From positions 4,013,359 to 4,077,358 of the forward strand of contig CM037832.1 in the NCBI GenBank assembly GCA_021234535.1: a stretch of DNA of 64,000 nucleotides, given 5' to 3'. Of the stretch, positions 1-64,000 are shown one piece after another (within the stretch, counting starts at the first letter, position 1; every line of letters starts with the position of its first letter). The notes under the pieces were generated by a model. The model did not search any database. It had not been told where the DNA came from and saw only the letters and a list, made by a program, of their open reading frames with translations. A program made the translations under genes and the position numbers. This DNA comes from Stichopus chloronotus (Eukaryota; Echinodermata; Holothuroidea; Aspidochirotida; Stichopodidae).

Positions 1-1
1 A

Positions 2-3000
2 CTGGCAGACACAAATACAAACAATGTGTCCGTCTCCGGTTGTAGCAAGACGGATAAATGTAGAGATGAAAATCTGCAGCCCTCGATGCCCGTCATGTAC
101 GGTGGACCGGTCTTCATACCAGTGCGCTTCCCCTTTCCGGTTCTTGTTCCTGCGATGTTCAATGTGAATGGAAATCCAGAGCAGAAGTGCACTTGTTCCT
201 ACCACCCATCCAGAGAGAACAAGCCCAGTCAACCTGATGATGGTATTATTGAGACTAAACAACAAGCATGTCCAGTACATTACAACTTCAAATCTAGTCA
301 ACCGACATACATAAACACGCCTGTACCTAATGTTCAATCTTCTTTTATGCCTATGTACATGAGCTCTGGAAGTAGTGTCGTGACAAAGGGTGATTGGTCT
401 GGAAAACCAAAATACAATAGGTATAAATACAGTATGCTAAAAAATGGAGATATTTACAAAGGTATGGCTTGTAATTTTCAAGGCTATGCTGATTGGAACC
501 AGTCTGTGAATTGCAGTCAGCTTCCAGGTGACTGCCTGCCTCACAACATAAAGAAGAAACAGTACTCGGGGGACAAACTTTACAATGAGAAAACCAGTCA
601 GTCAGAAGCAGATAATTATAGCACTCCATGCTCTGTTGCAACATGCAAAGTACCTTCCAAATGTGATACCATGTGCCAAACATCATTGCAGAATGCTGTA
701 GGCCAGTCAGTCATAGACAGTGATTCCCAACAACTGAGAGCGCCTTCTTCTCAAAGAGTATTCGGAGTAGATGCTGCAGTACAGACAGATACTCAAGAAA
801 TTGAAGCAGGAGATAAAAGTGGAAGCAAGCAAATGTCAAATAATATAATGGGCAAAAGAAGTAGCTCAAGCAGTAACGTTCAGTGTTCTCTGCAGGAATC
901 TTCATTGATACCAGAATCTGAGAATGACAGAGTAACATCTGTTACTTGCGCTGGTTCATCACCTTCTAACTCTTCTGTTTCCTCTAGTCTCAGACATAAA
1001 AGCAGCAGTGAACAAGGTACATCTACATTATACTCATCAAGTGCCTTTACAACACCATCCCACACATCTGTAGTCACAAGCTATGGGTCTCCCGCAAGTA
1101 ATATACAAAACAATACAATGCAAACAACAGCTACTGCAGTGCCTTCAAGAAGTAATCATGACTGTAACCTGTCTGCTGTGTTACCAAATTTTTCTGGAAG
1201 GTCTCATCCTCACACAAGTAGAGAAGGAGATGAAAACAACTACAGTGATAGTTCATCACAGAGGATGCAAAGAGTTGCGTTTTCATCAGAGTCAGAAATA
1301 TCTACATCGTCACAGGCCTTGCAGCAGAGGAATTATGAAACTGATGTAATTGTACCACTGAGAGCAGCACCCAGCCCCTCAGATGCACACGATTCAGAGG
1401 ACATGGATCGGTTTGTCCTTTCTCCAGTCATATCGGAAAGTGACAGTGAAGATATTTACCACAGGCCATTGCGAAGAGCTGGTTTCTTTAGGCAGCCGCA
1501 AGACAGACAAAGGGAAGGCATGCATACTGCAACACCCTCTCTTTCAAGGACCAGTAGGATCCCATTAGTGAACCCCATCAGAGCTGGCAGCCTTTCTTCT
1601 AGCCGTCAAGATAGCTCGCACTCATTGCCACCAGTTGTAGTTCCAGGTGAAGGACAGACCTTGAACCGATGGACAACTCCACTCTCAAAGTCCATGCAGG
1701 AACATGGAAACCAGTTTTGTAATGGCCTGTATCATCCAACTGCTAATATCACATCTGTTGGGTTTCCTGTAGTAGGAACAGACACTGCCACAGTCAGTGA
1801 GCATAGAAACCCTTATACGTCTTTAACTCATGTGTCTCCTGATTCACTTATGGTACCAAATGCAGGATCTCCTTATCAGACACCCAATCCAGTTTTGAAG
1901 GAACAACAGAACAGTCTTCTTCACCCATCAGCAAGAGCCAGCCCATATCATCCATACTCTGCAACATCTTCACTTGCTTTGCCAACACAAATATCCAGAG
2001 AGTTTACAGAGTTTCCTGCTGCAAGAGAAGTCCCTGTTACTGGAGGAGGAGGAGGAGGAATGAACGTGACCAGCCTCCCTATTGCAACCAATAAGAATCA
2101 GTCTCATTCCACTCCAAGAAACACCCATACATTATCATATCATGTAAATGCTGGAGAAGGTAGATCAAAATCAAATTCTGATAATCGCATTGATAAGGCA
2201 GTGAGTGAGGCTAGCGGTGGAGAAAGGTATGGAGCAAATATTCAGTCAGTACCCCTTCAAAGCAACGTAGCAGGTCCTGTGAGAGGGGAAACCCCTGGAC
2301 AAAGGCAGCTTAACAAAGATAGTACTAATGTGCCTTCCGGAACCATGGAAGGACCATTACAACACGTATGTACGACTGTTGGATCTAGTGTAGGAGTGAG
2401 AAGCTCTAGTAATGGTAGATATTCATCAGTGTCATCACAAAGTCAGCACAGAAGACAACCCACTGATAAACATTCAGGAAATGGTCATCTCCACAACACC
2501 ATCGTCAGCTCTTCCACTGGATACCCAGTTTCATACGTTCCCCCCATTGGTTGTCACAACAGTGTCCCACCAATGCAAATACATGAACCATCAACACATT
2601 CAATGCATGGCTTTTCACAGCACCCTATATCTGGTACTGGTATAACCATGCATGGTCCTATGTCATCTGGTCTTTCACCTCGTCACAATCGCTCAACTCA
2701 TCCACATTCATTCCAGCCTGGAGGAAGGTACCATGGTCAGTATGGTCACATGTACTACCCACATTACAGAGGACTTCATCAGCCGCTCGGTATGTCTGCC
2801 AATCCTGCTCCTTCACACAGTGACTTATCACTTCTCTCTCCAAGGTCGTGTGCTCATTTGCATATCCATGGCAACATGCTCCATAGCCCACAGATGCCTT
2901 CATCCATGCACAATTTTCAGAGGCCTCCCGGTTTTACAAACAGTCTTCATGCAGGGTCGTATCCGTATTCTGCACGTAAAGACAGACTGGACACATGCTG

Positions 3001-3964
3001 TTCTGGAAGGTTAGGACATTCTCCACCCCGTGAAGACAGAAGTATTCCCACCCTCCTGACAAATATTCTTCACAGAAAACCTGGTGCTTTTTCTCACTTA
3101 GAGCAAACGGCATATGTTGATCATACCACTAGCCCAACTACTGTTTCACAACCAGTACATGCAGCTGTTGTAACAGCTCCATGTACTACAGTAACATCAA
3201 GTATTAACAATAATAAGAGTCCATCATCATCATCATCTACCAGTAACACTTTAAGCAATGCAAGTACAACTGGGAGTGTCACTTTCACAACAACTGATGT
3301 GGTAGCAGTTCATAACCATTCTGGAAAATCACCAAGTGTTTCAATACCAGCTCTTGCTGCAACATCAAGTCCATTATCCTCCAGAAGTAGCAACAACACC
3401 CATTCTGAGCAATGTCCTGTATCACTTCCATCTGGCTCTGTATCCTCATCAGCAGAACATCAGATTCCTTCAAGTGGTCACCAAACTTCCTCCAGCATTA
3501 CTGCCAGTCACCCCTCGTCATCAGTAGCTTCTCCATGTGTCCCTTCAGCTTCATCTTCTACTTCATCATCTCACTCTGTGTCAAGAGGCCTACCAGCCGG
3601 TAATAGCAGTGACAAGTATTTGCCAGTGGAAGCTGTACCACCTTCTCCAGCGTCAAGCAGTTCAACGATCACAACCCCTGAAAATAACCGCCAAACTGTC
3701 GACCAAGTTATTAAATATGGTGAAACAGTCCTGAAATGCAGCCGTCAGATCCTCCGAGAGTCTGGCCGGACAGTTCTCTGCTGTTGGAGTTGTGACTATC
3801 ACACAGCAGAGCCCCGTAAGATGCACCGACACCAAAAGAAAGAGACCCAACTTCAAAAGTGTCAGCTGTGTGATTATAAAGCAGATACACGCTGTAAGGT
3901 AAACCAACATTACAAAGAAGTGCACATGGATAAAGATGACCCTTTCAGATCAGTTAATGTTTAA
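2..3964 (+). CDS. Large Ser/His-rich protein with two C-terminal C2H2-type zinc fingers (5' partial)
   Basis: One reading frame is open from base 2 to the TAA at 3962-3964, about 1,320 codons. There is no stop upstream of base 26 and no convincing Met start, so this looks like the large last exon of a gene that begins outside the window. Most of the protein is low complexity: Ser/Thr-rich throughout, a Gly run near 2042-2061, a His/Pro/Met-rich stretch near 2580-2930 and a Ser/Thr-rich block at 3130-3650. Near the C terminus are two zinc-finger patterns. The first (3782-3840) has CxxC, 12 residues, then His, but no final His at the usual spacing. The second (3860-3925) is a full C-x2-C-x12-H-x4-H. 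The fingers suggest nucleic-acid or protein binding, probably in the nucleus. I do not recognise the family. Coding is near certain from length; function is inferred. Confidence 0.8.
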   Translation: MADTNTNNVSVSGCSKTDKCRDENLQPSMPVMYGGPVFIPVRFPFPVLVPAMFNVNGNPEQKCTCSYHPSRENKPSQPDDGIIETKQQACPVHYNFKSSQPTYINTPVPNVQSSFMPMYMSSGSSVVTKGDWSGKPKYNRYKYSMLKNGDIYKGMACNFQGYADWNQSVNCSQLPGDCLPHNIKKKQYSGDKLYNEKTSQSEADNYSTPCSVATCKVPSKCDTMCQTSLQNAVGQSVIDSDSQQLRAPSSQRVFGVDAAVQTDTQEIEAGDKSGSKQMSNNIMGKRSSSSSNVQCSLQESSLIPESENDRVTSVTCAGSSPSNSSVSSSLRHKSSSEQGTSTLYSSSAFTTPSHTSVVTSYGSPASNIQNNTMQTTATAVPSRSNHDCNLSAVLPNFSGRSHPHTSREGDENNYSDSSSQRMQRVAFSSESEISTSSQALQQRNYETDVIVPLRAAPSPSDAHDSEDMDRFVLSPVISESDSEDIYHRPLRRAGFFRQPQDRQREGMHTATPSLSRTSRIPLVNPIRAGSLSSSRQDSSHSLPPVVVPGEGQTLNRWTTPLSKSMQEHGNQFCNGLYHPTANITSVGFPVVGTDTATVSEHRNPYTSLTHVSPDSLMVPNAGSPYQTPNPVLKEQQNSLLHPSARASPYHPYSATSSLALPTQISREFTEFPAAREVPVTGGGGGGMNVTSLPIATNKNQSHSTPRNTHTLSYHVNAGEGRSKSNSDNRIDKAVSEASGGERYGANIQSVPLQSNVAGPVRGETPGQRQLNKDSTNVPSGTMEGPLQHVCTTVGSSVGVRSSSNGRYSSVSSQSQHRRQPTDKHSGNGHLHNTIVSSSTGYPVSYVPPIGCHNSVPPMQIHEPSTHSMHGFSQHPISGTGITMHGPMSSGLSPRHNRSTHPHSFQPGGRYHGQYGHMYYPHYRGLHQPLGMSANPAPSHSDLSLLSPRSCAHLHIHGNMLHSPQMPSSMHNFQRPPGFTNSLHAGSYPYSARKDRLDTCCSGRLGHSPPREDRSIPTLLTNILHRKPGAFSHLEQTAYVDHTTSPTTVSQPVHAAVVTAPCTTVTSSINNNKSPSSSSSTSNTLSNASTTGSVTFTTTDVVAVHNHSGKSPSVSIPALAATSSPLSSRSSNNTHSEQCPVSLPSGSVSSSAEHQIPSSGHQTSSSITASHPSSSVASPCVPSASSSTSSSHSVSRGLPAGNSSDKYLPVEAVPPSPASSSSTITTPENNRQTVDQVIKYGETVLKCSRQILRESGRTVLCCWSCDYHTAEPRKMHRHQKKETQLQKCQLCDYKADTRCKVNQHYKEVHMDKDDPFRSVNV

Positions 3965-6700
3965 AATTCATGCAGAAATGAAGTCCATCTCTAAAGAGGA
4001 AAGTGAGATTGAGTGCAATGTTGAGAGAGTGGAAATGTGTGTCATTTCTCACCATCAACTTCTTGTGTATTTTTATTGTGTCTTTAGTTTATATCAGAAT
4101 GTCCATGCGTTAACAAAAGTTCAAAACATTTCATACAAAGAGCTCTTAGGCCTTTTTGGCATTGTTAGTGATACATTACTAGTTTCCCACATTGCACATA
4201 ATATAGTAGCTAAAATTATGGCTACAATGTTTGGTGAAGCAGAACTGTAACCGCTTCCTTCATTCAAAGTGCATGGGCTGACATTTTTAAGGTATGATTG
4301 GTAGAAATGTGGGGCATTATATGCTTCTGCTCTTTCCATACCTGACATTTCTAAAGATATCTTTGTCCTCTCACTTTGTGGAGTGCTAATCTATTATCCT
4401 TGGTACCCAAAATAATGGCCTGACAAGGTGCACCTTGTGTCCCTGTGGAGCTAGCAAAATTTAAGGTATTCTGCTGTCAGCAAATTAGGCTAACTATCAC
4501 CCACAGCTGGTTGTCAATAGGTAGTATGACATGTGTTCGTAGTAATGTAAGAAGTATTGTGTGTCCAAGGGTGCAACACATACCTCTCTGTTTGTATAGC
4601 TCTGTAAAACAGCAGCGTTGCTATGATTGTTATCCATATATTTGTCGAGTTATCATATAAAAAGTTATGTTTCTGTGGTAACAGTTATTTTTGTTACAGT
4701 TTGAAATCTTGTGTTTAATTTGACAGGTAAAACACAATTGTGTTTTTTAGAGTCTTTACCCATTTTGTTAGGTTTGCAAAATGTAAGTGGGTAATCACTA
4801 TGTGTGAAATAAGAGAGGATCAGTGTTTACAGAAATGTCTGCAGCCTGGTAATTAAGAAACATTTAAATATTACATTGATTCTTGCATTACTGATGGAAT
4901 ATAAACATTACTGCAAGGAAAAAAACTTAAGGAATGCTGAAAGTCTGTCATTTACATATCTGTATTTCTGTGGTAGATGTTACAGCAGTAATTTTATGAT
5001 TCATATTAATGTCTGGACAGCCCAAGATTGGACCTGTATCTATTCAATATTTAAAAAAAACAACACACTAGCATTGAGAAATCTCTCAATATAAAAGAAG
5101 TCAGTTGCAGCAGGGATGAACAGCGTGATGAGCAGCAGTATCAGGCAGGAACATGTGTACTGGGGTAGCACCGGGGCTGAGAAGCAATACAGGGATGGGC
5201 ACCGAGCAGCAGTACTGGGGGCGAGCAGCGGTGCCAGGGTGGCACATCGGCACTATTGGTGAGAAGTAATTGGCACAGCCAATGGACGATTGTGATCATG
5301 AGAAGTTGTAAATATCTATATCCATCCAAAGCCAGCATTTGTTGTGTTTCAATAATATGCAAGGTAGAGTTTTGTATTGGAGTTATTCTCAGGAAGTGTA
5401 TATAAAATGTATTCATATATTCTTGCTCTTTTATGCCTATCTTTAAGGTTGTTAGTTTCTACTTTCCAAAAAGTGTTTTACTTTGTTCTAAATTATTGTG
5501 AATATTATTCCTAGTGTTAGTGTTTATTTAACCAGACCTAATTCGTTTTTACATGACACTAGTTTTATAGAATTACTTTTGGATCATTTGTATACTTGTG
5601 TTGCAAAGAAATGATTGAGAGACATATGTTACCTTGATTTCAGATATTTTCCCCTCTGAAGTAAGAGTTGCCCAATTGAGTATAAATCAAAGTACCCCAG
5701 AGAAACGTCACCAAACAGGTATCACTTCGTCCTAAATTGTCATATTCACACTATTTCATTTAGTTGCGTATAATCCCTTCAGTGTTGTCCTAACAGTGTT
5801 GTGTAGTGTCGCTTCTGTCAGCTGTTTGGTTCATTCTTGTCATCTCGAAGAACCAATGTGTGATGCTTGCCAGTACAGGGAGTGTTGTGTGTCGTGATTC
5901 TGAGAGAATGTCTAGATCTCCACCCCAAATTTAAACTTAATTAGTGGGTGATGGACAGCATTGATGTTATATATTAAGTATAATTTTTTTGCGTGGCAAT
6001 TAAGGGATAGAACATTGAAATTTTGAAGTTGGTGCGGTACTTAGCTAAACGAGGTTGTAAGTTCTCCATAATTGTTGCTAAATGCATTTCATAAATGCAT
6101 TTCACCCATTTGTGAACTAATCACATACATGCATGCTATAGTTTACAGAGAAGTGATAATAGTGTGTTTGCCTTCTTTGTGTCCACATCTTTTAGAAGTC
6201 AACTTTGTGACATTTGCTGGCACTTTTTTGGAATGGATTTGAATCATTTCGTTACTATTTTGTGTATAGAAGATATTCATTGCTTTTTTTTCTTTTGTTA
6301 TTTGATACTGTATGGGCCATTTGTATTTTTAAGAAATACATTACGTTCTCTCTCTGCTATGATGTTGTGTCTGTGTATATAGGGTATTTAAGTACTGTTT
6401 AGGTACCCTCTGCTCAAACCCTTCCTCATGCCCACTGGCATGGAATTTTGCAGTGAAATGGGAAGGGGAAATACTCCAAATTCATCCATCAAAAATGGGA
6501 AGGGGAAATACATCCATCAAAAACGTACTGTGTTGCATGTTGTTGCCAAGTTTGTGCTTCTGTGAAACCCTTTGGGTGCACTGGGGTAGAAGGGTCTAAA
6601 AGAGCCCGCAGTGGCAGTGTTGGCATGGTGGATCTTTCTTTGGAGAACCCAAGAAGAGTCCATCATCACTCACATGAATTGTGTGAAGACTTAGCACCAC
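3965..6700. other. 3' flank / 3' UTR of the zinc-finger gene, no further gene seen
   Basis: AT-rich sequence following the stop codon, presumably starting with the 3' UTR. I could not assign a polyadenylation signal with confidence. It contains a GC-richer purine-rich patch (about 5105-5250) and a short direct duplication (about 6458-6522, unit about 37 bp). The short open frames look random. Confidence 0.4.
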
Positions 6701-6960
6701 CATCAGATGGAGTAGAGCATTCCAGAATTCATCGAATAAAAGAACCCTGTTGTTTTTGGTGGAGGTCAAAGGTCATTTTGGATCAACGGTCAAATTGTGA
6801 AAACCTTTTAAACATGATATCTCAAGAAGGGAAACGTGGATCTCTTGTTTGGTATGTAGGTGTACCACGTTGATGGTGTGTGCGTATGTGACGTCCTGTC
6901 TTGTAAACACAATGTCTCCTTAGCTTAGGAGATAAAGTTTCACACCTTTTTACCCCTGTG
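6700..6960 (+). repeat. Fragment of the dispersed DR1-containing repeat
   Basis: Contains AGGTCAAAGGTCA at 6763-6775, followed by related text (GGTCAAATTGTGAAAAC, then 'tctcaagaagggaaac'). The same word order recurs at 40.0, 41.1, 54.9-55.2 and 57.5 kb, so this is one or two units of the same family. Confidence 0.7.
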
Positions 6961-7393
6961 GGGAGGAGCCTAGCGATGATGTTTATTGCTTAATTGCCCA
7001 TGAACTGGAAAGATGTTATCACAGTGAAGGATGGCTGGAGTAAAAAAAAAAAATTGCCCCGTGACTACGCACTGGGGACAGAATCACACCATGTTCCCCA
7101 GGATTTCTTGCGGTATAGAGATTTACGTTACGGTCCCGGCATCAACTCCGCGTTCTCTGCAAATTATACAAAATACAAGATAACCGCGATGCTACCCAAC
7201 GACTCAACAATACACGGAACTTGCTCAAATAAGACATTCAAATATCTTGCATGTGTGGAATAAAACGTAGATACCTAAACGGATCACTGCCCAGCTCATC
7301 GACGAAAATTATGATGGAACAAAGATCTTGCTCTGAAAACGGCATTACTAAAAAAACTAATAATAAATTTTATAGGTACAGGTAAAGTCACCG

Positions 7394-8166
7394 CAGTGGC
7401 GGAGCTAGAAGTTTCCGAGTCAGGGTGAAAATAGGTAAACTGACAGCAGAGCAGGCAGGCAGAACGACAACAGATATTGAGAGGGAGGGATGAGTGTCGG
7501 CAGGACTAGTACTCGCTAAGAGGAGCGCCACCTTCGGTTGGCACAGGGAGTCCCGGTAAGTTTTTGGCTTATCAAGCTCTCTAGATTGTTTGAAGCTGCA
7601 CTTGCCGGGTGTCCTAAACTGCACTGTCCTTAGTTTTGGAATAGCAATTTGGCGTTTCCATTTTTTTTTTCAAAGGTCGATCTATGTAAATGGTAATGTA
7701 AGCCTATATCAAATGAGTTGAAATGACGCAAGAATCATAATAAAGTATGCATCCTCTTTCATTTATTCTTGGAGTACTGGACAAATATGGGATGGTGAAC
7801 ATATCTTTAGTTCCAAGCTCTTTTCATTGGTAGTGAAGTCAGAGGATTGTTTGCAGGGGGTCCAGAGACTCGACGCATGCCGCCGGAACTCCCGGAGCAC
7901 AGCTAGATATTAATATTTGCAAAGAACTCAAAGGAAAATGAAAGAGGATGCATAATTCATTATGATTCTTGTATCACCTCAACCCCCATCTGATATTTAT
8001 TTACGGTGCTATTGTTCATACATTGATTTTTTTTTACATGAATTTAGGAATTGCAGACATGATATCCCTCCCTCTGGGGAAATGCCATTTCCAGCAATCT
8101 GGGAATTTTGAAAAGCCCAAAATTTTCTTGAACGCTCTGCGCCGACCGACTGATGGTGGCGCTTAA
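7394..8166. mobile_element. hAT-like MITE with long internal inverted repeats
   Basis: Starts with a hAT-type end (CAGTGGCGGAGCTAG). Inside, 7714-7765 and 7938-7988 are about 50-bp inverted arms (core AATGAAAGAGGATGCATA on the right arm, its complement on the left). A block with GGAGCGCCACC and GGTTGGC at about 7520-7550 recurs inverted at 8140-8166 and directly at 36603-36630, tying this copy to the element at 36554-37134. No transposase frame is visible. The right end is not clean and no target duplication could be fixed. Confidence 0.55.
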
Positions 8167-8169
8167 GCT

Positions 8170-11100
8170 TAGATAGTCCTAAGATACTCCATTTGGTAGA
8201 TACCAAACTCCTATACCTATAGTGTAGGGACACTTGTCCGGAATTGAAGCTCGTTTAGTGTACCCACTAGGATCGGACTTTCAGTCGTTTCGTTTAATGT
8301 GACTGGATGTACTTACTGTCCCACGAGAACTCGACGACGCATCCGAGAAGCCAATAAGTGTCATAAATCACTCTTATCCAAATGAATTATCTTGGAGATA
8401 GTCCTGTAACACATGACCTTAGGCCAGTCTCCGTACCCGTTTAAATCCCATCAGTGAACACGTGTCCCCCGAATTGTCCTTTCATAGACTGACATTATGT
8501 GCCTTCAATCACTAGACCCTGCCCCCCCCCCCACCTGTCAATCAGCAAAAATATCGTATATGTCTCATTCAATCCCCTCAGTAAGTCAAACATGCCCCTC
8601 CACCTTTCAATGAGGATTGACGCCCGTGAGTGCGTATGCTTATGTGAAAGCATATGGATGTATATACTGCATAGGTTTTAACCTACACTGAAAGTTAAGA
8701 TTGTCCGTGTTATAGCAGAATCAGTTTTGTGATGTTGCCTGTGCACAAGGTCACATTTTTCAGATATTGAATATTTTTTTCAACCAGCAGAAATCTGTGT
8801 TTCACTTCAACTTTAAGCGCTAAAGAGAAGCAAGTCGGACTGGAAATAAGAGCCGTAGATGGCTTAGATGCAACATCTACGGTCGGCAACTTAAGTCTTT
8901 GCTATTCCTTACTTATCCCCCACCCCCCTTTTATCACAAACACCAGTAAAATAATGAATTCGTTAAATTGCTTGGAAAGTTATGATGGTTTTGCTCAGGC
9001 AGCTTGAACTTCCTTCTTGGCGGGAGGTGGGTGTAAACATTACCAGATTTTCTCAATGTGAAGAAATATATTAACTACACGATTTCAGTCAATGACGTTT
9101 GAGTTTAACTCTTCTGAAAGATTCAATGTGGGGACATGATCATAAGTGATCACTTTCAACTGCAATATACAATATTCGTGTAATACTTTCATAAGCTATT
9201 GGAATTCACTGGTGGATCCTTTCTTAGGGAGCCAAACTGGTGGTACAGTGACACTGGGAAAATGACCCCTCCCTTTGGAAAATTTTTTCCCTTAACTGAA
9301 CGCCCTCGGATGCAAACAATTTTGCAGTTCTTCTAAAAAAGTTGTTTCCCTTGGTGTAATTAATTGTGGGCCTAAAAAATGAGATTTTTTTAGACCCACT
9401 TTGGATCCAGCAACGTTGGAACCAACCTGGTGCCAAGTTTTCTACTGTCACAACTCAAGGTAAAGGTTGCTGCCACCAGAGTTGCAGTTGATTTGCATTT
9501 GTATGATTGACAGGCAATTTTTTGGAGAACTTCTACAATCCTTTTTTTGTTTTAAAGGTGTTCTTGCTCAAAGGTTACTCCCCCCCCCCCCCCCCCCCGA
9601 TGTCAGTTTGATTGGACATTGGCAGTTTTCTTGAGACTGAATGATTCTGGATTCAAATGGCACTTTAAGCTGTCTGTTCCCATTGAAGAAAATCCGAGAG
9701 AAAAGGAACCTTCCCCCAGTTAATCGATTAACCCCAGTTGACGACATCTGCATGTTCGTGATGGCAGCTATGATCGATTAATGCTTTCTCATTTGTCCTT
9801 TAAAATCAGAGTAACCCCTAACTTGCCTGTCCCTCTGATACTGTCATGAGACAACTGCAGTTTGACTACGAGCTTGATGTGAATTTGACGGCCATACACA
9901 GAAGAGAATGGCAAAACAGCATTCAGCCAATATGTAAAATGGTAACTGCACAAGATTAATTGAACCACTCTGAAAATACCAAGCTGTTTCCAAACTCTGG
10001 AAGCATGTTGGTGCTTTGTCATGTTTCAGTCACAGCCAATAGTCCTTCAGTTTGTAGGGTCATAATGCATAAAACATGAAACTTATATAACCTTCAACCA
10101 GGGAGGTGCAAGTGAGGAGGTTCAGATGATGCTAATCTTGTTAGATTTTCTGGAGTCGGGTGAGAGTTTCAGTTTCAAAGGGATGAGAATGATTTAGGTC
10201 ACACTTTATCTTTGTGTGCTATATCCAATTTCAAGCAGGTGTCCAAGGTGCCGTCATTCAAACCGGTTATACAACCCATGAAAAGGATTATGTAAAACAA
10301 TACTTTCGTTCAGAATTCCATTTGAGACATTCAAGTAAGGAAAACTAGTTTCACAATGAAAACTGACTGGTATCTCTTTGGTATCAAAGATGTAAGTGAT
10401 GCATGCGAACAGGAAGCTGTCAATGGGAGGAGGTAGAATGGAGGTTGAGAGAGGCAGAAGTCTACTTTTTGGACAACTAGATGAGATGTTTCAGCAAGGT
10501 TCTTGAAATAGCCAAAAATGTTCATGTTTTGGCATGCAACTTAAATGTTATATTAGCACATATTACAAAGCGACAAATGGACGTATAATTATTTTATTTT
10601 TCTAACAACTGGCAATGCTGTGGCAGTTGAGAGAACATCATGACTATACTGCAAGCTTTCGACGAATACCATATTTTGTTCACTTCTTAATCCCATAAAA
10701 GTCTCACAGAGATGTTAAGAACGATACAAAAGAAAGGTTATTGGTTAAGATTGGCCGAAATGAACCTTACTGCAGAGTGTTGAAACTCCTTCTAAATTTC
10801 CCCTCCCGGGCGAAACCATGCACGAATGTACACCAAATTGATCACACATTATGAGAAGGATCACCGGATATGTCCTCATGAAAGGATCGTGCACTGAAGT
10901 CTCCTGTAATACTGTAGTGAAGTGTGATGGTGAATAAGACTGCTAATACAATATCTTGGTACTAACTTGTACATTCAGATGTTTCATTCGAAGTGCTTGG
11001 TGAGCAGATCATCATTTAATCAGTAAATGTTTCATCTCATGATAGCATTTGCTGAACAGTATCTGGAATCAGTGAGTAGGAGCAAGGGTAGCATTTACAC

Positions 11101-11540
11101 TACAGTATCTGAATCAATGAGTACAAGACGTTTTGAAAAGAATGCAGAATATCTGTATATTACATTGGTATAACTGAATTCCACACTCACGTTTGACAAA
11201 ATGTATTCCTTATAAGGGTTGTAATAAATTCTGTAATATGAATGATATTTATAATACATTTCATTAGCACTAACATACTCCTGCTTCAGAGGGGAAGTGG
11301 AGTACAGATCAAGTCCATAAGATACATTCAAGCAGAAAGCAAAAATACATTGGGGTTTCAACAACTTCATTTCACAACATTTAAACTGAATGTTGACCTG
11401 AAATGGGGCTCTTGTAGGCTACATGTTCTGTGCCACTATTATATGGTAAATACAGGTTCCTCCCTAGAGGCATGGCAAAAAACAGGATAGTATTCATGCT
11501 TTCCTCTCATGAGATATCAAGATTGCAAGAATTAAAGGTT
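8170..11540. other. Intergenic sequence with a 19-base C run
   Basis: No gene recognised. Holds homopolymer C runs at about 8522-8532 and 9580-9598 (the latter 19 C) and AT-rich unique sequence. It lies downstream of AMFR (minus strand) and of the zinc-finger gene (plus strand), so both 3' UTRs could reach into it. Confidence 0.4.
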
Positions 11541-12480
11541 TGAGCCCAGATGACCTTTGACCTTCACATAAAAACAATAGGGGTATAATCTCATCGATAT
11601 GACCATCCACTGACATGCCAAGCATAAGAATCATCACTGCTATCATTTTTGTGATATGTTGGTTTTCAGTATTTGACCTCTGGTGACCTCATATGACCTT
11701 TGACCTCCACTACAATAGATAGGCTTCATCTTCTTAATATGAACTACCTGTATGCCACATATGACAATTACATCTCTGTTAGCCTTCTTGGAATATGTCG
11801 GACACAGGGTTGTCAGCATATGACCCCTGGTGATCTTTGACCTCCACCGCAAAGCAGAAGGGTTCATCTACTTCATAGGAACATTATGTCAGGTATGACA
11901 TCTTACCACTGTTACCCTTGAAATATGCTGGTAACAAGGTTTATTGGATTTGACCTCTGGTAATCTCAGATGGCCTTTGATCCACAACATAAGCAACAGG
12001 ATTCATCTACTTCATATGGACTATCCAAATGCAAAAATATCACTTAAACCTTTCTTGAAATACATTGGTTACAAGGTTTTCAGTGTTGGCCTCTGGTGAC
12101 CTTTGACCTTTACCAAACCAATAGGGTACTTTCTTTAAATATAACCAAGCCATATCTCAAGTATGAAAAGTATTCATCATTTCTTACTTGAGATATTCTG
12201 TGAACAGGGTTCTACATAATTGCCCTCTGGTGATCCAAGATGACCTTTGATCTCAAAAACAACAGTATTCTTCCTCTGAATACTGTCAACCCACATATCA
12301 ACTAAGGAAATCATCAATTAGTCTTAACTTGAGATATTTGGTGATCAAACTCTGGTGGCCCCAGATGACTTTGACCTTGAACAAACAACAACAGGGATCT
12401 TCCTCTCAATATGAATATACAACCAAATGCACATATCAAGTAGGAAAAATATCCATCAATCCTATCTTAGGATATCATGT
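11540..12480 (-). repeat. DR1-containing tandem repeat array, about 140-bp period, 7 units
   Basis: The motif TGACCTTTGACCT or a one- to three-base variant starts at about 11551, 11694, 11831, 11972, 12097, 12241 and 12366, giving a period of about 125-145 bp. Between motifs each unit repeats 'CTCTGGTGA', 'ATCTACTTCATA' and 'GAGATATTCTG'-like words. Read on the minus strand (the AMFR sense strand) the motif is AGGTCAAAGGTCA. The array lies 3' of the AMFR stop and may be in its 3' UTR. Confidence 0.85.
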
Positions 12481-13765
12481 GCACAAGCTAGGCATCACAA
12501 ACAAACACACATACACACACAAACTGACACATACAGGCCATCATGACTGCGTAAGTGTCTCTGCTCATTGAAACCAATAATCCAGAGCTGTACCAACTGC
12601 AAATCATTACCATTACATTTAACCACAAATAGAATATAAGTAGGTCATTTATCATGATGTATGACAGTAAGTATTAGGTGCAACTATTGCACACAATACC
12701 AACCAGAATATATTAAATAAAAATACTTCAATGTAACAGACAGAAACATTCATCACATGACTCCAAATGAAAACGCAGTATCACAAGTTGAGAATAACAC
12801 AGCAATACCCAGTCACATATTTTTACCCAAATAATTTTAATCATCTGTAAATATCTGAGTTGTCCTTGTTCTTCTTTACCACTGTTTTAATTGTCTTTGC
12901 AACCACCAGCACAACCACGATTTTAGGGAGGACACCATAGTACGAGCTATGCAGTTACCAAACATCTGCTCCTGCATACCTATCTATGGTCACAAAATAT
13001 CCTCTTATTTCTGGACACCATACACATTTTATCCGTATTCCCAAAATTTGCTGGGGAGATCATAATTAATAAACTTTTTACATAGCAAGTGATCGTAATA
13101 AAACATTGTAGTACTGGTCTATATACATCATGCAGCTATTTTGAATTAATTTTGAGAGTAAACTGAGAGAGCCAAGTGCATTGCATTGAGAGTACAAACA
13201 ACATAAAGATCAAAATGTTACTGATTGGTAATTACAAAACAGTTTCAAAAGGGACATTCAAACAAAATGTTGATCAAACTTGATTTGTCAGTTCAGATAG
13301 AAAGTTTCCAGCATATTTTGTTAATTTGCAAATATATTGAAGTATGTTTTTGAAGTACATGAATGGGTCTGCTCATTGTCATCATTAGGCCTATGGAATC
13401 TGTCCCAAGGTCTTACCAGCATAATAAAAATATTGAAAGCCAAAAGTGACACTTATGTGACCTGACATCCTCTGTGACAACTAATGACAAACAACCATGA
13501 CCCATAGCATACTTGTCTTAAATTCTAAAATCACACTTCCATCGAGACTTTTAACATAAATTATGCCACACATCACTTTCTCGGAAGTCACCTTCGAAGG
13601 TTCACAGGATTGATTTGCAAGCATGATTAGAATTGACTTTGCAGTATCAAAAAAACTGTACCCATCATGCCATTGATTAAACGGGGAAAAAAAAATTCAA
13701 TGATGAAGTTGATTATGTGGCAAGAACCCCACACTGTGAAAAGGCACCAATAAACTACCGAATGT
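12480..13765. other. AMFR 3' UTR / downstream flank
   Basis: AT-rich sequence directly 3' of the AMFR stop on the minus strand, starting with a short CA-rich patch near 12500-12530. No other gene seen. Confidence 0.4.
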
Positions 13766-13988
13766 TCAGGAATGTTGCTGGTTCAATCTACGAAGAGTGG
13801 CTGCCAGAACTGCATTTCTCCTCCTGACTACTTCATCCTCTCTTTGCTGGTTCTCATCAGATTCTGACTGAGGGATGTTCTCATATGAAGTCTGATGACT
13901 GCCACCTAAAGGAAGACTACGGGCATCTTGGCCTGGCACAGAATGGTCATCCACGGCTCCCACGTTCTGCCGATTCTCGGCATATTTT
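13766..13988 (-). CDS. AMFR: AMFR coding exon 14 (VCP-interacting motif, stop)
   Basis: 223 bases. Completes R659, then residues 660-732 and TGA at 13768-13766. It finishes the UBE2G2-binding helix and ends with an Arg-rich VCP-interacting motif (residues 714-732). Acceptor TTTCTGTAG. Confidence 0.93.
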
Positions 13989-16900
13989 CTACAGAAAGAT
14001 GTAGAGACGGAATAAATCTGACATGTTTAACAGACAAGAACACGTCAATGGGATATGTAAACCGCTCCTAGTGATATGAAACATTCCACATTCATGTTAC
14101 ATAGTGCAAGAGCATGAGGACATTTGTACGGTGCTATGGCAAAATTTGCAGGGTGTAAGAAAATTTTCATAGTGTGGAGAAATTTACATGCAGTGGTGAA
14201 TGGAGATAAACAAAATGTAAGGACATTTACACAGAAAGTACATTTTTCATCAATAAGTGACCGTAGCCAATGAAGAAATGGTACATATATAAACATCTGT
14301 CACACTGACTGTTGAATAGATGTGTTGCAAAAACTGTTTCATCAGTCACATTGACTGCTGTATCTGTCACACTGACTGCTACAGCAGTCACATTGACTGT
14401 TGCAGCGGTCATGTTGACCGCTGCAGCTGTCAATGTGACTGCTTAATGGCTCACTTCTAAACTAATACAGATACGGTATCTCTGACAGACAAAGCAGGTT
14501 TTTAAAAGTACTACCAGTGTTCATCACAAACTACTATCCCCTTCACTCATTAAAAAAAAAAAAAGTTACACCAAAGAAAGTGTTGTCTGAAAATCAAATG
14601 ACTTGGTGATGCCTTGCCATAAGTAAAATCAACTGAAAAGTTCCAGAGAACATCCCGTCCTACATCACTAATTGGACATGTGTGCCTTATTGGGCTGGAG
14701 ACCACTTGTCCACTCTTCAGAGATCAAAGTGACACATCATGCATGACTTTCATTGACCTAATATGTCAAAAATGTGGAGATCATATTCACATGGATCATT
14801 ATCTTTTAAGTACAATATATACTTTCTTCCTACACAGAGTTAACAGTGCATACAGTGTTATCAAGATTCACAGACAACAACATTGCTCCATGGGCACTTT
14901 TATTGATGTCATGAAAAATGCCCGACATCTGTTTGATTACCCAAAGGATAATTGTCGGCTTCGCATATTTGAAGTTCGAGCAACATTTTATTGATGAAAT
15001 ATTACAGTGCAATCACAGATTTACTTCTGTTGACCTTGAATGGTCTTTGACCTTCAAGAAAAATGTGAAGTTTTATCTAATCACACACAAGTGGAGCCAT
15101 TTGGCAATTTGTAATATATTCATATAGGGTGATACACACCAGATTTGACATCCATTCTAATTCATGATGACTGATGTCATGAAAAATGCTGGACATATGC
15201 AAAATTATGGAAGGATAATTTTCGGCTTCACATATCTGAAGTTCAAGCAACATTTAATTGATAAGATACAACAATGCATTCACAGATTTACCTAGAACTA
15301 TCAACCTTGAATGGTCTTTGACTTTCAAGGAAAATGTGAAGTTTTATCTAATCACACACAAGTGGAGCCATTTGGCAATTTGTAATATATTCATATAGGG
15401 TGATACACACCAGATTTGACATCCATTCTAATTCATGATGATTGATGTCATGAAAAATGCTGGACATATCCAAAATTATGGAAGGATAATTTTCGGCTTC
15501 ACATATCTGAAGTTCAAGCAACATTTAATTGATAAGATACAACAATGCATTCACAGATTTACTTAGAACTGTCAACCTTGAATGGTCTTTGACTTTCAAG
15601 GAAAATGTGAAGTTTCACCTAATCACAAAAGTGGAAGTATTTCGTGGTGTAACATATTCATGTAGGGTGATACACACCAGATTTGACATTCATGTTAATT
15701 CACCTCTTTTAGATACATTTTTGTTTACATTTTGACACACTCCCAGGTCACTATCTTGTACATCTTACAAAGATCAAGAGAAGCTTCTATGCAAACTGTT
15801 CTAAGTAAAATGACAAAACCACTGTCGAGACGAAGACAATCCCCAATAAACTTAGCCCTTAAATCCGGAGAATTCCTCATCACTGTTTATTGCAGTTTAT
15901 GTAATTCTTATGATGTGGTACATCACTGGAAATACTTGAAAGGATAAGTTAACCTTCTTTGTAACAGAACTGTAGAGACTGCAGTCCTTGATAGTACATA
16001 ATGGTACAGGACAGGCTGATCCGTCCCACAAGTTTCATGCTAAGTTGTTCTGTTGTTCCCTATTGTTTACTGTTTACATTAGGTACAAAAATAGGGCACC
16101 AGATACCCCAGGTCCAGGCCCTTTGGGTACCCACAAATACAACACTTAATAAAGCCTTTGCTCTGCTACAGTGATTTTAACATCACAGAGTTGTGTATGG
16201 TAGAGCTGAATACAGCTGAGTACAGCAGCATTCCTTTTATGTATTTCTTTTTATTGTTTGTAACTTTGTACCCTACTACTTATCTACTAGCTCATTAGTT
16301 CCATGCTCTAAAGAAACCAACTTGACTGCATTCTTTCCATGCACGTAAGAAACACACTTGACTGGACTCTCTCCACGTGCTTAAGAAACACAGTCGACAA
16401 CATTTTCTGCATGCACTTATGGGACACACCTGACTGCATTCTCTCCATGCTCTACGATACACACTCGACTACAGTCTTTCCAACTGCTCTACAGAAACAA
16501 ACATCACTGCATTTTCCTCATGTTCCAAACCAGTTGTTCCCAGATAATGGGTCACGATCCAAATGTGGGTCACCGATGTTTCTGTTGGGTCGTAAGCAGC
16601 TCTGTGGGTCGGGTGGATCATGAATGAGTTCTAGGCTAGACGACCCACCATTCATGTATCATTATCATACATCTCATATTACTATTATATATCAGATAAT
16701 GATTGCAGCTTTAGTTGATTTACCTCTTACTTAAATACCTTTGACATTATATTTATAAGGAAGATCAGTAACATTAGACTGACCTGTAGCTTGGAAACAA
16801 TCTAGGGCTAAACTACAACTTCAGTACCAGGCTACAGACCAGGCTAGGCCTGGTTTGTGCAATTGTGATGATGTGTCGTTATGGAACTGCCTGCTCCATA

Positions 16901-19900
16901 TATTTCATACACCTCAAAATCTTGCAGGCTCTGCAATAGTTGTGAAAATTGTTTAAGTCTCACTGGTGGTGCTATAGTTGCAGGCTTGAATCTAGCAGGC
17001 TACAGTTCTTGCTGCTACTCCTCGACAGGTTGCTAGGGAGGTCTATTATTGCTGACCCAGTGGCAGAGGACGATGCAAAAAGTCTTTACATGGCGTCTAA
17101 TTACGTTGGTAACGTGACTTCAAAGAATTCATTGAAGTCTTTACAACCTGAACGTATATTTGCAAATGAAAATTATGAATGCATACTACTCATCCTTCAG
17201 TACAACATGTATTCACACAACTATAATGTCATAAATTCTACTTTTCATGAATAGGCCCATCAAAGATATCTACAAATTACGCATCCTGAACTTATATGGT
17301 CCCTATGATACAAACTAGTGCATAATCCATCGACATACCTTCGTGCTTCTTGGAGCAGCCTTTCTTTCCTCATGGTGAGCATGCTCTGTCGTTCTGTGGA
17401 AGACTTTGAAAATCTGGTCCCTGAGCTGCTGGATCCACTACCGCTACTTGCACTGTTAGATGGGGCATCGGCAGTCCCTGAGCTGTTGTAGCCATCACCG
17501 CTGCCTTCACCATTGCTCAGAACACCACCGGTGGCTGAGCCATTGTACCCGTCACCTCTATGTTCAATGTTGCTTTGGATGGTGCCACCGTGATTGTCAA
17601 GCTGGAGGGTGTCACCACTTCCTCTCATTTGATGCCACATTGAGCTTTACCATGGAAAAGAAAAATATTTTATCTTCCTTAGGAGGTTATCTTCCTTAGG
17701 TTAACTTTTCATCTAAATTGGCTCTGGAGAAGAGAGAACTAAGTTTGCTAGATAAACCACACAACCAAGAATGCTGATGGAAACAGTGTCGGCTTTATAC
17801 TTTAATGACTACCCAAAGTTGACTGGCAATTCCTGCTAGACCAATCAATAAGAACAAACTAATAATCCAGTCACCAAAGGTCTCGCATCTTCCATCATGA
17901 CACTTTTTCCACTCCGGTGTCACCACACCCTTAATATTTTGATAACAGACATTGGTAAAAGGTTACGCACGAAGACAACTATTGCACTATGATCATTGAC
18001 ATGGTGCTCTACTTAGCAAACTGCAGAACAATGCAATTACCATAAACACAGCACTCCACTGGACACCGTAATCATCGCATACGACTTGAAGAGGGCGACA
18101 GAACTGGACAGCCCTAACTGTACAATTTGACTGCACTGAATCATCACTTACTCCAAATGATCACGGATATACTGTGCATGGTGTTCTCATTTACTCTGTT
18201 TATCGAACATTGGGTTTTTGATGAGCTCCCACCTGTGTTTTTGTCAGACATACGACTTGAGCGAGATTTCCAATCCTTTGGAAATTTATCACCTTGGACC
18301 ATTCTTTATCAATCGGTTGGCAGATATGTTTGTGTTTTGCTGATAATAAATGTTTATATTATGATCTGTCAAATGATCTTGAGCTGGAGAAGTTTACAAA
18401 TTTGGATATGCAACAAAAAAAAAAAAAAATTGTAAAACTACATATTAATGAAAACTTTAGAAGAATACAACCATCATTATCAGAGTAAAAATGCAGAGCA
18501 TTTCACTTACGTCGAATATGAAGCAGAAAATCATGTGTGTTAACTTACAGAGAGGTTGCCAATAGTTTCAAGAGAACTTTAGTTGCTGTTAATATACAAT
18601 TTACAATTGTTAATATACAATTTACAATTTGCTGTTAATATACAATGCTGTTAATATACAATTTCCTTTTATGGCCATACCTCAATTCAGGATGATTCTC
18701 AGGTCTCCTCCCAGAGGTGGTGGGCCTCAGAAGAGGGGAATAGGTCTCCGAGTCTGCAGGTACGTTGTTAACCTCGGTGGCAGGTGAAGAACCACTGGCT
18801 TGGGGAGCAATGTTTTCCGCCTGAAATTATCAATTTTGTTTCAGCAGGTTGTTAAACACAAAAATAAGGGGCAGGAGAGTGCAACAGGGGAAAAAAAAAC
18901 ATAAAGATACTATAAAGTAGGTAAATGCTTCCGAGGAGTTGGTACAAAAACTAACCAAAGTCATCATCACAATCAATTACAGCTGTCTTTTTGACTTTAA
19001 TTTGATACAGTAGTTACACTACATTCGTAGTGTAATGTCATTACAACATTTTCTGATGAAAAGTCAGAAGTTGAAAAATCCTATCTACCATTTCTAACCG
19101 GAAAGCCCAGGTTGCGGTTACTTGAAGTTTCACAGTCATCGAAATTGGACCAAACTATTGGCAAAATAGCGCACTACAACGTGATGATGAAAAACATCAC
19201 GTAGTTACCGGTAAGTAATCCAGGTCTTAATGAATATGCAACGACTTGCAGATAACCAAATCACATTGTGAACTTTGTTGTCCTTTGCTGGCCATAACTG
19301 AATAAGATATTAAGCCTGAGCACCATATCGCTGTCACACTTCACTATCAATTAACTAAACAAATGCAGAAACCACTTACAGACAAACTGGTCCTTGAGCA
19401 CTAATTTATGATATACACATTTGGGAGTAATTACTATGCTTCAAAGCACTGTCGATGTTTTGCAAAGTAATATGTTCAAAACAAGAAACCAAGCACTGGG
19501 ATAATGGAAGTAGACTAATATATCTGAACTGCAATTTATCCTACATGGAATTCTTCCTGGACACATAATATTGCATTTACACAACACCAAAACACACAAG
19601 AACCTGAAAGCCAAAAGGCTTTGTGATTCCTTGCCATTTGGTTACATTATAACAAATATGAATTAGCCACATGACAAGTATGAGATCAACCACAGTTACC
19701 GTTCTTGAAACACCATATTAATATGCCTTTAACCCCAAGACTTAACCTCCCCGTCAAACATAAAGGTGCAAAAATTGAGAGAAATAGTCTGTTCAATATG
19801 GGCAGTACACATACTAAGTATGAAATCCCCCACAATTAACCTTCTTGTGATAAAGTGTTTACAAGATTTTGACAACTAAGTACTTAACAACTGAATATGA

Positions 19901-22900
19901 GCGATTGACATGCAAACTATGAGATCACTCAGTTTCTCTTTTTGAGATACAAAAGTTAACATGAGTTAGATGTTTTGACCACTAGTGACTCCAAATGACC
20001 TTTGAACTACACCAAAATCAGTAAGTGTCATCTGCTCAATATGAGAAATCCCCATGATAAATATGAGCTGCCCCCAGTGATAAACTTCCCGAGATATAGT
20101 GTTTACAAGGTTTTCCTTATTTGACCTCTGGTGACATCAAATGACCTTTGACCTACACCAAAAACAAAAGGAGTCTTCTACTTAGTGTATACAATCCACT
20201 CCTCAAGTATGCCATCAATCAAGGTTACCCTCCTGAAGATATTGTGTTTACAATTTTTTACAGTTTGAACTACTGGTGACCTCAAATGACCTTTGACCTC
20301 CACCAAAACAATAAAGATCTGCTGCTCATTATTACCAACCCACACATCAAGTACGACATCAGCCACGGTTACCCTTCTGGAAATACTGTGTTTGCAAGCT
20401 TTTTATAGTTTGACCTCTATAAAAATAGGGATCATCTACTCAGTAAGACCAACCCACACACCAAGTATGAGATCAGTCATGGTTACCCTTCTTAAGATAT
20501 TGTGTCATAATAATATAAATATGTATAACATAAAATAATATTTAAGTGTCAAATACACACACAACATCGACATCGCTTAGATTCCTTCTGCCTTTGGAAA
20601 GAAATCAACAACAAAACAATAAATATGTCACTTATGTCTTCATCAGTCATCTCTAAAGGAAATGAAACTAAACGACAGCAGTTCCAAAACTAGCAGAAAG
20701 AAACAAAATGGTCAAAAGAGCTTGGTTAACTTACAAGTCTTCCTTCTAAAATATTTTCAACGGTTAGTTCCACTGATCTTGTAATCCTTAGGTCTTCCAT
20801 GACCGTCTCGTAAGTTACATCAGGGAACATTTGATGAACTTGATTAGCCTGACAAAAATAAAATATAAGATCAAAATGAGGGAAAGGCCCACGATCTGCA
20901 ACCAAGATGGATTGGTTTCATGAAATCATCGACGTCTCTGCTTCAACTTTCAAATCCTCTGACACTATTTGCCTCTAGATTTCTCAAAGGGCTACGTAAC
21001 AATACACCCGACAGGGAAAATTACTTGACAAGGAATTCTTGTCCAAGTTTATTTCAAAGAGATGTGTACCAAGAGAAACTAAATATTGAGGCACTTGTTA
21101 TGTCTTTAGATGTGTGGAGCTGAATTTTCCACATAAGAATGCATCACATACATGTCAGTGTAGTTTGTCAAGATGAAATGATCATACTAAAATATGTACT
21201 TAAATTTTACAATCCCTATATGTATTGAACAATGCACTAAACAATACCATAAGCAACCATACCCTGGATGGGTACAGTAGCATTACCGTCACCATCAGAT
21301 TAAAAACAATTTTAAAAAACATTAGCATAAGAAACAAATTTTAATACAAAAATCTCACCATGTTACTTAGCTGAGAATTTCTGTTTGCAATCTGTATTCT
21401 TCTGCCTGCATTTGCATGTGTCACTTCCACTGAAAAACTTGGCATCCAAGAAGCAATCATAGAACCTACAGGTAAAAAGACAGTTTTCAAATATTGGCAT
21501 TCAACCAGCAAACAAAAATGTAGAGTACCAGAAATGCAATAACTACTTGGTGGGTTCATGTTACACCTGAGTATTAAACGCCACAGTTGCTTGATCTTTG
21601 ATCCTTCATGATTGTTGACTTGTATGCAAAACCATAATTTGCGGAATTACTAACATTTTGTGCTATAAGGCTAAAATCTCAATGGAACTTTCTTCCATCA
21701 ATTTCTTCTCATGATATCCTTTAAGCACTAAAAAACATTAAAACAGTAAACTTAAAAAAAGTCTTCACAATAAAGATTAGGTATTCCACAATTTCCTGGT
21801 GGGTTGATTCCTGGATGTTTGGCATACGTTTCATGAAACAAAGCTTACATATTAATGCTTAAATTAAGATAATAGTTGAATAAAGCGGATATTTGGTTTT
21901 ACTGAACAGCTTATTACAATATCACTTGCTCTTGAATATTAAATGACATGACACACATACGGTGTACACAAGCTCCAAGTGTTCAGATACTGTCTTTCTT
22001 TTGATTGAATGCTGACTTTAAAGGAAACTCTATGAAACTATGATCAGTCGACTCATACACAAATCACTGGCATTTGGCCCTATTCTCATCAAGCCATCGC
22101 ACTTACATCCTTGCATAAATTGAACGATATATATCGACAACAAATTAGTCATGACCAGTTACACTCCATAGTTTGCTATATGCATTCTGCTAACATGCAA
22201 CCAAACATAGCCTCCTCAAAGTGCCATCATTCCCTCAATACCGTACTGCATGGTTCTTGAGGACAAACCAATTTATTCCAAAATCTGTGATAGAAATAAA
22301 ACCCTGACAGAATTGTTTCAGTACATCAAATTATTGCACAGGTGATTCTGCTGCGCATGAATGCAAAGCGAGTTAAGAAATGAAGATTTATTTTTTGAAG
22401 TCTGAAAGGGGAAACTACAAGGACTTTCTTGAAGCCTTCCCTAGACCTAGGACAGAATGTACTGAAATCTGCATTTTCCAGTAATGCTACTGGACCGCAG
22501 TATCATCACCATGCTGGCTGAGTGAATACGTCTACAAGAAACACTGCCCATTCTGAAAAATTAAACAATTAGAATCTTGTGGGAATAACTAAATCAGAAA
22601 ATAAAATTGCTTCAAGATTTCTCTCTCAGGATACCACATTAACAGTGTCACCTAGACAAAAGTGCACACATGACTCAAAATGGCATCACAAATGTAAGAA
22701 GTCCTGATGGGTCACCAGCAAGTTACTACAACCATACATACATTATTGTATGTATTGTGACTTCTTGTATTTGAGGCATTTTGTGTAAGTCATTGTATTT
22801 CTCAGGGACTGCTCACCATCAAAGTGGAAGAAATGACCTCCTGGTCTGTTGTTTCCAGGCAACGGCCTTGGAGGAAGTCTCTGAGTTCTAGGAGGAGGCG

Positions 22901-25900
22901 GAGGAGGAGGAACCCCATCTGGAGTCTGTCTCCTCGCATCTGCTCCAGCTCCAGAAATGTTCAGAGGATGACGACACGTCGGACAAGATGTTTCGTGTTC
23001 CAGCCAAGACCGTAGACAACCACTGCAGTCAAAATAAACAAACAAAAGTACTAAAGCATTAAATGTTTAAAGCATTAAAGCATTAAATGTACTAAATATT
23101 GCCAGTCTTTGGCAAGGAATAAAAAAGTTATGATGTAACATTGTTGCACAGTGTCAGCATTTCATTTGTTTGAGCTATCTCTGAATTTATTGTCTTTTGT
23201 TTTAAACACTGATATGTGAAGGCAATCATTTTTACCAGTTAATTAACTGCAGAATTAAAGTATCTTAATTGACATCTCACTGTGGAGTTAATTTTCACAA
23301 AAATGTCTTTTCATCATAAATTTCAACTTAACACTGGAAAAATAATACACTATAAATATTTAAAACAAAAACATGTTATCACATTCTTTTTCTTCTTTTC
23401 TGAAACAAATCCATGCCAAAGACATGTCTTTGTCTAATCTACAGGGGTTCTTTCTAAACCTCAAGTTCCACTCAAAAATCCAAACATTTTAGTAAAATAA
23501 GCCCTGCAAAGTTTTGTAGGTCAAGAATACTGTTTTTTCAAATACTGGGGGCCCATTGAAATACTGACGATTGAAAGAAAAATACACCTCACATCGTCGT
23601 GACAGAGGTACACAGCAAGCTCAAGAACATATCCAGGTTCTACTTAGTTCGATGTACAATTTGAGGACAAATGTTTTCATCCTGGTGGCAAATAGCGAAC
23701 AGATAATAGGGCTCGAGTGCTCGCTGTGTAGAGCGGATGATCATTCAAGGGTGTATTGTTGATTGGCTAGGGTTTATGTGACAAAGTTTGTGTTTTGTGC
23801 ATATATTACAGGACATATATATATATTCATCTTATGCAGCAGCATGTAGCTAGCACAGAGTGGATATGTCCTTCCCAGTTAACTGGTTAAAGAAGACAAT
23901 ATTCACATCCAAATTACATCTCTCAGGGCATACACATTTTCGAACTGTGCTTGAAGATGAATGTTAAGAAAACATTAAAATCACAAATTTGCATACTTAG
24001 CCAATGTTTATTTGTGATGCAAGGTTAAAACTAATTTATTTGAAACATGCTATACAAAAATTTTAATGTTTTCTACTATTCTCTGATTGGGGCAGCATAC
24101 TGTGGATAAGTGGTTTACTTTTGAAATGGTAGCTGACATTACACATATTATCTTACTGCTATAACAAAGAAAATATGAACGTAATGACTACATAATCCTT
24201 TTTAATGTGCGAGGAACGAACGATGTGGATATCAAAAAATATGATCCTAATACGAGTAAGGTATAAGTGGTATGTTGAGAAAAGATTACTGCTAGGAATT
24301 TGTCAAACAATTCCAATTATTAACTGAGGCTTGAAATATGAAAAAGTCATTCAGTAATGCAAAATGTAAGATTGCCTTACTCATGAAAAAGGTGATTGCA
24401 TGGTAACTTTCGAGCTGATTTCATTTCCTCCCAGCAAATGGCACAATCATCATCATTCTCTTGAAGTTCATCTTGAGATGCAGGGGTGAATCTTCAAATG
24501 TCAAAGAAAATTAGAAACGTGAGACTTCATGATGTCTGAATGTGTACATACTACTATCAATGCAACTGGTTGGTCACATTTGTTACAACATGCTAACAGT
24601 GTCCATGTTTAAGTGGTTGCATACATACGCAAGAAAACATTACAACTTACGTCCAAGAGTTAAACATTTCCTTTAATTGACTGTCTCCATTTAGACAATT
24701 TGGGAAAATAAATATTTTGGGGGATAAATCCTGCCGTAAGATTTCAACTTGTTTTCATCATAACAACGAAAAGTGTAAAATATGATAATGTACTGGTAGA
24801 CAATTTTCATTCAACTTAACTATGTGCTTCTTTGAACAAGTCCACCAGAAGTATTCTGTTCATGAATATTCAGTTGGTCCGAACAGGTTGATTGCAGACG
24901 CCATAATGAAGTGATCATTTTTTAGTTTAATTGTAAAGACAGTGATCAATGATACTTTTCACTAAAATCCCAATACCAATCAAGGAGCTACAGATTCAGT
25001 TGTTTGTTTTTGATACACAAATTAAAAAAATGTGAAATGTTGCATATTCATGATGTTGGCAGGGTCTACTTTTTATAATCAGAACAGCAAAATGTTCAAA
25101 TATTAATTCTGTTTTGTATTGTTTCCATGCCATTTTCGTTGCTTTTTGCTACTGTCACTTCGTTCATAGTATTAAGTATTCCATTCATGAATAACCTTGC
25201 ATGTACCTTAAAACCAAAGAAAAATTAAGATCACGCATAATCTTAATCAATTTTCTTATCCTTCTGGCTTTCCCATGTACATGCAATCACTTTTGAATTC
25301 TATAAGCTGTGAGGTCTATCAATTTAATAAAATCATGAAAGATGATGTCACCATAGCATCACAATGCAACTTGATCTCACAATCACTGAAATGTGTACAC
25401 TGGTCTTACTGGTGGGTGGTGGTTTGTAAATTGTCAGTGGCCAGTGCAATGCCCCACTTCAACATGGTCTTCACTGAAGGGTAGCCATTTTCAAAATAGT
25501 GGTCAAAATGATAAACTGGTATGAAAATTTAAAAACTGCAAATTGACAAACAACAAATTACCTTGTTTCCATGTTGTGTACAACCTTCCTGTAGTTTTGA
25601 TGTCTTTGGACCCTCCTCTGAATTTCATTGTACAGAAATCGAATCTGAAGACATATGACGAGACTTGCCATGCTGAGGAACACGTTGCCCCAAAGCTGTT
25701 TATGAAAGAAAAGATGAGGAAACCCACTTGCAGCATTAAATTTTGCCAGATTTGTCAACAAAAGGAAAGTCTCAGATTTCATCACATCAAAATGGTAATT
25801 ATTCCATAGTCTAATACTTTGATACTTTTTACATCTTTGATGATGATCAACAGAGCTTCATTCTGTTTGAATTTGAAAGTCACACAAGGGGTTTTGAGGG

Positions 25901-28900
25901 CAGATATTCCTACACCCCTGATATAGAATTGTATCAAAAGGTTATTAGGCTATCGAAAAAAAATCAAATGGTTGCAATTACTCCGGTTTTTTCCACAGAT
26001 GTAGTAAGATATCAAATGAACAATTTCTTGGGTCATGATGCATTATATACGACAAATGTTGAAGGCTGAGCTGTTTTGTGTAACTGCGCAGGGCGCCGCC
26101 TAATATTGTTTGGCGTCATTTTTCCAGTGCGTGAGTAAATACAGTGATGTCATTCTAGTTTATACGTTTCTATGGTGTAGGCATTCTGGACTGCCTGTCA
26201 CAAACACATTGCTTCTTTTAATTTATACTGCACAGTGACTCAGACACCTCCACCAATGGGCAGCAACACTTCTCTTTTTAGCAATATGTCACTGCCAACA
26301 GTATGACTAGTTGAATCCATCATGGAGACCAAATAATGAACCTACCACAGACACATGTAAACATGGTAAACTAGACTGCTCAGGCTTTTTATGCATGTAC
26401 ACACACGAAACAAACAAAATTGTGTGAACTGTGCAAGAAATGCCAAGATAGGACTGTGATTAAATGCTTTGCAATTGTGTACTTGCTTCACACATGGCCA
26501 CCCCCTCCCCCCCAAAAAAAAAAAAACTGTGGAGAACACTGCTTTAAAGAAGGATCTTGGTGAGTGTTCTAAAAATGAGACTGGGTAGCTAGGAGGAGAA
26601 TGGGCAGTTGCGTGTGATAGGTAGTAGGGCAGGTAGGGTAGTTAAAGACAGTCAATACAATCTGCTGTCTCAGTTGTGATTAAGTGCTCAGAGTGGCTGC
26701 ATGAAACTGTCGACCAACAAATTTCAGGTTACGTATCTACATCACTGAAATTTACTGAAGATGATCCAATGAAGCTATTGTCATATCTATTGTCCTTTAA
26801 GTTGCAATCTTCTCAATATCCTGAGTCCAACTCCAGAGAGAAACAAGTGTAACAATTCAAAGTGTAACAATTCAAAGTGGTCAAGTGGTCATAATATCAT
26901 GGAATTAGGCAACATGTTGAAATAATACCACAGATTATCAATAACGTTTGTCATGTACTTCACCAATGTATCAATTTAAAGCATCACAAAAGTACAAGTA
27001 ATGTCTGGTCAGCATACAAGTCATCCACATATCAAGATCATGAAACAAATCCGATGTTCGTCATTTTACGTTCGATGACTCACCAACATATGGACGTGAT
27101 GCAACAAATCCATGCAAAGCACGAGGAGTTCCATCGAAAGTTCTGTGTAATAAACAATCATGCCACGCCTTTCCCATACACCTTCGTAACGGATGTCGTA
27201 CAAATGGATTCCATACCTAGACGAAAGAAATCATCAAACTGTAGGGTACCTCAGATACCAATCCAGATATGCATCAAATCCTATCATTGAGATTGTGGAT
27301 GGACCAAGTTATGTAAGCATCAAAATATATCGTTGAGATTGTACACCAAATTGAGTAGGCACAAATACATATCATTGAGATTGTGGGATAAGTTTGTGTA
27401 AGCATTGACACATGTCGTTGAGATTGTGAACCAAGTTGTGGAAGTGTTGATCCATACTGTTGGGACTGAGGAACAACTTGTGTAAGCACAGATTATAGAC
27501 CAAGTTAGGAGAGAATCAACACATTTCATTGAGATTGACGACCAACCGTGTGTAAGTATCGATACATATCCTTGATATTGTGGACCAACTTGTGCAAGCA
27601 TCAATGCACATTGTTGAGATCGCTGTCCAAGCTATGCGAGCATCAATAGATGTCGCTGAGATTGCAGACCGACTTGCGTAAGCAGCAACACACACTGTTG
27701 AGACTGCAGACCACATTGTGCAAGTATCAATACCATTGAGATTATTGACCAAGTTGCGTAGATTTCAAAGCATTAATACATACCAGATTTGGATCAAATT
27801 AATGACAAACTCCCAACACCACAAAGACTGAAGAAAATAAAGTTGATACTTACTTTATGAGAACATGTAGGGACCTCAGTGTCAGCAGAATGCACTGTAA
27901 GTAAATCAAATAAAGCAACTTTTCAGAGGTCTACAAGTTTTAAAAAGTGTTGTACACAGCATCTTCTTTCAAATTGACCAAAAATCATCCAAGATGCAAT
28001 GTTGACATAAGAAATTGTTGAACAATGATTTTTAGCGATATGAACTGTTTATTACTAGTAATTTGAGGATAAATATTTAACTGTAATTGAACTGAGCCAG
28101 TCAAGTGGATTAACCACTACAATGCAACTTAAAAAGTACTTCCAATGTTCCCAACTGCTGAGCAGTGACGAACAAAAGTCCCAGTGCCCAGCATTGATTG
28201 GTGTGTACCAAAAAAGTTTGCAAGTTCAAGAGCCATTTTACCCTGTCAGTAATCAGAAATATACACATGGTTTTCTGACATAAACATCTCAAATGGCCTT
28301 TGATCTTTGCAAGAAACAACTATGTAACACCCAGAAGAAGCAGCAATGCACAACCTTAGAAGCTCAGTCAGCTTACATTTATAGATTAGTCAGATTCAGT
28401 GGCCACTGACCACCTTAAATACAATAAGGACGATCTACTTACTAACAGATATCACATTCAAGTTTCTTACTTCTTAAGAATATCACGATCTTGGAAAGTT
28501 TTAGATTTTCACCTCTAGACATTGACTGACAATTGATCTCCTTAAACAAGCATGCATATTGTCTGCTCACCAAGGAATAATCTATATGTGAAGCTCAAAA
28601 GACCTTTATTTCTTTAAATTGGTGTAAAGCCATTGCATTACACACACATTAAATCAACTCCACACAAATGTAAGAAGGATACAAATGCAAGAAATTTGTA
28701 TGCGAGACAGACATGCTCCTTATCAGACTATAACACAATAAATGTAACTCCCTTAGAGTACTATGACTGGTTTCACATAAATGCTCACACGCCAGTAGAA
28801 CTGATGGTTATTTACCACTTTTATTGATTATGTATCAGTATCCCAATCCAGTGGCACTGATGCATATTTACCAATTCATCAATTTCAGCATCAACTGAAC

Positions 28901-31900
28901 TTGTAATCCCTACAGTATGTACTTACAATTCTATATTATTCCTTTCAATGATAGATAATAATTATTGGTACATATTGGATGACACTGATCGATAGCCACG
29001 TAAGGTTGACAAGTCAGTGGCAACGTATGTATCAACAGTTCACTTACGAGGAAGAAGAACACTAAGTTATGTAATCAAAAGAGGAAGACTCTATAAATAC
29101 CTCAGATATCATAAACAGAAACAAATTCCATCCATAATTATGACAAACATGGAAACAGCAGAGTCCTCCAAGAATGAGAGTCACCACAAATATGCTGCCT
29201 AACAGGATGAGGACTTTTGCATGAGTAGAAAAAGTGGTAGCAGGAGAAAATGAAAGCTGAAAAAAAAAGAAAGAAGGAATGAGTAAAACAGTGACACTAC
29301 ATTTATTCTACTAACTAGTCTCAACATCCTACACACATTTGAACCCTAAGGGTTCAAATGGGTGTGGGATCTTCGCCCCTTCCACAAGTTTCATTTAGGG
29401 GAATTTCAGATAGTACGTAGGAAACAGTACGAAAATTTCCCGCACACAAGTATTGTCTTCACTGGACTTATGAAGTGAATGTGGGAATCGCCCATCTTAT
29501 TGTGACCACTGGTGTACAACTGAAGCGTACGCTACATACGTAGCGCCAATCTCAACCCTCAACAACACCATCCTTGCACATTCTACAATTTCAAACCTGA
29601 CCTGATCATTACCAAAGGTTTGAAAGGTTCACAGTAAATCGTCTAAAGGTTTTGGGCTTGGTCTCAGCTGCCAAATTAAATTACCAGAAGAACATTACTG
29701 CTGATACAAAGGATAATTTAAATGCCTTTTTTTCACATTGTGCCAGCTGAAATTTAAAAAACTCATTCTTCTCTTCAAAGCGGTCATACGGCATGAGTAC
29801 TCGTATTTGGAAGCGATGGGGAACTGCAGACTAACTAAAAATTTTAGTGTGTCAGATTTGACCAGGGCCTAGATTCATCTCATGTAAACAGGTTTCAATA
29901 CATTTTCAAGTTTCCTAGTAGGAGCATTATTACAAGGAGTTTACTGCCTTCAAAGGAAGTTCAGACAAAGGAAGTACAAAGTGAAAAAGTACAAAGTGAC
30001 AAAGGAAGTACAAAGTGATTGAAGTGATTGACTGAATTATCTCAGACTGTTGTACTAACGAGAAGTGTTGTTGATGGGTTTGAGAACGCCTTGTACGACT
30101 ACTTTAAAGTGGCTCATAGAATTAAAGGAAACCTTGCACTTACATATTCGAATCGATCTTTGGAAAGCTGAGCAAATGCATGAAGGAAAGCAAACGTAGC
30201 AAACCACGCTAGCCAGAAGATCATTTCCTCCAGGGTTTGTACATTAAGTACTCCAAATACTACGATGAACTTGTAAAATGCAAAGTTCCACAGTTTGTCT
30301 CTCACATGCTGAAAAAAAAAAACAAAGACAAAAATCTCTTGTGTAAGAACACGTAAAGTAGCCAAACATTTAGACTGATTGTGAAAAGAACGTAATACAC
30401 TTATCTAGGAATACTTTTAACCATCAATGTATTTACCAATATGTTTTCATATCTCTAACTTAACCCATACCATCCTCTACCCCCCCCCCCCCTTACCAGT
30501 CCGCTCTCTCTTTTCAACAACTGTCTTACTTTGAAACTTATGTCACATACAGTACTGCATCATAGAGTAAAGGCTGATTGTTTGTCTTACCAACACCTGA
30601 GCCAAGAAATTGTGTGTACAGTACTGTACGACTCTCAATGTACTTACATTTTTGGATGGGCTTGTACAACTTTATGAAAATCTAAGGAGCATTTAATCCA
30701 ATCAAGCACTTAGTGGATGTTCACAGATGCCATAGTAATCACCAGTGCAATGTGAGATCATGTTGGGTCTAGGGTTCTGACCTTCTAGTGAGTTCATTTC
30801 CTGTTAATTTGTTTCCAAGCTGAAATTTGAGTATTTAACTGAAACTGTGTGTAAAGTAAATGTTAACATAGCAACAGTGGGTCAAAACTTTGAGCAACCA
30901 AACAGTGCAGGACCACATTTTAATTTATGAACGTTGGAACTATATCACAGATATCATCCACAAAATTCAAACCTTTTCATCCAATCTGTCAAGCTACTTA
31001 CAGTAGGGTGACTATTTAAAGCAAGATGTCAACTTAATGTTCCAGTGGAAAAGACTGAAGTCTGCAAATGATTTGACAGTTTGTTACAACAAAATACACA
31101 ACCGCATTCTCTAGTTCTTTTCTTATCTTAGATTGTCTTTTTTAATCAACAATTGCAGGTATGGGAAACAATTACTCAATTTAGTAATTGTGTAAGTAGA
31201 AGATGGCACCCCATGGAGTTAGTTCTCTCAATATAATTGATCGGCCCCAGCCATTGTGGGTGATGTAGTGGCACATCAAGCTATGGCATCCCGTGAAGGT
31301 ACTGTGGTCCTCTGATACATCTGAATGGGATAACACTGAAATTGTGGTTGACTTGGGCAATAGCTTCATACCTTGTTTATTTAAACCCTGTAATCATGAA
31401 CTCCCAATGGACTACCAACACGATAACTTTGAAGTTCAAACACCTTTCCCTTCTTGAGATACCGCATTTACAAGTTTTTCACACTATGTCCTCTATCAAC
31501 CTCACATGATCTTCACCCTCCATAAAAAATGACAGACATCATCTACTCATTAGATGCTACCAATGATAAGAATTTGAAGTTCCAGCAACATTTAGTTGCT
31601 GAGTTCCCTTAATAGATTTTCATACTTTAAGCTTTGATGACCTTTGACCTCCATGAAAAACAATAGGGATCATCCACTCACAATGGATTACCAACACACT
31701 AAGTTTGTAGTTCGAGTACCTTTCCCTTCTTAGGATAATGTGTTTACAAGGTTTTGAAACTAAGTCCTCTATTGAGCTCATATGACCCTTTGCTCTCCAT
31801 AAAAAATGAGACACAATCTACTCATTAGGTGCTACTAATGATAAGGGCTTGAAGTTCCAACAACATTCAGTTGCTGAGATATCTCCCATAATAGGTTTTT

Positions 31901-34199
31901 GTACTTTCAGCTCTGGTGACCACAAATGACCTTTGACCTCTATGAAAAACAATAGGGATCATCTACTCATGATGGACTACCAACACACCCACTTTGAAAT
32001 TCAAGCACCATTCCCTTCTTGAAATATCACGTTTACAAGCCAAGCCATCACATACACATGCACACACCATCACCATATTCCATGCTTGCCTTCAGCAAGG
32101 AATCCAAAACGGGAGAGTATTTAATTGCTATTGGTTCAAATGCTTTGTTACACATGTAATTAGAACCATGTATGTAACATTCTAAAAAGGTGGATAAAGG
32201 AAAGCGTGAGATGAGACACACTGCAGTACAGAAAGGATGGTATTAAGTGAACACTGAGTGAGCATTTCAGCTTCTTTTCTCATGATTACAAATGGGCAGG
32301 GCACTTTCATTTAGATTACCTCTTGCATTCATTAGAACATTTGATAAATCATTTTACACTGTCTCAAATGTTCCCTGCTATACCCCTCCCCAAACACACA
32401 CACACCCAGTATGTTTTCAACGTTGGTGTTGAAAAATAATGAATATATACAGTACCTGTCGTTCAATGTCCCTTAATTTTCCAAAGATCAGCCATTGTAA
32501 TGCCATACCAAAAATCAGAAGTAGACAAAATGCAACATTGCAAAGAACCTGGCAAAAAAACAAGGAAAGAAATGATCCATGGTGAACATTACTGTATAAT
32601 AGGAGTGAAAGGTAATGTGAACTTAAATATATGGACTGGAAATGGAATGGACCAAAGCCAGCTGGTGTGTCAGACAATGTGGACTACATTAGTCATGGAA
32701 TAGACAAAAATCAGTTGGTGTATCAGACATGGTGGACTAGTAATGGAATGGATCAAATTCCACTGGTGTATCAGATGATGTGGAATGGACCATTTAAAGT
32801 CAACTGGTGTGTCAGACAATGTGGACCACCAGTCATGGAATGGTCTTTAGTCAGGTGGTGTGTCAGACAATTTGGATTATGGAATGGAGCAGGTGTGTAT
32901 ATCACCACCAATTACATTTCGGCAAATTTAATCAGTTTTCGGAATAATAAAAACACTTAATTATACCTTGCAAATAGAGGCAGCACCTTGCAAGGCAGCA
33001 TGGCTTAAAACTTGTCAAAAATTCTACATACTAACTGGGAGTGAAAAGAAACTGCATTTCAGTTCAAACGTTTGTAGCAGTGTGCCTAGACATACAAGGA
33101 TGAAGTTCAGACTATAAACAATAGTCAACTTTCAATATACACTGTTTAGGCCTTCCACGACTCCTACTGTAGTGAGATGTGACCTACATCAACACACTCA
33201 CAAAGGGTTAATATATATACCTATAAAGCGATAGGCTAAATTTGATGTTATGCAACATTAATGTACAACATATAGAGATCTATACAAATGTCAGACTTTT
33301 GTTAGCATCTAATTACTTCAATAGACTGTTCACCAACTGTACAGAAATATGTGCATTTTGCAGAACATTTGCAGAATTTAATTTTTTAATGTTTTCAATA
33401 AATTATTCATCTGTACTGTGCAGAAAGAATGACAGACAACACAACATATAGTATGTTACAAAATATTGAAGACTTTATGCTGAACTCACATGACTCTGAA
33501 ACACCGTGAATTATCACGAACTGTGTACAACATACACACTTCAGACTTGAGATCAAGACCACTGGGAATGTGCCTTCATATCACAGTAACCTGATTCTTT
33601 CTACAGCTCTTGATACACAGATTTACCCATCAATACTAGCCTCCAATTTTCACTTTTCAACTTATTTTAACTTCCTGCACTAGTTCATTTTACACCACTT
33701 TCCAATGTGGATTTATGAAAAAGAGTTGGAGCTTACTTAACCAAATACAGTACCAAATAAAGTTTAGCTATCATGTGAATATATGTAACCTCTTCTCACT
33801 ATTACAAACAACATGGTGATAAGGTTTCAATGCAACAGTCAGAATGACACATACAAATTCCCCTGCATGAAACAAACCAAAGTTTGCACACTGAGGAACA
33901 CAAAAAAAAAAGGAAAAGTTACAACTCACCAACACTGACCAAGAATCATGGGCCATGGTTTTGATGTATTTAACCAAAACATAGTCCTCTTCATGGAAAG
34001 CAAACAAATGGGTCAAGTTTAGAGTTTGCAGGCTTGGATCAACATTTTCAGTTGATGCTTCTGAAAAGCCACTTTGCTCAAAAACAGATAGATCTTCTCT
34101 TGCCTGAAGAACTGACCAAAGGAGTGTCAAAAATGTCACAGCAAAGTAAGTAGGTAGAGGTGGCAGTGGCGGAACTGGATGGAGTATAAGGAGCGGCAT
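13766..34199 (-). CDS. AMFR: AMFR/gp78, ER-membrane RING E3 ubiquitin ligase (14 coding exons, whole gene span)
   Basis: Fourteen minus-strand exons, all with GT-AG borders, join in phase to give 732 residues (human gp78: 643). The N-terminal part (1-330) is hydrophobic and multi-pass. RING-H2 ligands are C347, C350, C362, H364, H367, C370, C381 and C384. A proline-rich linker follows, then a CUE domain (about 468-510, MFPDV at 479), the UBE2G2-binding region (about 637-665, split across exons 13/14) and a C-terminal VCP-interacting motif, R715-x5-A721-A722-x2-R725. Known gp78 biology: it ubiquitinates misfolded or regulated ER proteins with UBE2G2 and recruits p97/VCP for extraction. The start ATG (34197-34199) matches the human MPLL start and sits six bases after a good 3' splice site, so a 5' UTR exon lies upstream. 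The extra length is mostly a Ser/Gly/Asn-rich insert before the UBE2G2-binding region. All key residues are present and no break was seen. Confidence 0.95.
14299..14443. repeat. About 20-bp tandem/inverted repeat in AMFR intron 13
   Basis: Seven near-copies of GTCACATTGACTGCTG-like words. The last is inverted (CAGCTGTCAATGTGACTGC), so a single strand could fold on itself. Confidence 0.7.
14900..15700. repeat. 271-bp tandem repeat, about three copies, in AMFR intron 13
   Basis: ACCTTGAATGGTCTTTGA starts at 15033, 15304 and 15575 (exact 271-bp steps), and GATGTCATGAAAAATGC at 14905, 15173 and 15444. The unit contains TGACCTTGAATGGTCTTTGA, a distant relative of the DR1 repeat motif. Short open frames here come from the repeat. 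Confidence 0.85.
16321..16515. repeat. About 40-bp minisatellite in AMFR intron 13
   Basis: Four to five imperfect units of 'gactgcattctttccatgc' plus 'aagaaacacac'-like words. Confidence 0.6.
17339..17644 (-). CDS. AMFR: AMFR coding exon 13 (Ser/Gly-rich insert and UBE2G2-binding region)
   Basis: 306 bases. Completes S557, then residues 558-658 plus two bases. A Ser/Gly/Asn-rich stretch longer than in human precedes RFSKSSTERQSMLTMRKER, the start of the UBE2G2-binding helix. Acceptor ATGGTAAAG is weak; donor GTATGT. Confidence 0.9.
18575..18665. repeat. Short AT tandem repeat in AMFR intron 12
   Basis: GTTAATATACAATTTACAATT-like units of about 17-25 bp, four copies. Confidence 0.7.
18681..18820 (-). 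CDS. AMFR: AMFR coding exon 12 (linker)
   Basis: 140 bases, residues 511-556 plus two bases. A Pro/Ser/Glu-rich linker, poorly conserved. Supported by a fair acceptor (GATAATTTCAG), donor GTATGG and matching phases on both sides. Confidence 0.85.
19640..20520 (-). repeat. DR1-containing tandem repeat array in AMFR intron 11
   Basis: TGACCTTTGACCT at 20142-20154 and 20287-20299 (145-bp step), a one-base variant at about 19996 and a deleted unit near 20410. Units share 'AAGTATGAGATCA', 'GGTTACCCTTCT' and 'GATATTGTGTTTACAAG' words. AGGTCA reads on the AMFR sense strand. Confidence 0.85.
20735..20848 (-). CDS. AMFR: AMFR coding exon 11 (CUE domain)
   Basis: 114 bases, residues 473-510. Contains the CUE hallmarks MFPDV and the downstream SVELTVENILEG helix, a ubiquitin-binding fold in gp78. 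Acceptor TTTGTCAG, donor GTAAGT. Confidence 0.94.
21359..21465 (-). CDS. AMFR: AMFR coding exon 10
   Basis: 107 bases. Completes G437, then residues 438-472, with IASWMPSFSVEV matching human IASWLPSFSVEV. Acceptor CCTGTAG, donor GTGAGA, ends in phase 0. Confidence 0.94.
22817..23022 (-). CDS. AMFR: AMFR coding exon 9 (second half of RING, proline-rich linker)
   Basis: 206 bases. Completes D368, then residues 369-436 plus one base. Carries GCLRSWLEHETSCPTC, then a seven-proline run and the conserved HFFHFDG. Acceptor TTTTGACTGCAG, donor GTGAGC. Confidence 0.94.
24381..24491 (-). CDS. AMFR: AMFR coding exon 8 (first half of RING)
   Basis: 111 bases. Completes R331, then residues 332-367 plus two bases. 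Carries CAIC and KLPCNHLFH, the first five zinc ligands of the RING-H2. The acceptor TTTGAAG is weak; donor GTAAGG. Confidence 0.92.
25562..25695 (-). CDS. AMFR: AMFR coding exon 7
   Basis: 134 bases, residues 287-330 plus two bases. Contains FLSMASLVI and the basic NEIQRRVQRHQNY segment, as in gp78. Acceptor AAACAG, donor GTAATT, ends in phase 2. Confidence 0.94.
27084..27216 (-). CDS. AMFR: AMFR coding exon 6
   Basis: 133 bases: one base completes residue 242, then residues 243-286. Contains IHLYD, VYYTE and DLLHHVHML, matching human IHLWD, VYYTD and DLMHHIHML. Acceptor TTTCGTCTAG, donor GTGAGT. Confidence 0.93.
27282..27765. repeat. About 42-bp minisatellite in AMFR intron 5, about 11 copies
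   Basis: Units begin TCGTTGAGATTGTGGACCAA and continue 'cttgtgtaagcatcaatacat', with about 42-46 bp spacing and moderate divergence. The array fills most of the 637-bp intron between the 41-nt micro-exon and exon 6. Confidence 0.85.
27854..27894 (-). CDS. AMFR: AMFR coding exon 5 (41-nt micro-exon)
   Basis: Acceptor CTTACAG, donor GTAAGT. The 41 bases encode CILLTLRSLHVLI plus two bases of Lys (residues 229-242), aligning with human SLLVTVRTAHVIL. It is too short for simple open-frame finding, but the phases on both sides need it. Confidence 0.9.
29101..29256 (-). CDS. AMFR: AMFR coding exon 4
   Basis: 156 bases, residues 177-228, beginning LSFSP as in human gp78 and followed by a long hydrophobic segment. 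The acceptor is strong (T8CAG). The donor GTATTT is weak, but the phase (0) and the join to the next exon match the family. Confidence 0.88.
30144..30308 (-). CDS. AMFR: AMFR coding exon 3
   Basis: 165 bases, residues 122-176, phase 0. Contains the conserved FGVLNVQT and KDRFEY words of gp78. The acceptor has a long T tract, donor GTAAGT. Confidence 0.95.
31400..32045 (-). repeat. DR1-containing tandem repeat array in AMFR intron 2
   Basis: TGACCTTTGACCT at 31638-31650 and 31927-31939, 289 bp apart (two units), with degenerate copies near 31503 and 31780. Flanking words GGGATCATCTACTCA and TTACAAG match the other arrays. Confidence 0.8.
32456..32548 (-). CDS. AMFR: AMFR coding exon 2
   Basis: 93 bases, residues 91-121, phase 0 at both ends. 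A membrane segment ending in FGKLRDIERQ matches the human FGPLRVSERQ. Acceptor GCCAG, donor GTACTG. Confidence 0.92.
32636..32890. repeat. About 58-bp minisatellite in AMFR intron 1 (5' end near exon 2)
   Basis: About five imperfect units of GTGTGTCAGACAATGTGGAC followed by 'catggaatgga'. It sits about 90 bp upstream of AMFR exon 2. Confidence 0.8.
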
Positions 34200-34205
34200 G
34201 ATTGA
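33930..34205 (-). CDS. AMFR: AMFR coding exon 1 (CDS 33930-34199)
   Basis: The 3' splice site TTTCCTTTGCAG ends at 34206; then six UTR bases, then ATG at 34199-34197. Encodes residues 1-90: the MPLL start, a first membrane segment and a luminal loop. The donor is GTGAGT at 33929-33924, phase 0. An ATG-less upstream extension of this frame crosses the acceptor and is not coding. Confidence 0.88.
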
Positions 34206-36352
34206 CTGCAAAGGAAATGATACAAAAATAAACTATTGGTGCTGGGAGAACTCTTGAACCTGAAAAGTACATACAAGTCTGTCAGTGAAAATACATATAT
34301 GCTTATGAAAATGCTCTCTTAGTCACTTTGAAAATGAAACTTGGTCTTCTTTTAAACCAATACTAGACATACAGTACTACTGTAGACATCTGGGGACAAA
34401 TGTTATCACATGTACTTTTACAGTAATACTCAAACCTTGTTTGACAGGGCTTGTTTGGCAAGCAAGGGTCTCAATTTTCCACTCAGGAATAATAGTCTCA
34501 TGTAGACATGCTGCAAGATTCATCAACACAAGGATGAAAAAAAGGCCTAGGCCAAGTGTTGTGTACCATTAGGAGTGTCTGACTTTGTAGAAATGCATAT
34601 AGGGCCTAAGCCTAGGCTACAGTAGTACAGTAGTTTGTACGATTTAAGAATAAACGGCCTTTCAGAAGTTCTATTTTCACAAGTGGAGTCACAGTTGAGC
34701 AAGGAACAACAAACTCCATTACACTAATAGAGGGTGCTAATAAACTTTTACAATAACTCTGACTTCACTGCAACTCTATTACAGGAATTCTCCACCAACA
34801 AGAGAATTTAACATAATATATGAGATTTCTTACCGTTCTATCACTTAAACATTATGACTTTACCAGAGGAAGCTTCCGTAGATGTGAAATCAATGCTTTG
34901 AATGTTGGGCTTCAGCACGAGCCTGAAAATGTGTGACGTACAACCGACAAATACCGTTTTCCTTTTTTTGCACTCGTTGTGTTTCTAGCAAGGTCTTGCC
35001 ATGCACAATCTCTTTAGTTCAGAGATCATGAAACCCTCATAAATGTCTACATTCAGTAAGATACTTTTCTCTTGCAAAACTAGCCTACCTGTTATTAAGA
35101 TGGATACAATTGAATTACTGCTACTTTGAGACCCACCTAACTGAGTGAAGGTAAGCTGTGTAATTGGCTCAAAGGTACATTTCTATCTTTTATTCATCTC
35201 TACCAGCTATTTATAGAGCAACTCCAATTAAGTCAACTAAATCCTTAAATAATTAGTTAGCTTCGAACAATAGGTAGATTTATGCCACTCCCTAGTGAAA
35301 CTAAGGTTCTATCACCAAATAAGAGATCAGAACAGCATTGGAACCCACAATCAACAGCAATGTTCAATCTACAGTGGTCGGACTGGGTGCTACGTAACAA
35401 CTGATTGATTTCTAGCACCAGGCAAGAAACCTCGAATATTTACTAAAATAATGCAGATTCCAAAGTCTTTGAAATATTTCCTTAAAAAGAGAACGATGAA
35501 GTACAATTTCGGTATCATTTCAAAGACCTGAGACGCGATGGTGGAGAATTCCTTCAAAAGTTGTACTGCCACTGTGACTCAAATTCGATCCAGCGAAAAA
35601 TAGATGCATCATTCTCATGCCCGCCTACCTTGACTCTGACTCCACCAGAAAATACAAATCAAAGATGAATCATATAATATCATGCCCTCCTACCTTGATT
35701 CTCACTCCACCTAAAAATACATGTCAAGTATTCACCCTGACTCCAGCAACAACTACATCGCAATTGTAGCTATGAGTCTCTGACTTCACTGCGACTCTGA
35801 CTCCATCTAAACTTGTACAGTCACTACGATTCTGACTCCATTAACAAGTACAGTTACACTTTCACTCTGACATGAGATACTACACAATAGATGAGTTATT
35901 TCCATGCTTCGCCCCTGCCCACCACGACTCCGACTTCACCTGAAAATAAATATCAAAGATGCATCCTCCCACCTCGACTCGACGCCATCTGAAAATACAA
36001 GTCAATGCACAGTCAAATTACGTGTTCAAGTCACTGCGCCTCAGACTCGTTTTAGAGCATGTTTAACCAATGGATAACTCATTGCCTTTTTGCAATATCA
36101 GTTCACTGAAGGAATTGTGGGATGCAAGTGCTAAACACACCACCCTCGTCATACATAGCGTGAAAATACACACAAATTTAGAATGATTATAACACAATAT
36201 TTTACACGAAAAATGAGGTTTACATGCCATTAGAGAGACAGAACTGCAGGTGCGAATACTTTGTATACTAGCTATACTAGCAGTTGGTCCTAAAAAAGGG
36301 GATTTGAACATAAACTCAGTTATTTTGATACACGTTGTAGGTACAGTACGAG
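34206..36352. other. AMFR 5' flank / 5' UTR intron
   Basis: Upstream of the AMFR start exon. The strong acceptor at 34206 implies an unseen 5' UTR exon further up. Minus-strand donor-like sites exist near 34833 and 39412, but neither can be proved. A GACTCTGACTCCA-rich minisatellite runs at about 35620-36010. Confidence 0.35.
35620..36060. repeat. GACTCTGACTCCA-rich minisatellite
   Basis: Repeated phrases 'ccttgactctgactccacc' and 'gaaaatacaaatcaaagatg' at irregular 50-70 bp spacing. The same phrase reappears at about 37753-37770. Confidence 0.6.
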
Positions 36353-37673
36353 CAGGCCCGTGGGTAGCCCATGTGGTGGGGTGGGTCTTTTGTCCGAGAT
36401 GTGGACCTTTTTCCAAATACGGAAGCGGCTGACGCGTGCCGTAAGCATGCAGTTGCTAGGGACAAGTTTGAAATCTGCAGATTTACCGCAATCTGGAGCA
36501 TTTTAGAGGAGTACAAAAGACCTGTCGTAGACAATTTACATTAATAGTAGAAACAGGGGCGTAGCCAGGAATGTGCCAAGTGCAACTCGTGAAGACTTTC
36601 TAAGCGGAGCGCCACCATCGGTTGGCGCGGAGTGTACAAGAAAATTTTGAGTTTTACAAATCCCCAGATGGGCGGAAATCGCCCTTCCCAAGTCTTTTCA
36701 GTTGCATGAACCCAGCCTTGAAATATAAATCTCATGTCTACAATTTCCCAATTACTGAGAAAAGAATTAGTCTGTGAAAAATGATGCAATGCCGAGATGA
36801 GCATTCAAAGAAATGTTTGGCTACTACAAACAACTGAGAGTGTAGAAAACCGCTCTTCCTGGGTGCTTTACATGCATACATGTACAGTACATGCTCCCAA
36901 CCCTGCATTCCACCCCTGCCTTGGTAGGCCTGCCGCATAAATTGAGGGAATTACTATTTAGCGATATCGCAGGAAAAAAGCGAAAATGTGATCAAGCAGG
37001 GTCGCCTCATTCGCCCTCCTTTCCCTGGCTATGCCTATGCTCCTGGGTATATTTCTGGCAAAGTTCTTAAAAAAAATACCACAATATGGCCATGGGGGGT
37101 CGCCTCTTTGGCCCCCTCCTTCGTTACGCACCTGAGTAGACACTCTTTGGTAGTCGTGGCGGTTTGAAGAGGGCTTAAAATGGACCGACTGCACCTGACT
37201 ACAATTGAACTTATTAAATCCGACCTGGCGACGGCTTACGACACAACTGAACTCTAGTCATGACCGGTCACACCGCTTCGTCCACAGCAGACGCAGTGGG
37301 TGGTCGCCGGCGTGTCGCAGGTCGTTGTGGCAGTGTGTCCGGGCTTTGTATTGTATCTACAGGTAGTTAAATGATATCCACGGCCACAATGACATAACCA
37401 TACAAGCGCGTTTTGAGCTTACTATCTCATCACCCCACATGGTGTATGAATGTGGTGATGAGATATTGTGGTCAGTTTGGGCCTGTATACATTTTATCAC
37501 ATAAGTGGAAAGGTTTTATCTTCCTGCTAAAAGTGAATGGAAATTTGGCCTCAATATGTCAAGCTAAAAAATATTTTATAGCTGACCCATCAAACACAGG
37601 GCTGGAAAAATGGACCTCCATCAGGTTGAGGTGGGTCATTCAAACGTTCCGACCCTCCCTGGCTACGGGCCTG
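36353..37673. mobile_element. Outer hAT-like element (non-autonomous), interrupted
   Basis: The left end CAGGCCCGTGGGTAGCC at 36353 and the right end GGCTACGGGCCTG at 37661-37673 form an imperfect inverted repeat. Both are flanked by ACGAG (36348-36352 and 37674-37678), a possible short target duplication. Another hAT-like element lies inside it. No transposase frame found. Confidence 0.5.
36554..37134. mobile_element. Inner hAT-like MITE with 8-bp target duplication
   Basis: The left end CAGGGGCGTAGCCAGG at 36554 pairs with the right end GTTACGCACCTG ending at 37134. Flanking octamers AGTAGAAA (36546-36553) and AGTAGACA (37135-37142) match at 7 of 8, the hAT-type duplication length. The internal GGAGCGCCACCATCGGTTGG links it to the copy at 7.4-8.2 kb. 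Confidence 0.65.
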
Positions 37674-37980
37674 ACGAGTTTGTGTTTATCTTTCAAGTTT
37701 GAGGATACAAGCATGTGCAGTCGAAATTGAGAAAAGGGTTTATTCCTTCCCACCTTGACTCTGACTCCAGGGTATAAATTAAATTTACATGTCCACCCAA
37801 ATATGTGTCACTTTCAAATGGACTTTGCCTCCACACACACACAAAAAAGATTAAACTCACCCTACTGGAACATGCCTAGCCTAGGATGTTTGAAAATAGG
37901 GAAACGCACTATACTACATCATGGGAACGCCTGTTCAAATTACACATAGGCTACACTGCATGCCAGTGAACTACTACTAG

Positions 37981-38050
37981 AGGGTTAGCTTGGTGGTTGG
38001 AGTGTTCGTCCTGCAATTACTAGGTCAATGGATCAAATCCCAGTGGCACC
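37981..38050 (+). mobile_element. tRNA-derived SINE head
   Basis: A-box-like TAGCTTGGTGG (37986-37996) and B-box-like GGATCAAATCC (38030-38040) at tRNA-like spacing. No cloverleaf pairing is evident, so it is a SINE promoter rather than a working tRNA gene. Confidence 0.55.
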
Positions 38051-38284
38051 ACTGGGAAATTTTCCAGGGGCTCAAAATAACTTTGGTACTAATTTACAAT
38101 CCATACCAATCGGACAAGGTATCAGACAACTAAAAGAGTTAGCATAGCGTCTATGTCTTATTTACCATTTTTTTTTCTTTTGCTAGTTTTTTTTTTTTAA
38201 TCTTTTTTAGATTGCCAAAATTACCGATTTTCTGTGCAATGATCAACATGTAGTGACACCTGTGGAAGAAGTGATAGATTATTC

Positions 38285-38390
38285 CTGAAAGAGAAGTATA
38301 GATTACAGGAGGATTCGAACCTAAATATCACGATAACTGATGTATCATACGTCTTATGCATAACCCACTACGCTGCGAGAGCGGTTGTGG
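38285..38390 (-). mobile_element. tRNA-like SINE head, minus strand
   Basis: On the minus strand GGTTCGAATCC (38321-38311) is a perfect B box and TAGTGGGTTATGC upstream is A-box-like. The T-stem does not pair fully, so it is not called as a tRNA. Confidence 0.5.
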
Positions 38391-38682
38391 GGGTTGAGTG
38401 TTCAAAAATGCATACAATTCACAAACACGTAATCCAACTAGTCATATCACAGTATATATATATCCATATACTATAAGTAAGTATCTATCCCCTAACTTAT
38501 CCCCTAACCCTGAATCATGACACCTAACCTGATCCCCTAGTCCTGTTTACCAACGCTAGTTAGGCAATCCATTCATCATTCGCTATTCAAGGATGGCAGG
38601 GTACAGAATCGAACAATCGAATCGAAGCTAGCGAGCACATTCATATGGTACGGATTCTAAAGTTGCGCCATAACTTTTTCAC

Positions 38683-39020
38683 TTAAGCTTTTTACAGTGG
38701 TGCTGAGGGGTTAATTTGGTGATTTCAATTCTGGTTTCTGTTGTCCAATTCAGGTCAGCTCATGTCCTGCTGAGCTGGACAGGTCTGCCACCCCTCCCAG
38801 ACCCCTCCCAGACTTGAGAAAGTGGCTAAAGACTGGGGATGCACTCTTGTCCATCGGATAGGGCCATTAAATGGCAGTTCCGGGAGGTTTGTAATGTACT
38901 GTATGGGATTGTTGGTTTACCCCTGCCTTGTTACCCTCTGAACACTGTTCGAAAAGAGTAGGCAAAATTCACCAATGTTCTTCCATCATCCATGATCATC
39001 AACATGGATGATGGAATAAA
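38683..39020 (+). repeat. Dispersed repeat copy, homologous to 48440-48790
   Basis: Shares TTTACAGTGGTGCT, GCTGAGCTGGACA, 'gactgggg' and 'actcttgtcca' in the same order with 48.4-48.8 kb. Probably the body of a SINE-like element. Confidence 0.65.
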
Positions 39021-39889
39021 ATCCCTTCATGGGTATTCATGCTTTCTGATCCTCAAAAGTCAAATACTTAAGTCTCACTCTTAGGCCTACAGTAACTTAA
39101 ACTTAGCTCTAGCCTTACTTTACTAAACACTTATTTAGCTTAGAGTTAGACTAGAAATTCCGGATTTTCCGAAAGAATGAAATTCTGGACAATATGGCAC
39201 TGGTAATAGTAGGCTAATGTAGCAAATACAATGTTGGGCGTTACGAATAACCCAGTAACCTAGGCTAAACTGTTACTAGTGTTAGTACTGTCAAAGTGTT
39301 AGGATAGGCCATAACTACTGTAGTGTAGGATCAAGGACAGATAGTGACAATCATTATTTAACAATAACATTAACAGTAATTGCCTAAATTTACGCTAGCC
39401 AGGCTACAATTACTTACTTTGTCATATCTTCGTAAAATATCGGCTCAATCTACTCTTTGGTTAAATGTTCGCTGAACGGGAAGTTAACTCACAATTTTCA
39501 AGTGCAGAATACGTATACTAATAATAGTTAGTACTAAGTACTCTACTACTAGAGTCTAGAATTAATGATCTTCGTCACGCGTGCAACGCTTAACGCGACG
39601 GCAAGTCTAAAGGCTAGGCTACGAAGAATGAAAATAACCTAACTAGCTTTATACATGTGTAAGGCCTAAGTGGGGCACATAGACTTTACTGTACTACTGT
39701 ATTTACAGTATTACACTGTACAGTGACAGTGGTCGGACCACGGACAATGTATCACAGCAGGTATAGTGGAGACTCACATATGGCAAGCCTAATGTGCAAT
39801 AATTACGAAACAGAATTTATTACCGAAAAATTCGTTTTTTTTGTTTCATTAAAATAGCAATTAACCTTTGTAATCACACGATGGTGTGT

Positions 39890-40140
39890 ATGTGTGCGTT
39901 TGTGACGTTTACGTGACACTTTATCTCAAGAAGGAAAGCTTGGACAAATCTCATATTACGTGTGTAGGTGTACCGCATTAAGTAGTACAAGTTCGCTATT
40001 GATCTTAGTAGAGCTAAAGGTCATTTGAGGTCAACACGGGTCAAATTGTGAAAATGTGGTAAACTTTATATCTCTTGAAGGGAAGCTTGGCAGATCTCAT
40101 ACTTAACATGTGGGTGTATCTCATACAGTACAAGAAACCT
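39890..40140 (+). repeat. DR1-family repeat fragment (intergenic)
   Basis: Two units with 'aaaggtcatttgaggtcaac', 'gggtcaaattgtgaaaatg' and 'ctcttgaagggaagcttgg'. The hexamers are AGGTCA-like on the plus strand. Confidence 0.7.
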
Positions 40141-40239
40141 TTGCGTTTAGTGAACTGATTTTTATTTAAGATAGAATAAAGTGTTTATTGCGCATTGATT
40201 GGCTATAAAAAAGCTCTTTGATTCAGTGGCTAGGGCTTA

Positions 40240-40990
40240 TCTCTAAAGCAAGCCAGTTTCACATAATATGAATGGTAGAGTATTAAAAGTTATTCATGCG
40301 ATTTATAGTAATTCTAAATCATGTGTTTGAATAATGGAGATAAATCTGTTATGTTTAGTTGTAATGTTGGAGTAAGGCAAGGCGAAACCTGTCACGGTTA
40401 ATATATTTCAATTTTCTTAATGACGTTGGGCAATTCATAAGCTAGTATTTTGATGCTTAGGCAACTTGTCGTGAGCAATATCAAAATTCCTACACTCACT
40501 GGAATGTATTGTGCTTCATGACAGAATCCGCACCCTTTGTGATTAAGCAAAAATAGGAGACGAATTCCACTATTTCTTTGAATGTCAGTAGTTTTCTCAG
40601 TTACAACAAAAGTATCTTCCACCATACTACGAATCCTAACGCTTTAAAAGTGCAAAATAAAATTCAGAAGAATAATAAAAAAAACCTCACTAAATATCAG
40701 CTTATTTTGTGGTGATATAATAAAGTGTTTTGAAGTTCCTTTTTTTACCTACGGAGTTGGTGCCCATCTACAATGTCTTAGTACAGTCCTTAGCACCATT
40801 ACTTTTTACCAGAACTCAATGTTTATTGTTTTTTTTTCCTCACCAGGTGTCTATATGTATTTACCTTGTCTTGTATTTAGTGTTTGCTTCCTTTTTCTTT
40901 CTCTTTTCTTCCTGCTAAGGTGCATTTTTGTATTGCCGAAATGTTTATTTTATGAATCTCTAATACATCTTATGGGGAAATGTGGAGAAT
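40240..40990 (+). pseudogene. Degenerate non-LTR retrotransposon (reverse transcriptase C-terminal part)
   Basis: Across several frameshifts the plus strand reads RVLKVIHAIYSNSKSCV, then GVRQGE, then FLNDV. These resemble the LINE reverse-transcriptase words GVRQGENLSP and FLNDL. Further on, GDEFHYFFEC resembles the conserved C-terminal segment of such elements. The copy ends with GGAGAATAAATGAAATC, a LINE-like 3' tail. It is clearly inactive: stops and frameshifts occur throughout. Confidence 0.55.
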
Positions 40991-41470
40991 AAATGAAATC
41001 AAAGTAGAGGTCAAAGGTCACTTGAGGTCACCAGGGTCAAAAATTTGAAAACATTGTAAGCAATTTAACTAAAGAAGGGAAGTTTTGACAAATCTCAAAG
41101 GTCACTTGAGATCAACAAGAGTCAAATTGTGAAAATGTAAAACATGATAACTCAAGAAGGAAATCTTGGACAGATCTCGAATTTAGTATGTACTTGTGGG
41201 TGTATCTCATTTGAGTATACAAGAATTCTATTGTCTTTGGTAAACGTCAAAGGTTAGTTGAGATCAACAGGGGAGAAGGGAATCAGGAAGGGAAGCTTTG
41301 GCATGTGTCATGTTCAGTGTTTGTCGGTGTATCTCATTGATTGCAAGAACCCTATGGTTTTCAGGGGAAGTCAATGATCATTTGAGGTCAAGAGGGGTCA
41401 AAGTGTGTAAATCTTGTAGACATGACCTCAAGAAAGGGAGCTTGTACAGATCTTATACTTCATATAAAGT
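40985..41470 (+). repeat. DR1-containing repeat array (intergenic)
   Basis: AGGTCAAAGGTCA at 41008-41020 followed by GAGGTCACCAGGGTCAAA. Degenerate units follow near 41100, 41245 and 41370 (about 120-140 bp apart), with 'tctcaagaagg' words. Confidence 0.8.
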
Positions 41471-43750
41471 ATTGTAACACACCCTAACGCTATCATGTCA
41501 GATTCAGAAATCAAGTGCATAAAATCGGATCATCGAAACCACAATGCATTTGTGCATTCTGCTTGATCGATAAGCTCAGATTTTCAAGAAAAAAGAGCCA
41601 GATTTTACAACGGAAACCTCAGTCTTTCTATCGAAAACATGTTTGTTTTTCGAAGAAGAGGTCTTATCGACAGAAAAACATTGTCTTTTTCTTCGTTTTT
41701 TTATCAGCAGTTTTTTTTTATAAACACTGCTTTCGGACATAACTCATTTTTCTTTCTTGTACAACCGATGAATAGAGTGTTTCGAGATTTGTGGATGGAA
41801 AAGAAAGGAGGTTAAAGTCTCCTTTAACAAAGATTAAAGGCAGAACTCCCCCGCCCCCTTCCTCGATAAATTTCCAGAGGCTTACTTTTACTCTGGTAGA
41901 ATGGATCATTTTGTCTACTTTGTTTCTACATTATGTTACAGTACCAAGTTTTCTGTGATGAAATGGCGATATTGTGATGTCGAATGTCTCAGCCCTAAGT
42001 TCAAACCACGCTATGAAGAACATTGACCTACTTTTACAATCCAAGCATCTGCTATTGGGTTCATCTGTTGTGGAATGAGTATAGAATAAATTAAATTTCA
42101 TCGAAATTTGAAAGGAAAACATCAGTTCATGAATCTTTGATATCTGAGACTGAAATTGCAAATCGACACTTTAACCCAACGGTTGAAAACATCAGCTAGA
42201 TGGAATAATTCAAGCTTTCCAAATTATTTTAGAGCCCTTGTGATAATATCGAACAAAATTTATGATTGATATATTTTTTCTTGTCTTTTTTATTGCAGTA
42301 AAGGCTATGTTATATCATCTAGATACTTACATACTTTAAAAACATTTCAACACAAAACGAGGTGTACATCATAAAGCTCATGCTAAAAAGTAGCTTGAGC
42401 TGAATGTTTATGACTATACTCCTTGTATACGATTTGTGATCTGTGTTATTTTGGCAGTGCATGTTTATAGAACAGAATTCGACCTCAAAACCTATAGGCC
42501 AGTACCGGTCACCACGATTTATAGGAGGGTGTGCCGGAAATTTCCAAGCAAGTTTTTTTAATCAAAATGAAAATCGCAGGACACAAATTATGAAGTTAAA
42601 AAGATGAAAATTACAGTATAATTAATTTAAGCCTTCTAACATTCCTGCCAACCCCAATGTTTTAAGCGTGATACTCAGGCATTATGAGTTTTTCTCACGC
42701 TGCAGGTAAATATCTAGCACCAAAATTTAAAATGTGATAAATATCAAGGGCGTCTTTTTGTTTCTTTTCTTGGGAGGGGGTGTCTCCCATTTTTGAGTGG
42801 AGGAGACGCAAATACATTTATCCTCCATCTATTTTTCTTTGTGACCGGAAACTTAAAAGAGAGTACAACAGGAGGGTTTAAAATGAAAAGTAAGACAACA
42901 AAGTCCAAAGAGTAAGAGAGATAGTTAAATCTCTAAAGCAAAACAATAAACACATAGTTAAAGTTGGAGTAAAAATATGCACAAACGAGCAAGTAAGGTA
43001 CTTAACTAGATCAAAGCCCTAAGACAGTATATGCACACAAGATCAATTGAGATAGCCTTTATCAAAACAAAAGGAAGGGCTGTTTTCCGAAACAACGATA
43101 TATACAAAGCGGTTTCGGAATTGACGAAGTCACTCGGAAGAGAATTACTAAGAGAAACAGGATTAACGAGTCGCACACTCGCTCTCAAGTTATTCCTGAA
43201 ATGCAAACTAATGAGACACAATTTCTATGAACTTATCTTTTTTTTTCAGCTGTGAAAGAACTCTTAACAATAACCATACTAATCGTGACATTGTACGCTT
43301 TGGGTTCTCCGACTATGAAGTAAGGCATTTTTTCAAATGAGAAATCCCAATGAAAACCCAAGATCATAAAAATATAACGTCACAGTAAATACTACTTTCA
43401 TTTTCCGTTTGCCATTGGGCACGCCCCCTAATGAAAAAATGACGTAATTTTAATATAGTTACTTTGATTTAGGCTTATAGTAAATGTGTCAACTCAGACC
43501 CCAATTCCGGGCCAATTCCCATTCTGGTACCCCCAGAGTCCATGCCAAGTCCGAGTCCATGATGGGCCCGAGTCCGAGTCCACCCCACAATTAACTGTAA
43601 AGTAAAATCCTCGGAGACTGGTTGTGCAATAGGCAATGTTTATATTAAAATTCTCCCCCAGGTTCCTTTAAAGCTACGTTAAAGGGCAATGCTGAACGAC
43701 CAATACACAGGTAGACCCCATTCATCATCCTGTTGAAGTGAAGTGCAAAA

Positions 43751-43842
43751 CATACATACATACACACCCACACACATACATACATACATACATACATACA
43801 TACATACATACATACATACATACATACATACATACATACAAC
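43751..43842. repeat. (CATA)n tetranucleotide microsatellite
   Basis: About 20 CATA units with a CACACCCACACA interruption near the start. A Tyr-Val-Cys-Met open frame on the opposite strand is purely repeat-derived. Confidence 0.95.
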
Positions 43843-44795
43843 AGTAGGAATTCCCTTTTGGCTCAACTTAGAATGATAGGGAGGCATACATTTGTGTGGA
43901 CTTGTCTAGACACGACTCCAAGTCTGAGTCTACAATTGCAGATCATTCCGGGCCTATTCCGATTCCATGGCATACCATTCCGGGCCGCAATTCCGAGTCC
44001 AGGATAAACTGGACCGGCGAGTCCGGAATTTAGTCCGAGTCCGGACTAGGTGTTACAACCCTGCAAGAGAGTGTTCAAAGTTTCTGTTGATGTATCGATG
44101 TATGTTTTTCTAGGTTTGGTACAGAATTTGATATACAGTAAACTACCAGTAAAGTACCCCAAAAGATCAATTTCACACATGAAGATCTTTGATATCCAGC
44201 CAGTCAGTTGTTGTTCAATTACATACACTTCAGGAAAAAAAAATGTCATTGACACTGGACACATAACTTCTGGTACACTCCGCCACAACTGATGGAGGAG
44301 ATCGTCTTAGGTAGTGCCATCAATGAATTACTAGGGATAGTGCGCGCAAAAGGGGTAGCTAGTAGCTACACACTCAGGGCAGACCCCGTCCTTGCTGAAA
44401 ATCGTGGATAGGCGTCTCATATGTCATATCAATGTGGCACCGACAATATGTGTCCCCAGTCATTTTACTTTGGCGGTACCCTGGTTCTAATTCCTGTGGG
44501 TGCAAAGAGGTCTGCAAGGTTTATAGGGACGACGCCATGGACAGTATCAAGACACCCTTCTCATTTCAAGACTCAGTTCTTTTGCTCAATGTTCTTGATT
44601 CGCATTGAGTGGTTTGCATCACTAATCTAATTGTATGAAGCGAATCATGTAGACGAGAACGAGACCTGACGGTCAATTTTGGTTGGGATTTGAATAAAGT
44701 AGGTCTGTGAGTAGTTTTTCATCTTGGCAGTCATGTGATTTATCATTTTGCAAATAGACAACTTAAGTAAGTCTTACACGGGCATGGTCGTCGAT

Positions 44796-44812
44796 GGGGG
44801 GGGGGGGGGGGG
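44796..44812. repeat. 17-base G run
   Basis: Uninterrupted G tract, a likely length-variable and error-prone position. Confidence 0.95.
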
Positions 44813-47506
44813 ATGTACTCTCGACTTTTTTGATGGGAGAGGACACTAACACATTTGCCCCCCCCCCCCACACCCTCTGTAGCCCGAATAAAATATAACA
44901 GCAATATACATTATTCTTAGTGGAAGTGTATAGTGGCAGGCAGAGTGGCAGGGGAACAGGGAGACTCAGGTCACGTGCAGTAGCTTACGTAATTCTGATT
45001 GAAGTACAGTTTTGTTCCCAGTAAAATAGGGGACAAACCCCCCCCCCCGCGTCTTCAATGAGTCCTTCCAAGTCTACGGGATTTATTGTTAATTCCGTGA
45101 GAGTTTGACTGACCACACGGCACCTATACTCCGTGGTGAAAAAACCTCCTCCTGGACGTATGACCATCTCTAAAAAGAAGATCATGATGAAACTTAAAGA
45201 CAAAAACTCATCACCCCAGACTGTTTCAATTCTCCCAACCACCTACCTCCAGTCCCTCAGGCCTCAGCCTGTCTTAAATTCCTCCACATGTGTAATCAAA
45301 ACAATGGATCCCTGTGTACGCTGTGTAATACGAGCTGCTATGGATCTTTCGAATTTGGTGTCAATCGAGTACTGTAACTTAGAACCAGTTGAGAATTTTG
45401 CTTTCCGGGAGGTAAAAATATAGCTTGGGGTGATGCATTACAGCCTGTAAGTTACCGCGAGCGATGGGAGGAACAAACTCAAATGCATTTTCTCAACTAC
45501 AGGACCCACACGGGTTTGTCGATTTCTGTGGGTTTCCTGCTTGGAACCATATACGTTGCTTTGTATAAGTACATGACAGAGCCGCTGGGTTTAATAATTA
45601 CACTATGAATGATTGCACTTTGGAATTATGTATTGTTGAGATGTATTTCCCAAATTATATAAGGACTTCGTTATCAAACGTTTACACCAAATTAACTACC
45701 GGATTTCTGGATGACGAGCGTTACCGATAGAATGACACGTATTCCACAATATCTATTGCGTCATGGTGGAGATAATACGGAGGCTTTGAAGAGACATTGA
45801 AATAACTGTTAATGACTTGAAAAGAACGACAAACACTTGCAAACATTGCTAAGTTGATAGTAACATGACAAACCTCAGGACACTGGAGTTTTGACTCCCT
45901 CGCATTCACTAGTATCTAAAAATTGACAAGCAGTAAAGTTGTAATTACTTGTAAGAACACAAGTATAAATGTTCAATTAGACCTATCTGCCAAAATGCGA
46001 GACGCTTTAACCTTGAAACATTAACATGTTGTGTATTATCAGTCACGGTTGCGAAACCTTTACTGTCTAGGTTGCTAAGTGTTTACTGTGAAATGAACAT
46101 TGGACACATATGAACATTTTAAAAAAGAAGAATTTCGTCAGTTCATCATTTTGCTGAGAAGTTACGAGCTGCAATTAAGGCTGTGCTATGCATCGAGACA
46201 AAATTCAGAAACTTGGTTGGTAACAGAAAAGACGTCACGGCGTCAATGCAGCAATGCTCCTGAACATTGACGAATTGTTACTCGTCAAAACGACAAACTT
46301 GTGAAAAAGAGGTTTGAAAAGGTTACTGATCTCTTCAATTTTAATTTTGTACTTCGATAACCCAGAATACCTAAATGGCTCTTCCACGCTTGCGTATGTC
46401 TGACATACCAAGTGGAAACACCGGTGCAATACATAACGTTCTCGATTTACGCATTTCTTTTATTATTACAGTATGACCGTGGTACATTACGGAATACGTG
46501 TACGTACGTACGGATCCAGTGATATACTCGGCACTCAGTCACAACAACAACATCACTCAGTCGTAGCGGTACTCACACAGTAACACTAATAGAACACTAT
46601 ACTGTCAGTGAATGGAAGCTGTTGATCGTTAAGGATTCCTAATAAGCCTCTGGTGCTTGACAGAGCTTCAACATTTTCTCTTATTCATATCAAGTACAAT
46701 TTTTGGAGCACAGATATTTTACCGAAAAGTACGTTTGCAAGAGCCTAAGGTGTCAAAAGTGTCATTGGTCTAGGCTAGGCCTTCTGTATTCTTGCTTAAC
46801 GTTACGCGTTAGGTTCACCTCATTAGCAAAGCATGTATGAATATGATATCGTTTCGCGTTAGGACAACTACACACCGTAAATGACTAAATGTAAGTTTGT
46901 AACTGCAGCCTGGGTAGCAGTGCTCACGTACTGAAGTAGCCTAACAAACTACAAAGTAGCAGTTTTCTCAAACTCACTCTACGTCGCTTCTTTCTTTACG
47001 AAAGTACGTTGTCTACTAGTCTAGGATTAAATTTCAATTAACCATAAGGCTTAAGTTAGTTTCAAAGTTGAAATTCACTTGGATGCTTTCCTGGGTAATG
47101 TTACTTGTTAGACTAACTTAGAACTTGTTATTTCTTCCTGTTTAGTAAAGTGAGGTCTCTTCACTTTACCTAGGGCCTACTCTTATTCCTACTCTAGCAA
47201 CCCCAGTAGACCCAAATTGGCCCTATATAAAATTATACCTGGGCTATAGTAAACTTAACTAAATTAGGCCTACCAGTACCAGTGGGCTAGACATAACTTT
47301 TGGCTCAAATTAAAAACTTGTGCCCATCTGCACACAATACTTTAGACAGTGATATGCTTGAATGAGCACTTGCAGTATTATGGTACTGCAATCATGGAGT
47401 TAGCATATATACATATAGGCTATGTTATAGGGTTAGCATGTATATTACAGGACTTGGGGATGTATTGTATAAATTTACTTTCTAACACCCAATAACCAAA
47501 TTCACT

Positions 47507-47590
47507 CTTGTAGTGCAGTCCGCTTTGGGTAGGACTGTCGTGCGACTGTTATCTTAATATCCTTGGTTCGAATCCTCTTGTCACCTCTTT
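47507..47590 (+). mobile_element. tRNA-derived SINE head
   Basis: Perfect B box GGTTCGAATCC at 47565-47575 and A-box-like sequence at about 47519-47533. Stem pairing is poor, so it is read as a SINE, not a tRNA gene. Confidence 0.55.
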
Positions 47591-48364
47591 CCTTTGCAGG
47601 TTTAAAATTCCTTGTTTCTTCTGCAGTTTTCACAGTTCCTTTCCACAGAATGTGTTTAACTTATTGACATTAAGGGAAAAATAACCCTGAAAGCACACAT
47701 CAAAGATGAAACTGTTGACATAGACCGTAATAACTGTTTTAATTGTCTGATACCCTTGTTGATGTCACTTCTTGTCACGGATTCTAAATTAGTACAAGAA
47801 ACTCTTTAGTTGCTGTTTTGGTCTACACATCATAGGCCTAGGCAATAGCGATGTACTATGTTTAATTTGACCTCTAAGTGAGTTGACTGTAACCATAAAC
47901 CCTCCAGGGAGGTTTAGCAGGCATGTCTAAAAGTGTCACCTAAAATTATTTTGGCGGCACCTAGAAGGACAGGGCAAGTGCCGCTTGCGGCTCCAAATAT
48001 TTCAACTTAAAATTAAATTTGCACCTGCATCATGTAGTACTTCTTTGTACACACAAACAGTTAACCTAAGTTATGTACAGCAGCCTACCCATTTCCACTT
48101 ACCCTATGATGGGCAAGTTACTCGTTAAATATTTTACACTTTAATAAGTTTGCCCTGTAAATGTAATAGTATCTGAATAACACTAGTGTAAACATTGGCA
48201 ATAAATTTTTGCAGGTAATTTAGGTCACCAAACGACAGACACATGTGCTACTATGTTTGCCCAAGGTGGCATCTGAACTAGATTGACCCCTAGAAACGGC
48301 ATGGAAGGGCTAGAATTTTGGACAAGTCTGTGTAGGCCTAACTTGAATTCCCAACATTTCTATG

Positions 48365-48790
48365 AGGTGGAGACTGAGAGTTCGCTTGGTGATCAGAGTG
48401 TCAGTCTTACAATTTGGCAGAACCACATGGCTGTGCAGTAAAGCTGTTTACAGTGGTGCTAAGGGGGCTATTTGGGTTCCTGTTGTTCGATATAGGTCTT
48501 GTCTGCATTCAGGTTGCTTGGCACAGCCAGTGGGTTGCTGAGCTGGACATGTTCTCCACCCCTTTCAGCCGTAGGGAAAGTGGCTTAAGACTGGGGCATA
48601 CATTCTTGTCCACGGAATGACGACGTTGTATGGCTGTCCCTTGAGCAGGTTTGGGTTTGCATTGGTTTGCATTGTTGAATGTCTTGTTTCATCACTGTCC
48701 TCATTATCCTCTGGACACTAAAGCAAAAAAGAGTGGGCAAATCTTGCTGGTGTTCATCCACAATTAACATGGTGCAGGGTGCTTGATGAG
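48365..48790 (+). mobile_element. SINE-like element, homologous to 38683-39020
   Basis: Begins with an A-box-like GCTTGGTGATCAGAGTG (compare GCTTGGTGGTTGGAGTG at 37988). It continues into the body shared with 38.7-39.0 kb (TTTACAGTGGTGCT, GCTGAGCTGGACA, 'aagactgggg'). Confidence 0.6.
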
Positions 48791-50074
48791 CCCACAGACT
48801 TAATGATCCTCAAACTTTTTTTTTCAAAAACTGCATCAGCTCTTTGTAAATTTTCAGCTTTGCAATCTTCTGTTGGCCAAAACCAGCAATTATGTCCTGC
48901 CATGATCTAGCTAGTACAGTAGTCAGTTGTTTCACCTCCTTGCCAGTATTCCACCAACTAGTTCATCCTGGTCATTAAGCCTACATTGTAAGTACATTCA
49001 AGTGCTGAGTGTGCTGAAATCTGGTTGTGTATATCACTCTCATGGCAAAGCAAAATCAAAAACTGAGGCTGATTGCATGCATTGCCATTGGCTGATAATT
49101 AATGCATTTGGTGTGTTTCATCAACAACCAAATCAGCGAGTAGAGTTCTTGTCGCAGACTTCACTTGTATCGTGGTATATTCTCTTCCTCGTTTTCTTCT
49201 GTCATTTTGTACAGTTCATTTGGTGCAAGGATTCATTTACCTCATCCCATAATGCAAAGGAATGAATAAATGTGGACATGTTTAGAGTTTTGTGTTTTGA
49301 TAGTGTTATAGAAGAGTAATTTTCTTTAGTTCACCTGTTAATTTGCAAACTCATGTGGAGATAACAACTGGAGACTGATCTAACTTAGTCCACAGAAGAA
49401 GTTAAGTGGAAACCCTTGTCAGTATAGAAGATTCAGTTAGGTAGACATGAAGTTTGCGTGGATATGACTACAATTTCTGCCTGGAATAATTGTCATCAAA
49501 GCCATGAGAGCATATACAGTAGTTTTAAATTGGTTTTGTTGCCCTAGTATTGCAGTGAATACTCGAAAATTTTGGTCATCAAAGTTAAGTAGAAAAGGGG
49601 CTCCAAACAAGACCAAATTGCACCTGAGAGCTCTTGGAAGCTCGGAGCGAATTCCGGCCAAAGGGACTTCATGCTTATCATCAGTGGCTTTCCATTATTA
49701 TCTCACTTCCAGCCACACACTCACCTTGGCATCTCTGCTGTACCTCCTTGTTAGTCATACTCATAACTATTGTCGTTAAATGTGAATGAGTTAAGTTAGT
49801 AACACAGTTTCACAGTATTTGATCAACATTAATTTCCATTCTCTCTCTCTTCACTGGTGTCAACAGGCTATGTTTAGTGTCACAGAATCAGAGTACAGTT
49901 GTACCCAAGACTAGGGCCCAGGAAGATTTTGAAGTTGCAAGACCTGTTCTTTTGCAGTGCAGTGACGTCCCAGTCGTGGCACTGATAGTTACCCAGTGCT
50001 GGTACCTTTTATGTTAGTCTGGCCAACCATCATTAGAGATTCTTTGTTGACTTTAGTACCCTGGAACTATAAAT

Positions 50075-50218
50075 ATGGATCAACTGGCAAACATGCCTGT
50101 GACTATTCTAGTAAAGGCACCAAATCAGAAAATTGGTGACCAAACTGTGGAGTGTTTCATGGATTGGACAGTTAAGAGACTGAAGTCTCATCTTGCTGCA
50201 GTTTACCCGAGCAAACCA
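50075..50218 (+). CDS. HERPUD2: HERPUD coding exon 1 (ubiquitin-like domain, first part)
   Basis: 144 bases, residues 1-48, from MDQLANMPVTILVKAPNQ to VYPSKP. Closely matches human HERPUD2 (MDQ start, KAPNQK, VYPSKP). Donor GTGAGT at 50219, phase 0. Confidence 0.94.
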
Positions 50219-53200
50219 GTGAGTAAACCAAACTTCGATCCTCAATTTCACACTATGCATTAAAAACCAGTCCAGTTTAATTTATTCCTAACAGATGTCA
50301 TGTTTTAAATGTTTGCAATTACATGACTAACCTGACAGTTAGAATGTGCACTGGAAAAATTTGCATTTCTGTGCAGTCTATATGTGTGAGTGTGACTGGT
50401 CCATTCATCAATTAAAAATGCAGCCTGCGAATGAATCTGCATTAGTGCACTCATACACAGAGACGTTTGTCGTAGAGTATGTGGAAGCTACGGAAAATTG
50501 TTTCTTGTATCTTCGGTATATGTTATACATGTATGGAATGCAGACTGCCATGCTGATTGAAAAGAAAATTGGTTTGCCAGCAGGTGTGTGTCCATGCAGT
50601 GAGTGGTGCAAGGTTATCCTGCCCATTGAATTTGCTGTGAATTTGTATGTTAGAATGAAAAGTTTCCATACAGTAGACTACCTGCAATGTTTGCTGGAGT
50701 AGATAGTGCAAATTGCACATGTTAGAGTTAAGCCTGGGTCACACCGGCGCGATTCAATACGCAATTCAACTTTCAACTAAATTAGTGCAAACTGAATTGA
50801 TCATAAAAATTGTTCAGAATAAAACAGCGTTGCAATGTCTCTCAATCCTGGATTTCTTGAAAGAGCAAAACCGATTTTGTAGTCCTTACTTTGCGTTCGT
50901 TAATGAAACGCCGTTTCAAGTTGTGCAATTTTAGTTGAAAATTGAATCATGTGGTGAATCGTACTAGTGTGACCCGGGTTTTGTGAAGACACCACAGGTG
51001 GGACAAAATTGTGTCTTTGTTAAACTAATGACACTGGGCACTCAGATGGTAGGTACAGCTGCTACAGTGGAATGGAAAGGCCCTAACTATACAGACATTA
51101 GTGCATTTCAACTTGAAATAAATTACTGTCTGCTAATTACATGTCCTATTGAATTTACAGTCAGTATCTTGTGTTTTGGTAACCAGTTTGTTTTTATTTT
51201 TGATTAAGTATTGTAGTGAACATTGTTAAGTCATCTCACAAACAAAAATGCTGGCTTACAGTGATAAAGCAATAACAGCATTGAATAAAGAATCACATGT
51301 TTTGATTATGTACTTGGATGTCCCACTTTCATTGCCCAATATTGTGGCTTTGCATGTATGTTTCTGGTAGGCTGTCATGGTACTGTACCCCTAAAATTGG
51401 TGGGCACCATTAATACAGTCATATATTGTACCAATAATTTAGCCATACCAGTATCATAACAGAAAAGGTCTGTTTTTAGCACAAGAAAGTTGTTGAAAAG
51501 TACTTGATTTATGGGGAATGCAACTTTTTTTCACAGCTTATCAGTGGCACATTGGTGTGTGCTAATAACTTGATGGATAGCTCTATTTATCTCTACAGAT
51601 ATCTAATGATTAAATTGCATGACATACATATGCACAGTATGTTTCATCTGATGACACAGAAATGCTTTTGTCTATTTCAGGCAGAGAAAAGCCAAAGAAT
51701 CATTTATTCTGGGAAATTGCTCCAAGATCATTCAGTTTTACAAGATGTCTTAAGATCTGTAAGTATCCTTCATGCACATTTAGATCATGAAAATTCATAA
51801 ATAAGAGAATGAATGGACTGGCTCAGTCTAAACATTGACATTCAAGAAAGCTGGTCCATTGTTTAACGTATGGCAGTATTTAGGGTAATCATTATCTCAT
51901 ACTTAGCATACATGTTGCCATGTACCTTACATTTTCGTACTTGTGTTATTAATAAGCCAAGGTAGCACGTTTTCAGTTGCTACAGTAGGGCTGTTTCTTG
52001 CTCATAGTGGCTACACTGCACCCTTCTCAAAACAGTTGCCTGCTAATACTACACCAAGGAGTCAGTTCCTTTTGGAAACAAGCATGTTTAGGCATGGGTG
52101 TCGGTCAGGAAGAGCCAGCACCGATTAGAACTGTCCAATGGTGACACACTTGCCGACCACCCTGCGTCATTTTCCATCTTTGCACAAATGCTTAACCAAA
52201 GTAGGGCCACTGATTTGGTTTAAAAAAGAAGTAACTTTCCCTTTTTGATTCTCCTCTTTTCCAGTTTCCAAGCTCACCAATTTCTGTATTTTATGGTTTT
52301 TCTCCAACTTACAGTCGGTAAAGTAGTGCAGTCTAGGATGACAACCGACTTTGCGTGATGAGAGTTAAATCAGAAATAAGTCATTCGTGCTGCTTTTAAA
52401 CTGAACTGTTTGCTGTTTACAAAACCTGATTTGAATTTAGGACTGCTTAAAACCATTCTCAGTTTTAGTGAATTAGCTCAACCCACGGAGTGTGGGTAGA
52501 GCTTATGTGGTACTGTAGGGGGAGAAAATGTCTGTCTCTCTGTTCAAAAGCCTACTTCTTCTACAGTTACTGGCGGATTTTTCTGAAATTTGCAGTGAAG
52601 GTGCCACATTGGGATGGCAATACAAGTTGTTCCTAACTGTATGATAGGACAAAGGGAAGTCATAATTTTTGGCTATTTTGATCATTTTTCCTTGTGCTTT
52701 AGATCCTTTTGAAGTCTCACTCCCTTGATTTGAGTGGTTATATTATGTGGTAGTGAGTTGAAGTGAGCTTTATCTGGAGGGGCATGCTCACCATCTTAAA
52801 TGAATAGCCTCAAGCTAAAGCTTGTGTAAGACAGTTTTCAGTTACTTTGTTTTGACTGTTTGGGCATTACTTGTACTCCCTGTAGTATCCAGTGTCCACT
52901 GTGTACACAACTAATGTACCATGATGGCAAAGTTCCCTGACAGCTAATTTTAGAATCTATTACATAGCCCCCCTTGCTGGCTGTGTGGACATTGCATACA
53001 GAGGGGTTATTGTTCTTCACCAGTTGTTTCCCTGGTCTAGCTAGAATGGTTATCAGAGAATGTTAGGGAGTTGAGGTTTGGTCTTGGCTTGGTCAAGGCC
53101 CTGCACCAGTGGCATAACCAGACTTTTTATTTAAGGGGGGGGGGGGGGGGGGAGACAGGTGATTATGGCACTTTCTAAGTGTAGTTTAGCATATACCACT

Positions 53201-56200
53201 AAAATTTTTGCCAAAAGTTCCTCTCATAGTGCAGGAATTGGCAGTTCCCAACCTTCCAGACCTTGTGAATTGTGGCCAAATATTCTTCATTTTTGACAAA
53301 CCACATTTAGAAATTTACACTTCCAAAAGGTCAGTCTCTGCAAGGGTTGTGAGTGGAAGCCACAAAAAGGAATTGTTGATTAATTTTTGATAACATCAGT
53401 AGTGCTAGTTTAGTTGAGTTTAAATTAATGTATTCAGGCACTTACTGTACAGGGGGGTTCACTAAGTCGAGATGCAACATTCTTATTTGTCAACAAAAGC
53501 CTACATATTTGGGGGGGGGGGGGGGGAGACAAGTGATTATGGCACTTTCTAAGTGTAGTGTAGCATATACCACTAAAATTTTTGCCAAACGTTCCTCTCA
53601 TAGTGCAGGAATTGGCAGTTCCCAACCTTCCAGACCTTTTGAATTGTGGCCAAATATTCTTCATTTTTGACAAACCACATTTAGAAATTTACACTTCCAA
53701 AAGGTCAGTCTCTGCAAGGGTTGTGAGTGAAAGCCACAAAAAGAAATTGTTGATTAATTTTTGATAACATCAATAGTGCTAGTTTAGTTCAGTTTAAATT
53801 AATGTATTCAGGCACTTACAGGGGGGTTCACTAAGCAGAGATGCAACATTCTTATTTGTCAACAAAAGCCTACATATTTCATCATACTAGATTCTTTTCA
53901 TTAATTTGTTTTTTTACGGAATCAATATTAGACTCCACACGACTTAGCAGCATTTACTTAAAGGGACTCATTGAGTTGACATCAATAAAGTTTGTGGTGG
54001 TTTTGAAGGATATAAACACATGACAATGCTTACAATTAGCATAAGTAGTCAAGTTTCACATCCAATAGTTATGAAAACTGTCAAAATTTTCAAATTTTTG
54101 ACTGTTTGTTGCACTGGTTGTGTGCGTTTGAATATAGTACTAGTATGAAAAGTGTCTAGTCACGAATTTTCATAAACCAAATTAAATCATTAATTACTTA
54201 CTCATTAAAGTTCCATTGTATGTGAAACATTGGGATCTTCTTAGTTTGACCATTTGTCACTTGTATGTGAAGGAAACTTGACGGGTGTAGATAAATTTAG
54301 TGAATTTCAGGAAACAACTCAATGAGCCTCTTTAAAAAATGCATGGTGTGGTTTTCATCCAATATTTTTTTTACTCACCAATTTCATTGGGGGTAGTGGG
54401 AGGGGATAATCAGACATTTGACAACCCCCTCTGGTTATGCCACTGCCCTGCACAAACTGGTGGCATGTACTAGAAGTCTACTTTCTGATCCCTATCCCTG
54501 TCCCCTGTGGGCAGTGTTATATAGCTAAGATTTATCCCTGAAACCAACTTTGCTATTTGTCAAATAGCAACTCCCTGCTGAAATGGTCCAGCTACGAAAG
54601 TTAATTGCTAGGTCAACAGTGTTTATGTGCTGGCCAGCCCAACTTGAGTTTGTGTACAGTATGAACGATGTTAGGACCATAGATGTGTTCCAAATTAATT
54701 TTCAACTGGACACTTCCTAACATCAGAAGGGTTGAGCAACTGCAGCATCGCTGCTCTAGTTTTTTATTCCTTTCTGAAGGGAGGCAAGGTATTTATGCAG
54801 TCATGATAGTAAGCATATGTACATGTGTGTGTGTGTGCCTATATGACGCTTTGACTTGTAAACACTTGACCCCGAAAGAACATTGCCATGATCCCTACTG
54901 TTTTTCATTTACTGTAGGTCAAAGGTCTTTTTAGGTCACCAGAGCTTTAAGGTATGAAAACCTTTAAGGAATGTATCACAGCAAGTGACTGTTGGGACTT
55001 TGAACTGTTCACATTCGTGACTTATGATGAGTAGATGATCTTTGATATTTTTATGGAGGTCAAAGATCACATAAGGTCATAGTTTGAAAACCTTGTAAAC
55101 ATGGTATCTCAATAAGGGAAAGTTGCTGGAACTTCAAACTTCGTGTGGAGGTTGCCCATTGTTAGTACAGGATCCCCACTGTTTTTCATGGAAGTCAAAG
55201 GTCATTTGAGGTCACCATAGGATGAAGTATCAAAGCATTCTACTTAAGATATCTCAGCAGCTGGATGTCGCTGGAGTTTCAAACTGTGTGTGCTCCTGCA
55301 CTGTTAATGGAGTTTCATTTAAACCAGATAACAAAAATGACTGCGGTTCTGTTTGTGTTTTCTGACCCAAAGCACTATAGGTACTTTACCATGTAGCCTA
55401 ACTTCTATTGTTTTTTGTAGATTGACAGTGAAACCTTACATACAGTACACCTTGTTTGTACACCGACACCAGAAGAGATGTTAGAGACTGGTAAGTCATC
55501 ATCCAGTCCACCAAGCAAACTTTAACACCACTCAGACATGAAGAGTCTAACTCACAAGGAACAAACGTGGGAGACTCTTCAACGGATGGCATTAGACAGA
55601 GGTCCCACCAACCAAGAGAAACTTCCAATGCCACAGCAGGATATAGGTGAGCTTATTTGACCTTCTTCTCCCCCCCCCCTTCTCCCCTGTCAATGAGGGA
55701 GATAACTGAGATATATATGGTATAACAGATGCACAGTATGTCACTTTCATTATCCTAAACAATAAAATAGATCACTTGTTTGGATTTGTCGTAATTGATT
55801 TATTGCTTGTCCACAAACAAAGAGTAGTACTGCCTTTGTAGTGAGCAAATCTCATGTAGGTGTACCATATTAAGTACAAAAGCCCTATTGTTTTTGGCAG
55901 AAGTCAAATGTCATTTCAGGTCAACAGGGGTCAGATAATGTTAACTTTGTAAACACAATATTCCAAGAGGGGGAAACTTGCACTGATGTGATATTTGCTA
56001 TGAACTGTACAGTGCCAGGTGAAGGGGTGTACAGTACTGTACCTTACTGAGTACTTAAGCCTCTTACTTTATATTTGGTGAAAGCCATTTTGGTCAACAA
56101 CTATCATTTTGTGAAAACAACTAAGGTCAACAGATGTCACTGTATGTATAGTTAGTGGTTGTTTAATCTTAATTGATGGCATGATAAATTAATACTGATG

Positions 56201-57399
56201 AAGCATTACAACAAATCTGTACCAGGAATAGAGAAGGACAGGATGAATGTGTGAATTTCGGCGCAAAACAGGTTTGTTGATTTTTTTTTTATTTTTTATA
56301 TCATGCTTTAAATGAGTGGTTGACATCTATAACAGTGATTTAAATCATATAAATTGATTTAAACCATGATTTTTTAATAAAAATATATATTCTTTTTCAT
56401 AAAAATCATGATTGTTATGGGCTTGATTAAAATCAAACAACCCTGGTGCTCAAAACATGTATGAAAATTAATTCAGTCTTTTTGTGCATCAGTCACCTTT
56501 TTGTATTATAAAAATAAATGTCTTGTGCACTTTAGCTGGCCAAAGTTCAACCTGTCATTGTTTTTACTGACTTAGATGTGTGCTGTAGAAAATGCCAGCA
56601 GCGCTTTTCAACTGTGCCTTCATCTCATGTGATAAGAAAGTTCGCATTAATGCTTCCACTACAAGATGCTGGGATACAGTAGATTAGTAGACTTTCCCCC
56701 TGTACTGCACACACTCTGTTTCGAAGGAAGTTTTTAATTACAACAGTGTAATGTACTTCTCAAGTTCTGGTTTATGAAGCAGTTTTATGTACACAGACTG
56801 ATTTAGGGATTATATGGATGATCATGCTTCAAGAAAGAACAGGTTAATTTGAGTTATGTCTTTGTTCATGATAATGATAAAACAATGGATCACCTTCAAT
56901 CAGTCAATTCTTGTCAATGTTGTATGTCTGCAAATTCAGAAATTCTATCAAACCATCTCAAGGGTTGTGTGCACTGTATCAAAGTAATCACAGACCTACA
57001 GACAGTTTACTGGTATTCAGGGATTTTTTCTTCAAACATATCAACATGATTATGTTATGTAAATGCTTTTACGTGTTACTGTATTTTCTTTGATGTCTCA
57101 ATATTGTCTTTCAGTGCACCATACTATCAGAGTAGTGCCCCAGTGGCAGCAGCTTATCAGAACATGAGTCCGCAACAACTGCAGTGGATGCAACAGCTCT
57201 ACATGCAACAGATGGCCTATTACATGCAGTAGTGAGTACTTTACACTTCTAATTATGTTGGTCATAGACTACGATATAGCATCACCTAATGAACAATTTG
57301 AAGTCTGTCTGTGCTCATTGTTTTCTCAGACTTTACTTTTTGATTTCCATGGCAACCATAACCTTTGCACTCATACTGGCATGTGTGTTTGTTTATTGG

Positions 57400-57435
<36 letters not shown>

Positions 57436-60400
57436 ACATATGTATGACGATCTACCTTGTAAAGAGGATATCTCAAGGAGAGAAGCTTGGACAGGTGTGA
57501 TGTACCGCATTAAGTACAAGGACCTTGTTGGTTTTGGTGGAGGTCAAAAGGTCATTTGGGGTCAGCATCGGTCAACTGGTAAAACCCTTGTGTACCCAAT
57601 ATCCTTAGAACTGTAAGCTTGTCCAAATCAGATATTTGGTATGAAGCGTGTACATTCTGCCAGCAATAGTGAAAGGATTATTTTCATGTTACACCAAACA
57701 ACCATGACTGTTCACAATTATGGTGAACTTGAATCAGTGATGTATCTTTTGAAGTTTTTTTTTTTATTTTTTAAGCAGTGCAATGTCAGCCAACACAAAA
57801 GGTTTACAAAGTAAATTAGAAAATACGGTAAAATTCAGAGAAAGGCAGATTTGGATTTTCCCAAGTTATTTTATGGACGGTGTAAAATATTCATCTCTAC
57901 TATAACATCACTGAAAATCCCCAGGGTTTGCATCTCCTTTAAGAAGCAAAAAGAAAACGACATTTTTATTTTTAGTATTCTGTATAACTGCAGCTTACTT
58001 TATGACTTTTCTTCAACAAACGGCTTTACCAAAACTGCATGTTGCATGCAAACACTCTCTGCAACATTGCCTTTAATTAAACAGGCATATCTTTGTTGGT
58101 TGTTAACACTAGGCTGTTAGCGCTACTCCTGTGGTACAGTGATTTCAGGATGAACATAACCTGAAGTATTGCTTTGCACAGAATGCCAATCTTGCTATAA
58201 GTGTGATGGAACCAAAAGTTATCCCATGAGGACAGTCGTTGACAAGTCTTTTAGTGAGCTTTTCAGGCTCTATGTTGCAGTACACATACGGCACTGTAAG
58301 TGGTACCATGCATGCACTGTATTCCCCTTAATATGTCAACTCCTTTCCTTTAAGGTCTGGATATACACTATACATATTTTCATAATATTCGAGGTTTTCT
58401 GGTTAATTATGCTGTAATATTTACTGTAGAAGGATGTTTATTGACATTTCATCCCGGACTTATGTGCGTATGTTGTTGACATTAGGAAAGGACTATTTGT
58501 GGTGCCTTCAGGGGTCAGTAATACGATATCATAAATTGTTTATTCAGTGAGTGGGAGGAATTGCATGGTGCATATGACGTTCAAGTGTTTCACAAAAGGT
58601 TAATCACTTTACAGTGATTACGTGATTAGTCAGAATTAATGACATGTTTCACTTGTAGTCTTCTTTCTTTTCTCTTTTTAATGTTTTCTTGAGATTTATT
58701 GAGGCCTGTATTGGTTGTTTACAGAGGCCTATATTGGTTGTTGAACATAACAGGTACAGTAGTTCTATCCTTTGCCAAACACACAGCACTACTCTTAAGC
58801 AATGCAACAAGTTTGCCTCAATATTGTAGCAACATCAAAAACAAATTCTGAGATTCCCTTCCACTTTAACCTTTCCCATAGGCACCAGATTGGATTTAGC
58901 GGATTATGCCAAGTCTGGTAGTGAGTACTTCTTGTCAAAGTTAAAGCAATCTATCAAAACATTGAAAAAAAATAATTTTTAGGTTTTGTATTCCATTTTC
59001 ATGCATGTATTAGGTTGTTTAAAATTGTTGTATAATATTGCTGTGTAATATTGTTGTATAAGATTGTCTCAGGCATTTTATTGTTTGGGATTAGTGTTTT
59101 CATCAATTCCTAAAACTAGGAATCGGGTAATTTTCTATCATACCCATCAGGTACTCTACCAAAATGGCAGCCCCATTTTTTACATTGGTATTTCCACAGT
59201 ACTGTGCATCACATTTGTGCGGAGGAATCTTACCAGTACACTACGTACACTTGCCTACACCTTCTCATGAATAGGACCACCTGTTTTTCTTAAGAAATAG
59301 AAGGAAATTGCATTTTGAGCTTCTTTCTTTTGGATTTCTTGGAATTCTTCTAATTTTGGATCCCGGTAATAAAATGCCATTCGGGTACCCAATTACCCGG
59401 GTTACCCATGAAAACACTATTTAAGATACTGTAATTAAAATCTGGACTCCTTGAAACATTTCTGAGTTGTTTGTCTAAGGGCACCCTTTACCCCCAAAAT
59501 CTGTTCATTCTTATGAAATATTTGTCCCAGAATATTCCGGGACCTCTGAGAGTGATTCATTTGATTCTACCAAAGGAAGCAGACTGTAAAGCGCTGTTCA
59601 CACTGCTGTCCATGTGATGTCTTTAAGTAATAAGTATATTTTTCTTTTTCATAGTCATGTGATACAAGTCATAAATTTTACACAGAGTGGCAAATTTTTG
59701 GTTCCCTTGGATCAGAGATGGAGAATATTTAACTAAAGCTCAAAAAATTGGACAACAATCTGATCCAAAATGGTGGTAGTGTGTTTAGCGCTTAAGTCAC
59801 CATTCAGAAATATCTCGAATAGATTAAGCAGAACATTTTGACCTCTTACTTCTTCTAATGTGGCAATGCAATATCAAGATTTGCAAAATAATAATCATGG
59901 TGATTGTGAAAAATATGGAAGAAATAATAATCCATGTTTCCAAATACTGCCAAAAGTCCCACAAAATGTTTAAAAAAGCAGTACTCTGACAATTGTAAGT
60001 GTGTACATCAAAACAACACGGGTACCCCCCTGAGCATCCACTATGGTATGGTACGACTGTGGGCCATGGAAATGGGAGGAGAGTACTGTAAAACTGGTTT
60101 ATTAATCGTGTAGGCCCGGCATTGTCCTTCAACAAATCCACCTTGACAAATTCAAACCAAAAATCTAAAAACTCTTAAGCTTCAAATATTATAAACTAAA
60201 CAGCAAACTGTATTTAAATGTTTCTTCAAATGACCTGATGTCTCAAATTTTAAAATAGTTGGCTGTTCACTGTGATGATGAATTATGAAATGACTAAGGT
60301 GATCAGGCTATTTGCTATTCTTCATTATGTTAGGATGTGATTATTTTTAATTTCAAGTAGGGCTTGCACAACCTTTTCTGTTTCTTTTTGTGAGACACTT

Positions 60401-63400
60401 TTAGACGTTTTAACTCTAAATAAGTGTAATATATTTTGGTTTACACAACATGTGTAACATTTCAAGGAGTTTTTACAATTCAACGCAGTAGCAATGCTCA
60501 CTTTCATGATGAAATGCATATTCAATTGCTGAGGTGCTTAGACTATTCCCTATACTTCACCATGTTAGGATATTAATAGGTCATTCTTGAAAGGTATACA
60601 CTATATTTTGTATTTCTTTTCACCAGACACTTGTATATTTGAACACCCTCAAAAATGTATCTACTGTAGTGTGGTTTTAGTGACATGTAATATTTCAAGG
60701 AACATTTAAGTTTTGCAGCAACATCAATGACACTTTTCTTGATCAAACTTTCATTGCTAGCACAACGTAATTGAAGGCCGAAAATCAGTGTAATGCCAAA
60801 AAATTCAGTGTAATGCCAAAAATCAGTGTAATGCCAAAAAATCAGTGTAATGCCAAAAATCAGTGCATGCTATCATTAGGCTAGACTCTCGGTAAGAAAA
60901 TATTGTTATTTTATCATCACAATAACTTTTTCCTTTATTATCATGATCATCTTCGTGACTGATCGTGATCATCTTTGTGACTCAATATCAGATAGATCGC
61001 CTCTCAATGTAAGAGATATTCATAGCATTTTCTGAACAGCCTGTTTGCTCCAGACCGTCCCATGTACAGGTTATGTCGCGATATTAAGAAGACAGTGATA
61101 GTTCTTATATGGTTTATAGACTGTGCATCCTTTAAAGAATAGTGTTGCTTTTAGTTATCACACTCTATAATTCTTCATTGTTGTCGCTCCTCCTGAATTT
61201 AGCATGGACGACACAATGCTGTCTTTCAGAATATGGCGGAGATGCCTTTGTACTTCATTCTAGAGCCCTTGTGCTATTATGTGTACCACAATCAAAAGAA
61301 AAAAAAGGAAATACGTTACTCTACATCATGCGAACAATACCGCACTTAAAGTTTCCAATGTGCTTTATTTCTTTTGTATTTTGCAGCTCTAGTCAACCTG
61401 GAATGAATCAAGCTTTTGTTCCACCAGTCGCATACCAGTTTCCCCAGCAGCCGATAGATCAGCGACCACCACCCATACCGGTTAATCAAGCTGCCGTTCC
61501 TCCTGTTGTGAATAACAATCCTGCAGCAGCGGTGCCAGAACCAGCCAGGAATGCTCCGAGAGTTCCAAATCAGCAGATGAATGCCGGCGTAGGCCCTGCG
61601 ATGAACGACGACGTCGAAGAGGAAGCCGCAAACCGCGATTGGCTCGATTGGATCTATACTCTTTGTCGGTTTGGTGTTCTCCTCAGCATCGTCTACTTTT
61701 ACTCATCAATGAACCGATTCCTTCTTGTGACTGGCATTATGTTTCTGGTATACTTGTAAGTGCAGTTAAAAATAATTTTTCAATGCATGGCAGAAGCATT
61801 CAGTTTGGTGGACATATCTCTTTGACACCCGAGTCTCACTTGTCACATACTGCTGTTTGAAGTGATTAGATATTTACACCAAGATTCTGCAGGTGGCATG
61901 TTTGCAATGGTTTTGGAACTCAATCGATTCGACATTGTGTTTGGGCTCGGTGACATGTTTGATCTGTGTTCTGTCTTCATTTTGGTGTTCACCTGTGTCA
62001 CAGGTAGTGCGTGATTTGATTTATGGTCGATAGCAAAGCGTGTATAATTCGTGAATCATAACCACTGTGAAAAATCCTACTCAGCTTCATTGATGTTGCT
62101 GTACATAATAACAATCATTCATGAATTGCACCACTTTGTAGGTCAGTAGTCTGTTACAAATTAGCAGCTCTTACTTGTCAAGCTATCTGTACAGAAGTGA
62201 ACAGTCAGAATCCTGAACGTGGGTGAACTATGTAGTTCAGGTCAGTCTTGTTGTAGTAGATTTATAGTTATGAAATAGACAAACAACTCTGATTGTATTC
62301 CTGGCTTGCCTGCTTGTGTGTGCTGCTTTTACAGTGTAACCATTTATTATTTGCAAGGAATCACAAACTTTACTTTCTTCTTTATTGAAACTTCGGAAGC
62401 AAGCAAAGGCTGAAACTTGACTGTTTTGCTTTGACCAAACATAATCCTTCATACCAATTTCACTAATCCATTGTCTTGAATTTGTTTGATGTAGTAGCCT
62501 CATTATCTTGTAGTATAATCAAACAGGAATTGTTACAAGTTAAAATTTAATTCTTTCAGCTGTTCTTATTATACATATATTTTTAGATATGAACACAACT
62601 TCTTTAGGCTGAGAAGAGCTAATGTAGCTAGAGTTCAGATTGAAGAGAGAATAGGAGAAGTGCAGAATAATGAAGAGGAGAATAACGAAGTGGCAGCAGC
62701 TGACCAAGTAGAAGATGAGACTGATGGATCAAGTAATGTAAGTCTAATAGAGAATGTTGGTGGATCAAGCAATCTAAGACTAATAGAGAATGATGATGGA
62801 TCAAGCAATGTAAGACTAATAGAGAATGCTAATGGATCAAGAAATGTAAGTCTTGTAGAGAATGCTGATGGATCAAGAAATGTAAGTTTTATAGAGAATG
62901 CTGATGGATCAAGAAATGTAAGTTTGATAGAGAATGTTGATTGATCTAGTGATGTAAGTCTGATAAAGAATGCTGATGAATCAGCAATATAAGTCTAGTT
63001 GAGATTGTTGATGAAGCAAGCAATGTAAGTCTAATATAGAATGCCAACGAGTTAAGCAATGTAAGTTTAAAGCCCGCCTCACACAAACGTTATTCAACAC
63101 ACGATTCAACTTTTCAACCAACTCTGTGCACATTGAATTGATCTAAAAGCTGTTATGAATGGAATAGCTTCAAGCAATGTAAGGTTAATAAAAAAATGCT
63201 GCAGAATCAAGCAAGGTAAGGGTAATAGAGAATGCTATTTGATAGTCATTAAGATGTCAACCTCATATATGTCGTTGATGTGGTATGTTTATTTCTACAT
63301 AAATGGAATTGTCTGGTTATCCTTCTCAGATGCCTTTCAATAAGTTTTCATTTTCTCTAACAGCATAATAATGAAACTCCCTGATGCTGACCAGCACAGT

Positions 63401-63568
63401 CCCGATAGCTCCAACGAAAACAGCGACGGTACCGAAGAAACGTCGAGATCGGAACCACCTCCCGAAGAACCTTCTAGGCCCGGCTTTTTTGGGACGCTCT
63501 GGATCTTTGTATCGACGTTCTTCACTTCTCTTATTCCACAAGGACCTCAGCATTTGAACGTTAATTGA
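50075..63568 (+). CDS. HERPUD2: HERPUD (HERPUD2-like) ER-membrane ubiquitin-like ERAD factor (7 coding exons, whole gene span)
   Basis: Seven plus-strand exons give about 419 residues (human HERPUD2: 406). Exons 1-3 encode an N-terminal ubiquitin-like domain (PVTILVKAPNQ, WTVKRLKSHL, YSGKLLQDH, VHLVCT). Exon 4 is Gln/Met/Tyr-rich (LQWMQQLYMQQM), exon 5 is Pro/Asn-rich and ends in DWLDWIY plus a hydrophobic hairpin, and the last exon ends FFTSLIPQGP, like HERPUD2 FFTSLIPEGP. Vertebrate HERPUD proteins sit in the ER membrane with both ends cytosolic, scaffold HRD1-type ERAD complexes and are induced by ER stress. Start: the first ATG after a plausible acceptor, giving the MDQ start of HERPUD2. 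Exon 3 (55421-55646) is one base short for its phases, so this assembly reads a stop at 55523. The donor of exon 6 lies in a 36-bp repeat array. Invertebrates may have one HERPUD gene, so the 2 is by similarity only. Confidence 0.93.
50731..50980. mobile_element. MITE with about 50-bp terminal inverted repeats in HERPUD intron 1
   Basis: The left end (GCCTGGGTCACAC, then GATTCAAT and AATTCAACTTTCAACTAAA) is the inverted match, about 80%, of the right end (TTTAGTTGAAAATTGAATCA, then GTGTGACCCGGGTT). Length about 250 bp. The target duplication is not clear and there is no coding potential. Confidence 0.75.
51681..51758 (+). CDS. HERPUD2: HERPUD coding exon 2
   Basis: 78 bases, residues 49-74, with RIIYSGKLLQDHSVLQDVL matching the second half of the HERPUD ubiquitin-like fold. 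Acceptor TCTATTTCAG, donor GTAAGT, phase 0 at both ends. Confidence 0.95.
52475..52503. repeat. Short hairpin in HERPUD intron 2
   Basis: AGCTCAACCCAC and GTGGGTAGAGCT pair at 11 of 12 positions across a short loop. It lies in a repeat-like segment ('ctgtctctctgtt', 'ggcggatttttctgaaattt'). Confidence 0.5.
53107..54445. mobile_element. hAT-type non-autonomous DNA transposon in HERPUD intron 2
   Basis: Terminal inverted repeats CAGTGGCATAACCAGA (53107-53122 and inverted at 54430-54445) are perfect over 16 bp. They are flanked by identical octamers CCCTGCAC at 53099-53106 and 54446-54453. An 8-bp duplication and a CAGTGGC start are hAT hallmarks. Length 1,339 bp, no transposase frame. It contains an internal 374-bp tandem duplication. 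Confidence 0.9.
53135..53880. repeat. Two-copy 374-bp tandem duplication inside the hAT element, each led by a G run
   Basis: Sequence following the G run at 53135-53152 (18 G) is repeated with about 97% identity after the G run at 53511-53526 (16 G). Two near-identical 60-codon frames (53208 and 53582) are copies of each other, not genes. Confidence 0.92.
54800..55330 (+). repeat. DR1-containing repeat array in HERPUD intron 2
   Basis: AGGTCAAAGGTC at about 54916, AGGTCAAAGATCA at about 55057 and AAGTCAAAGGTCA at about 55193 (steps about 140 bp). Each is followed by a second AGGTCA about 9 bases on. AGGTCA reads on the HERPUD sense strand. Confidence 0.8.
55421..55646 (+). CDS. HERPUD2: HERPUD coding exon 3, with apparent one-base frameshift
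   Basis: Acceptor TTTTTTGTAG, donor GTGAGC at 55647. The first part reads IDSETLHTVHLVCTPTP in the frame of exon 2 and runs to a TAA at 55523. The second part reads sensibly in another frame (LTPLRHEESNSQG, then GIRQRSHQPRE; compare human GLRQRT) and ends in the phase required by exon 4. The exon is 226 bases but needs a length of 3n+2, so one base is missing or two are extra, most likely near the AAA run at about 55517-55519. A GTAAGT at 55491 lies inside the exon, but no partner acceptor makes a workable intron. Confidence 0.82.
55840..56130 (+). repeat. DR1-family repeat fragment in HERPUD intron 3
   Basis: 'agaagtcaaatgtcatttcaggtcaacaggggtca'-type text, with the order and spacing of the other copies. 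Confidence 0.65.
57115..57231 (+). CDS. HERPUD2: HERPUD coding exon 4 (Gln/Met/Tyr-rich)
   Basis: 117 bases. One base completes Ser, then APYYQSSAP and LQWMQQLYMQQMAYYMQ, like human LQMLWWQQMYAHQYYMQYQ. Acceptor GTCTTTCAG, donor GTGAGT, ends in phase 2. Confidence 0.93.
57395..57625 (+). repeat. (TG)n/(TATG)n microsatellite plus DR1-family fragment in HERPUD intron 4
   Basis: TG repeat at about 57400-57420 and TATG repeat to about 57440. Then a repeat-family unit with AGGTCAAAAGGTCA (a two-base spacer, DR2-like) at about 57541-57554. Confidence 0.7.
57630..61380. other. HERPUD intron 4, remainder
   Basis: AT-rich intronic sequence. No exon with family similarity was found. Contains a 20-bp tandem repeat near 60.8 kb. 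Confidence 0.5.
60779..60866. repeat. About 20-bp tandem repeat in HERPUD intron 4
   Basis: Five copies of AAAATCAGTGTAATGCC-like units of 19-20 bp. Confidence 0.9.
61387..61755 (+). CDS. HERPUD2: HERPUD coding exon 5 (linker and membrane hairpin)
   Basis: 369 bases. A Pro/Gln/Asn-rich linker, an acidic MNDDVEEEAANRDWLDWIY, then the hydrophobic stretch LLSIVYFYSSMNRFLLV, near identical to human HERPUD2 LLSIVYFYSSFSRFIMV. Acceptor GTATTTTGCAG, donor GTAAGT at 61756, phase 2. An ATG-started frame at 61142 crosses the acceptor and is not the real start. Confidence 0.95.
62587..62737 (+). CDS. HERPUD2: HERPUD coding exon 6 (cytosolic acidic tail), variable 3' end
   Basis: Acceptor ATTTTTAG. One base completes Leu, then YEHNFFRLRRANVARVQIEE and an acidic stretch to DGSSN. 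The first donor is GTAAGT at 62738, phase 0. The following 36-bp repeats keep the frame open to TGA at 62942, with further phase-0 donors at 62810, 62846, 62882 and 62918, so the exon could end in several places 36n bases further on. Acceptor and frame are well supported; the 3' end is not unique. Confidence 0.85.
62723..63236 (+). repeat. 36-bp minisatellite spanning the HERPUD exon 6 splice donor, 12 units
   Basis: The unit is GATGGATCAAGNAATGTAAG followed by TCTAATAGAGAATGCT. Units start at 62723, 62759, 62795, 62831, 62867, 62903, 62939, 62975 (35 bp), 63010 and 63046. The tenth is interrupted by a MITE fragment, and two more copies follow (about 63160-63236). Ten of twelve units keep GTAAGT, GTAAGA or GTAAGG. 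Units 1-6 are open in frame; unit 7 has TGA. Confidence 0.93.
63071..63160 (+). mobile_element. Half-copy of the MITE at 50731, inserted in the splice minisatellite
   Basis: From AGCCCGCCTCACAC to about 'tgttatgaat' it aligns with 50731-50820 (shared ATTCAACTTT, CTGAATTGATC-like words). It breaks repeat unit 10. Confidence 0.75.
63395..63568 (+). CDS. HERPUD2: HERPUD coding exon 7 (last)
   Basis: Encodes an acidic/Ser-rich tail ending GFFGTLWIFVSTFFTSLIPQ and TGA at 63566-63568, like the HERPUD2 C terminus. The acceptor chosen is GCTGACCAG ending at 63394, which gives phase 0 to match the phase-0 donors of exon 6. The nearer CTCTAACAG ending at 63363 looks attractive but needs a phase-2 donor that I cannot find. 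CTAAC there is a good branch point for the 63394 acceptor, with no AG between the skipped CAG (61-63) and 63394. Confidence 0.88.
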   Translation, partial: HSPDSSNENSDGTEETSRSEPPPEEPSRPGFFGTLWIFVSTFFTSLIPQGPQHLNVN

Positions 63569-63625
63569 CGTTGTTCATCCCTCAAACCCCAGATACTGTG
63601 ATAGACGTATTGGAACGATTTGTAT

Positions 63626-63631
63626 AATAAA
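63626..63631 (+). terminator. HERPUD polyadenylation signal
   Basis: AATAAA 58 bases after the HERPUD stop codon, followed by A/T-rich sequence. Confidence 0.75.
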
Positions 63632-64000
63632 TAGAGCATTTATTAAAAGTTCAGCAGGAAAGCTGCAGTACTATTAATTGATTCAGTCTGTTTTTTGGGC
63701 AAAAAAAATCTTTATTTCTGATATTAGGTAAGTATCAATTTTCATGTTTCAGGCATCATTGCTACCATGCTCACTGTTGCCAGATTCTGTTGCTGCCACA
63801 AGGCCTATGAAAACAGTTGTTACTCTGAAGTTACTTGTTTAGAAGCAGATTATTGTATTGTCCGTGATTACTGACCAAATACTAGAGTTACCCTTCAGAT
63901 CTTCTCAGTTCATTATGTTGTTATATGAAGTATCTCCAGTCTGAGGCTTAAACGAAGTATCGTCCCCTGTTCTATGTTGATTACTATTGGATAAGTGCTA

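Follow-up and report, generated by a model that had tools for sequence, protein, structure and literature searches.

A minisatellite of repeated 5' splice sites at the border of a HERPUD exon in Stichopus chloronotus, with the exon-proximal copy as the probable working donor

In the stretch of 64,000 bases of the Stichopus chloronotus genome analysed here (hereafter, the window), the penultimate coding exon of a HERPUD-like gene ends inside a 36-bp minisatellite whose unit carries the 5' splice site of that same exon, which raises the question of which among so many adjacent copies of a donor the gene makes use of. The answer that we consider probable is that the minisatellite was seeded at the exon border and is largely neutral, the donor of its first unit being the working one.

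The host gene runs on the forward strand from 50075 to 63568, with its stop codon at 63566-63568, and seven coding exons are modelled for it (50075-50218, 51681-51758, 55421-55646, 57115-57231, 61387-61755, 62587-62737 and 63364-63568), the exon model having been corrected with the protein of a relative, P0001. Its ubiquitin domain (PF00240) scores 34.5 bits against a cut-off of 25.4, and the closest solved chains are the UBL domains of HERPUD2 (PDB 2kdb, 1.5e-26) and HERPUD1 (1wgd, 6.8e-18). When a query joined from the window exons is compared with HERPUD2-named proteins at full length, the membrane segment and a C-terminal block are found in common. The UBL domain, the NRDWLDWIYT...FYSS membrane segment and the C-terminal STFFTSL block are those of the HERPUD1/HERPUD2 family, the tail of whose members is cytosolic; as a member of this family the host gene is ordinary, and what distinguishes it is the array into which its penultimate exon runs. 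The nearest named HERPUD relative is Apostichopus japonicus P0003, 59% identical over 82% of the query. The 401-aa query protein used in the domain, structure and relative searches derives from a first exon model, since discarded, that took 63395 as a phase-0 acceptor and split exon 3 by a short intron so as to preserve the frame; P0001 has both stretches as coding sequence, and its alignment to that query therefore shows gaps at the two of them. Upon searching P0001 in the 719-Mb assembly, all eight of its eight matches fell at the HERPUD locus of the window, so that a second HERPUD-like copy was not found, and the possibility of a pseudogene with an intact paralog elsewhere found no support in the same result.

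Other features of the window deserve mention in their own right. An open reading frame at 17263-17646 of the reverse strand contains a gp78/AMFR Ube2g2-binding region (PF18442, E 1.3e-6) and lies ~32 kb from the HERPUD-like gene, both families acting in ER-associated degradation. Human AMFR and HERPUD1 are near each other on chromosome 16, and the neighbourhood of AMFR-like and HERPUD genes may be an old linkage. At 2-3961 of the forward strand, an uninterrupted exon of 1320 aa is mostly of low complexity, with C2H2-like zinc-finger motifs recognized by eye at its end; it gave no Pfam match at E<=0.01, and two relatives at E<=0.001 among 7984 candidates scored, namely P0121, with which it aligns from residue 27 to the end, and Holothuria leucospilota P0122 (46%).

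Tandem Repeats Finder located the array at 62721-63070 with a period of 36 bp (9.8 copies, 83% matches, score 413), and its manual layout on the forward strand gave 12 units over 62723-63236, unit 10 being shortened. The consensus unit consists of an exon-type part of 15 bases, GATGGATCAAGCAAT, followed by an intron-type part of 21 bases, GTAAGTCTAATAGAGAATGCT; unit 1 takes its exonic part from the last 15 bases of the penultimate exon (62587-62737, ending ...DETDGSSN in phase 0). The hexamer GTAAGT is found in units 1, 4, 5, 6, 7, 9 and 10, GTAAGA in unit 3, and GTAAGG in units 11 and 12, while the donor is lost from unit 2 (CTAAGA) and unit 8 (ATAAGT), so that GTAAG[TAG] is kept by 10 of the 12 units. 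On its forward strand, the whole window of 64,000 bases contains the motif 64 times, a density of about one per 1000 bases; as 10 of these 64 sites fall within the array, its donors exceed what chance would provide. One base is missing from unit 8 and one is added in unit 11. A ~106-bp fragment of a repeat dispersed in the genome (about 63066 to 63172, annotated on the forward strand at 63067-63172 with approximate ends) lies between units 10 and 11 and cuts unit 10; the same repeat was matched, at 75-83% identity, in at least 25 other places of the assembly, 7 of these 25 copies having been aligned together with their flanks, and the window copy is truncated. With an array-containing query, a genome search that passes over simple repeats and words of very high frequency, and that scores the best candidates only, returned matches elsewhere solely in the dispersed-repeat part. 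The window also holds a second array of 36-bp period at 16300-16513 (5.9 copies, 68% matches), with another consensus unit.

Reading the units in the exon frame, units 1-6 are open and in phase 0, and unit 7 begins GAT TGA, the TGA at 62942-62944 being the first in-frame stop within the array. The donor of unit 1 (AAT/GTAAGT) lies at 62738-62743, and those of units 3-6 at 62810, 62846, 62882 and 62918 (together 62810-62923), all of them in phase 0 and before that stop. The donor of unit 12 (AAG/GTAAGG, 63216-63221) lies past it and shows the top U1 pairing of the array. Thus, the initial annotation, which had reported twelve border-spanning units with ten donors kept, together with these donor positions, the open frame of the first six units and the stop of the seventh, described the locus correctly.

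Evidence on donor choice comes from the proteins of relatives. P0001 is a 429-aa ORF on a contig of 3294 nt, whereas the window gene spans 13.5 kb, and it was for this reason read as most likely derived from spliced RNA (the collection labelled 'lgn' consists of assembled sequencing runs). Its identity with the window model is 97% at aligned positions, or 91% when two misread stretches are counted, and it reads DETDGSSN/LNNETPDADQ, so joining the position of the unit 1 donor to the acceptor taacag/63364 of the last coding exon (63364-63568); the end of the penultimate exon, earlier placed at 62738 as the true donor, is therefore at the same position in this protein. Array residues are absent after its DETDGSSN. 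A motif scan of the 120 relatives listed of 421, which were clustered at 90% identity and among which clustering could conceal rare isoforms, likewise found no array residues other than one isolated VSL in P0017, and for a 118-aa query of exon plus array, in a search that reached short fragments, none of the 73 candidates matched at E<=10. Proteins with differing numbers of units were thus found neither in P0001, nor among those 120 of 421 relatives, nor in the short-fragment search. P0001 may come from another species whose genome may be without the array, and it may not be of RNA origin, which weighs against the unit 1 reading; the window species would be expected to splice in the same way.

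The course of events that we consider probable would then be as follows. A segment of 36 bp lying across the 3' border of the penultimate HERPUD exon would have been duplicated in tandem, and the duplication would have grown into a minisatellite of 12 units reaching into the intron. The exon-proximal donor at 62738 would remain the working one and be paired with the acceptor that precedes 63364, and the remaining copies would normally be spliced out with the 626-nt intron, being largely neutral and subject at most to a low level of noisy use.

Coding constraint, conservation and U1 pairing of the units were then compared with this reading. Single changes of units 1-6 relative to the consensus comprise 6 synonymous, 12 missense and 0 stop, all 108 possible single changes comprising 24, 80 and 4, respectively; by codon, 3 differences are synonymous and 13 are other. 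No purifying coding signal is therefore seen in these units, the pattern being close to that of no constraint. With a random length and random intron bases, the probability of a border unit being in phase and stop-free is ~0.24, so the open frame of units 1-6 amounts to a weak coincidence. The view of the array as coding was accordingly left without support, there being neither coding constraint nor, in the searches above, a protein bearing its residues. Units 1-6 differ from the consensus at 1-4 positions each and units 7-12 at 4-9, the latter also containing the in-frame TGA, two indels and the dispersed-repeat piece, which speaks for the neutral reading; the cleaner early units would also fit exon use, and this weighs against it. 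The donor-core columns are conserved at 0.967 versus 0.855 for the rest (column permutation p=0.0375, uncorrected, and for the best of 36 five-column windows), which could reflect selection on the donors and is the only sign of it. As to U1, the computed pairing amounts to -5.4 kcal/mol in units 1, 4, 5, 6, 7, 9 and 10, -4.3 in unit 3, and -10.0 in unit 12 versus the -5.4 of unit 1. The five remaining donors in the gene model pair at -6.5 to -9.5 (a site at 55491, not a donor in the corrected model, was also scored). Since unit 1 is weaker than these five and is equalled by units 4-7, 9 and 10, competition between array donors is plausible, and on these computed energies we regard it as possible.

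The assembled frame around the array must also be considered. Entry in phase 0 at 63364 reads HNNETP and then TGA after six codons, because the frame is shifted by 1 nt against P0001: the window carries one base extra near 63377-63384, in the last exon, and one base fewer near 55520-55530, in exon 3 (55421-55646), both sites being in weakly conserved linkers. As no other HERPUD copy was found in the assembly, the two shifts go back to errors of assembly or to a disrupted allele, or else are bypassed by other splice sites, among which an acceptor at 63395 would bring the last exon back into frame. A high general indel rate in the assembly is unlikely, the 1320-aa exon at 2-3961 being uninterrupted, which concerns one exon only. 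The early TGA affects the unit 1 donor as much as the others and hence cannot by itself decide between readings.

Turning to other explanations, the initial annotation had proposed a length ladder, in which the donors at 62738, 62810, 62846, 62882 and 62918 would all be used and would add whole 12-residue blocks to the HERPUD tail, starting with two blocks because unit 2 is without a donor. Such a graded tail agrees with the shared phase 0 of the five donors and the frame open through unit 6, with the equal U1 pairing of units 1, 4, 5 and 6 and the weaker one of unit 3, with the slight conservation of the donor core, and with the human UBC gene, where repeat-borne splice sites can give a size ladder (PMC10809524). 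It is nevertheless decidedly improbable, and the proposal is not supported, in view of (i) the array residues not being found in P0001, in the 120 of 421 relatives listed or in the short-fragment search, (ii) the coding constraint not being visible in units 1-6, and (iii) every phase-0 donor, that of unit 1 equally, meeting the TGA six codons past the 63364 acceptor. The extra donors might instead bind U1 as decoys and tune splicing of the intron, with use of unit 12 predicted to yield a nonsense-containing RNA, since the in-frame TGA of unit 7 would be retained. The unit 12 donor pairs best with U1 and that TGA ends 271 nt upstream of the unit 12 junction, a geometry from which a target of NMD may be supposed; moreover, according to PMC5188458, which cites Lievers 2001, more repeats of a border VNTR in human CBS reportedly go with lower CBS activity. 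However, use of unit 12 would make an exon of 629 nt with the dispersed-repeat piece inside it, and the donor G is gone from two of the twelve units, so that we hold a decoy or switch function to be improbable.

The two functions might also be coupled, units 3-6 giving low-level extensions of the tail and unit 12 the nonsense-containing RNA, a combination that appears very improbable; if true, the output of an ER-stress gene would depend on the length of the array, which would differ from one individual to another, in the way that CBS activity is reportedly influenced by the CBS border VNTR. Finally, the locus could be mis-assembled or represent a disrupted allele, in which case unit number and frame would be unreliable. 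The 1-nt shifts near 55520-55530 and 63377-63384 and the failure to find a second HERPUD copy in the assembly are in line with this, but the intact 1320-aa exon aligning with P0121 (again, one exon only) and the differences of the array units from one another speak against it; because the units are mutually different, simple duplication of one stretch of reads is unlikely, and an artefact is considered the least probable of these explanations. A largely neutral minisatellite in which unit 1 supplies the working donor thus continues to be the reading that we prefer.

The initial annotation knew of no described parallel in HERPUD; this may hold for that gene, but in general the arrangement has one. 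Human CBS carries a VNTR of 31 bp, c.1444_1467+7(16_21), whose units differ by single bases (PMC2630376), placed at the exon 13-intron 13 border (PMC5188458, PMC1395315) and termed non-coding in one of the papers (PMC5188458). As computed here from the HGVS name, its unit is of 24 exonic and 7 intronic nt in 16-21 copies; crossing the exon-intron border, it copies the 5' splice site many times, its border-spanning unit with a GT donor being of the same kind as the 15 + 21 bases of the HERPUD unit. The two differ in that CBS is another gene in another phylum, in that its 31-bp period is not divisible by three and makes the copies rotate in phase, versus the period of 36 of the HERPUD array, and in that the CBS VNTR is polymorphic in people whereas the HERPUD array was read from one assembly. 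Human UBC (PMC10809524) resembles the HERPUD array in its repeat-borne splice sites spaced by multiples of three, by which in-frame blocks can be added or dropped. Its AGGT sites double as donors and acceptors, each of its repeats corresponds to a ubiquitin, and its ladder was displayed by RT-PCR. On the contrary, such a dual-specific AGGT is missing from 11 of the 12 HERPUD units, only unit 12 (AAG/GTAAGG) having it, and the records searched here contain no HERPUD ladder. In human segmental-duplication genes, internal tandem repeats at exon-intron boundaries can alter splicing (PMC2812944), in a situation similar to that of HERPUD; those repeats were compared between recent paralogs with transcripts, whereas the HERPUD array is known from a single gene copy. 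Minisatellites and splicing in C. elegans are treated in PMC4039745. Among the papers listed in our literature searches, one of which concerned sea cucumber genomes, a HERPUD repeat did not appear, which is no proof of its absence in print.

The HERPUD array therefore appears to be a further border-spanning donor minisatellite after that of CBS, rather than a new mechanism, set apart by a period that keeps its early donors in one phase and by its occurrence in a different phylum. As such, it provides a clean experiment of nature on how the spliceosome selects one of several near-identical donors, and also on how arrays can grow at an exon border without destroying the gene.
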